Shown here piece after piece: positions 1 to 36,408 of a stretch of 36,408 bases of DNA. Position 1 is the first letter of the stretch. Every line of letters starts with the position of its first letter. The stretch is from IMG/VR virus record IMGVR_UViG_3300044966_000589, positions 1 to 36,408 of that record; one strand, written 5' to 3'. Source of the stretch: a virus. Both the position numbers and the translations under genes were made by a program. The notes below the pieces were generated by a model. That model was given only the letters and a program-made list of their open reading frames with translations. It searched no databases and was not told the origin of the DNA.

Positions 1-821
1 TGCGCATCGAAGGCCTCGCCGCCTCCATGGCCTCCGTCATCGCCATGGCAGGCACGCGGATCGAGATGCCGCGCAATGCGTTCATGATGATCCACAACCC
101 GAGCGGCTTTGCGGTGGGTGACTCTGCTGACATGCGCCAGCTCGCCGACCTGCTCGACAAGATCAAAGGCAGCCTCCTCGCCGCTTATCGTGAGCGCACG
201 AAAAAGAGCGACGAAGACCTCACCGCCATGATGGACGCCGAGACCTGGCTGACGGGTGAAGAAGCCGTCGAGCACGGTTTTGCCGATGCCACCAGCGACG
301 AAGTCGCCCTCAGTGCCTCCGCTTTCAAGACTGCCCGCATCACCGCCGCGCTGCGTCATGTGCCGAGTGCCCTCTTTGACATCGCACCGCTACCGTCGCC
401 ATCGCGCACTCCCACCCCAATGAAAGCACTCCTCGCCCTCGCCTCACTCGTCGGCATCACCGTCAAGGGTGATGAAACTGAAGACCAGCTCACCGCTGCC
501 ATCACCGCGCACAAGCCGCAGTCTCCCAACGTCGTCATCGACTTTGAAGACGCCGCTGTGAAAGCCGCCTTCGCTGCCAGCATCACCGAGGCCACAAAGG
601 ACGACAAAGCCAAGCTCACCGCGCTGGAAACTGAGCTCGCCAAAATCACCGCCCTACTCACCAACGGAGCCGCCGGTGCTGCCGGTGGCAACGCTCCCAT
701 CCAGGGTGCTCAAGGTGGCAGCGGCACCCCCGCCAACACCATGACTCGCGCTGCCTTCAACCAACTCCCGCACGCCGAGCGAAACGCCTTCATGGCAGCC
801 AAAGGCAAGCTCGAAGACTGA
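1..821 (+). CDS. ClpP-like prohead protease, 3' part (with scaffold-like C-terminus)
   Basis: This is the continuation of the gene that begins at 36047; the contig is cut inside it. Joined across the circle the protein is 351 aa. It belongs to the ClpP/S49-type phage head maturation proteases, which cleave scaffold and capsid during head assembly. Counting from the true start, the ClpP serine motif (AASMAS, Ser87), the His motif (MMIHNP, His110) and a candidate Asp (MDAETWLTG, Asp157) are all visible. Residues from about 215 are Ala/Lys/Glu rich and helical (KLTALETELAKITALL), as in a scaffold domain, followed by a Gly-rich linker. An in-frame ATG at 420 could give a separate 133-aa scaffold. 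It sits between portal and coat genes, the usual place. The family call is strong; the scaffold role is inferred. Confidence 0.9.
   Translation, partial: RIEGLAASMASVIAMAGTRIEMPRNAFMMIHNPSGFAVGDSADMRQLADLLDKIKGSLLAAYRERTKKSDEDLTAMMDAETWLTGEEAVEHGFADATSDEVALSASAFKTARITAALRHVPSALFDIAPLPSPSRTPTPMKALLALASLVGITVKGDETEDQLTAAITAHKPQSPNVVIDFEDAAVKAAFAASITEATKDDKAKLTALETELAKITALLTNGAAGAAGGNAPIQGAQGGSGTPANTMTRAAFNQLPHAERNAFMAAKGKLED
420..821 (+). other. Possible internal start giving a separate scaffold protein
   Basis: An in-frame ATG at 420 inside the protease gene begins MKALLALASLVG and would give a 133-aa protein rich in Ala, Lys and Glu with a heptad-like helix near residues 60-80. In lambda (C/Nu3) and Mu (I/Z) the scaffold is made this way from the 3' end of the protease gene. 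No Shine-Dalgarno is seen, but many late genes here also lack one, and a TTTGACAT copy lies 45 nt upstream at 375-382. Use of the start is inferred. Confidence 0.4.
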
Positions 822-827
822 TCGCAG

Positions 828-835
828 ATTGACAC
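828..835 (+). promoter_or_regulatory. WTTGACA element upstream of coat gene
   Basis: ATTGACAC lies 49 nt before the coat-protein ATG, just after the protease stop. It is one of eleven intergenic copies of WTTGACA in the late half of the genome. Its spacing is longer than the usual 20-23 nt and no hairpin was seen beside it, so it is the weakest member of the set. Confidence 0.35.
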
Positions 836-876
836 CTCAAACCCAACACACCCCCAACTCTCACTGATCCAAACAT

Positions 877-2043
877 ATGGCTAACGACATCTCACTCACT
901 GGACTGACTGAAATCCTTTATCAAGCTCGCGACATGGTCGCCCGCGAACCCACCGGCTTCGCCCAAGGCGTCATGGTTAACGGAGGCTCCGAAGGCATCT
1001 CCGCTGGCGGCACCGTCACCTCCCTGCGCACGCAGGAGCCGACGCTCGAAACGTCCTACACGCCCGCGATGACGGCACCCGATGCCGCTGACATCACCAC
1101 CTCGGTGGAGACACTGACGCTCGGCTCTTATGTCGGTGCCAGCATCCCGCTCAAGGGTGAGCAGTTTGCCCAGCTCTCCGCTACCGTCGGCGCAGAGCTC
1201 GCCCTCCAGCAGCTCTACAAGCAAGCCATCCGCAAGATGATCAACCAGATCGAAGGCAGCCTCGGCACGGCCGCCTATCAGGGCGCCTCCCGCGCCACTG
1301 GCACCGCAGGCACCACGCCCTTCGCGTCCAACTTCAACAGCATCAACCAACTCCGCCAGATCCTGGAGGACAATGGTTGCATCATGGACGATGGCGATCT
1401 CTCGCTCATCATCAGCTCCGCCGCTGGCACGAACCTGCGCAACTTGAGCACCCTCACCAAGGTCAACGAAGCCGGTGCCGACGCCACGCTTCGCCGGGGT
1501 GAGCTGCTCAACGTCTCCGGCTTCTCCATCCGCACTTCCGCCGGGGTGCAGCTCCACACCAAAGGCGCAGGCACTGGCTACGACTTCAGCGGTGCTGAAG
1601 CCATCGGCCAGACCACACTCAGTGTCGAAGGCGGCACCGTGAACACCACCGGCATCAAAGCCGGTGACGTCATCGCGATGGACACCGACACCGCGAACAA
1701 CTACGTGGTGCGCACCGGCATCACCGCCACCAGCGGCGACATCATCATCAATCACCCCGGTCTCCGCGTCGCGGGCACCACGGCTTCCGAGATCACCATC
1801 GGCAACAGCTACACCGCGAACGTCGGCTTCCACAAGTCGGCCATCGAGTTGGCCATGCGCCCCCCAGCGCAGCCGCCTGGTGGCGACGTTGGTGAAGAGA
1901 TCGCTGTGCTGGTCGATGAAAAGACCGGCCTCAGCTTCTCTGCCCGCCTCTACAAAGGCTACGGCATGAACCAGATCAAGCTCATGGCCTTCTTCGGCGT
2001 CAAAGTCTGGAAGCCCGAGTTCGTCGCCACGCTCCTCGGCTAA
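877..2043 (+). CDS. Major capsid protein (P22-coat/HK97-fold type)
   Basis: The 388-aa protein is of the right size and position (directly after protease/scaffold) for the coat protein. The C-terminal pattern, roughly residues 318-388 (FHKSAIELAMRPP, then VDEKTGLSFSARLYKGYG and FFGVKVWKPEFVATLLG), matches what I know of the P22 gene 5 coat family found in many sipho- and podoviruses. A beta-rich stretch near residues 235-305 (GQTTLSVEGG ... AGDVIAMD) resembles an inserted I-type domain. The start is ATG 877 with no Shine-Dalgarno; the leader is nearly free of G. An ACAGGCT palindrome and a strong terminator follow the stop. Identification is from sequence pattern memory, not a search. Confidence 0.8.
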   Translation: MANDISLTGLTEILYQARDMVAREPTGFAQGVMVNGGSEGISAGGTVTSLRTQEPTLETSYTPAMTAPDAADITTSVETLTLGSYVGASIPLKGEQFAQLSATVGAELALQQLYKQAIRKMINQIEGSLGTAAYQGASRATGTAGTTPFASNFNSINQLRQILEDNGCIMDDGDLSLIISSAAGTNLRNLSTLTKVNEAGADATLRRGELLNVSGFSIRTSAGVQLHTKGAGTGYDFSGAEAIGQTTLSVEGGTVNTTGIKAGDVIAMDTDTANNYVVRTGITATSGDIIINHPGLRVAGTTASEITIGNSYTANVGFHKSAIELAMRPPAQPPGGDVGEEIAVLVDEKTGLSFSARLYKGYGMNQIKLMAFFGVKVWKPEFVATLLG

Positions 2044-2050
2044 TCGTGAG

Positions 2051-2067
2051 ACAGGCTGCCAGCCTGT
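2051..2067. repeat. ACAGGCT palindrome, copy 1
   Basis: ACAGGCTGCCAGCCTGT is a perfect 7-bp inverted repeat with a 3-nt centre, placed 8 nt after the coat stop codon. Related copies sit after three other structural genes (4233, 5265, 5739), and one lies inside a coding region (22144). Confidence 0.8.
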
Positions 2068-2077
2068 CCGACCACTC

Positions 2078-2109
2078 AACGGCCCACCCTCACCGGTGGG
2101 CCGTTTTTT
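2078..2109 (+). terminator. Rho-independent terminator after coat gene
   Basis: A perfect 11-bp stem (2078-2088 with 2095-2105, AACGGCCCACC against GGTGGGCCGTT) with a 6-nt loop runs straight into a T tract to 2109. It closes the coat transcript and fits the need for a separately abundant coat mRNA. Confidence 0.9.
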
Positions 2110-2123
2110 CTACACTCGATCCC

Positions 2124-2306
2124 ATGGCTAAAACCAATCCTCCCAAACCACCAACGACGAGCGTCATCGCTCACACCGTTAAGCTCGCACATCCCGAGGA
2201 CCTGCCGTTGATCCTCACCAGCATGGAATGCGACGGCTGGCAGCTCCTGCACATCGTGCCCTGTCGGCACAGCAATGAGCATGCGGCCTACTTCCGCAAA
2301 GTTTGA
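2124..2306 (+). CDS. Small hypothetical protein (60 aa)
   Basis: The ATG at 2124 lies 15 nt after the terminator T tract, giving a 60-aa product; an earlier in-frame GTG at 2046 would run through the terminator stem and is rejected. The sequence (HPEDLPLILTSMECDGWQL ... CRHSNEHAAYFRKV) has the feel of small DUF4177-like proteins with a Gly-Trp-Gln-Leu turn, but I cannot assign it. The gene is bounded by a terminator on each side, so it forms a one-gene unit in the head module. The stop codon lies inside a TTTGACAT copy (2302-2309). Confidence 0.6.
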   Translation: MAKTNPPKPPTTSVIAHTVKLAHPEDLPLILTSMECDGWQLLHIVPCRHSNEHAAYFRKV

Positions 2307-2309
2307 CAT
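2302..2309 (+). promoter_or_regulatory. WTTGACA element, orphan copy
   Basis: TTTGACAT overlaps the stop of the 60-aa gene. No start codon follows at 20-23 nt and a terminator begins 57 nt downstream, so this copy serves no visible gene; it may mark a deleted gene. Confidence 0.35.
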
Positions 2310-2365
2310 CCGCCTCTCATTGCTCTCACCCGGCGCGGTTATTCTTCGCCCGCCGGTGTCCCCTG

Positions 2366-2404
2366 CGCCGCGTCCCTTTTGGTTGGGGGACGCGGCGTTT
2401 TTTT
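2366..2404 (+). terminator. Rho-independent terminator
   Basis: An 11-bp perfect stem (CGCCGCGTCCC at 2366-2376 with 2387-2397), a 10-nt loop and a seven-T tail. It lies between the 60-aa gene and the next head gene. Confidence 0.9.
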
Positions 2405-2416
2405 GCGCCTTCACGC

Positions 2417-2441
2417 TTTGACATTTCCACCCCGGCATGTC
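2417..2441 (+). promoter_or_regulatory. WTTGACA element with start-codon hairpin
   Basis: TTTGACAT begins 20 nt before the ATG at 2437. GACAT (2420-2424) can pair with ATGTC (2437-2441), which contains the start codon; the loop is 12 nt. There is no Shine-Dalgarno and no -10 box at the right distance. Confidence 0.45.
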
Positions 2442-2796
2442 CGCCGCCCTCGTCACCAGTGAAAAGCTGCACCTCGCCACACTGTTGCAGCGGAATCCCT
2501 GCACCATCCTGCTCAACAATCGGCGTCTGCCTGCGGCCTTCATTGCGAGGCGTGGGGTGAAGTTTGAAAACGACGGCGGCGTCATCCAATCGCGCACGAT
2601 CAAGATCGTCGTGGCCTGCGCCTTGCTGCCCGCCACCGACCTCATCGACGCCACGACTGACAGCACCCGCGCCGTGCGTTTCACGCACGTCGAAACGGGT
2701 CGCGTCTATCAGCTCGCCACCGACGCCGGAGCACCCAACGAGTCTCCGCACAGCGTCTTCTGGACACTCACCGGCCAGCAGATCACCACGCAATGA
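2437..2796 (+). CDS. Probable head-tail connector or head completion protein
   Basis: A 119-aa protein of mixed alpha/beta character, with a short N-terminal helix and a beta-rich second half (VRFTHVETGRVYQLATDAG ... HSVFWTLTGQQ). Size, the GRVYQL-type strand and the place after the coat gene fit small stopper/gpFII-like joining proteins, but no diagnostic motif was recognised, so the role is from context. The ATG at 2437 is preceded by a TTTGACAT element. Its stop overlaps the next gene's start (ATGA at 2793), so the two are probably coupled. Confidence 0.6.
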   Translation: MSAALVTSEKLHLATLLQRNPCTILLNNRRLPAAFIARRGVKFENDGGVIQSRTIKIVVACALLPATDLIDATTDSTRAVRFTHVETGRVYQLATDAGAPNESPHSVFWTLTGQQITTQ

Positions 2797-3449
2797 TCAC
2801 TCCGACATATCATGCGGCGGCTGGTTCGCGTTTCGAAGTCCAAGAGGCATTTGAGTTTGGAGCGTCTGGAGTCGTCAGAGTGGACCCTGTGGCGGTCCTA
2901 TGTTGCGCGCCTGATTCGGTCTATCACTCGCTCCCTGGAGTCGAGTGCTTCAATGCTTCGCGTGACGTGAGGAGCTTCGTTGGCGGTGTGCCCGTGGTCG
3001 CTCATCCAGTCTGCGCTCCGTGGAGTGCCTATTGTGCCCATCAATGGAAACCCATTGAAGGCGTGCGAGAGCTGGGACCGTTGTGCGTCGATTGGCTTCG
3101 GCGATGCGGTGGCGTGTTGGAACATCCAGCCCACTCCAGACTGTTCGATCACTGCAACCTACCGCGACCAGGTGAAACCAAAGATGGAATGTGGACGATC
3201 GAAGTCAGCCAAGCGTGGTGGGGATATTCGATGCTGAAAAAAACTTGGCTGGTCTTTTGCGGCCTAGAACCCGCTGAAGTCATGCCTACCATCCCCAGCC
3301 GAAAGCATCATCCCAGAAGCGGCGAAGGTGATCGACGCAGACAGCAGCGAATGAGCAAGCACCAACGTGCCGCCACCGTGCCAACATTGGCGAGGTGGTT
3401 GGTGGAAACAGCAAGACGGGCAAAGTGCCCAACCGAATCCACCCGATGA
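2793..3449 (+). CDS. Conserved phage protein of unknown function (Cys/Trp-rich)
   Basis: A 218-aa protein with a recognisable core at about residues 68-165: AHPVCAPWSAYC, then GGVLEHPAHSRLF and WWGYSMLKKTWLVFCG. I know this pattern from uncharacterised phage proteins, where the Pro-Cys-x-x-Trp start loosely recalls cytosine methyltransferase-like folds, but no SAM-binding motif is visible. The last 50 residues are basic (SRKHHPRSGEGDRRRQQR) and could bind nucleic acid. It overlaps both neighbours by ATGA and sits among head and neck genes, where an enzyme-like gene is unusual. Its base usage is more mixed than its neighbours. Function not assigned. Confidence 0.65.
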   Translation: MITPTYHAAAGSRFEVQEAFEFGASGVVRVDPVAVLCCAPDSVYHSLPGVECFNASRDVRSFVGGVPVVAHPVCAPWSAYCAHQWKPIEGVRELGPLCVDWLRRCGGVLEHPAHSRLFDHCNLPRPGETKDGMWTIEVSQAWWGYSMLKKTWLVFCGLEPAEVMPTIPSRKHHPRSGEGDRRRQQRMSKHQRAATVPTLARWLVETARRAKCPTESTR

Positions 3450-4222
3450 TCAGCGCCAACGTCCAACTCGGCCCGCTGCTCAAAAAGCTCAAACAAGTTC
3501 CGCGTGAGGCAGCGGCGATCATGGCGAAGGCCATCGAAGATGATGCACGCGGCTTTGTGCGCGACATCACCGACATCACGCCACCGAGCATGGGCAAAGC
3601 CAATCCGGCCTCCAAAAAACGCGGCGAGTCTGCCGTCATGCGCGACGTGTGGAAAGTCTATGCCACCCCCGGCAAACTTTACGCCATCATCAAAGCGCGT
3701 GACGAAAAACTCGCCGCCGCATTTTGGGCAGCGGTAAAACACAAAAACTGGCCGCAGGCTGCCCGCATTTGCAAAACGCTCGGACTTAAAGAGCTTATCG
3801 ACTTCGGCAGCGACGACGGAGCCGCTCATGAAAAACGCCGAGGAAGCAATGGTCGCGTCACAGGCACCAAACCAAGCGAGCATGTCCGCGATGCCCGCTA
3901 TGTGCGAAGCTACATCAAGCAGCAACAATCCCGCGTCGGCCTGCTCGCCTCCGGCTTCGCACCCGCCGCCGCCCGTTTGAAGACTTCGCTTCCGACCTGG
4001 ATCACACGTCACCAGCAAACCGTCGGCAGCATCACCGTCATCCCTCGCCCGGATCAATTCACGATCATCATCACGAATCGCGCCCGTCATGGTCGCGCCA
4101 ATGATCTCTCCCGCCGCATGCAGTTTGTGTTGCGCTCCGGCAAGCGGCAGAAGCGTTTGCAAAACTCCATCCGCTACAGCATCCGCGCTGCCCTCAAAAA
4201 GTCCCGCCTCCAAGTCGCGTGA
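3446..4222 (+). CDS. Probable neck/tail-completion protein
   Basis: A 258-aa product from the ATG at 3446, chosen because it overlaps the previous stop as ATGA; an in-frame GTG at 3395 would overlap by 55 nt. The N-terminus (LKKLKQVPREAAAIMAKAIEDDARGFVRDI) is a long amphipathic helix like HK97 gp10 or minor tail Z-type tail completion proteins, and the protein is strongly basic. A lysine-rich middle and an Arg-rich C-terminus (RSGKRQKRLQNSIRYSIRAALKKS) follow. Position between connector and decoration/tail genes supports a neck role; the specific family is an inference. An ACAGGCT palindrome follows its stop. Confidence 0.5.
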   Translation: MISANVQLGPLLKKLKQVPREAAAIMAKAIEDDARGFVRDITDITPPSMGKANPASKKRGESAVMRDVWKVYATPGKLYAIIKARDEKLAAAFWAAVKHKNWPQAARICKTLGLKELIDFGSDDGAAHEKRRGSNGRVTGTKPSEHVRDARYVRSYIKQQQSRVGLLASGFAPAAARLKTSLPTWITRHQQTVGSITVIPRPDQFTIIITNRARHGRANDLSRRMQFVLRSGKRQKRLQNSIRYSIRAALKKSRLQVA

Positions 4223-4232
4223 GAGCGTGCCC

Positions 4233-4247
4233 CAGGCTGCCAGCCTG
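4233..4247. repeat. ACAGGCT palindrome, copy 2 (shortened)
   Basis: CAGGCTGCCAGCCTG, a perfect 6-bp inverted repeat with the same GCC centre, begins 11 nt after the stop of the neck gene and 8 nt before a TTTGACAT element. Confidence 0.75.
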
Positions 4248-4254
4248 CGTCTTC

Positions 4255-4262
4255 TTTGACAT
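4255..4262 (+). promoter_or_regulatory. WTTGACA element
   Basis: TTTGACAT begins 23 nt before the decoration-protein ATG at 4278. No clear inverted repeat joins it to the start codon here (only CAT against ATG). Confidence 0.4.
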
Positions 4263-4277
4263 CCACTCACAGTTACC

Positions 4278-4688
4278 ATGGCAGACATCTCCATTACCGC
4301 TTCCAACGTCATCGGCTCCGCCTTAGCACGGCGAGTCAGCAAATCCGCCTCCAGCACCATCACCGCTGGCCAGCCCGTTTATCTCACCAGCACCAACCTC
4401 GTTGCACCTGCGGACGCCAACGCCTCCGCCACCACTGCCAACGTCTTCGGCATCGCCGAAAACGGTGGGGCCACCGGTCAACGCATCAGCGTCATCACGC
4501 AGGACCCTGCGCTCGTGATCGGTGCCACCGTCGCCATTGGTGACGTGCTCGTTCTCTCCGCCACTGCCGGTGGCATCGCCCCCGCTGCCGACCTGGCCAC
4601 TGGTCATTTCTGCACCGTGCTCGGCGTCGCCATCAGCACCACGGCCATCAACTTTGCGCCGGTCGCCGCAGGCGCCGCCAAAGCCTAA
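4278..4688 (+). CDS. Head decoration protein (DUF2190-like)
   Basis: A 136-aa Ala/Thr/Gly-rich protein with the alternating beta-strand pattern of DUF2190-type capsid decoration proteins: SSTITAGQPVYLTS, then NVFGIAENGGATGQ, VIGATVAIGDVLVLS and GHFCTVLGVA. These bind the outside of the capsid and stabilise it. In family members I know, the same order (ITAGQxVYL, FGIA, GQ, VLGVA) is kept. The ATG at 4278 has no Shine-Dalgarno. The gene is followed directly by a strong terminator, giving it its own transcript end, which suits a highly expressed virion protein. Confidence 0.75.
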   Translation: MADISITASNVIGSALARRVSKSASSTITAGQPVYLTSTNLVAPADANASATTANVFGIAENGGATGQRISVITQDPALVIGATVAIGDVLVLSATAGGIAPAADLATGHFCTVLGVAISTTAINFAPVAAGAAKA

Positions 4689-4710
4689 ACCCTGTCCCCT
4701 CATGCGTTGG

Positions 4711-4748
4711 AGCGCCGGTGACCGTGCAAACGGCACCGGCGCTTTTTT
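4711..4748 (+). terminator. Rho-independent terminator after decoration gene
   Basis: A 10-bp perfect stem (AGCGCCGGTG at 4711-4720 with 4734-4743), a 13-nt loop and six T residues. A GTG at 4718 inside the stem is therefore not a credible start for the next gene. Confidence 0.88.
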
Positions 4749-4755
4749 CTGCCCA

Positions 4756-4775
4756 CTCACCTCTCACCTCTCACC
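4756..4775 (+). repeat. CTCACCT tandem leader
   Basis: CTCACCT repeats in tandem just ahead of the ATG at 4781. Similar G-free leaders (CTCACCTCTYAC) precede the starts at 11171 and 34338; the complement-oriented version follows the helicase gene near 30788. Confidence 0.5.
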
Positions 4776-4780
4776 AAAAG

Positions 4781-5263
4781 ATGCCCTCCACCTCTCCCGC
4801 CGCTCATTTCAGCACCGTCTTCGCCGACTACTCTTCCAGCACCGCCGCTTTGGCCCTTTCCGGCGTCCCTAGCGCGTCGCAGCTCCCTCGCCGCACACAT
4901 TCCTCATCGAGCGCCCTCACGCATCCACACGCGTTGTTTGAGGTCGAGGTCGACCCCGAGTCTGCCGACACCCTACTCACCCTCACGCTCAACCTGCGGC
5001 TGCAAATCAATGTTGGCACCGAGACCGGCCAGACCACCCGCATTCAAGCCCACGCCTGGCTGCAAGCCCTCCGCCGCCTGCTCGACGACGACCAGCGCAG
5101 CACCTGGCAGACCTTCATCCAGGCGCAAACAGACGGCTACCGCGAAGGCTGGGACATCCAGGCCATTTACCCGGGCACCATCACCGACGACTACAACGAG
5201 GAAAAAACGCTCCTCACCCTCACCGCCCCATTCCAGGTCGTCACCTTCTGGAACAACGTGTGA
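4781..5263 (+). CDS. Hypothetical head-tail/tail protein (tail terminator candidate)
   Basis: A 160-aa product from the ATG at 4781, which follows a CTCACCT leader and lies after the terminator. Residues 1-50 are Ser/Thr/Pro-rich and probably flexible. Residues 52-160 look folded, with strands (LFEVEVDPESADTLLTLTLNL) and a helix (AWLQALRRLLDDDQRSTWQTFIQA). The place between decoration and tube-like genes suggests a tail terminator or tail completion role, but no family was recognised. An imperfect ACAGGCT palindrome overlaps its stop region. Confidence 0.5.
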   Translation: MPSTSPAAHFSTVFADYSSSTAALALSGVPSASQLPRRTHSSSSALTHPHALFEVEVDPESADTLLTLTLNLRLQINVGTETGQTTRIQAHAWLQALRRLLDDDQRSTWQTFIQAQTDGYREGWDIQAIYPGTITDDYNEEKTLLTLTAPFQVVTFWNNV

Positions 5264-5264
5264 C

Positions 5265-5281
5265 ACAGGCTGCCAACCTGT
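5265..5281. repeat. ACAGGCT palindrome, copy 3 (one mismatch)
   Basis: ACAGGCTGCCAACCTGT has one unpaired position in the 7-bp arms. It lies 1 nt after the stop of the preceding gene and 18 nt before a TTTGACAC element. Confidence 0.7.
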
Positions 5282-5299
5282 GGTTCGCACATCGCTCAG

Positions 5300-5322
5300 T
5301 TTGACACCGCCCGCTCGGTGTC
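5300..5322 (+). promoter_or_regulatory. WTTGACA element with hairpin abutting ATG
   Basis: TTTGACAC starts 23 nt before the ATG at 5323. GACACCG (5303-5309) pairs perfectly with CGGTGTC (5316-5322) over a 6-nt loop, and the hairpin ends exactly at the start codon. This is the clearest example of the hairpin form of the element. Confidence 0.6.
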
Positions 5323-5733
5323 ATGACTCCCCTCTTCACTTCTGGCACGCGCCCCAGCTCCCTCAAATCCGAGTCCGGTCTTTTCGTCACCGACTTCTCC
5401 GTCAAGCCCACCCGCACCTATGACGACGTGCTCGGCGTCGCCGCAGGCGGTGCCGTCCCCGAGCTGCTCTACACCGAGGCCTACGGCCTCGTCACCGACA
5501 TCACCCTCACCGGGATGCCGATCCCCACCAGCGGTGGTGCCTTGCAAGGCCTCGCCGCCCTGGAGGATGCCGACACCCTCGCCAGCCTCGCCAACCTCAT
5601 CGACGACGAGGTCTTCGGCCTCACCCTCAGCACCGGCACGATCCAAAGCCGTGAGCCTGAATTCAAGAAGGCCCGCAGCGGCACCGGTCGCGAGTTCAGC
5701 CTCAACCTGAAGCACTGCCACGCGATGAACTGA
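5323..5733 (+). CDS. Probable tail tube or minor tail protein
   Basis: A 136-aa protein starting at ATG 5323 directly after a TTTGACAC hairpin. It is rich in Thr, Gly and Leu with alternating strands (GLVTDITLTGMPIPTSGGAL) and a short helix (DTLASLANLIDDEVF). Size and place upstream of the tail chaperone and tape measure fit a small major tail protein, but no signature was seen. Its stop is followed by an ACAGGCT palindrome and a terminator, again marking a single well-expressed cistron. Confidence 0.45.
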   Translation: MTPLFTSGTRPSSLKSESGLFVTDFSVKPTRTYDDVLGVAAGGAVPELLYTEAYGLVTDITLTGMPIPTSGGALQGLAALEDADTLASLANLIDDEVFGLTLSTGTIQSREPEFKKARSGTGREFSLNLKHCHAMN

Positions 5734-5738
5734 GTGTC

Positions 5739-5755
5739 ACAGGCTGCCAGCCTGT
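5739..5755. repeat. ACAGGCT palindrome, copy 4
   Basis: A perfect ACAGGCTGCCAGCCTGT begins 6 nt after the stop of the preceding gene and lies upstream of a terminator. Confidence 0.8.
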
Positions 5756-5784
5756 CCATCTCCCCAAACGATCACCCCACACGC

Positions 5785-5815
5785 AGCGCGTGATCGTCCC
5801 GATCACGCGCTTTTT
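5785..5815 (+). terminator. Rho-independent terminator
   Basis: A perfect 11-bp stem (AGCGCGTGATC at 5785-5795 with 5801-5811), a GTCCC loop and five T residues. Confidence 0.88.
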
Positions 5816-5857
5816 GTTTCCGGCCATCAACCCTCAACCCTCAACCAGCAACCTCCC

Positions 5858-6637
5858 ATGATTGCCTGGCAAACCACCCGCAACACCTATGAGGCCGCCG
5901 CCCTCGCCTCGCTCGACATCGCCCTGCGTGCCGTCAAGATGACGCACTACAAAAGCGGGGTCGAATACACCGACTGGAACCTCGCACGCACCAGCAGCGT
6001 CGATCCAGATCGGCAGGGTCGCGCCTTCATCACCGGCGTTCTCCGGCGCGATTTTAACAACGGCACCTTGCAGGGAGACCTCGCCACCCAGCCGCTGCAT
6101 CCTTATCTGATCGCCCTGCGCACCATGCACAATCGCTCTCGCCTGCTCGATGCGCAGAAGGGCAAGTCCATGCGCCTCGTGGAAGCCGCGCCTGGCAGCT
6201 ACCTCCTCGAGCACGGGTCTTCAGCCATGCCTACCGAGGCCACCCTCACCACCGCAGATCAAGATCTCGCGCTTGCTCTCATCGGCGTTGGTCATGCGCT
6301 GCTCACCCTCACGCACAACGGCACCGCGCACGTTTATACCCTGGCTCGTTATGCGCTCGCCCCCGAGCTCACCCCAATCGCTCCGCGTGCCGATGCCCAG
6401 GTCAACATGACCGCGCTTCGCACCAACGCCCTCTTTCCCGCTCGACGCTGGGAACCCTTCGCGATCGCCATCCACGCCCTCCATTGTCTGCGTGAGTTGC
6501 GCAAGCACCAGCAGTCGGCCGGTTGGATCACCGTCGCCCACAAAACCTACCTCGACAAAGGGGCCGCGTTCCGCGCCGACGCCCCCGGTCACACCCTTGC
6601 CAAAGTTCAGCAACGCCTCGGCCTCCGCATCGCATGA
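5858..6637 (+). CDS. Hypothetical tail-region protein (259 aa)
   Basis: The start ATG 5858 follows a G-poor leader with CAACCCT repeats and no Shine-Dalgarno. The 259-aa protein begins with a helix-strand pattern (NTYEAAALASLDIALRAVKMTHYKSGVEY), has an Arg/Asp-rich middle and ends KVQQRLGLRIA. No family was recognised. It lies between the tail-tube candidate and the assembly chaperone genes and overlaps the next gene by ATGA, so it is probably a tail structural or assembly protein. Confidence 0.6.
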   Translation: MIAWQTTRNTYEAAALASLDIALRAVKMTHYKSGVEYTDWNLARTSSVDPDRQGRAFITGVLRRDFNNGTLQGDLATQPLHPYLIALRTMHNRSRLLDAQKGKSMRLVEAAPGSYLLEHGSSAMPTEATLTTADQDLALALIGVGHALLTLTHNGTAHVYTLARYALAPELTPIAPRADAQVNMTALRTNALFPARRWEPFAIAIHALHCLRELRKHQQSAGWITVAHKTYLDKGAAFRADAPGHTLAKVQQRLGLRIA

Positions 6638-7086
6638 GCATCACCGACCAACACCGCGCCCTCGTCACCATGACCAACGAAGAAAACACCTTACTCCAGC
6701 AACAAGGCTGGCAGACCGAAGTCATCCAAAGCCTGCACCAGCGCGGCTTCCGTCCCTGTCGGCCCGACTACACCGCCGCACGTTTTGAGGGGAACGACAT
6801 GGCCGCCACCCTCGGCTTCATCCGTCAGACCACACTGCCGCACCTGCACATCACCGTCGAAAAAGACACCTCGCACCGCGTCGTGTTAGAGCGCATCGAC
6901 ACCGCCATTTTTGAAGCCGGTCTCAGTGCAGGCCACCAAAGCCTCGCCGCCTCTTTTATGAGCTTCTTCGACCGCTGCAAAAAAGTGCGCGTCATCCCAG
7001 ATCAAAGCCTCGAATCCCGCCTCGCCAAACTCGAAGCGGCTAACGCAAAACTCTCCCATGAGGAGGGCGGAAAGGAGATATTCTAA
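6634..7086 (+). CDS. Hypothetical tail-region protein (150 aa)
   Basis: The ATG at 6634 overlaps the previous stop (ATGA), so the pair is likely coupled; longer in-frame starts at 6523 would overlap the upstream gene by over 100 nt and are rejected. The 150-aa protein has an acidic/aromatic middle (FEGNDMAATLGFIRQTTLPHL) and a heptad-like C-terminus (LESRLAKLEAANAKLSHEEG) that may form a coiled coil. Function unknown. Its last codons contain AAGGAG, which may serve the small gene that follows. Confidence 0.6.
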   Translation: MSITDQHRALVTMTNEENTLLQQQGWQTEVIQSLHQRGFRPCRPDYTAARFEGNDMAATLGFIRQTTLPHLHITVEKDTSHRVVLERIDTAIFEAGLSAGHQSLAASFMSFFDRCKKVRVIPDQSLESRLAKLEAANAKLSHEEGGKEIF

Positions 7087-7091
7087 CACAC

Positions 7092-7277
7092 ATGAAACGA
7101 CTGATAATCAAACTTGCCCTTTACTCTCACGGCTGGCGTCCATGCAAGCTCTCCGACAACTCCCAAGGCTGGGAGAAACGCGAATCGCCAACATCCACGC
7201 GCCGAGGTCCGATCCGCTACGCGGTGCAGCATCTACTGAGTGGGCAGAACGACCAAGCTAATGCACACCGGGAATAA
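7092..7277 (+). CDS. Possible small basic protein (61 aa)
   Basis: An ATG at 7092, 5 nt after the previous stop, opens 61 codons (MKRLIIKLALYSHGWRPCK ...). An AAGGAG lies about 13 nt upstream, longer than ideal. The product is basic with a short hydrophobic start, and has no recognisable domain. Base composition drops here (7092-7350 is visibly more A+T-rich than the flanks), so this may be a small inserted or decaying gene. It is the least certain coding call in the tail region. The 103 nt after it (7278-7380) hold only an A+T-rich stretch and a G-poor leader. Confidence 0.4.
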   Translation: MKRLIIKLALYSHGWRPCKLSDNSQGWEKRESPTSTRRGPIRYAVQHLLSGQNDQANAHRE

Positions 7278-7380
7278 ACCACCTTTGAGCCATTCCTTTG
7301 CCACCCATTCCATTGCCGAACAGTTAATTATACCAACCAAGGTTGTGATAACTCCCCTCTCCCCTCTAACACCCACCCCC

Positions 7381-7848
7381 ATGCACCTACCCACCGACCC
7401 CACACCCACGACCTCACCGCCGCCGGTGAACCTCACCGACACCGCGCCACTCATCACCGCCGAGCAGCGCGAGACCGACTTCAATCGTGTCTTCGCCTGG
7501 CATGGCGTTGAGATCGCCATCACACTCGCCAACGAGCTGTATTACCGCGAACTCCGCGTCCACATGAATGCGCCCGCCTTGGCCTCATATGATACCATGG
7601 GCGACTTCGCCCCCGAGGCCGCCCGCGTCATCTACTGTGCGCACCTCGAAGCCGCTGCCATCCGCCAGCTCCGGCTGATGAGTGCCGAGCTTCAAATCGC
7701 CATGCACGATGCTTGGGTCCTGAAAAACATCGCCCTGCATGAGATCGCCGCCGTGTCGCGTCTCGCTCAAGAGATGCAGGAATGCGTGGCGCGTGCCCGT
7801 GCCTCCGTTTTGCCCACCGGTGACAGCGTTGACGGCTCGGGAAACTAG
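7381..7848 (+). CDS. Tail assembly chaperone, G-like
   Basis: The 155-aa protein starts at ATG 7381 after a C/T-rich leader; an earlier in-frame start at 7240 would add a 47-residue stretch without structure. The N-terminus is Pro/Thr-rich; the rest is helical and Ala/Glu/Leu-rich. It lies two genes before the tape measure, where lambda has G. The final codons TCG GGA AAC TAG contain G GGA AAC, a canonical -1 slippery heptamer in the correct phase, right before the stop. A -1 shift reads on into the 50-codon ORF at 7851 to give a 207-aa GT-type product. The gene itself has no family motif I can cite; the call rests on order and the frameshift. Confidence 0.75.
   Translation: MHLPTDPTPTTSPPPVNLTDTAPLITAEQRETDFNRVFAWHGVEIAITLANELYYRELRVHMNAPALASYDTMGDFAPEAARVIYCAHLEAAAIRQLRLMSAELQIAMHDAWVLKNIALHEIAAVSRLAQEMQECVARARASVLPTGDSVDGSGN
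7839..7845 (+). promoter_or_regulatory. Programmed -1 ribosomal frameshift site (GGGAAAC)
   Basis: GGGAAAC is read in the zero frame as (TC)G GGA AAC TAG. It fits X XXY YYZ exactly and is one base different from the lambda G/GT site GGGAAAG. Slipping back by one continues as CTA GCC ATG into the ORF at 7851, in frame. Confidence 0.8.
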
Positions 7849-7850
7849 CC

Positions 7851-8003
7851 ATGCCACCCGTGACCTGCGAGATCATCTCCGACCTCGCTCAGCTCACCGG
7901 GTGGCAAGAAACCACCATCCAAAACATGCCGCTGCATCGCGCCCTCTACTATCAGCTCAAAGCCGCCAACGCCCGCGGCGTGATGTGTCAGTGGACAATG
8001 TGA
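7851..8003 (+). CDS. T-like extension of the tail assembly chaperone
   Basis: A 50-codon ORF that opens 2 nt after the G-like stop and lies in the -1 frame reached by the slippery heptamer at 7839. Its sequence (LAQLTGWQETTIQNMPLHRALYYQL) matches the short Trp-plus-Pro-Leu pattern I know from C-terminal extensions of tail chaperones. Most likely it is made as a fusion with the upstream gene (52 residues added after residue 155), and the extension recruits the tape-measure and tube proteins. Independent translation from ATG 7851 is possible but has no Shine-Dalgarno. Confidence 0.7.
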   Translation: MPPVTCEIISDLAQLTGWQETTIQNMPLHRALYYQLKAANARGVMCQWTM

Positions 8004-8027
8004 CTCCCGCTTTTATGCTATGTCCTC

Positions 8028-8207
8028 ATGAATGAACTCCAGCCATACATCAACGGTCCCATCGGCGTCACGCTTGCGTTCCTTGCCCTTGTGTTCGTCC
8101 TGCTCACGATCTTGATGCCTTACTACGTCTTTGTCTGCGCCCGCGAGATCATGCGCACCCGAAAGCTCTTGGCCGAACTGCTGGTCGTCATGCGCACACG
8201 CCAGTGA
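8028..8207 (+). CDS. Small membrane protein (59 aa)
   Basis: ATG 8028 opens 59 codons with one strongly hydrophobic segment (residues 13-38, GVTLAFLALVFVLLTILMPY) followed by a basic, Arg-rich tail (REIMRTRKLLAELLVVMRTRQ). By the positive-inside rule the C-terminus should be cytoplasmic. It lies between the tail chaperone and tape measure genes, away from the lysis cassette. A holin-like or DNA-injection role is possible but unsupported. Confidence 0.55.
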   Translation: MNELQPYINGPIGVTLAFLALVFVLLTILMPYYVFVCAREIMRTRKLLAELLVVMRTRQ

Positions 8208-8254
8208 AGGGTTAGATGGTTGGTAGTCCAAACCGTCAACCATCTACCTCCGCC

Positions 8255-8291
8255 TTTGACATGCGGGCATCGTCAACTTCTGACGATCCCC
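8255..8291 (+). promoter_or_regulatory. WTTGACA element with hairpin abutting ATG
   Basis: TTTGACAT at 8255 is followed by an inverted repeat: ATCGTCA (8268-8274) pairs with TGACGAT (8280-8286 region), extended by GGG/CCC after one mismatch. The hairpin ends at the tape-measure ATG (8292). Without the hairpin the motif-to-start distance would be close to the usual 20 nt. Confidence 0.5.
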
Positions 8292-10037
8292 ATGGCAAAC
8301 GACGCAACAGTCAAATTCGGCTACGATGGCACCGCGCTCAATCGCGGCCTCGCCCAGCAAGAAACCAAGCTTAAAGGTTTCGCCTCCAGCACTGAGCGCA
8401 GCTTTCGCGGCGTCCAGGCAGCCATCGGAGGCCTCGGCCTCGGTATCCTGGCCCGCGAAGGTGTGCGCGTCGTCGCCGCTTTCGACCGCATGACGCGAGG
8501 CATGACCACACTCGAAGGCAGCGCCACGGGGGCCAAATTCCGCATGGACGAACTACGCGAGGCCTCGAAGCTCCCTGGCCTCGACTTCGAACAAGCGGTG
8601 CAGGGAGACATCCGCCTGCGCAGCGTCGGTGTCAGCGCCGAACTTTCGAAGCGTGCCCTCATTGAAATGGGCAACGCCCTCAGCCTCGCCGGTGGCACCT
8701 CCGCCGATCTCGACGGCGTCGTGCTGGCCCTCACGCAGATCATCAGCAAAGGCAAAGTCAGCGCAGAGGAAATCAACCAGATCGCCGAGCGCGTGCCGCA
8801 GGTCCGCGCCGTGATGAAGGACATGTTCGGCACCGCCGACACCGAGACGCTGCAAAAGATGAACATCGACGCCGAAACCTTCGTCGCCACGCTGGTCGAA
8901 GGCTTCGGCAGACTAGACCGCGCCCAGGCCGGTCTCGATGAAAAGATGCAGGACTTCACTACCTCCATCAAAGCAGCCACGGATGCCTTTGCAGAGGGGT
9001 TCGTGCGTCAGGGGGTTGAGGGCGCATCCAAGCTCGGCGAAGCGCTGCAAGAGAACACCGATCTCATCCGCGATCTAGGCAGCGCTACCAGTGGATTTTT
9101 CAGCGGCGCTGCATCTGCCGCAAAAACGGCAGATGACATGATCGTCTCCGCCATCGCTCACATCGGCCTCATGATGGACGGACAAACGCTTGCTCAGGCA
9201 AACGCCGCTATCACCGCTTTAGATCAAGAGCGTGCCGCCGAAAAAGTGGAGGCCGCGCAGGAGAAAAGCATACAGACTACGAGCAAGTCTGCCGCCGTCA
9301 CCGCCCTCGTTCAAGAGCGTGCCGCCGCCAAAGTGGAAGCAGCGCAGGAGAAAAGCATCCAGACCATACGCAAGTCAGCCGCCGTTGCTGTGGAAGCGGA
9401 AAAAGAGAAGCAAAACGCCATTCAGAAAACCATCTCACTGCGGGACATGGAAACGCGGCGCAACGAAGAAATGGGTAGCTTGAAATTGCTCGATCTCCGC
9501 TCACGCGGGCGCAATGCCGCCGCCGACAAGCTCGAACGCAAAATGAACATCAACAATGAAACCGAGCGCATTCGCTCGACCACTGGAGCTAGTGAAGCCC
9601 AAGCACGGCAGATGGCTGAAGATCGCGTTCGTTTGCAAGAAAACATCGAGCGCCGCAACTCAGGTCAGCGCAGTCGCATCATTGCCCGTCCGCGTGGCGA
9701 TGGAGGTCCTTTTGGTCAAGGCTTCGATGAGTTCCTCCGCGCTCAAGAAAAGCGCGAAGTCGGCTTCAACGAGACACCTATGCCAGGCTATGAGCGTGGC
9801 CAGAGGGTCCCCGTTTACAGCCGGTCCCTCGTCACCGGAGACCGAAGCCTTTCGCCTCCCACTCGTTCACTAAGTGGTGGTGGCATCGACGCCTTCCTTG
9901 CGCGTCAGAGTCCTACAGTTATCAACACCAGCGGTGCGCGGACGCAGCAGACCGTCAATGCCGCACGCAAAGACGACCTGAGTGCCAAGATCGACCGCAC
10001 CAATGAACTCCTCTCCCGTGGTCTATTGGGCAGTTAA
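8292..10037 (+). CDS. Tail tape measure protein
   Basis: The 581-aa product from ATG 8292 (MANDATVKFGYDG) has the tape-measure N-terminal domain at about residues 30-230, including GSATGAKFRMDELREASKLPGLDF and GKVSAEEINQIAERVPQVRAVM, typical of TIGR02675-type proteins. It sets tail length and helps DNA entry. At about 1.5 angstrom per residue the tail would be near 87 nm, a short siphovirus tail. Residues 308-385 are Glu/Lys/Ala-rich and contain a 29-residue tandem repeat. Starts upstream of 8292 would run through the hairpin and are rejected. It follows the tail chaperone pair, as usual. Confidence 0.88.
   Translation: MANDATVKFGYDGTALNRGLAQQETKLKGFASSTERSFRGVQAAIGGLGLGILAREGVRVVAAFDRMTRGMTTLEGSATGAKFRMDELREASKLPGLDFEQAVQGDIRLRSVGVSAELSKRALIEMGNALSLAGGTSADLDGVVLALTQIISKGKVSAEEINQIAERVPQVRAVMKDMFGTADTETLQKMNIDAETFVATLVEGFGRLDRAQAGLDEKMQDFTTSIKAATDAFAEGFVRQGVEGASKLGEALQENTDLIRDLGSATSGFFSGAASAAKTADDMIVSAIAHIGLMMDGQTLAQANAAITALDQERAAEKVEAAQEKSIQTTSKSAAVTALVQERAAAKVEAAQEKSIQTIRKSAAVAVEAEKEKQNAIQKTISLRDMETRRNEEMGSLKLLDLRSRGRNAAADKLERKMNINNETERIRSTTGASEAQARQMAEDRVRLQENIERRNSGQRSRIIARPRGDGGPFGQGFDEFLRAQEKREVGFNETPMPGYERGQRVPVYSRSLVTGDRSLSPPTRSLSGGGIDAFLARQSPTVINTSGARTQQTVNAARKDDLSAKIDRTNELLSRGLLGS
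9211..9384 (+). repeat. 87-nt in-gene tandem repeat in tape measure
   Basis: Two adjacent copies with a period of 87 nt (29 aa), visible in protein as QERAA-x-KVEAAQEKSIQT followed by KSAAV. In-frame repeats of this kind would lengthen the tape by about 4 nm per copy. Confidence 0.7.
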
Positions 10038-10060
10038 CCATCAAAATCCACCACGCACCC

Positions 10061-11143
10061 ATGACCCCTGCATTTTCCGTCGGCACCCTCCCACTGTGGC
10101 GACACCCCATTCGCGAGCGCACCGCGTTTCGTGGCGTTGACACGCTCGACGGTGCCTACAAAACCGACCGCAACACCACGCTCGCCGTCGGCGATGTCGT
10201 GCCTGGCTATCCAGGCATGATCATCATCGCACTGGATAAAATCGACAGTGGCATCAGTCGTGAGTGGCAGATCTCCGCCGAAGGCTCACTCGATCAAAGC
10301 TACCCCACCAAGACCCTCAGCCGTGGCAAACGCCGCACCATTGAAGCCGGGTGGGACGAGCGCACCGTGCGCTACCTCTCCTGGCATGCCGCGTGGAAAG
10401 CCTGCACCGGCGATGCTGGCAGCAACTTCATCACTTGCGCTGCCCACGGCTTCCCGAATGGCAAACGCGTTTACTTCGCACGCCTCACCGGCGGTGCAGG
10501 CCTGACAGCGCAATCCTCCACCTCGCTTGGCGTTGGCTATTACGTCATTAACCGCACAAGCAACACCTTCCAAGTCTCCACCACCCTCGGTGGTAGCACG
10601 GTGGATTTCACCACCACGATGACCGCAGGCGAAGTCATCGCGGGCGAGTTCGCCCTCGGCTCACCGCACCCCAGCTATCCCTACATGCACCTGTGCGAAC
10701 TAACCGTGCAGGACGAGAACAATGACTGGGCGGTCGCTGACTGCGTCTATCGCGGCTACGAAGAGGCGAAGCCCTACCACCGCATGATCACCGTGAATGG
10801 TCAGCAGTTCAGTGCCAGCGAGCCGATCACCATGAGCTTACCCGGCGGCTGGAACGATGCCCGCTACACCAATTTTCAACTGCCGGAAATCGTCGTCACA
10901 GACACTTACCTCACCGGAAGCGGCACATTGCCCACCAACGCTGTGCCATCCAGGGACACTCCTGAAAATGCGCCCTCGATTCGGACCATCGTCCTCACTG
11001 ACGACACCGAGGACCTCACCTGGAACTACCCTTACGGCTGGAGCATCGTCGGCACTCCACACCAGGCCACACTCAACAACAAGATCTCCGCCATGGTCTA
11101 TCAAGTCGTCTACCGCTACATCTGGCCGGTTATGTTCCGCTAA
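10061..11143 (+). CDS. Distal tail structural protein
   Basis: A 360-aa protein starting at ATG 10061, 23 nt after the tape-measure stop. Residues 10-110 look like a beta-rich virion domain. Residues about 123-192 (AAHGFPNGKRVYFARLTGGAGL ... GVGYYVINRTSNTFQVS) form a small repeated tail domain that recurs in the protein at 11524. The C-terminal third is rich in Tyr, Trp and Pro. Its place after the tape measure is that of distal tail/baseplate proteins. No enzymatic motif was seen, and the exact role (Dit-like or hub) is not determined. Confidence 0.6.
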   Translation: MTPAFSVGTLPLWRHPIRERTAFRGVDTLDGAYKTDRNTTLAVGDVVPGYPGMIIIALDKIDSGISREWQISAEGSLDQSYPTKTLSRGKRRTIEAGWDERTVRYLSWHAAWKACTGDAGSNFITCAAHGFPNGKRVYFARLTGGAGLTAQSSTSLGVGYYVINRTSNTFQVSTTLGGSTVDFTTTMTAGEVIAGEFALGSPHPSYPYMHLCELTVQDENNDWAVADCVYRGYEEAKPYHRMITVNGQQFSASEPITMSLPGGWNDARYTNFQLPEIVVTDTYLTGSGTLPTNAVPSRDTPENAPSIRTIVLTDDTEDLTWNYPYGWSIVGTPHQATLNNKISAMVYQVVYRYIWPVMFR

Positions 11144-11150
11144 CCTCATA

Positions 11151-11163
11151 CCTCACCTCTCAC
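11151..11163 (+). repeat. CTCACCT leader copy
   Basis: CCTCACCTCTCAC lies 7 nt before the ATG at 11171, in place of a Shine-Dalgarno. It matches leaders at 4756 and 34314. Confidence 0.45.
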
Positions 11164-11170
11164 TCTTCCC

Positions 11171-11527
11171 ATGACTCCCGCCACACTCGAAATCGAACTC
11201 CGCTCCTTCGTCGCACACTTACTCTCCCCGCTGCTAGAGGAGGGAAAAAGCCCCATCATCAAACATCAGACGATCAAAGAGCGCCCGCTCACTGTCCGCC
11301 TCGGCATGCGTGTCACCGGGACCGATCCCGAGCACGTCAAAGCCTTGGCGAGCAACGGCAAAGCAGTCACTGAAGCCTGGCTCAAACAATGGCCCCTGAA
11401 CACCCCTGGTCTCCGTGACCCTAAGTCCGTGAGCATCGCCAGCGACGACAAGCATGTGATCATGGACGTGGTTTTTTTCACGCTGGAGCTCGACACTCCT
11501 GACGCACTCACCCCGGCGCAAGCATGA
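11171..11527 (+). CDS. Hypothetical tail protein (118 aa)
   Basis: A 118-aa protein with mixed helix and strand (LEIELRSFVAHLLSPLLEEG ... TVRLGMRVTGTDPEHVKALAS ... KHVIMDVVFFTLEL). No family recognised. It follows the distal tail gene and overlaps the next gene by ATGA at 11524, so both should be translated together. A small baseplate or assembly role is inferred from position alone. Confidence 0.6.
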   Translation: MTPATLEIELRSFVAHLLSPLLEEGKSPIIKHQTIKERPLTVRLGMRVTGTDPEHVKALASNGKAVTEAWLKQWPLNTPGLRDPKSVSIASDDKHVIMDVVFFTLELDTPDALTPAQA

Positions 11528-13023
11528 GGCAAGAAACGCACCGCCTTCGCCCGCCACGCTGGCCCACCGGCCTCGTGCCCTGGCGCACTGCGGTGCAGTC
11601 CTTTCTCGAAAAGCTCTCCAAAGCCGCCAAGGTGCAGATCGAAGTCCAAGGGGCCACCCGCTCACAGAGTGGCGAGGATCTCATGCTGGACCTCGGCACC
11701 ATCCCCAGCGGCACTGCCACTGCACAGACCCCAGCGCAGGAGGCTCCACGCTGGCCCTCTGGCCTCGTGCCGTGGAAAATGGCCGTGCAAGCTCATGCTG
11801 AAAAACTCGCCTCCGCCGCCGGTGTGCAGATCGAAATCTTCGGCACCACCCGTGGCCAAAGTGGGGAGCAGCCCGCGCTCGAAGTCGGCAACGAGTTCAC
11901 GGGTGCCGGTGCCCGCAGCACCGCCAGCAAAAAGGACGCCAGCGTCCCCCGCTGGCCCACCTCGCATGTCGGCTGGTGCCGTGCCTTGCAGAGCTTCATC
12001 GAGCGTCTTGCGTCCGCTTTGCAAACCAGCCTCGAACTCGGCGGTGTCGCCCGCAGCAGCGGTGGTGACAAGCTCGTCTTTGCGCTAAAACCCCCACCAC
12101 CACGGAACCTCATCCTGCGGCTCGAAACACAGCCCCAACAAGCCTACGCTTTTTTTTGCGCGAGCATTTTCGATGATGATGGCAACCCTTACAGCAGCGT
12201 CTCGACCACTGAAAAATGGACTGAAGGAGAGATCACATACACGACCACCCAGTCAGAGACTGGACCACACTTCAGCACGCCGACAATCCCGATGTTTGAC
12301 TGCCCCGGCAGCGTCACCGAGGACGACCGCGAGCCGGGCAAAGATTATGGCTTTCTCGAAGAAGTCGAAGAGCCTGAATACACCGGAGGTCTCTCGCAAT
12401 CCTCCCTCCGGCCGCTCGCGCTTAACAACTTAGAGGTCATAGGCGACCCCGATCCTGGCGTGGCCTTCGCCATCACCGCTGACGACGAAGACGACATCAT
12501 CCATGCGCATGCTCACGGTTTGGACAACGGAGACCGCGTCATGTTCCCCTGGCTCATCGGAGGCACAGGACTTTTGGACGACAGAACATTTTTAGGCATC
12601 GGCTACTATGTGATCGATAAAACACCAAACACCTTCAAGGTCAGCCAAACCGAAGACGGCGAAGAGGTGGACATCACCAGCAATATCACCGCAGGCACCT
12701 GCCGCAAAGAAGAGGAAAATCTCACCGCAGTCTTTCGAACCTGGGCAGCCAAAGACACGCCACCGACTGACATCACTCACAATCTCGGCTACTGGGACTC
12801 AGGCAGCTCCGGCAACGTAAAAACAGGTTTTTACGCCCACTCCAAGCGTTACCGCTGGACGAATGACAGTGACAAAGACCTCCGAATCCAATGGAAACAA
12901 GGCGGCATCACGCGGACCCTCACCGTGCCTGCCAATGACTCGAGCGACTGGTATGATGACGAACTGCCAGCCGCTCAAAGTGAGCAAGACGCCATCACCG
13001 AAGTCGAGATCACCGTCCTCTAA
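11524..13023 (+). CDS. Tail protein with three N-terminal repeats
   Basis: A 499-aa protein. Residues 11-58, 75-122 and 142-188 are three copies of one unit, each starting PRWP, then an x-W-x-x-A-(V/L)-Q helix, ERLASA/EKLA, a VQIE/SLEL strand and a Ser-Gly-(E/D) turn; spacers are 16-19 residues. Residues about 326-398 (AHGLDNGDRVMFPWLIGGTGL ... GIGYYVIDKTPNTFKVS) repeat the domain of the distal tail protein at 10061. The C-terminus is acidic with many Trp/Asp. Three homologous units may build a trimer-like or stacked attachment structure. The gene is in the baseplate/fibre region; no catalytic residues were noticed. Confidence 0.6.
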   Translation: MRQETHRLRPPRWPTGLVPWRTAVQSFLEKLSKAAKVQIEVQGATRSQSGEDLMLDLGTIPSGTATAQTPAQEAPRWPSGLVPWKMAVQAHAEKLASAAGVQIEIFGTTRGQSGEQPALEVGNEFTGAGARSTASKKDASVPRWPTSHVGWCRALQSFIERLASALQTSLELGGVARSSGGDKLVFALKPPPPRNLILRLETQPQQAYAFFCASIFDDDGNPYSSVSTTEKWTEGEITYTTTQSETGPHFSTPTIPMFDCPGSVTEDDREPGKDYGFLEEVEEPEYTGGLSQSSLRPLALNNLEVIGDPDPGVAFAITADDEDDIIHAHAHGLDNGDRVMFPWLIGGTGLLDDRTFLGIGYYVIDKTPNTFKVSQTEDGEEVDITSNITAGTCRKEEENLTAVFRTWAAKDTPPTDITHNLGYWDSGSSGNVKTGFYAHSKRYRWTNDSDKDLRIQWKQGGITRTLTVPANDSSDWYDDELPAAQSEQDAITEVEITVL

Positions 13024-13046
13024 ATTGACACGCGACCCCTCGCGTG
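13024..13046 (+). promoter_or_regulatory. WTTGACA element with hairpin containing GTG start
   Basis: ATTGACAC starts 20 nt before the GTG at 13044. CACGCG (13029-13034) pairs with CGCGTG (13041-13046), and the 3' arm contains the start codon. The start is supported by this conserved distance. Confidence 0.55.
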
Positions 13047-15500
13047 ACCTCCACGATTTACCTCGACACCGTCAAGAAGGTGGCGCGTGCCTCCATCACT
13101 GGCACCGCCCAGCCCAGTGTCCCCGCCAAGCTGCTCGCGCACCTCAAGCTGATCATCAAATTCTTCGGCGCAGACGGCGTCATCGCGGTGGATGCAGACA
13201 CGCCCACCTGCGTCATCAAGCCGAAGCTCGCGCCCACAGGTGCGCCCTCACTCATCGACACCACCGCTGTGAGCACCGGCACCGGAGCCACCTCTCAGTA
13301 TGTGTTTGAATGGGCCAGCGCCGACAGCACCACGTTGCGTGCCGTCATGGATGCCACGGGCGATCCCACGCAGCCCGTCGAGCTGCGCTGCGAGGTCGAG
13401 TATGAACTCGATGGCAACCTGGAGCGCATCGCGTTCCCGATCTTATTCGAAACCTCCTACACGCGTCCCGAAGACCCCGCGCCCGAGGCCAACACCGACT
13501 CAAGCTGGGAATGGCTCAAGCTCCGCGCACCTGTCGCCAACGGCTTTTCTCACGACGATGCCGAGCGTGAATTGACCGTCGCCGGTGGCGCAGGCAGTGG
13601 CGATGTCGTCGGTCCAGCCTCCAGCGTGGACTCACGTCCTGCGCTGTTTAACGGCACCACTGGCAAGCTACTCAAGCAAGGCACCGCCGCGCTCGGTGAT
13701 GCCGCCTACAAAAGCACCGGCACCACCGCAGGCACCCTGGCCGCAGGCGATGACGCACGCATGACCAATGCTCGCACCCCGACCACGCATGCCAGCACCC
13801 ACCTCACCGGAGGTGCGGACGCCATTCAAGCTGCCACTTCCGCGCAACCAGGCCTCGCCACCGCCGCGCAGATCACCAAGCTCGATGGCATCGAAGCCCT
13901 GGCTGACGTGACCGATGCAGGCAACGTCGGCACGGCCATCTCTGGCGCTGACGCGATCACGACCCTGGCAGATGCCGACAAGCTGCCCATCACCGCCTCC
14001 GGCGTGCTCAAGACCCTCGCCTACAGTGCCCTCAAGACCCTGCTCGATGCGCTGTATGCCATCAAAGGCGCGATCACCGGCAGCGGCCTCACCATGAGCA
14101 CCGCGCGGCTCCTGGGGCGCAGCACCGCCAGCAGCGGTGCCATCGAAGAGATCACCCTCGGCAGCGGCCTCACGCTCACCGCAGGCACCCTCTCCGCCAC
14201 GGGCGGCGGCGGTAGTGGCGATGTCGTCGGTCCTGCCTCCAGTGTGGACTCACGGCCTGCCCTGTTTGACGGCACCACCGGCAAGCTGCTCAAGCAGGGC
14301 AACGCCACTCTCGGCGATGCCGCCTACAAAAACACCGGCACCACCGCAGGCACCGTCGCTGCGGGCGATGACGCACGCATGACCAATGCCCGCACGCCGA
14401 CCGTGCATGCCAGCACCCACCTCACCGGAGGTGCGGACGCCATCCAAGCCGCCACCGCCTCGCAACCAGGCCTCGCCACCGCAGCGCAGATCACCAAGCT
14501 CGATGGCATCGAGACTGGTGCTGATGTGACCGACGCGACCAACGTGGCAGCGGCTGGCGCGATGATGAAGACCGTCTACGATTCACAAAATCTCGGCCTC
14601 ATCACCGGACTGCAAGGCAGTGGCGAATTTATTGGCTCCGCATTCTCAGGAGGCAATGGCGGCCAGCTCAACATGGCTGGTGGCAACGGGGGCGAATTTG
14701 CCGCTGGCTCTGCTGGCTCAATCAATACCAGTGGCGGCGGAGGTAGTGGTGTTACTCAAGCAGGCGGCAGTGGCGGCAACATCCTGACCTATGGTGGCGA
14801 CGATGGCCGGATGGGTGGCAGCATCGACACCAGCAATGGTGGCGGCAGCATCACTACCCACAATGGTGGCGGATCGATCGCCACCGGCGGCACAGGTTCC
14901 ATCGAGCTCGGCAACTCAGCGACCCGCACCACGATCCTTGGCACCGCAACAGCGGCCCGCACTGTCTCATTCCCAGATGCTTCTGGGACTTTGGTTGTCA
15001 CCCCCTCAACCTCCACTGCTCTGGGTGTCGGAAGTCTGGATATTGGTCACGCTTCTGATACAACCCTCGCCCGTAGTTCGGCTGGTAATTTAACCATCGA
15101 AGGCAATCTCATTTATCGAGCAGGTGGGAGCTTTGTAGGCATGCCATTTGAGTATTCAACGGCGGTGTCAGACGAAGCCACCGCACTCACCGCAGGCACC
15201 GCCAAGCTAACCTTCCGCATGCCCTGCGCGATGACGGTCACGTCTGTGCGGGCGAGCGTCGGCACCGCGCCCACGGGTTCGACGCTCATCGTGGACATCA
15301 ACGAAAACGGGACCTCCATCCTGAGCACCAAGCTCTCCATCGACGCCACAGAAAAAACCAGCACCACTGCCGCCACGCCAGCGGTGCTTTCTGACTCGAC
15401 TCTGGCAGACGACGCAGAGATCACCATCGACATTGATCAGATCGGCAGCACCATCGCGGGCGCAGGTTTGAAGGTAACCCTCATTGGCACCCGCGCATGA
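13044..15500 (+). CDS. Tail fibre / receptor-binding protein with glycine-rich domain
   Basis: An 818-aa protein using GTG 13044. Residues 1-150 form a beta-rich attachment domain. About 184-293 and 390-499 are two copies of a fibre segment (GSGDVVGPASSVDSRPALF, then LGDAAYK, GDDARMTNARTPT, GLATAAQITKLDGIE), with a 618-nt period in DNA. The GDDARM..AR and ITKLDGIE patterns are common in phage fibres. About 535-620 are very Gly-rich (GGNGG, GGGGSG, GGSGG, NGGGS) and resemble the polyglycine-helix tips of T-even adhesins. A beta domain with heptad-like spacing ends the protein (TALTAGTAKLTFRMPC ... SLTLIGTRA-like). Likely contacts the host surface. Confidence 0.8.
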   Translation: MTSTIYLDTVKKVARASITGTAQPSVPAKLLAHLKLIIKFFGADGVIAVDADTPTCVIKPKLAPTGAPSLIDTTAVSTGTGATSQYVFEWASADSTTLRAVMDATGDPTQPVELRCEVEYELDGNLERIAFPILFETSYTRPEDPAPEANTDSSWEWLKLRAPVANGFSHDDAERELTVAGGAGSGDVVGPASSVDSRPALFNGTTGKLLKQGTAALGDAAYKSTGTTAGTLAAGDDARMTNARTPTTHASTHLTGGADAIQAATSAQPGLATAAQITKLDGIEALADVTDAGNVGTAISGADAITTLADADKLPITASGVLKTLAYSALKTLLDALYAIKGAITGSGLTMSTARLLGRSTASSGAIEEITLGSGLTLTAGTLSATGGGGSGDVVGPASSVDSRPALFDGTTGKLLKQGNATLGDAAYKNTGTTAGTVAAGDDARMTNARTPTVHASTHLTGGADAIQAATASQPGLATAAQITKLDGIETGADVTDATNVAAAGAMMKTVYDSQNLGLITGLQGSGEFIGSAFSGGNGGQLNMAGGNGGEFAAGSAGSINTSGGGGSGVTQAGGSGGNILTYGGDDGRMGGSIDTSNGGGSITTHNGGGSIATGGTGSIELGNSATRTTILGTATAARTVSFPDASGTLVVTPSTSTALGVGSLDIGHASDTTLARSSAGNLTIEGNLIYRAGGSFVGMPFEYSTAVSDEATALTAGTAKLTFRMPCAMTVTSVRASVGTAPTGSTLIVDINENGTSILSTKLSIDATEKTSTTAATPAVLSDSTLADDAEITIDIDQIGSTIAGAGLKVTLIGTRA
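13594..14530 (+). repeat. Diverged 618-nt-spaced duplication in the fibre gene
   Basis: About 330 nt starting at 13594 and again at 14212 are clearly alike (GGCGATGTCGTCGGTC at both, then long near-identical blocks). Differences are mostly third-position, so both copies are under protein selection. Confidence 0.8.
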
Positions 15501-15991
15501 ACCTTGTGAATCCCTATCGGTTTTCACCGCCAATCAGCACCAGTTACTCTAATCCGGGTGGCACGGGAGATAGGCGTTCGATCATCACTATCACGCAATC
15601 AAGTTCCACATTACCTTTTATTAGCACCGTAAATCTGCCCTTGCTCCTTGATGGCGCTTTTATTCAGCAACCAGGATGGATTCAGAATAATTGCCCTAAC
15701 GGCGAATGGTTCAGATTTGATTTTGGTAGCGCTAAAATCATCAACGAGTTTAAATTTTACCAAAGCTCTGCGGTAGCTCAAGGCACCTGGAAGATTCAAG
15801 GCAGCAATGACAACTCTACGTGGACCGATATCGGGTCCACATTCACACTAGGTGGCGGAACCGACCCGGCTGTTATTACGGCGATTTCATCCAATGCCAC
15901 GAGCTACCGCTATTATCGGCTCATCAAGGTTTCGGGATCAACCAATGCTGGACCTTACACCCGAGAATTTGAATTTAAAATCAGCGCATGA
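15497..15991 (+). CDS. Discoidin/F5-8C-like carbohydrate-binding tail protein
   Basis: A 164-aa protein overlapping the fibre gene as ATGA. The core (GEWFRFDFGSAKIINEFKFY, then WKIQGSNDNSTWTDIG and YRYYRLIKVSGS) follows the jelly-roll pattern of F5/8 type C discoidin domains, which bind sugars or lipids on cell surfaces. Its base composition is near 43-47% G+C against about 65% in the fibre gene, and Asn/Ser/Ile are raised, so it looks recently acquired. Being last of the fibre module, it is a good candidate for the host-range tip or an adsorption accessory. Confidence 0.7.
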   Translation: MNLVNPYRFSPPISTSYSNPGGTGDRRSIITITQSSSTLPFISTVNLPLLLDGAFIQQPGWIQNNCPNGEWFRFDFGSAKIINEFKFYQSSAVAQGTWKIQGSNDNSTWTDIGSTFTLGGGTDPAVITAISSNATSYRYYRLIKVSGSTNAGPYTREFEFKISA

Positions 15992-16440
15992 AACGACTCT
16001 ACAACACCGTCAAGCAGACCTTCCTTCCGTCCTATCCTCGCGACGATGACGCTGAGATCGTTGGTCTCGACTCGACGCTGCAAATTTATCAAGTCACCGA
16101 AGTCGCGCAGCCAGACATCACGACCAACCAATACCTCACCCGCACCGAGGTGGCAGACCATGAGGCCAAGACGCTCACACTCGGTTGGCAGGTCAATGAG
16201 ACTCCACCGCAGCCTGTATTCGTCAGCTTCCGCGCCATCGCCTTCGCCCTCCTCGAAGCCGGACTCTACGAGCAGGTCAAAGCCGCCGCGCTAGCGACAC
16301 CGCAAGGCGAGATCTGGTGGAACACGGCACAAAGCACCACCGTGCAACGAGACCATCCCTTCGTCATCGCCCTCGCCACGGCCATCGGCCAAACCCCCGA
16401 ACAAATCGACGCCCTCTTCGCCACCGCGCAAACGCTCTGA
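15988..16440 (+). CDS. Hypothetical phage protein, end of tail module
   Basis: A 150-aa protein overlapping the discoidin gene by ATGA. The N-terminal half is beta-rich with Asp/Thr; the C-terminal half (FRAIAFALLEAGLYEQVKAA ... HPFVIALATAIGQTPEQIDALFATA) is helical. This second part matches a pattern I associate with small proteins next to tail-fibre genes, where the region ending in xx-E-Q-I-D-x-L-F binds or assists assembly. No named family can be claimed. Returning G+C suggests it is part of the older module. Confidence 0.6.
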   Translation: MKRLYNTVKQTFLPSYPRDDDAEIVGLDSTLQIYQVTEVAQPDITTNQYLTRTEVADHEAKTLTLGWQVNETPPQPVFVSFRAIAFALLEAGLYEQVKAAALATPQGEIWWNTAQSTTVQRDHPFVIALATAIGQTPEQIDALFATAQTL

Positions 16441-16442
16441 CC

Positions 16443-16718
16443 ATGGACCCCTCGCTCATTGCCAAAGCATTCGAAGTCATCGTCTCCACCGGCCCCGTGG
16501 CCATGATATTGGTCATCGCAGTGTGGTGGCAGACCAAAGGCAACCAAGCGCTCGTAACCGAGCTCAACAAAGAGAGAACTGATCGCCTCAATGCCATGGA
16601 TCGTGAACTCCAGCGCCTCCGCGAGCGCAGCGACCGCTGCGAGGCCGACCGCATCGAGCTGCACAAGCAACTCGCCAATCTGCTGTCCAACGCCTCGCAC
16701 GATCGCCATCATGCCTGA
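16443..16718 (+). CDS. Membrane protein with coiled coil (lysis cassette)
   Basis: A 91-aa product from ATG 16443, 2 nt after the previous stop. Residues 16-34 are hydrophobic (GPVAMILVIAVWW), then about 50 residues of charged heptads (KERTDRLNAMDRELQRLRERSDRCEADRIELHKQLANLL) form a coiled coil, and a His-rich end follows. This one-TM-plus-coil architecture is seen in i-spanins and accessory lysis proteins. It lies immediately ahead of the holin-like gene. A longer in-frame start at 16317 would cover the end of the upstream gene and is rejected. Confidence 0.65.
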   Translation: MDPSLIAKAFEVIVSTGPVAMILVIAVWWQTKGNQALVTELNKERTDRLNAMDRELQRLRERSDRCEADRIELHKQLANLLSNASHDRHHA

Positions 16719-16720
16719 GC

Positions 16721-16743
16721 ATTGACACAAGCGCTGTGGTGAC
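16721..16743 (+). promoter_or_regulatory. WTTGACA element
   Basis: ATTGACAC starts 23 nt before ATG 16744. CACA and TGTG (16726-16729 with 16735-16738) allow a weak hairpin, and TGACA occurs again right before the start. Confidence 0.4.
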
Positions 16744-17112
16744 ATGAAAAACTACCGCACCACCCTCATCGGAGCCGCGCTCGCTGGCCTGTCCTTCCTC
16801 GCCATCTACCAGGGCAACGGCGGCGACCTCGCCCACTGGCAGCAGTGGCTCATCCCCGTCACCATCGCCATCCTGGGCTACGTCGCCAAAGATGCAGGTG
16901 TCAGCGGCTCCCTCAAGCTGCTCCTCGCCAGCCTCTGCCTGCTCACGCTGCCGAGCTGCACGACCACCGCCAATGGCAGCAAAGCCTTCCTCGGCCTCAG
17001 CTCACCCCAGTGGCTCGGCATCGGCCAAGACGCCGCCCGCTCTGCCATGCAGACCGCCGTGATCGGCTACAGCCAGCGTCGGCTCGTGGTGGATGTGACC
17101 AGCGGTAAATGA
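16744..17112 (+). CDS. Holin-like protein joined to a lipoprotein segment
   Basis: A 122-aa protein. Residues 1-55 (YRTTLIGAALAGLSFLAIY ... WLIPVTIAILGYVAKDAGVSG) have two membrane segments and end in the AKDAGV(S/T)G motif of a known small holin family. Residues 56-72 form a second hydrophobic stretch ending in a lipobox, LLTLPSC (Cys72), as in lipoprotein signal peptides and o-spanins; the rest is a short periplasmic-like tail. No ATG, GTG or TTG lies at the junction, so the two parts are read as one chain. The gene is between the coiled-coil membrane gene and the amidase. Whether the protein is cut at Cys72 is open. Confidence 0.65.
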   Translation: MKNYRTTLIGAALAGLSFLAIYQGNGGDLAHWQQWLIPVTIAILGYVAKDAGVSGSLKLLLASLCLLTLPSCTTTANGSKAFLGLSSPQWLGIGQDAARSAMQTAVIGYSQRRLVVDVTSGK

Positions 17113-17122
17113 GCCAACACCC

Positions 17123-17686
17123 ATGAGCATCACCGACGACCACTGGCTCGACTCCGCCCTGCGTCGTCCCATCCAAGGCGGCGCAAAAATGCCCGTGCGT
17201 CGTTTCCTCGTCATCCATTTTACGGCTGGAGCCAGTGCCGAAAGCAGCATCGAATTTTGGCGCACACCCGCTGCCAAAGGAGCCAGCGCCCACCTCGTCA
17301 TCGACCGCGACGGCACCGTCTATCAGACCCGCCCCTTTGACCGAACCTGTGGCCATGCGGGCGTGTCCCAATGGCGAGGCCACAAAAACCTCAATGCCTG
17401 CACCATTGGCATCGAACTCGCGAACGCTGGCGACAACGCACCACTCGCACGCCGCTGGTCCAAGCTCCCATTGCTGACCAGCAAGCACAAAAACGGCGGC
17501 CCAGAAACGCAGTGGGAAGCCTACACATTGGCCCAACTCGCCGCCTGCGAGCAAGTCGCCAAAGCCCTCGTCACTCGCTACAAACTCGACGACATCGTCG
17601 GCCACGACGACATCGCCCCAACCAGAAAAAACGACCCCGGCCCGGCGTTCCCTATGGCATCACTGCGTCAGTCATGTGGCTATTGA
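17123..17686 (+). CDS. N-acetylmuramoyl-L-alanine amidase (endolysin)
   Basis: A 187-aa endolysin of the Amidase_2 family, cutting the bond between N-acetylmuramic acid and L-alanine. The zinc motifs are visible: His32 in VIHFTAG, His161 in VGHDDIAP and Asp171 in KNDPGP; Glu98 in IGIELAN fits the supporting acid, and AHLVIDRDGTVYQ is the family's strand. No signal peptide is present, so it needs the holin-like protein for release. It is 11 nt after that gene. Its last 15 nt overlap the end of the convergent integrase gene, with no terminator between. Confidence 0.93.
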   Translation: MSITDDHWLDSALRRPIQGGAKMPVRRFLVIHFTAGASAESSIEFWRTPAAKGASAHLVIDRDGTVYQTRPFDRTCGHAGVSQWRGHKNLNACTIGIELANAGDNAPLARRWSKLPLLTSKHKNGGPETQWEAYTLAQLAACEQVAKALVTRYKLDDIVGHDDIAPTRKNDPGPAFPMASLRQSCGY

Positions 17687-18726
17687 ACGGGGATCACCAC
17701 GAGATGGGCGACGAGCCACCTTCGACCACGAGGCATTGATCTCGTCGTCCTGCGGAATGAGGTGCCCATAGGTGTCCTCGACCACCTCCACGGTGTCACC
17801 CAGCCACTTGGCGACTTTGTAGAGCGACACCCCCTTCGACACGAGGAGCGAGGCAAACGTCCGCCGCAAATCGTGGAACGTGATGTCGAGCTGGCATCTC
17901 TCCACCAACGCATCAAACGCCTTTCGAAAATCGAAACGGTAGCGGTATTTCCCATGCACCACCTTGGGTGCGAGCATGAATGGTTTGCGCAGCTTGTATT
18001 CATCCAGCAGCCAAGTGCGAAACTCATCCGTCAGCGGCACCGTGCGATTGTCGCGAGACTTTGGCTGAAACGTCGTGGTCGCCTGCACATGGATCAAGCC
18101 CTCCTCCAGGTCGAACCATTCCGGCCTGGCCTCAATGATCTCCAATTTCCGCAGTCCAGCGTGCAGCCCGCAAAAAAGCGCAAACTTCAACCCTGGCTCC
18201 GTGCATTCGTCGATCAGTCGCCGCGCATCCGCCGGCATCAAAAAAACCTTCCGCGATCGCATCCGCAGTTTCGGGATCGTGATGCCTGTCGTCGGGTCCC
18301 GCGACACGATGCCTTTCTCCATGAGCCAAGCAAACCACCAGCGCACCTGGTTGAGGTAACTCACGGCAGTGTGCTCATGCCGCTTCAGCCTGCCCTCAAA
18401 CCATCGCACGCAGGCCGTTGAGCCAATGTGCCTCGGTGAGGTAGCCCCCGTGTGGAGCGCAAAACCTTTGAGCACGTAGCGCCGAGAGGAAAGGGTCGAG
18501 GCCGACAACCCCTCACTGGCCTTCGCCGCGAGATAGCGGTCGATCTCCGCAACGCAAGACCCCGCCTCCTCCCGCAAGCGTGGACCCTCCCGCAGGCGCA
18601 GCTTATCCGCCGCCACCATCGCCTCCGCGAGATCCCGGGTGCCGAGCGACTGCCTCTCCTGCGCTCCACCCGGCACCGGCGTCCAGCGCAGCCACCAGGT
18701 CAATTTTTGCCGATACAGTCCCCGAG

Positions 18727-18742
<16 letters not shown>
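17672..18742 (-). CDS. int: Tyrosine integrase
   Basis: A 356-aa tyrosine recombinase that should join attP to the host tRNA-Pro gene. The catalytic set is visible: Arg198 (HAGLRKLE), a Lys near 228, His290 and Arg293 (HDLRRTFAS) and the nucleophile Tyr325 (VVEDTYGHL); the frequent LGH is LGD here (315-316). A SAM-like core-binding region lies at 65-145 and an arm-binding-like N-terminus at 1-50. The ATG at 18742 is followed upstream by attP with GTATGCTAG repeats, so the gene may be repressed by its own product. It lies last in the minus-strand lysogeny block and converges on the amidase. Confidence 0.93.
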
Positions 18743-18941
<199 letters not shown>

Positions 18942-18959
<18 letters not shown>

Positions 18960-19301
18960 CCAGCGTCGCAACAGGATGCCACCGATGACCACGAGGGTGA
19001 TCAGGCCGAGGCTGAGTAGCCTATCGGGCCACGGGCTGGGTGGTGGCTCGAGCGTGAAGTGGCAGGTGGGGCAGAGGGTGCTGGTGCTGGCGACGTGATT
19101 GCCACAGGCGCCGCAGGAGTGCTCGACGGTGCGAATGGTATCGACCACGATGCCCAGCAGCATAGCGAGCAGACCGAGGGGCCAAAAGAGAAACAGCAGC
19201 GCGATCCCACCAATGAAGAAACACAAGGCGAGGATCTGCGCGGTGCCGTTTTTAACGCGGCGTTTGATCAGGGCGGTGGGGCGTTCAGTTGAGGTGTTCA
19301 T
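18942..19301 (-). CDS. Membrane protein with zinc ribbon
   Basis: A 119-aa protein from ATG 19301 (a TTG at 19313 is less likely). Two hydrophobic stretches at about residues 24-56 (ILALCFFIGGIALLFLFWPLGLLAMLLGIVV) are followed by CGACGN and CPTCHF (a Cys4 zinc ribbon) and another membrane segment at the end (LLSLGLITLVVIGGILL). It lies between the ribbon-helix-helix regulator and attP, in the block expected to stay on in the prophage. Proteins expressed from lysogens at such places often alter the host envelope or exclude other phages; that is inferred only. No known family recognised. Confidence 0.7.
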
Positions 19302-19315
19302 TGGTGGAAACAAGT

Positions 19316-19816
19316 TTATGCTTTACGGCGTTTTTTTTCGTAGCGTGCTTCGCTGCGGGGCTCGGTGACAGGTGAGGGGTTGGAGGTCTCGGCTACCATG
19401 TCGTGGAGCAGTGTGGCTATGACGGGCGGCGGAGGCAGCCGCACAATGTTCGCAGTCGTTGGCGTTGGTCCGGTGCTGGGGGAACGCTTTCGCGAAGGCG
19501 CAGGTGGAGCACATTGATCTGATTCCAACAGATTGGCGTTTTTTTGTCCAGCTTCATTTTGTTCGGACTTTTCTTTCGACCATTGTTGCTGCGTCGATCG
19601 AACCCAATCGGCAAAGGTGATGCCAAGCCGCTCTGTATCACGGGCCACAGTCTTTGTGATTGGTTCAGCGACGGTTCCGATCTCTGCGAGACCGATGCGC
19701 ATGGATAAGCGCATCAGTTCCGAGCGAGTGAGGTTGAGCTTTTCTGCGACTTGGTCAATCGCGGCGATCAGCTCGTTTGGCAGGGCGATGGGAATGGGTT
19801 TTGAGGAGGCGGACAT
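19316..19816 (-). CDS. Ribbon-helix-helix regulator with long disordered tail (repressor candidate)
   Basis: A 166-aa protein from ATG 19816; a GTG at 19873 in the same frame would lie inside the operator-like repeats. Residues 5-50 (PIPIALPNELIAAIDQVAEKLNLTRSELMRLSMRIGLAEI) form a ribbon-helix-helix DNA-binding domain. The remaining 110 residues are Ser/Pro/Thr/Lys-rich and probably disordered. It is divergently placed to a second ribbon-helix-helix gene across a region with GATATA half-sites and is the first gene of the lysogeny block, which makes it a candidate repressor. No helix-turn-helix CI-like gene is seen anywhere in the genome. The role is inferred. Confidence 0.7.
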   Translation of the reverse strand: MSASSKPIPIALPNELIAAIDQVAEKLNLTRSELMRLSMRIGLAEIGTVAEPITKTVARDTERLGITFADWVRSTQQQWSKEKSEQNEAGQKNANLLESDQCAPPAPSRKRSPSTGPTPTTANIVRLPPPPVIATLLHDMVAETSNPSPVTEPRSEARYEKKRRKA

Positions 19817-19853
19817 GGCGGATTTTACCACGGAAAACCGCAAATAGAAGAAG

Positions 19854-19894
19854 TTATATCTTTTTTCTTGCACGGTGATATAAGTTCGTATATC
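19854..19894. promoter_or_regulatory. Divergent operator/promoter region with GATATA half-sites
   Basis: TTATATC (19854-19860), GATATAA (19877-19883) and TATATC (19889-19894) form inverted pairs, GATATA-AGTTCG-TATATC being a perfect 6-bp repeat with a 6-nt centre. They lie between two divergent ribbon-helix-helix genes. TTGCAC (19868-19873) is a possible -35 box for the rightward promoter; the -10 is uncertain. Ribbon-helix-helix proteins bind such short repeated half-sites. Confidence 0.5.
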
Positions 19895-19902
19895 GGTCCA
19901 TC

Positions 19903-20097
19903 ATGACCCAAGAGAGCAACGATGAGAGACCTACGACCAAGGTGCTGCTGCAACTGACAGATGACCTCAATACGGAGGTCCGCAGAACGGCGGCAGACCT
20001 GGGGCTGAGCCTGCAAAACACGATCCGACTGAGCCTTGAGCGCGGTCTGCCCATTCTGCGCAGCCAGTTGCTCGCACCGCCGGTGATGGCTGCCTGA
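19903..20097 (+). CDS. Small ribbon-helix-helix protein
   Basis: A 64-aa protein, first gene of the early operon. Residues 12-50 (TKVLLQLTDDLNTEVRRTAADLGLSLQNTIRLSLERGLPIL) show the strand-helix-helix pattern of Arc/MetJ-type repressors. It begins 8 nt after the last GATATA site, so it can act on its own promoter. With the divergent gene at 19316 it may form the lysis/lysogeny switch, in the role Cro and CI have in lambda. No Shine-Dalgarno is seen. The call of a ribbon-helix-helix fold is good; the switch role is inferred. Confidence 0.75.
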   Translation: MTQESNDERPTTKVLLQLTDDLNTEVRRTAADLGLSLQNTIRLSLERGLPILRSQLLAPPVMAA

Positions 20098-20110
20098 GAA
20101 TTTTAACCAC
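20092..20110 (+). repeat. GCCTGAGAATTTYAACCAC leader, copy 1
   Basis: This 19-mer covers the last Ala codon and stop of the gene and 13 nt of the leader before the next start. A second copy with one change (T to C) is at 20310-20328; a shorter version follows the stop at 21535. Confidence 0.6.
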
Positions 20111-20120
20111 AATTGCGACC

Positions 20121-20315
20121 ATGAAACTGACCCGCACCGCGAACTACCTGCTGATGTTCAGCCTCTTTTTATCGGGGGCCGTGCGCTCCGCCGGAATGAT
20201 GCATGCCGACACCGACGCACGAGCCGCCTTTGGCAATCTGCGGGCGATGCGGGCGGCTTGCGCCAAGAGCTGCCTGCGTGAGTGGCGCTACCACATGGCG
20301 CGGATCGCGGCCTGA
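20121..20315 (+). CDS. Small secreted or membrane protein (64 aa)
   Basis: ATG 20121 follows the repeated GAATTTTAACCAC leader. The 64-aa product begins with Lys/Arg and a hydrophobic stretch (NYLLMFSLFLSGAVRSAG), like a signal peptide or membrane anchor, then a polar Arg/Ala-rich part with two Cys. No family recognised. It sits just after the small regulator; a role early in infection is inferred from position. Confidence 0.5.
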   Translation: MKLTRTANYLLMFSLFLSGAVRSAGMMHADTDARAAFGNLRAMRAACAKSCLREWRYHMARIAA

Positions 20316-20328
20316 GAATTTCAACCAC
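20310..20328 (+). repeat. GCCTGAGAATTTYAACCAC leader, copy 2
   Basis: The same Ala-stop-leader 19-mer as at 20092, again at the end of one small gene and before the next start. Confidence 0.6.
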
Positions 20329-20344
20329 GAACCAACACACGAAG

Positions 20345-20677
20345 ATGATGAACTGCCCAAACTGCCAACAAGCCCTGAGCCGCCAACTGGGGGAGATGCA
20401 CTGCGAATGTGGCTGTGGATCAATCGTGATCCTGCCGCATGGCCAGGCTCACCGTCTCGGCGGCACTTTGAAGCGCCTCGCGAAGCGCCATGGCGTGGCC
20501 TTCGATGGCTCCGACCTGCGTGGCGGCATTGCCGTTACCAAGGCGATTCAGGGCGTCCGCGATGCGGTGAAGGCCTTTGCCACAGAGGTCAAGGGACTCG
20601 GCGATCTTCAACCATGGGTCGGGTTGGGTGGTCATAAGTCGAAGCAAATCACAAACCAGACGGGGGAGGCAAGCTAA
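20345..20677 (+). CDS. Zinc-ribbon protein (110 aa)
   Basis: From ATG 20345 (a second ATG follows at once). The first 30 residues carry CPNCQQ and, after 14 residues, CECGCGS, a plausible Cys4 zinc ribbon. The rest is helical and Gly/Lys-rich. In-frame ATG 20282 would overlap the previous gene and is rejected. The stop TAA is directly followed by the BRO-N gene's ATG, so the two are coupled. Function unknown; small zinc ribbons in early operons often bind nucleic acid or host protein. Confidence 0.6.
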   Translation: MMNCPNCQQALSRQLGEMHCECGCGSIVILPHGQAHRLGGTLKRLAKRHGVAFDGSDLRGGIAVTKAIQGVRDAVKAFATEVKGLGDLQPWVGLGGHKSKQITNQTGEAS

Positions 20678-21535
20678 ATGAAACTGGAGACCTTTGATTT
20701 CAACACAGTCCCGGTGCGCGTGCTGCTGCGTGATGAGCAGCCGTGGTTTGTGGCGGCGGATGTGTGCCGTGTGCTGGAACTTGCCAACGTAACCGAAGCG
20801 ACGCGATCGCTAGACGGTGATGAGCTGGATTCAGTAATCATGAATTCAGGTGATCAAGGCCGCAAAACACTAATCCTTTCCGAGTCCGGACTCTACACCC
20901 TCATTTTCAAGAGTCGCAAGGCGGAGGCGAAGAAGTTCCGCAAGTGGGTGACGGCGGAGGTGCTGCCTGCGATCCGCCGGACGGGTGGGTATGCGCTGCC
21001 GGTGGGCAATTCTGCCAGTGAGGGCCTGGAGCTGATGAGTGTGCTGGCCTTTGTGCGTGACTGTTGCGCTGGCTGGCCGCTGGAGCGCCAGATGGCCTAC
21101 GGCATGATGGTGCGCCGCTATGCGAAAAGCATGGGGGTGGTCTTTCAAACGGTCGAAGAGCCGGGCGTCGGTCGCGTGTTTGCTTTTGCGAGGCCGGTGC
21201 TGGAGGCGGTGCGCGGCACGCTGGCACCGATGAGCGGCGTGCTGGTGAATCCCGAGGGACGGGAGATGACGGCACTGCTGCGTGCGCTGCATGAGCAGCA
21301 TGGAGACACTGTGATGGCGGCAGAAGAGGTGCGGCGTGAGGCGGTGCGCCTGGGCTTTTTTCCACGGCTACTCAAACTGAAAAGTGAGATGGCCCGAAGC
21401 AGTGCCTTTGGCTGCCTCGTCGCCCGCTACGCGGGGCAGATTTTAGCGGGCGGGTATGTGATCGAGAACCAGCGCACATCGGCGCGAAGATTTTACGCGA
21501 TCCGGCGGGAGACCGCCGTGGCCCTAGCGGCCTGA
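20678..21535 (+). CDS. BRO-N antirepressor
   Basis: A 285-aa protein. Residues 1-105 match the BRO-N domain (TVPVRVLLRDEQPWFVAADVCRVLEL, then SESGLYTLIFKSRKAEAKKFRKWVTAEVLPAIRRTGGY), typical of phage antirepressors. Residues from about 205 (RALHEQHGDTVMAAEEVRREAVRLGFFPRLL ... SAFGCLVARYAGQILAGG) form a helical C-domain with a winged-helix-like pattern also seen at the end of the helicase protein at 28925. It has a Shine-Dalgarno (GGGAGG, about 8 nt upstream). In an operon with a ribbon-helix-helix protein, it probably helps break lysogeny. Confidence 0.85.
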   Translation: MKLETFDFNTVPVRVLLRDEQPWFVAADVCRVLELANVTEATRSLDGDELDSVIMNSGDQGRKTLILSESGLYTLIFKSRKAEAKKFRKWVTAEVLPAIRRTGGYALPVGNSASEGLELMSVLAFVRDCCAGWPLERQMAYGMMVRRYAKSMGVVFQTVEEPGVGRVFAFARPVLEAVRGTLAPMSGVLVNPEGREMTALLRALHEQHGDTVMAAEEVRREAVRLGFFPRLLKLKSEMARSSAFGCLVARYAGQILAGGYVIENQRTSARRFYAIRRETAVALAA

Positions 21536-21590
21536 ATTTTTGAACCGGCGGGACACCGGGGACGGGCAACAACCAAACACAAAACAACGC

Positions 21591-21836
21591 ATGAAGACCA
21601 ACAATAACAACGAAGTGCTGCGGGCTGAAAAACTGCCGGAGCAAGTGAACGTGAGAAGACCCTTCGGGGCACCCCGGCGCAGTGCGCTGGGGCGCGGCCT
21701 GGGGGCACTGCTGCTGCGGCAGCAGCTCCAGGCAAGCGTGAGGCAAATGCCGAAGCTGCAACTGCCTGCATGGGCGGCGGACTTTGAGCCGGAGCACCAA
21801 AGCTGGCTCAAGCGGGTGTGGCAGCGGACGCGGTGA
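21591..21836 (+). CDS. Small basic protein (81 aa)
   Basis: From ATG 21591. The product has an Asn-rich start, then an Arg/Gly/Ala-rich helix (RPFGAPRRSALGRGLGALLLRQQLQASVRQ) and a Trp-rich end. It is strongly basic, so it may bind DNA or membrane. An earlier in-frame start (21540) lies in the leader and is not preferred. A GC-rich hairpin with T tract (21848-21876) follows its stop. No family recognised. Confidence 0.5.
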   Translation: MKTNNNNEVLRAEKLPEQVNVRRPFGAPRRSALGRGLGALLLRQQLQASVRQMPKLQLPAWAADFEPEHQSWLKRVWQRTR

Positions 21837-21847
21837 CGCAACCCCCA

Positions 21848-21876
21848 CCCGGCGGGGCAACGCCGGGAACTTTTTT
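21848..21876 (+). terminator. Rho-independent terminator in the early operon
   Basis: CCCGGCG (21848-21854) pairs with CGCCGGG (21861-21867) over a 6-nt loop; six T residues follow after AAC. It precedes the strong Shine-Dalgarno of the next gene and may split or attenuate the early operon. Confidence 0.75.
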
Positions 21877-21892
21877 CCAAGGAGGCTACAAT

Positions 21893-22327
21893 ATGACGAA
21901 CGGATTTGATCGACTATTTGCAATGCTAACGACACCGAGCGTGCCGCTGGTGCTGGCGCTGACCTCACTGGTGGCGTGCGTGCTCATTTGGTGGGCCGCT
22001 GCGGCGGTGTATCGGAATGAGCAGTGGATTGAGGCGGAACGCCTGCGGCGGTCGCAGGAGCGCAGAGAACGCTGCTGGGACGAGGTGACCGGCGAGGAAT
22101 GGCGGTGGGACAACGAGCCGGAGGCGGAGCGGGCCGACACTGAACAGGCTGGCAGCCTGTCTCACGCGGAGCTAAGACGCATCATCGGTGCGATGGTGGT
22201 GGAGACGTGCGAGGCACGTGAGCATGTGCGCCAAGGGCGCATGCAGGAGGCGGAGGAGAGTCTGCACCTGGTCATCGGCTGCCAGCATGGCTTGCTGGAT
22301 CGCTGTGGTAAGGAGGTGCGGGCATGA
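21893..22327 (+). CDS. Single-pass membrane protein (144 aa)
   Basis: The start ATG 21893 is fixed by AAGGAGG 7 nt upstream; longer starts at 21818 are rejected. Residues 17-39 (PLVLALTSLVACVLIWWAAAAVY) are one membrane segment; the rest is charged and helical, with a Trp-rich patch (EEWRWDNEPE) and a His/Glu-rich C-terminus. The gene contains an ACAGGCT palindrome in its coding sequence. It overlaps the next gene by ATGA. Function unknown; it is the first of a series of tightly packed unknown genes. Confidence 0.7.
   Translation: MTNGFDRLFAMLTTPSVPLVLALTSLVACVLIWWAAAAVYRNEQWIEAERLRRSQERRERCWDEVTGEEWRWDNEPEAERADTEQAGSLSHAELRRIIGAMVVETCEAREHVRQGRMQEAEESLHLVIGCQHGLLDRCGKEVRA
22144..22160. repeat. 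ACAGGCT palindrome, copy 5 (inside a gene)
   Basis: A perfect ACAGGCTGGCAGCCTGT with the complementary centre (GGC) in a coding region, encoding part of EQAGSLSHAE. The other four copies lie after late gene stops. Confidence 0.75.
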
Positions 22328-22680
22328 GTGCGCTGCTCAAATCAATATCGGCCTCAGCTCGGACCGATCCTATGTGGAAGGTCGAGCGCGAGATTGAAGC
22401 GGTCAGCGATGACATCAATCAGTTGGAAAAAGAACTCGATGAGCTGAACTGCAAGCTGGAGGCGCTCGAAGAGAAGTTAGCCGCGATGAAAAAACTCGGT
22501 GATTCCGATGGCCAGCGGAGAGTGAAACAGCAGGCACGCGAGATTTTGGCGATGACTTTTGTCAGTGGCGGCATGCGTGACCTGGCGATGCATGTGGTGG
22601 AGGACGGAGCCGATGAAGAAGAGGCTGAAAGCATCATGGAATATCACGAGATGCGCTCACGCGAGGAGGTGCTGTCATGA
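22324..22680 (+). CDS. Coiled-coil protein (118 aa)
   Basis: AAGGAGG and ATGA overlap fix the start at 22324. Residues 20-60 form a clear coiled coil (EIEAVSDDINQLEKELDELNCKLEALEEKLAAMKK), followed by a lysine/arginine-rich helix and an acidic C-terminus (EDGADEEEAESIMEYHEMRS). It may be a scaffold-like or DNA-binding partner, but nothing specific can be said. It overlaps the next gene by ATGA. Confidence 0.65.
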   Translation: MSALLKSISASARTDPMWKVEREIEAVSDDINQLEKELDELNCKLEALEEKLAAMKKLGDSDGQRRVKQQAREILAMTFVSGGMRDLAMHVVEDGADEEEAESIMEYHEMRSREEVLS

Positions 22681-23321
22681 CCCGGATGCAGATAGGTAGG
22701 CACTATGAGGTCGAGAAGCCGACGGCGCGACATGTGATGGCTGGCGCGGCACTGGTGCCGGAGCTGGAAGATGCAGGCTGGCTGCTGGGCGCGGCGATGC
22801 TGGAGAGTCTGGCGCAAGACCTGGCGCTGACGCATGCAGCGGGCTGGTGGAGTCACGATCCCAATGAGATGGCGGGCATGCACGCTGAGGCCAATGGGCT
22901 GTTGCGTGAGCTTTATTCGCCTGGGGTGCAGGGGATTTTTGACCTGATCACGGCAGCGACTGGTGGCCGAGTGCAGGTGGAGCGCCCGTGGCTGCTCCGT
23001 CAGGCACGCTGGCATGCGAAGGCGGTGCTGGCGAGTCAGGCGAGCCTGAGTCTGTCGCGGGTATGTGAGCGACTGCGACTGAGTCAGCGTGCGGGTGAGG
23101 GCAACAAAAAGTATGCCAATTTGCCACCGAGTCGTCTGCCGGATGGTCGGGCTAACCCGGCTTATTTCACGGCGCGGGCGTCAGTGCTGAAGGGCCAAGG
23201 AAAGTGCCGGGATTGTCGCCGTCCACTGAGCAATCACTCACCTCGGTGTGCTAGTTGCCGTGAGGACAACAATCGACGCATGAGAGAGTGGAATGCGAAG
23301 CATAAGGAGGTGGCAGCATGA
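22677..23321 (+). CDS. Protein with C-terminal zinc finger (214 aa)
   Basis: A 214-aa protein with GAGGAGG ahead of ATG 22677. It is helical, with Trp/His-rich segments (HAAGWWSHDPNEMAGMHAE) in the first half. The C-terminus (about residues 170-214) has CRDCRRPLSNHSPRCASCRED, a Cys-x2-Cys...Cys-x2-Cys finger, then a basic tail, so it probably binds DNA or RNA. Position in the early operon fits a replication or recombination accessory role. No family recognised. Confidence 0.65.
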   Translation: MTRMQIGRHYEVEKPTARHVMAGAALVPELEDAGWLLGAAMLESLAQDLALTHAAGWWSHDPNEMAGMHAEANGLLRELYSPGVQGIFDLITAATGGRVQVERPWLLRQARWHAKAVLASQASLSLSRVCERLRLSQRAGEGNKKYANLPPSRLPDGRANPAYFTARASVLKGQGKCRDCRRPLSNHSPRCASCREDNNRRMREWNAKHKEVAA

Positions 23322-23557
23322 GTGCGAAGCGGAAACAACTTTTCCCACCACCGGCGCACATGGCGCAGTGCGAAGTCATCGACTACCTGCGCAGGCAAGT
23401 CTTCGATGATGCCATCGCGGCGGCGTGGTTGTCGCCGTGTGTGCGTAAGGCAGGCCGAGGCAAGGACTCGGTGTTCTACAATTTCACGGACGTGCAAGAC
23501 GTGAGTCTACGCATCGCAGCGGGTGAGTATCCGATGAGCCGAAAGGAGGCAGCATGA
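23318..23557 (+). CDS. Small protein resembling an excisionase (winged-helix-like)
   Basis: A 79-aa protein with AAGGAGG ahead of ATG 23318. The region CEVIDYLRRQVFDDAIAAAWLSPCVRKAGRGKDSVFYNFTDVQDVSLRIAAGEYP looks like a MerR/excisionase winged helix: helix-turn-helix, then Gly-rich wing with Tyr/Phe-Phe, then a helix. An excisionase is expected in a temperate phage, and none other is seen; this is an inference from pattern only. Confidence 0.5.
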   Translation: MSAKRKQLFPPPAHMAQCEVIDYLRRQVFDDAIAAAWLSPCVRKAGRGKDSVFYNFTDVQDVSLRIAAGEYPMSRKEAA

Positions 23558-23826
23558 GCGATGACTTGAAAAATGAAGTGACGATCCTGCAACCGGCGAA
23601 GCATGGATTTGTGGTGGATGTGGAATTCGGGACACGTCGCACGCAGGTGCGGGTGTTTGAATTTGAGGTGCTGCCTTATCGCGATGGGGTGTGTGAGATG
23701 CCGAAGGCGCTCACGATTCCCGAGGCGATCGCGAGGCTGCGCGAGGCGATGGAGGCCCTGCGAGAGTCTGCATTCACCGAAGCACTGGCTAACAGTCTGT
23801 CTAACGATGGGAGGGCTGCGAGATGA
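23554..23826 (+). CDS. Hypothetical early protein (90 aa)
   Basis: A 90-aa protein with AAGGAGG and ATGA overlap with the previous gene. The first half is beta-like (VTILQPAKHGFVVDVEFGTRRTQVRVFEFEVLPY), the second an Ala/Glu/Arg helix (PEAIARLREAMEALRESAFTEAL). No family recognised. Confidence 0.6.
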   Translation: MSDDLKNEVTILQPAKHGFVVDVEFGTRRTQVRVFEFEVLPYRDGVCEMPKALTIPEAIARLREAMEALRESAFTEALANSLSNDGRAAR

Positions 23827-24098
23827 GTCTGACGCAACAAATTGCGACGCACCCAGAGCATCTGCGGGCGGAGTTTCAATCAGGCCTAGTGAAGTGGGCG
23901 GGCGTGATCGACGGCATCGGCAAGCTGCTGGCAATGGAACCGAGTCTGGTGAGCTTGGAAGATAAGCGGCAACTGCTGAGTGAGCTCAAGACGGCGACGT
24001 GCAATGCGACGGCCTGCGTGAATGGCATCCAGGTGTGTGAGATCAGCGCGAAGGTGGCGAGCAAGCAACTGCAAACGAAGTGGGGGTGGCTGCTGTGA
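23823..24098 (+). CDS. Hypothetical early helical protein (91 aa)
   Basis: A 91-aa, mainly helical protein with three Cys. ATG 23823 overlaps the upstream stop (ATGA) and a GGGAGG lies upstream. Nothing diagnostic was found. It overlaps the next gene (GTGA). Confidence 0.6.
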   Translation: MSLTQQIATHPEHLRAEFQSGLVKWAGVIDGIGKLLAMEPSLVSLEDKRQLLSELKTATCNATACVNGIQVCEISAKVASKQLQTKWGWLL

Positions 24099-24856
24099 GC
24101 AATGAGCATCACGACATCGCTGCGCTGCGCGGCCAGGGCGGATTGAGCTTTGATGCGTTGCATCAAGGGCGTCGTGATGACGAAGAAACTTTGGCGAAGG
24201 ACTCGCTGTTTGCGGTGGTGACGAATAATGCCGTGGCGGGTCGGCCACCCATCACCGAGATGGGGTATCGTGTGTGGATTATGGCGCTGCGCTTTTTTGT
24301 GGCCTGTCCACCGATGACGGCGGCAATGGTGCGGGAGATGCAACGGATCGCGGTGCGGTGCAATGGTGGGCTGGCACTGCCGAGAGCGTCGGATGCGGAA
24401 GCGGTGTTTGAACTGCTGATGCTGGGGACGCAGACGCCGTGGGAGACGGGACGCCGCGTGACGCTGCTGGCCTATGCGCTGAATCGCGGCGTGGTGGTGC
24501 GTGAGGTGCTGCCGAGCTTTGAGAGCATCGGCCTGCTGTGGCAACTCAAGGCAGAGAACAAGCGGAGTGCGGTGTGTGCCGCGATGAACAAGCTGCGTGA
24601 TGAGATGATGCGCACGGGCAAGCTGCCGCGAGGCTTTCGATTTTGGTTCGAGAAGAGTGACGAGGCGCGGGCTGTGTATGAGTCGGTCCAACTCGGGAAT
24701 CACAACCGCACCGGCGGCAGTAAGGAGGCAGCGGAGACCTATGAGGGCGTGCCCATCAAGCAGGCATTTGCGCGGCTCGACGAGCGGCAAAGGAGACGTG
24801 TGCTCAATGAGCTGCACGAGGCGGCGGAGGCAAGACGGCTGGGGCTTACATTATGA
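24095..24856 (+). CDS. Hypothetical early protein (253 aa)
   Basis: GTG 24095 is chosen because it overlaps the previous stop as GTGA; GTG codons at 24080 and 24086 in the same frame would overlap more. The 253-aa protein is helical with Arg/Trp-rich surfaces (YRVWIMALRFFVACPPMTAAMVREMQRIAVRCN ... GRRVTLLAYALNRGVVVREVLPSFESIGLLWQLK). No family recognised. It lies at the end of the uniform, G-rich early block, before the A+T-rich gene at 24853. Confidence 0.65.
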   Translation: MSNEHHDIAALRGQGGLSFDALHQGRRDDEETLAKDSLFAVVTNNAVAGRPPITEMGYRVWIMALRFFVACPPMTAAMVREMQRIAVRCNGGLALPRASDAEAVFELLMLGTQTPWETGRRVTLLAYALNRGVVVREVLPSFESIGLLWQLKAENKRSAVCAAMNKLRDEMMRTGKLPRGFRFWFEKSDEARAVYESVQLGNHNRTGGSKEAAETYEGVPIKQAFARLDERQRRRVLNELHEAAEARRLGLTL

Positions 24857-25815
24857 AAACACAATCTCAGAACCAAAACCTGCGCGAGAAACAGACGTAT
24901 CTCATCCATGCTGTTATTTGTTCACCTTCACCAAATGCAAAGAGGCACTGCAACTGCGATGTTTACATCGTGATGTCTGATCTCTGTAAGCCGGACATTT
25001 TTATTTGTGAGGCTAGAAGATGGATTCGAGGCGGATGGAATTCACCAATGCCCAATTTAGGCATTACTTGGGAGTTAGAGAGGAGTGATCTTGCAGAGTA
25101 TTGGGCCAAGAAGATAAGGAATGAAAAACAGGCGGATGTGATGAACTTGAATGAAGTCCGGCAAGAGATGCGGGACTTTGTGAACGAATGCTTTAGCAAT
25201 AAAAATGTTTTATTTTCTAATGACTGTCTTTACAGATTTACCTGGGCACAACAAGCCAACCCATGGGATGGTTATTTTTGTGGATGGGGTAGGTGCCATA
25301 GCGACGAATACACCTGTGAATTGTTAGAGCCGGGGAACTGTTTTGATTCAAGTCTTGATGATTTTTCTTTCAGAATGTTCAGAGAGAGAACACGCCGAGA
25401 AACGGGCAAATTTTATGACATGGAATGGTGGGTGCGGAAGTTTAGGCCCCAGATCGCTGCATGGCATGTGATGCCGATCCGTTATGTGCAGCACTGGAAA
25501 CCAAGAAATACATTACAGGAAGACCACCATCGCATGTGGCCCTCACCTGACGTATTTGGTTACCCATCACCCAAACTGGGAGTCAGTGACTACACTAATT
25601 TTTTTGTGACTATTGAGCAGATTAGAAAACCTCTAAGTAAAAAACAAATAGAGTTGCAGCCGGTAGTTAAAGCAATCGAGCGGGCAGTGGCAAAGGGGAA
25701 GCTCAGCACGCGCATGGCGCGGGCGTGGTTTAAAAAACATCAGATTTTGAACCGTCTCAATGACGGCCTCAAGGCACGGAAAACACAACAACCAATAGAA
25801 GAAATAGCAGCATGA
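24853..25815 (+). CDS. Unknown protein of foreign base composition (320 aa)
   Basis: A 320-aa protein, strongly Trp/Tyr/Cys-rich in its middle (DCLYRFTWAQQANPWDGYFCGWGRCHSDEYTCELLEPGNCF; MEWWVRKFRPQIAAWHVMP). The DNA is markedly A+T-rich (one 60-nt stretch at 25201 is one-third G+C), unlike the roughly 60% around it; the last 150 nt return to host-like composition, where the tail (MARAWFKKHQILNRLNDGLKARK) is helical. Both ends overlap the neighbours by ATGA, so it joined the operon without breaking it. No family was recognised, and function is open; it may be a recently gained accessory gene. Confidence 0.7.
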   Translation: MKTQSQNQNLREKQTYLIHAVICSPSPNAKRHCNCDVYIVMSDLCKPDIFICEARRWIRGGWNSPMPNLGITWELERSDLAEYWAKKIRNEKQADVMNLNEVRQEMRDFVNECFSNKNVLFSNDCLYRFTWAQQANPWDGYFCGWGRCHSDEYTCELLEPGNCFDSSLDDFSFRMFRERTRRETGKFYDMEWWVRKFRPQIAAWHVMPIRYVQHWKPRNTLQEDHHRMWPSPDVFGYPSPKLGVSDYTNFFVTIEQIRKPLSKKQIELQPVVKAIERAVAKGKLSTRMARAWFKKHQILNRLNDGLKARKTQQPIEEIAA

Positions 25816-26381
25816 AAACGATCGAAAAAAAGACGGACAAGTTAGCTGAAATCAAAAACGCACTGACGGCGGGGTGTTTGGAATTTGTCAGGGCCGGAGA
25901 ACTTATCGTCGAGGCGTTGGAGGAGGGTGGACTGTCTTTGGCGGGCATTTCTGACGCCATCGACATCCCGCTCGATGTGCTGTCTCAACTGGAAAAAATC
26001 GGACGGCACCAGTTGTCGCCTCAGCTACTGTTAGCGGAGTATCCCGCCGCTCGGAAACTGGAGCGTCTGCCAATGAGTGAGCAGGAGCGGGTGATGATCG
26101 AGCCGATTGAGGTGCTGGTGCTGCGGGATGGGCAAACGGACACGCTGCTGGTGAACGTGCAGCACATGACCCCAGCGCAGACGCGGCAGGTTTTTGCAGC
26201 GAACCACATCCGAGGATTGTCAGAACAAAGGCAGTGGCTGGAGTCACAGGTAAAAACTGGCGACACAGTGAAGATCGAGACGCCCTACGTGCTGACGAGA
26301 AAGAGCACGGTCATTTTCCACCAAGGCTGCGAGATGACTGCCAAGGAACTGCTGCGGATCGCGGCGCAACTCCAAGACTAA
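25812..26381 (+). CDS. Hypothetical protein with HTH-like start (189 aa)
   Basis: A 189-aa protein beginning at ATG 25812 with ATGA overlap. Residues 20-65 (FVRAGELIVEALEEGGLSLAGISDAIDIPLDVLSQLEKIG) look like a helix-turn-helix, followed by a Leu/Glu-rich region and a beta-rich C-terminus (TGDTVKIETPYVLTRKSTVIFH). It precedes the ParB-like gene and may be an accessory DNA-binding partner. No family can be named. Confidence 0.55.
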   Translation: MKTIEKKTDKLAEIKNALTAGCLEFVRAGELIVEALEEGGLSLAGISDAIDIPLDVLSQLEKIGRHQLSPQLLLAEYPAARKLERLPMSEQERVMIEPIEVLVLRDGQTDTLLVNVQHMTPAQTRQVFAANHIRGLSEQRQWLESQVKTGDTVKIETPYVLTRKSTVIFHQGCEMTAKELLRIAAQLQD

Positions 26382-26399
26382 CACTGAACCAACGAATCT

Positions 26400-27779
26400 A
26401 TGACTGAAACAAAAAACGAAGTGGTGGTGCGCTCTTTGGAGCGTGTGAAATTCTGGGAATGGAATCCGCGTGGCTCGAACTATCGTGGCATGCCGGAGCT
26501 GGTGTCTTCGCTGGCGCGTGAGGGCCTGCAAGACGCGATCCATGTGTGGGAGCGGGTGGATGGTGACTATCTGCTCAAAGGGCATCGGCGCTTTGAGGCG
26601 ATGAGCACACTGGGCTGGACGGAGTGTGCGCAGGTGGTGCATCACTACGAGGACGAGGCGGCGGCATATCGTTTCCTCTTGGAGGATCACGGGCACAATG
26701 ATCCACTCGATGCGGAGGAGAAGATCGTGGCGGTGGAGAACGGTGTGAAGCTGGGCATGCGAACGGACGAACTGGCTCCGAGTCTGGGGGTGTCGGCTGA
26801 GCGTGCGCAGCTATGGTTCGAGCTGGGCGAGCAACTGCCGCAGGCGGCGAGAGCGGCCCTGAGTGACGGAAGACTGAGCATGAACACGGCAGAGCTGCTG
26901 CTGGAGGTGCTGGATGCGAAGGACCGACGTGCAGCGACGCAGATGATCCTCAAGGATCTGGAGACCGGGGAGCCGATGGCGCATGGACAGGCGAAGGCCT
27001 ACATCCAGGCGCATTATGTGTTGCCAGAGAAGCGGCGGAAGGAGTGGCTGGCGCGTGAGGTCGGACTGCGCAAAAAATACAAGGTGGCAAAGGGCTATCA
27101 CTACGTGGAGTGGGCGGAGCGTCGGCAATTTGCGATGGGTGAAAGCGGGCAACCACAGCCGGAGTTTGAGTTTGGCGATGTCACGATGCCGAAGGATCGC
27201 GAAGGCCGCACCTGGGAACAGGTGGCACTGGAGATCGGCGTGCCGGTGTATGTGGTGGCGGCCCCGCTGCATGCGGAGGGGCATGTGCGGCTGGTGAACT
27301 CGAGCATGATGCGCGATGCGCTGAGTGTGAAGCCGACGACCGAGGTGAGTGATGATGATGCCGATGACGAGCAGGAGACCACGGTGGAGGTGCTGCCGCC
27401 GCTGGTGAGCACGATGCCGATCAAGGCTGAGGCCATGGAGGAGGTGGAGCAACTGCGGCAATGGCTACGCACCAACCTGGGCGCAATTTATGACGAGCTG
27501 CTCGAATACCCGACGCTGGTGATGACGAGTGCGCCGTGGGAGCCGCTGCGGGATTTCCTGGCGCATCTGACGACGGATGTGGATGCCGGAGCACTGGAGG
27601 CCTGGCGCGGCATCACCGACCGCGAGGCGGCGATGGAGTGGATGCGTGGCGACAAGAAGCAACGCGCCCCGATGCGCTGCGCTCTAATGCTGCTGCTGTG
27701 CGCGGAGAGCGACTCAAGCGATGAGCCGATGAAGGTGATCAGCGAGGTGGCGAAGGCGATCGGGGTGGGGCCGATTTGA
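26400..27779 (+). CDS. ParB-like nuclease-domain protein
   Basis: A 459-aa protein with a ParB/Srx-type N-terminus at residues 8-110: WEWNPRGSNYRGMPELVSSLA and YLLKGHRRFEAM (the G-H-R-R box at 61-64), then a helical region with HTH-like parts. Such proteins in phages either bind specific sites and CTP or act in DNA processing. The middle and C-terminus (VEVLPPLVSTMP ... EWMRGDKKQRAPMRC) are not recognised. It lies ahead of the primase and helicase. There is no Shine-Dalgarno at ATG 26400. A role in replication or partition is inferred. Confidence 0.75.
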   Translation: MTETKNEVVVRSLERVKFWEWNPRGSNYRGMPELVSSLAREGLQDAIHVWERVDGDYLLKGHRRFEAMSTLGWTECAQVVHHYEDEAAAYRFLLEDHGHNDPLDAEEKIVAVENGVKLGMRTDELAPSLGVSAERAQLWFELGEQLPQAARAALSDGRLSMNTAELLLEVLDAKDRRAATQMILKDLETGEPMAHGQAKAYIQAHYVLPEKRRKEWLAREVGLRKKYKVAKGYHYVEWAERRQFAMGESGQPQPEFEFGDVTMPKDREGRTWEQVALEIGVPVYVVAAPLHAEGHVRLVNSSMMRDALSVKPTTEVSDDDADDEQETTVEVLPPLVSTMPIKAEAMEEVEQLRQWLRTNLGAIYDELLEYPTLVMTSAPWEPLRDFLAHLTTDVDAGALEAWRGITDREAAMEWMRGDKKQRAPMRCALMLLLCAESDSSDEPMKVISEVAKAIGVGPI

Positions 27780-27839
27780 CGGGCGGTGATTGAGGCAGGG
27801 AGAAAACAACCAAAATTCAACGACGGGAGACGATCTAGC

Positions 27840-28931
27840 ATGACTGGAGGGGACATCATCGGCAGGGCGCGAAAGTATGTGGCGGCGTGTCCGCCTGCCA
27901 TCGCTGGCAGCGGCGGACATGGGACGACGTTTGGCGTGGCGTGTGCGCTGGTGCATGGCTTCGCACTCAATGAGGTGGATGCGATGATGCTGATGCAGGA
28001 ATACAACCAAGCCTGTGCACCGCACTGGACGGAGCGTGACTTGCTACACAAGATCCAGTCGGCGGCGCGGGCCTCGCACTCGAAGCCGCGTGGCTGGATG
28101 GTGGATGGATCCAGTGACGAGAATGCGCCGGTGTATGTGCCAGCGAAGAAGAAGGAGAAGCTGCTCTATGATGCGGAGATTTTGAAGAAGGTGCAGTGCG
28201 CGGACTGGACCTGTGATCATGCGTGGCTGCGGGCGAGGTCGAGTCTGGACCCGTGGACGGTGGACACGGGCGATTTCATCGACGCGATCTACACGCCGAC
28301 GGAGCTGGTGATGTGCTTCACCTCGATGCGCTCAATGGGCGACTACATGCGCTACAGGGGCGCGTGGTTCGCCCTGGGCAAAGACCCGCAAGTGAAGGCG
28401 CAGAGGGTGAAGGACGGGCCACGTGGCAGCCGTGAGGGCTGCGTGATGATGATCCAGCCGGTGGATGGCAAGTGGCATGCGGTGCAAGGGACGACGCCAC
28501 CGCGACTGAGCCGACGGACGATCCAGAGTGTGGCGGCGTTTCGCTACATGCTATGGGAATCTGACGAGGCACCGGAGGCGATGTGGCTGAATGCGATCGC
28601 GCAAGTGCGTCTGCCGGTTGTAGCGATCACGAGCAGCGCAGGCCGAAGTCTGCATGCGCTGGTGCGGGTGGATGCGCGAGACTATGATGAGTGGAGTGCG
28701 ATGCGCACGGCGGCACGTGATGTGATGACGATGCTAGGCTTCGACCCTCAAAGCCTCAGCAACCCAACGGCGGCGATGCGGATGCCGAACACGATGCGCG
28801 AGGGCAAGATGAAGGAGGGGCGCTTTGTGCCGTTTGACCACGGGGCGAAAAAGCAGCGTCTGCTGTATTTTAATCCAGGTGCGACGATCAACGGTGGCTG
28901 CATCGGTGAGGAGGCCGTGAGAGCATGGTGA
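27840..28931 (+). CDS. Primase with PriCT-like N-terminus and AEP-like C-terminus
   Basis: The start ATG 27840 has GGGAGA about 9 nt upstream; an earlier GTG (27786) has none. Residues 10-85 (GRARKYVAACPPAIAGSGGHGTTFGVACALVHG ... CAPHWTERDLLHKIQSAA) match a primase PriCT-like helical domain. Around 262-320, AITSSAGRSLHALVRVDA and PTAAMRMPNTMR fit an archaeo-eukaryotic-type (AEP) primase core, where Ser-Ala-Gly-Arg-Ser-x-His and Arg-x-Pro are conserved; the acidic catalytic pair of the family was not clearly placed. Overlap with the helicase gene by 7 nt suggests they act together. Confidence 0.7.
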   Translation: MTGGDIIGRARKYVAACPPAIAGSGGHGTTFGVACALVHGFALNEVDAMMLMQEYNQACAPHWTERDLLHKIQSAARASHSKPRGWMVDGSSDENAPVYVPAKKKEKLLYDAEILKKVQCADWTCDHAWLRARSSLDPWTVDTGDFIDAIYTPTELVMCFTSMRSMGDYMRYRGAWFALGKDPQVKAQRVKDGPRGSREGCVMMIQPVDGKWHAVQGTTPPRLSRRTIQSVAAFRYMLWESDEAPEAMWLNAIAQVRLPVVAITSSAGRSLHALVRVDARDYDEWSAMRTAARDVMTMLGFDPQSLSNPTAAMRMPNTMREGKMKEGRFVPFDHGAKKQRLLYFNPGATINGGCIGEEAVRAW

Positions 28932-30790
28932 TCGCGAGTGATGGAGCGCAACGGATCGCGGCGGCGTTTGAGCCGCTGGCACGGACGGCTGGCGTGGAGG
29001 TGCCGGACGCGGCAGCGAGACTGGCCTTCTCGCTGTATGTGGGCAAGGAGAAGTCAAGACCGGTGCCACAGAAGCTGGTGCTGCGGGTGATCGAGGTGCT
29101 GCGTGGGCGTGATCTGATCTTTCGCAGTGGCGGTGAGGTGGTGACGTGGAGTGAGAGCGAGGAGGGCTTCCAAGTGATGAAGCCGCTGGCGTTTTGCACC
29201 TGGCTGCCATCGAGCAACGGTGGTGCGGTGGTGCTGCATGCGGGGACGAAAAAGGAGACGGATGCGGCGGGTGCGCTGACGGGGAAGGAGATCCTGGTCG
29301 AGAGTGATTTGAGTATCCACCAGGCGTCGATCATCCTGGCGAGTGAGGACTTTAAGCGCAGTCTGCCGGAGGTGGAGCATGTGGCTCCGGTGTGCCTGCC
29401 GACCTTTACCGATGAGCAGGACGAGCGCGGTCTGCCGATGATCAGGCTGTGCCGGAAAGGCTACGACGCGCACTCGAAGACGTGGACGACGGGTGAGGTG
29501 ATGTATGACGAGAACATGGACGTGACGGATGCGGTGATGTGGCTGCATGACCTGGTGCAGTATTTCGCATGGCGGCAGAAGGAGCGTGACTTTGCCATCT
29601 GGCTGGCGGCCCTGGTCACGATGTTTGGGCGCGGTCTGTTTGGGGGTCGTGCTCCGGCGTTTTTCGTGAATGCGAATATCCAGGAGTCCGGCAAGACGAA
29701 TCTGACGTGGCTGATCACCTGGGCGATCCATGGGAGCAGAGCGGTGAAAACGCTTGAGGACGAGAAGGAGGAGGAGCTGGCGAAGTATCTCGACACGGTG
29801 TGCCGCACCCACTCGCCGTATGTGAATTTTGATAACATCGACTGGGGTGGCAAGCCGATCAAAACAGCCTTGCTCGATACCTTTATCCAGGAGGACGAGC
29901 ACGAGCTGCGCAAGATGGGCAACAACACGGAGTTGGGCCGCTATGTGAACCGCACTACGGTGATGGGCAGCGGGAACAACATCACGCTGAGTCGTGACTT
30001 GCAGCGTCGTGGTTTGCTCGTTGATTTGTGGAACCCGATGACGGGGACGGATCGTGTGCTGCCTGCGACGGCGACGCTGATCGACGATGATTTTTTTCGC
30101 AATGAAGGTAACCGCAAGATGGTGCTCTCAGCCTGCTGGGCGATGGTGCGTGAGTGGGACAAGTCGGGGCGACCGCTGAAGCCTGGGCGATTGCTGGGGA
30201 GCTTTGAGAGCTGGGCGCGGTTTGCACCGGCGGTGGTGTGGCACACGGGTGGACTTTTTAAGCAGCAATGGGACTGCATGATCGCGAGCGGGAATGATGA
30301 GATCGGTGATAAGCAGAGCCGGGACTTTGCGCGACTGGCGCAGATCGCGGTCGAGGAATACACCAAGGACGGTGATGGTAAGCCACGTGATCGCTTTGAG
30401 GTGCTGGTGCGGCAATTTGCGGGGATCGCGAGACGGCATGGGCTGGACGCGGTGACGGGCTACCTGTGGCCCGAAACGAGCATCGAGGCGGTGCTGGCGT
30501 GCAAGGATTTCAAAGCACCGGCGAGGTCGGCGGAAAAGGCAGCGGCGGAGGACGTTGATGCACTGTGGACCGAAGACGGGGGGCAGGGGACAGTGGATGC
30601 GGCCACGATGGCAGCGGCGGCGGAATTCATGGGGAGCAAGAGCACCGCGAGCTTTGGCAAGGCGCTCAAGACGCAGATGCACGAGCGGCATTTCAAAGCC
30701 AGCGACGGCAGCGTGTGGGCATTCAAGAACCTCGCGGGGTCGAATCCACGCAGGCTCCTGGTCGAGAAGGTCCGCGATGCGGAGGGGTGA
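28925..30790 (+). CDS. Replicative helicase, AAA/SF3-like
   Basis: A 621-aa protein with a Shine-Dalgarno-like GAGGAGG about 12 nt before ATG 28925. The ATPase core is visible: an altered Walker A (NIQESGKTNL, about 251-260), a Walker B-like YVNFDNID (Asp303), sensor/Arg region VMGSGNNITLSRDLQRRGLLVDLW (348-369). The C-terminal 60 residues (SFGKALKTQMHERHFKASDGSVWAFKNL) look like a winged-helix end also hinted at in the BRO-N protein. It should unwind DNA with the adjacent primase. The first residue of the Walker A loop is Asn instead of Gly, seen in some phage helicases. Confidence 0.78.
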   Translation: MVIASDGAQRIAAAFEPLARTAGVEVPDAAARLAFSLYVGKEKSRPVPQKLVLRVIEVLRGRDLIFRSGGEVVTWSESEEGFQVMKPLAFCTWLPSSNGGAVVLHAGTKKETDAAGALTGKEILVESDLSIHQASIILASEDFKRSLPEVEHVAPVCLPTFTDEQDERGLPMIRLCRKGYDAHSKTWTTGEVMYDENMDVTDAVMWLHDLVQYFAWRQKERDFAIWLAALVTMFGRGLFGGRAPAFFVNANIQESGKTNLTWLITWAIHGSRAVKTLEDEKEEELAKYLDTVCRTHSPYVNFDNIDWGGKPIKTALLDTFIQEDEHELRKMGNNTELGRYVNRTTVMGSGNNITLSRDLQRRGLLVDLWNPMTGTDRVLPATATLIDDDFFRNEGNRKMVLSACWAMVREWDKSGRPLKPGRLLGSFESWARFAPAVVWHTGGLFKQQWDCMIASGNDEIGDKQSRDFARLAQIAVEEYTKDGDGKPRDRFEVLVRQFAGIARRHGLDAVTGYLWPETSIEAVLACKDFKAPARSAEKAAAEDVDALWTEDGGQGTVDAATMAAAAEFMGSKSTASFGKALKTQMHERHFKASDGSVWAFKNLAGSNPRRLLVEKVRDAEG

Positions 30791-30802
30791 GAGGTGAGTG
30801 AG

Positions 30803-30825
30803 CACGAGCGCATGATGCGCTCGTG
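30803..30825. repeat. Perfect 23-bp palindrome
   Basis: CACGAGCGCAT, a central G, and ATGCGCTCGTG form a perfect palindrome 12 nt after the helicase stop. It has no T tract, so a dimeric protein site or a hairpin is as likely as a terminator. Confidence 0.75.
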
Positions 30826-30957
30826 GGGCGTGGGGTGAGCGAGGGGTGAGTAATGAGGCAAGAACGCAACGGCGCGAACGGCGCACCATAGCTATCACTG
30901 CGCGTGTGCGACAGCATCGCCGGAGGCGGAATGCAGACGGCTCGCCGCCGCCGCCCG

Positions 30958-31231
30958 ACCCTCTTTTTATTCCCACCAATCAAACGGCGACCCTCTCGAC
31001 CCTCTCGGCTTTTCAGGCTGTTTTGAATGATTGCGGAGGAAGTGGGTGCCATTTCAAGAGGCTACCCTCTCGAACACCCCTTTTGAATGGCCACCCTCTC
31101 TCGCTGCAACCCTTGATTTTCCAAGGAAGTAAGAGGGTTTTGAGGGTCTATGAGGGTTTTGAGGGATTGTGTGACTGAGGCGACTTCTGGAGTAGGTGGC
31201 TGTGGGTGTGGGTTTGCGCGTCGCGACCCTC
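30958..31231. repeat. Cluster of ACCCTC/GAGGGT repeats (iteron-like)
   Basis: ACCCTCTCG occurs at 30990, 30999 and 31064; ACCCTCT is at 30958 and 31093; ACCCTC is at 31226; the reverse form GAGGGT is at 31133, 31142 and 31152. TTTTGAATG also repeats at 31021 and 31081. The spacing, about 9-90 nt, and both orientations suggest protein binding sites in the helicase-terminase gap. This could be a replication origin, a packaging (pac) region or a regulatory region. Confidence 0.6.
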
Positions 31232-31381
31232 ATAGGGTGGGGGGGGGTGGTAAGGAATCTTTTTCCGGCCACCCCTATCCACTCGGGTTTAATGTCTCAC
31301 GGCCTTTGTGCGAGCGGACGCGCAAACGTGTTTGCGCATGGTTTGGGCGCATGCGTTGCGTTTTTCGCGGTTTCGGTGCGC

Positions 31382-31401
31382 TTTGACACCGGAAGCGCAT
31401 C
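31382..31401 (+). promoter_or_regulatory. WTTGACA element before small terminase
   Basis: TTTGACAC starts 20 nt before ATG 31402, with no Shine-Dalgarno. GCGCTT (31378-31383) and AAGCGC (31393-31398) form a 6-bp stem that includes the first part of the motif. Confidence 0.5.
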
Positions 31402-32058
31402 ATGGCGCGGTCGCATGCAGAATCGGGGCTGGTGAAGCTCTACATGGCTGCGAAGGGGGTGGCCCTTCGCACGGCGCAACTCCATGCCAAGAACCGGCAC
31501 CCGGATTACGTGGCGTTTTTGGCGACGCAGGGAGCGAAGGCGCTCGAAGTCGCCGACCCGAGCGAAGAGCAAAAACGCGCCCTGGTCGCCGTGATGGGTG
31601 GGCAGACACCACCCGGAGATCGGCTGGTGCATGTGGCCCCGCCCGCGATGGAGAAGCCGCAGGACCAATGGACGCCCGAGGAATATGCCGAGTGTCAGTG
31701 CTGGGCGGGCATGGTGGCTGCCAATGCGCAGCGGCAGGTCGCCTTGGATCGTGGCGATCCCATGGCGGCCATCGGCTTCGTGAAAATCGCCGCCGACTCC
31801 CTCAAGTCCTACCACCTCGCCCGCCAGCGTCGAGTCCAGGCCGAGCTGGAAAGCGGACGCCTCCAGCCCATGTCGGCCTGGCAGGACGCCAAAGCCGCGC
31901 TGATGAAATTCGTCTCGCTCTTCGCCTCCTTTGAAGGCCGCATCGCCCAGAAGGCGAACCCTGACAACCCCCAGCATGCCATGCGAGCGATCAGCCAGTG
32001 GCGCGAGGAGGAATTCAATCCCGCGCTCGAAAACGTCCTCGCCGAACTGGCTCTATGA
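31402..32058 (+). CDS. Terminase small subunit candidate
   Basis: A 218-aa protein directly before the large terminase, overlapping it by ATGA. The N-terminus (LVKLYMAAKGVALRTAQLHAKNRHPDYVAFLAT) looks like an HTH, and the remainder is Gln/Arg/Ala-rich and helical (KSYHLARQRRVQAELESGRL). This is the arrangement of small terminase subunits, which bind the packaging site and load DNA to the motor. The specific family could not be named, so the call rests on position and architecture. Base preference at third codon positions changes from G to C inside this gene. Confidence 0.7.
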   Translation: MARSHAESGLVKLYMAAKGVALRTAQLHAKNRHPDYVAFLATQGAKALEVADPSEEQKRALVAVMGGQTPPGDRLVHVAPPAMEKPQDQWTPEEYAECQCWAGMVAANAQRQVALDRGDPMAAIGFVKIAADSLKSYHLARQRRVQAELESGRLQPMSAWQDAKAALMKFVSLFASFEGRIAQKANPDNPQHAMRAISQWREEEFNPALENVLAELAL

Positions 32059-33878
32059 ATTCCACCCCGCAGCAGCGTCGCACCGCCGCCGTGCAGAGCG
32101 AAGTGCTCGGCATGTTTCGCACCCAGCGGCGCAAGGCCGTCGTGCCCTGGCTGGAGGAAAACATCATCCTGCCGCGCAAGATGGCACCCAACTCCGCCGG
32201 TCCCTTTCGCACCGCCTCACGCCCGTTTCAGCGTCCTATTCTGGAATGTTTCAACCCCGAAGTCGGGGTCAATGAATGCGGGGTCTCCGCCGGGGTGCAG
32301 ATCGCAAAAACGACCATGCTCACCCTCGGGGCCGCGTATCGACTCGTCAACGCCCCCATGCCCATCCTCATGATCGGCAGCTCTCGCGACTGGACCAAGA
32401 CCGAACTCAGCGAAAAGCGCATGCAGGTGCTCATCGACGAAAATCCCATCCTCTCCGCCTGCAAGCCTGCGAACGCCGACCGCTACCGCTCCATGTCCAT
32501 GGACATGGCTGGCGGCATGGTCAACCTCGTCGGCGGCAATTCCCCCGGCGCTCTCTCCGGCGGCTCCTACGGCATCACCCTTTGCGATGAAGCCTCGAAG
32601 CTCATCCAGAGCGAAAGTGAGCAAGCCCCCGAGGCCCACCCCTTCCACCTCATCGCGAAGCGCACCGATGGCTTCGGTGCGCTGGAGTTTCACTATTACT
32701 CCAGCACGCCAAACAGCCCCACGCATCCCTTCTGGCGCTACATCCTCGCCGGTGACCAGACGCATTTCTACGTCGAGTGCCCGCACTGTCACGGCTGGTT
32801 TTATCTCGATTTCATTGGCCGCCCCGAGGATGTCGAAGACTACAACACCCACCTCGGCCTCACGCTGCCCAGCGACTATCAATCGCTCATCTGGGACAAG
32901 TCCGCGCGTGAAGCCTCCGGCCAGTGGGACGAGACCCGCGTGCGTGAATCCGTCCGCTATCTCTGCCCGCACAACGGCTGCCAGATCACCGAGCTGCACA
33001 AGCAAGCCATGGTTGAAGGCTGCCTCGAAAAACGCCACAACCTACTCGCCGCCAAAAATCGCCGCACCTTCATCCTGCCCTCGTTTTATTCGCCCACCAA
33101 GAGCTTCGGCACCATGGCCTGGGACTTCCTCGACTCACTCAAGGACATGTTCGGCTTGCAGGACTATCATAACAGCCGCCTGGCTCGCCCGTGGACCGAG
33201 TTCAACGTCAACCTGAGAATGGACGACGTGGTCAAAGCCATCGCCGACGGCAAAAACGGCCGCCCCTTGTATCGACGCGGCACCTTGCCATTCAAGCCCC
33301 TCCGCCTCCTCCTCAATGCCGATCCCGGTGAGGCCACCACGCACTGGGAACTCACCGCCCTCGCCCACGACGGCGGCGTTTGGGTTTGCGACTGGGGCAC
33401 CGTCGTCTCATCGAAAGACCTCCTCACCACCGACTTCCTCCGCGCTCGCCACATCATTGTCGAGGGCACTGGCGAAAAAATCTTCCCCGTCCGCGGCTAC
33501 CTCGACACCGGGTGGCAGCAGGACGATCAGCTCGACGTGTGCGCCGCGTCGAAAGGCTTTTTCATCCCTGTCAAAGGCTCCGATGCCAAGCATGGTCAAC
33601 TCCACGAGACCCGCGTCGCCACGCGTCCGCAGATGTCCCTGCTCGTCTTCAACGATCGCGAGATCAAAAACATGCTCTATGCCAACCGCATGATGAAGCG
33701 CATCGACGGAGCCTTCCACCTGCCCACCGATGCCGACCCCGAAGTCAAACTCGGCCACACAGGCCAAAAACGCGACGCCGACGGCGAATGGCAACGCGTC
33801 CCCCACGACCACTTCGGCGACTGCTCCAAATACACCTGCATCGACTACCAGCTGCTACGCGCTGGTGGGATGCTTTGA
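32055..33878 (+). CDS. terL: Terminase large subunit (GpA family)
   Basis: A 607-aa protein from ATG 32055, overlapping the small subunit's stop. The GpA/lambda-type pattern is clear: start region NIILPRKMAPNSAGPFRT, an altered Walker A-like GVQIAKTT (80-87), Walker B GITLCDEA (Asp178-Glu179), a Cys-His motif VECPHCHGW near 240, and the nuclease-domain start LLLNADPGE with WVCDWGTV near 430. It packages DNA into proheads and cuts it. In the Walker A, Ala replaces the Gly before Lys, as in some GpA proteins. Upstream in-frame starts (31998) would overlap the small subunit by 60 nt. Confidence 0.93.
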   Translation: MNSTPQQRRTAAVQSEVLGMFRTQRRKAVVPWLEENIILPRKMAPNSAGPFRTASRPFQRPILECFNPEVGVNECGVSAGVQIAKTTMLTLGAAYRLVNAPMPILMIGSSRDWTKTELSEKRMQVLIDENPILSACKPANADRYRSMSMDMAGGMVNLVGGNSPGALSGGSYGITLCDEASKLIQSESEQAPEAHPFHLIAKRTDGFGALEFHYYSSTPNSPTHPFWRYILAGDQTHFYVECPHCHGWFYLDFIGRPEDVEDYNTHLGLTLPSDYQSLIWDKSAREASGQWDETRVRESVRYLCPHNGCQITELHKQAMVEGCLEKRHNLLAAKNRRTFILPSFYSPTKSFGTMAWDFLDSLKDMFGLQDYHNSRLARPWTEFNVNLRMDDVVKAIADGKNGRPLYRRGTLPFKPLRLLLNADPGEATTHWELTALAHDGGVWVCDWGTVVSSKDLLTTDFLRARHIIVEGTGEKIFPVRGYLDTGWQQDDQLDVCAASKGFFIPVKGSDAKHGQLHETRVATRPQMSLLVFNDREIKNMLYANRMMKRIDGAFHLPTDADPEVKLGHTGQKRDADGEWQRVPHDHFGDCSKYTCIDYQLLRAGGML

Positions 33879-33937
33879 CGAGACCTAATTAACCCCGCCC
33901 ACCCTGCGGCAACCATCCCTGCCTGATGCTCGGCCCC

Positions 33938-33960
33938 TTTGACATGCGGGTCGCTGCATG
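33938..33960 (+). promoter_or_regulatory. WTTGACA element with hairpin including ATG
   Basis: TTTGACAT starts 20 nt before ATG 33958. CATGC (33943-33947) pairs with GCATG (33956-33960), so the start codon lies in the stem; loop 8 nt. Confidence 0.55.
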
Positions 33961-34296
33961 GCCGCAGTCACCATCGCCGACCTCACTTCGGACTTCCGTT
34001 TTCACGCCCGCATCTTGTATGCGGACGACGCAAACGCACAGAAACAATGGCTGATCGAGCAATACCTCCTCCTGGCTGAGGATCGCAGCGGTGCCGAGAT
34101 CACGGCGCAGGCTTTTGAAGGCTCCTCGCACTCGGCGCAGTTTCGCGATTCCTCTCCGGAGCAGCGGCGGCAAGCCGTGCAGGCCGCCATCGAAGATCTC
34201 GAGGCCGAGATTGCCGGTCAAGTCGCGAAGTCGCTCTCCCGTCCCTTCGGCTTCCGCTTCCGGCCTGGCTACGAGCCTGCCACCCTGCTCGGCTGA
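33958..34296 (+). CDS. Small head-joining protein (gpW-like candidate)
   Basis: A 112-aa protein between the large terminase and the portal, where lambda has gpW. It is helical with a Glu/Gln/Ala-rich centre (GAEITAQAFEGSSHSAQFRDSSPEQRRQAVQAAIEDLEAEI) and an Arg-rich end. Size and order fit a gpW-like connector, but the family signature is not secure. It follows a TTTGACAT hairpin element and has no Shine-Dalgarno. Confidence 0.6.
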   Translation: MAAVTIADLTSDFRFHARILYADDANAQKQWLIEQYLLLAEDRSGAEITAQAFEGSSHSAQFRDSSPEQRRQAVQAAIEDLEAEIAGQVAKSLSRPFGFRFRPGYEPATLLG

Positions 34297-34313
34297 TTTC
34301 TGACATCTCACGT

Positions 34314-34325
34314 CTCACCTCTTAC
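34314..34325 (+). repeat. CTCACCT leader copy before portal
   Basis: CTCACCTCTTAC lies 12 nt before ATG 34338, matching the leaders at 4756 and 11151. Confidence 0.45.
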
Positions 34326-34337
34326 TTTCGCCGCCCG

Positions 34338-35957
34338 ATGTCACGTCGCAAAACACTCAAGCCCACCGCACCCGCGCCCATCACCAACGCCGCGACCACG
34401 ACCACCACCTCCGGTGGCAGCTATCGCTCCACGCCGCATTACACCGCGTGGAATTCCAAGAGCGTCGAGCGCATGCAGCGGTCGAAGGACCTCGTGCAAA
34501 TCTCCCGCTTCCTGCAAAGCGAGGAAGGCATCCCCCAGGTGCGTTACGGCATCCAGCAGCTCCCGCGTGAGGCCGTCGGCAAAGGCATCGGCTGCAAGTC
34601 CATCTCGCAAGATGCCGACTTCCGCCGCGAGGCCACCGCGCTCTTCAAAAAATGGGCCGATTCCCCCGCCATCGACATCCGCAAGGAGCACAACCTCTTC
34701 GCGATCCAGCCCATGCTGCTCTCCGCCATGCTCGGCGATGGTGAGCTTTTCATCTTGCCCGTCTATGAGCCGACCGGCGCTTCGTGGTCACTCAATGATC
34801 GCAGCAAGCGAGCCTTTCAAATCCAGCTCGTGAGCCGAGACCAGCTCACCAATGGCGACGTGCAAAGCGTCGCCGCCCGCAAGCTGCGTTGGTTTGACGG
34901 CCTGCAATACAACGGTCTCGACCAGCTCCAGCTCCTGCGCCTGAATCAAGACCCGGACGCCAGTGGTTACCTGCTCTCCAAAACATTCACCGACATCCCA
35001 GCGGTCAATGCCATGGGGCACCGCAACATTTTCCACCTCAAAGACCCGACGCGCATCCACCAGTATCACGGCGACCCCGTCATTTTCGCGAGTGGTCGCG
35101 ACCTGCTCGACTCGCTCGATCTCAAAGCCCTGCGCAAGCACTCGGCCAAGGTCCGCGCCTCGCTCCTCGGTGCCACCACCACCCGCGATGGCAAGATGCT
35201 CAATGCGATGCAGCAGATCGCGCTTGCCGAGCAAGGTGGCAACCCCACCGCCGACACGGGCCGCCGCTTTGTCGAGGTCGCCGAAGGCGCAGTGTTTTTG
35301 CCGATGTCGGACAACGAGAGCTTCAACTTTTTCAACAACCCGCAGGAAGGCATCCCGTTTCGCGAAATTCTCGCCGATCTTCTCCACCCCTTCATGTTCG
35401 AGCTGAAGTATCCACCCGAGTGGATCTTCACGCGTGGCAAAGTCGGTGGCGTCGAGTATCGCGGACTCCTCCAGCAGGTCGCCCGCGCCCACGAAGGCCT
35501 CCGCGCCCGCCTGTATCCCTTCCTGGAATGGCTGTGGGAAAAAGTCATTGGCACGGCCATGATGCCCGGCGGCCCGCTGTTCCAGTATGCGAACATCGCC
35601 GACTGGAACCAGATCGACTTCGTCACCGATCCCGACCCCACGGTCGATGCCGGACGCGACAAACGCGCCGACCTCGAAAGCCTCGGCGAAAACCTCATCA
35701 CGCCCGACGATCTCATCGAGCGTAGCACGGGACAGGATGGCGAAGCCGTGCGCCATGCCGCCATCGACCAAAAGCTCGACAGCATCCGCTACGCCATCGC
35801 CCGCGCCAAAAACCTACCCCTCGACCAGGTCGAAATCCCCGCCTCCGTCGCCCTGGCCATCGGCATGGGCCTCAAGACATTGCAGCCCGCTTCCGGCATC
35901 CTCACCGCCCTGAATCCCGCCACCCTCGCCGCCGACATTGCCGCGCTTGATGCATAG
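34338..35957 (+). CDS. Portal protein (lambda gpB type)
   Basis: A 539-aa portal of the lambda family. The pattern is recognisable at YRSTPHYTAWNSKSVERMQRS, then GIQQLPREAVGKGIGCKSIS, GDGELFILPVYEP, LVSRDQL, VNAMGHRNIFHLKD, IPFREILADLLHPFMFELKYPPEWIF, and a C-terminal Asp-rich segment (DFVTDPDPTVDAGRDKRADL) with a low-complexity tail. It forms the dodecameric ring at one vertex, joins head and tail, and binds the terminase. The start ATG 34338 has a CTCACCT leader instead of a Shine-Dalgarno. It ends at TAG 35955-35957, directly followed by a long hairpin. Confidence 0.92.
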   Translation: MSRRKTLKPTAPAPITNAATTTTTSGGSYRSTPHYTAWNSKSVERMQRSKDLVQISRFLQSEEGIPQVRYGIQQLPREAVGKGIGCKSISQDADFRREATALFKKWADSPAIDIRKEHNLFAIQPMLLSAMLGDGELFILPVYEPTGASWSLNDRSKRAFQIQLVSRDQLTNGDVQSVAARKLRWFDGLQYNGLDQLQLLRLNQDPDASGYLLSKTFTDIPAVNAMGHRNIFHLKDPTRIHQYHGDPVIFASGRDLLDSLDLKALRKHSAKVRASLLGATTTRDGKMLNAMQQIALAEQGGNPTADTGRRFVEVAEGAVFLPMSDNESFNFFNNPQEGIPFREILADLLHPFMFELKYPPEWIFTRGKVGGVEYRGLLQQVARAHEGLRARLYPFLEWLWEKVIGTAMMPGGPLFQYANIADWNQIDFVTDPDPTVDAGRDKRADLESLGENLITPDDLIERSTGQDGEAVRHAAIDQKLDSIRYAIARAKNLPLDQVEIPASVALAIGMGLKTLQPASGILTALNPATLAADIAALDA

Positions 35958-36012
35958 ACAAAAAAATGACAGACAAAAAAATCAGCATGTTTTTGTCTGT
36001 CATCTTTTTGTC
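35957..36012 (+). other. Long A+T-rich hairpin after portal with a tiny ORF
   Basis: Arms at 35957-35979 and 35990-36012 pair at 22 of 23 positions (GACAAAAA ... TTTTTGTC), with a 10-nt loop. The hairpin starts at the portal stop. It overlaps an ATG at 35966 that opens 21 codons (MTDKKISMFLSV ...), a Lys-rich start and a hydrophobic end, closing at the TGA inside the next TTTGACAT. It may act as terminator, RNA stability element or leader peptide; none is shown. Confidence 0.65.
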
Positions 36013-36026
36013 TTCCATTCTTGTCC

Positions 36027-36051
36027 TTTGACATGCGCCCGCCAGCATGTC
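36027..36051 (+). promoter_or_regulatory. WTTGACA element with hairpin containing ATG
   Basis: TTTGACAT starts 20 nt before ATG 36047. GACATGC (36030-36036) pairs perfectly with GCATGTC (36045-36051), a 7-bp stem that contains the start codon; loop 8 nt. It is the strongest case of the start-in-stem form. Confidence 0.6.
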
Positions 36052-36408
36052 CCGCAAGACCTGGTTCACCATTCGCAACGCCGCCTCCGCCGAAGCCCCC
36101 GCTGAAATCTCCATCCACGACGAGATCGGCGCATGGGGTGTCAGCGCCAAAGATTTTCTCTCCCAGCTCCGCAGCATCGCGGCTACGACTCCGATCACTC
36201 TCTCCATTCACTCCCCCGGCGGTGAGGTCTTCGATGGTCTTGCCATCTATCATGCGCTGAAGGCACGCGGCAACGTCACCGTGCGCATCGAAGGCCTCGC
36301 CGCCTCCATGGCCTCCGTCATCGCCATGGCAGGCACGCGGATCGAGATGCCGCGCAATGCGTTCATGATGATCCACAACCCGAGCGGCTTTGCGGTGGGT
36401 GACTCTGC
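36047..36408 (+). CDS. ClpP-like prohead protease, 5' part
   Basis: This is the start of the protease gene completed at 1-821 across the circle join. ATG 36047 (MSRKTWFTIRNAASAEAP) is preferred because of the conserved 20-nt distance from TTTGACAT and the ClpP-like N-terminus that follows (EISIHDEIGAWGVSAKDFLSQL, then ITLSIHSPGGEVFDGLAIYHAL), where the Ser-Pro-Gly-Gly loop is the usual oxyanion region. The 127 nt from 36282 repeat 1-127, so the last part is a duplicate of the start of the window. Confidence 0.9.
   Translation, partial: MSRKTWFTIRNAASAEAPAEISIHDEIGAWGVSAKDFLSQLRSIAATTPITLSIHSPGGEVFDGLAIYHALKARGNVTVRIEGLAASMASVIAMAGTRIEMPRNAFMMIHNPSGFAVGDS
36282..36408 (+). repeat. 127-nt terminal overlap with 1-127
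   Basis: The end of the window is identical to its beginning for 127 bases, inside the protease gene and in the same frame. 127 is a common largest k-mer in short-read assemblies, so this marks a circular (or circularly permuted) molecule of 36,281 bp and not a biological terminal repeat. Confidence 0.9.

Follow-up and report, generated by a model that had tools for sequence, protein, structure and literature searches.

A very probable programmed −1 frameshift at a stop-adjoining GGGAAAC heptamer in the G/T-like tail genes of a phage-like IMG/VR record

A pair of short G- and T-like reading frames lies upstream of the tape measure gene in the sequence analyzed here, which is referred to as the window and represents the whole of the IMG/VR virus record IMGVR_UViG_3300044966_000589 (36,408 nt, positions 1 to 36,408). 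Profile searches revealed matches to a head maturation protease, a P22-type coat protein, a tape measure protein, an integrase, an anti-repressor, a portal and a large terminase, and therefore the window looks like a temperate long-tailed phage. The integrase match at 17672–18742 (minus strand) and the anti-repressor match at 20678–21535 suggest that the phage is probably temperate. No tRNA genes were detected in the window by ARAGORN. The features of the locus are as follows.

7381–7848, plus strand: G-like gene of 155 aa, the short form of a presumed tail assembly chaperone; homologues in 14 other contigs (41–99% identity)
7830–7832, plus strand: TGA closing the −1 frame upstream, bounding a shift to 7833–7845
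7839–7845, plus strand: slippery heptamer G GGA AAC, in phase; kept in 15/15 contigs
7845–8003, plus strand: T-like extension of 52 codons closed by TGA, reached by a −1 shift; predicted fusion of 207 aa; conserved in 14 other contigs
7846–7848, plus strand: 0-frame TAG stop directly 3′ of the heptamer; TAG in 14/15 contigs, TCG in L075
7851–7853, plus strand: ATG in the T frame, a possible re-initiation start; only in the window's clade (7/15 contigs)
7852–7906, plus strand: stem-loop 6 nt past the heptamer, with an outer 9-bp stem (7852–7860 with 7898–7906); evidence from fold z, covariation and a synonymous control
8028–8207, plus strand: small ORF of 59 aa separating T from the tape measure gene; absent from L002–L007
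8292–10037, plus strand: tail tape measure protein, 581 aa, Pfam TMP_3 (E 9.8e-19)

The G ORF starts with the ATG at 7381, extends over 155 codons and ends with TCG GGA AAC TAG. An earlier note on this DNA had placed an in-phase GGGAAAC directly 5′ of the G stop, and the placement was correct (G GGA AAC at 7839–7845, TAG at 7846–7848). Read from 7845, the −1 frame runs through 52 codons to the TGA at 8001–8003, in agreement with the fusion product of 207 aa given in the same note; its T-like ORF of 50 codons is obtained when the count begins at ATG 7851, but not when it begins at 7845. The TGA at 7830–7832 terminates the −1 frame upstream, so that a shift must fall within the 13 nt of 7833–7845, and the only XXXYYYZ motif inside this segment is the heptamer GGGAAAC. 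The heptamer is present in a single copy in the window (both strands counted; 3.9 expected from shuffles), and the probability of G GGA AAC as the spelling of Ser-Gly-Asn amounts to P = 0.009 by the codon usage of the window.

The conservation of this arrangement was analyzed in 15 distinct contigs carrying the G/T pair: the window, six close contigs from the protein scan (L002–L007) and eight more distant ones (L031, L032, L050, L067, L069, L070, L071 and L075) added via the coat protein, the G alignment and the gene at 5858–6637. Left out were L068, a relative by the upstream gene in which no G was found in the following 4 kb, as well as L073 and L076, which end before the expected G. Most other coat-protein relatives gave no G match, and many of them are too short to reach G. 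No relatives of G were found in the scans of bacterial and archaeal genomes, nor was there a G match in the annotated phage records searched. In L007, the G match starts at a GTG (position 3001) that corresponds to residue 16 of the window's G.

Compared with the window, G identity drops to as little as 41% and T identity to 44% among these relatives. Whether related phages keep the heptamer had been raised in the earlier note as a point that could speak against its reading; GGGAAAC is retained, in phase, in all 15 contigs, and GGGAAACTAGCCATG is present in all six close contigs. The codon that supplies the first G of the heptamer varies by lineage (TCG, GCG, ATG, CTG or CCG), so the third-position G is kept and the residue changes. 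The codon following the heptamer is TAG in 14 contigs. The exception is L075, in which the heptamer and the stem are kept and the adjoining TAG is lost via a CTA to CTC change that is silent in T; TCG takes its place after the heptamer (site at 6539–6548) and the 0-frame stop is shifted five codons downstream. In the seven close sequences, the variable sites of T fall 7/1/14 on codon positions 1/2/3, and by this pattern T is a conserved reading frame with protein-like change.

The same data bear on the supposition that a slippery heptamer stands by chance at the end of an unrelated gene. Six in-phase X XXY YYZ heptamers (Y = A/T) were counted in the 21 likely genes of the window (7328 codons), and L032 contains two more heptamers directly before a stop (12401 and 15597), both chance-like, in a scan of 12 sequences. 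GGGAAAC is, however, the only one of the six that adjoins a stop, and its conservation in all 15 contigs, the protein-like change in T and the conserved stem described below make a coincidence extremely improbable.

A possible start codon is found 6 nt past the last base of the heptamer in 12 of the 15 contigs, ATG in the seven members of the window's clade and TTG, at the position equivalent to 7851, in five others (L067, L069, L070, L071 and L075), so that re-initiation is possible in those 12. In the window this ATG lies in the T frame two bases past the G stop TAG. Moreover, an ATG, GTG or TTG occurs in the −1 frame upstream of the heptamer in L031, L067, L069, L070, L071 and L075, so other starts are possible there. 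Neither ATG 7851 nor re-initiation at it appeared in the earlier note. G and T could accordingly be two separate proteins, T being translated by termination–reinitiation at ATG 7851 and the heptamer being a bystander whose GGGA perhaps acts as a weak ribosome-binding site; TAGCCATG, shared by the window and L002–L007, and the TTG codons of the five contigs would fit such an arrangement. Yet L031, L032 and L050 have no ATG, GTG or TTG near the start of T. The open T frame of L032 is devoid of any of these codons and that of L050 has only one, a GTG at codon 51, in a test that covered ATG, GTG and TTG and leaves rare starts such as CTG possible. Furthermore, the heptamer is maintained in spite of the changing first-G codon, and the codons that follow the heptamer and precede the ATG position specify an invariant Leu-Ala (CTA GCC, CTA GCT or CTC GCC). 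The lack of an ATG, GTG or TTG start for T in L032 and L050 implies that the shift is needed in at least two lineages; by homology with them, the shift is the best reading for the window as well. Two independently initiated proteins are thus regarded as very unlikely.

A mixed output would overlap with the frameshift reading: the window's clade might produce GT by the shift and, in addition, some free T from ATG 7851. The ATG, like the heptamer beside it, is kept in 7/7 sequences of the clade. On the other hand, the residue at this position varies among the relatives (M, C, T, A or L), which means that the ATG may be neutral, and no strong Shine-Dalgarno sequence was seen by eye before ATG 7851. 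We judge the production of free T alongside GT to be rather unlikely.

Downstream of the heptamer, a stem-loop was present in the minimum-energy fold of all 15 contigs. It starts 6 nt past the heptamer, or 7 nt past it in L031, L032 and L071, where the first pair fails. The canonical −1 frameshift signal has an RNA structure 5–9 nt downstream of the heptamer, and the spacing of 6–7 nt fits it in 15/15 contigs. In the window, 7852–7860 pairs with 7898–7906, followed by inner pairs. The fold z values were −5.5 for the window, −4.3 for L007, −3.2 for L031, −3.8 for L032, −4.2 for L050, −5.2 for L067 and −5.8 for L075. When 14 distinct rows were aligned, 97.6% of the outer-stem cells were paired versus 35–52% in slid controls. 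Three of the nine outer pairs had changed on both sides (equalled by 6/500 shuffles) and the covariation score of the outer stem was equalled by 0/500 shuffles, the aligned rows being related and the covarying cells representing few evolutionary events. The measure of further pair types was not significant for the outer stem (60/500 shuffles reached the same value). In the full structure, 95.6% of cells were paired and both sides had changed in 5 of 18 pairs.

Because the stem overlaps the coding sequence, a synonymous control was applied in which the same T residues were randomly re-coded 500 times per sequence. Re-codings as stable as the natural sequence or more so numbered 19 for the window (4%), 46 for L031 (9%), 0 for both L032 and L050, 2 for L067, 8 for L071 and 2 for L075. 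In this comparison, L032 and L050 give a strong stem signal, the window alone a moderate one and L031 a weak one. At the exact position of the window stem, z (400 shuffles) was below that of all 578 scan windows. Of the scan windows, the one closest to the stem (7847, 40 shuffles) came fourth of 578 by z, and an energy as low was reached in 4/578 windows; the three windows outranking it by z overlap terminator-like hairpins at 5785–5811 and, by eye, near 2042 and 2366. Strong intergenic hairpins with T runs were noted at 5785–5811, about 2042–2110 and 2340–2405, and are probably terminators.

Altogether, the stem-loop 7852–7906 is a likely stimulator of frameshifting, judging by its spacing, stability and covariation. 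An upstream stimulator resembling a Shine-Dalgarno sequence was also considered and is not proposed here: by eye, L031, L032, L067, L069 and L070 have GGAGG before the heptamer, whereas the window's clade lacks it.

When G and T of the window were searched in PHROGs and Pfam, neither matched a family with a known function, and the same held for ten G and ten T members searched in PHROGs; the best matches were weak and led to PHROGs whose function is unknown (E 0.012 and 0.039). The G profile searched against sequences of solved structures gave one nanobody (E 0.57) and no named relative. The structural model of G (pLDDT 80) had weak fold matches to an uncharacterised phage protein (top, E 0.0074) and to N15 GT (second, E 0.36), and in the PDB it matched helical chains of other functions with Z at most 4.2. 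Upstream, the gene at 5323–5733 is a conserved candidate for the major tail protein, the model of which is poor (pLDDT 45). Downstream, G/T is followed by the tape measure gene, with the ORF of 59 aa between them. We infer that G and T are tail chaperones from this gene order and from the short/extended architecture, not from sequence or fold matches. The small ORF has one hydrophobic stretch by eye, and L002–L007 lack about 259 nt at this place. A hydrophobic ORF seems, again by eye, to occupy the same place in L031; no tblastn similarity between the two was detected at E 0.01.

Taken together, the locus very probably encodes a programmed −1 ribosomal frameshift making a G/GT tail assembly chaperone pair. 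Most ribosomes would translate G and terminate at TAG 7846. A minority, paused by the stem-loop 7852–7906 while GGA occupies the P site and AAC the A site, would slip back one base onto GGG AAA, resume at CTA 7845 and add the 52-residue T, yielding a protein of 207 aa with its end at 8003. If lambda is taken as the model, G would bind the tape measure protein encoded downstream, and T, carried by few copies, would recruit the tail tube protein. We infer the occurrence of the shift and its rate, as well as the stimulation by the stem and the chaperone role of the products. According to PMC4066793, G_GG.A_AA.C works with low efficiency in E. coli but does occur in insertion sequences; such low efficiency would suit a low-level product, and a stimulator would then matter. 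For the tail chaperone genes of another family, frameshifting of 6% and 7% is reported from experiment (PMC3711429). The tail chaperone −1 frameshift proposed in the earlier note thus gains support from the conservation of the heptamer and T, the lineages with start-less T, the stem-loop and the tape measure gene downstream.

The slippery heptamer of lambda is GGGAAAG, one base different from GGGAAAC. As in lambda G/GT, a short gene, presumed in the window to encode a chaperone, precedes the tape measure gene, with a slippery site near its end and a −1 extension T. In contrast to lambda, the stop in the window adjoins the heptamer, and downstream of it lies a stable stem-loop that is conserved; moreover, no match to a named family was found for the window's G and T. 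Lambda is likened to the window by layout. The partner of lambda G is the tape measure and that of T is the major tail protein, the products being made at a ratio of about 30:1 (PMC5009743). A closer parallel is the gp18/gp19 pair of Burkholderia phage KL1 (JF939047; PMC3483164), in which GGGAAAC stands immediately before the 0-frame stop and the gene pair sits before the tape measure region. KL1 differs from the window in its stop (TGA versus TAG), its longer extension (264 versus 142 aa) and an intervening tail gene (PMC3483164). No unusual fold was found in the 64 nt of KL1 tested (z +0.3); according to PMC3483164, a stem-loop could form. GGGAAAC is also given as the slippery site of the tail chaperone genes of Caulobacter phage Colossus (PMC3556154) and of haloarchaeal virus HCTV-1 (PMC5009743), which belong to other virus groups and are likened to the window by the heptamer alone. 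The distance from heptamer to in-frame stop is already a predictor in PRFect (PMC10885494). The frameshift is thus of the lambda G/GT kind, a trick already known in phages, and GGGAAAC before a stop is in print for KL1. Beyond the known kind, the present set adds a stem that is conserved, two lineages with start-less T (L032 and L050) and L075 as a natural stop-loss variant. A phage group in which G had no match among the annotated phage records searched gains a well-supported G/GT assignment with a tightly bounded signal: 13 nt in which the shift must fall, one heptamer and one conserved stem.

A further hypothesis is that of a stop-coupled module, in which GGGAAAC, weak in E. coli, would be aided by slow termination at the adjacent stop and by the stem, and the ATG of the window's clade would recycle ribosomes into free T. 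We consider this unlikely and put it forward as a speculation. Heptamer, TAG and stem are arranged in a like manner in some coat-protein relatives with other tail modules (L017, L021, L023 and L024). The adjacent stop is not strictly required, since L075 has no TAG there and keeps the heptamer and the stem. Being natural and silent in T, the stop loss in L075 makes this contig a clean test case for the influence of the stop on −1 shifting.

Other stop-adjoining heptamers came from the scan of 12 sequences, which was done by pattern for a heptamer with a −1 extension and made no use of homology to known chaperones. No heptamer directly before a stop was seen in L018, L025, L026 and L036. Four coat-protein relatives with other, non-matching tail genes did carry one; given the two chance-like hits in L032 in the same scan, these sites are leads only. 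L017 has GGGAAAC TAG at 11609 with an 84-codon −1 extension and no ATG, GTG or TTG upstream or in the first 75 codons. L021 (15437), L023 (15626) and L024 (9977) have AAAAAAA TAG with a 74-codon −1 extension that contains GTG codons. The downstream fold z was −2.6 in L017, −3.0 in L021 and −2.9 in L023.
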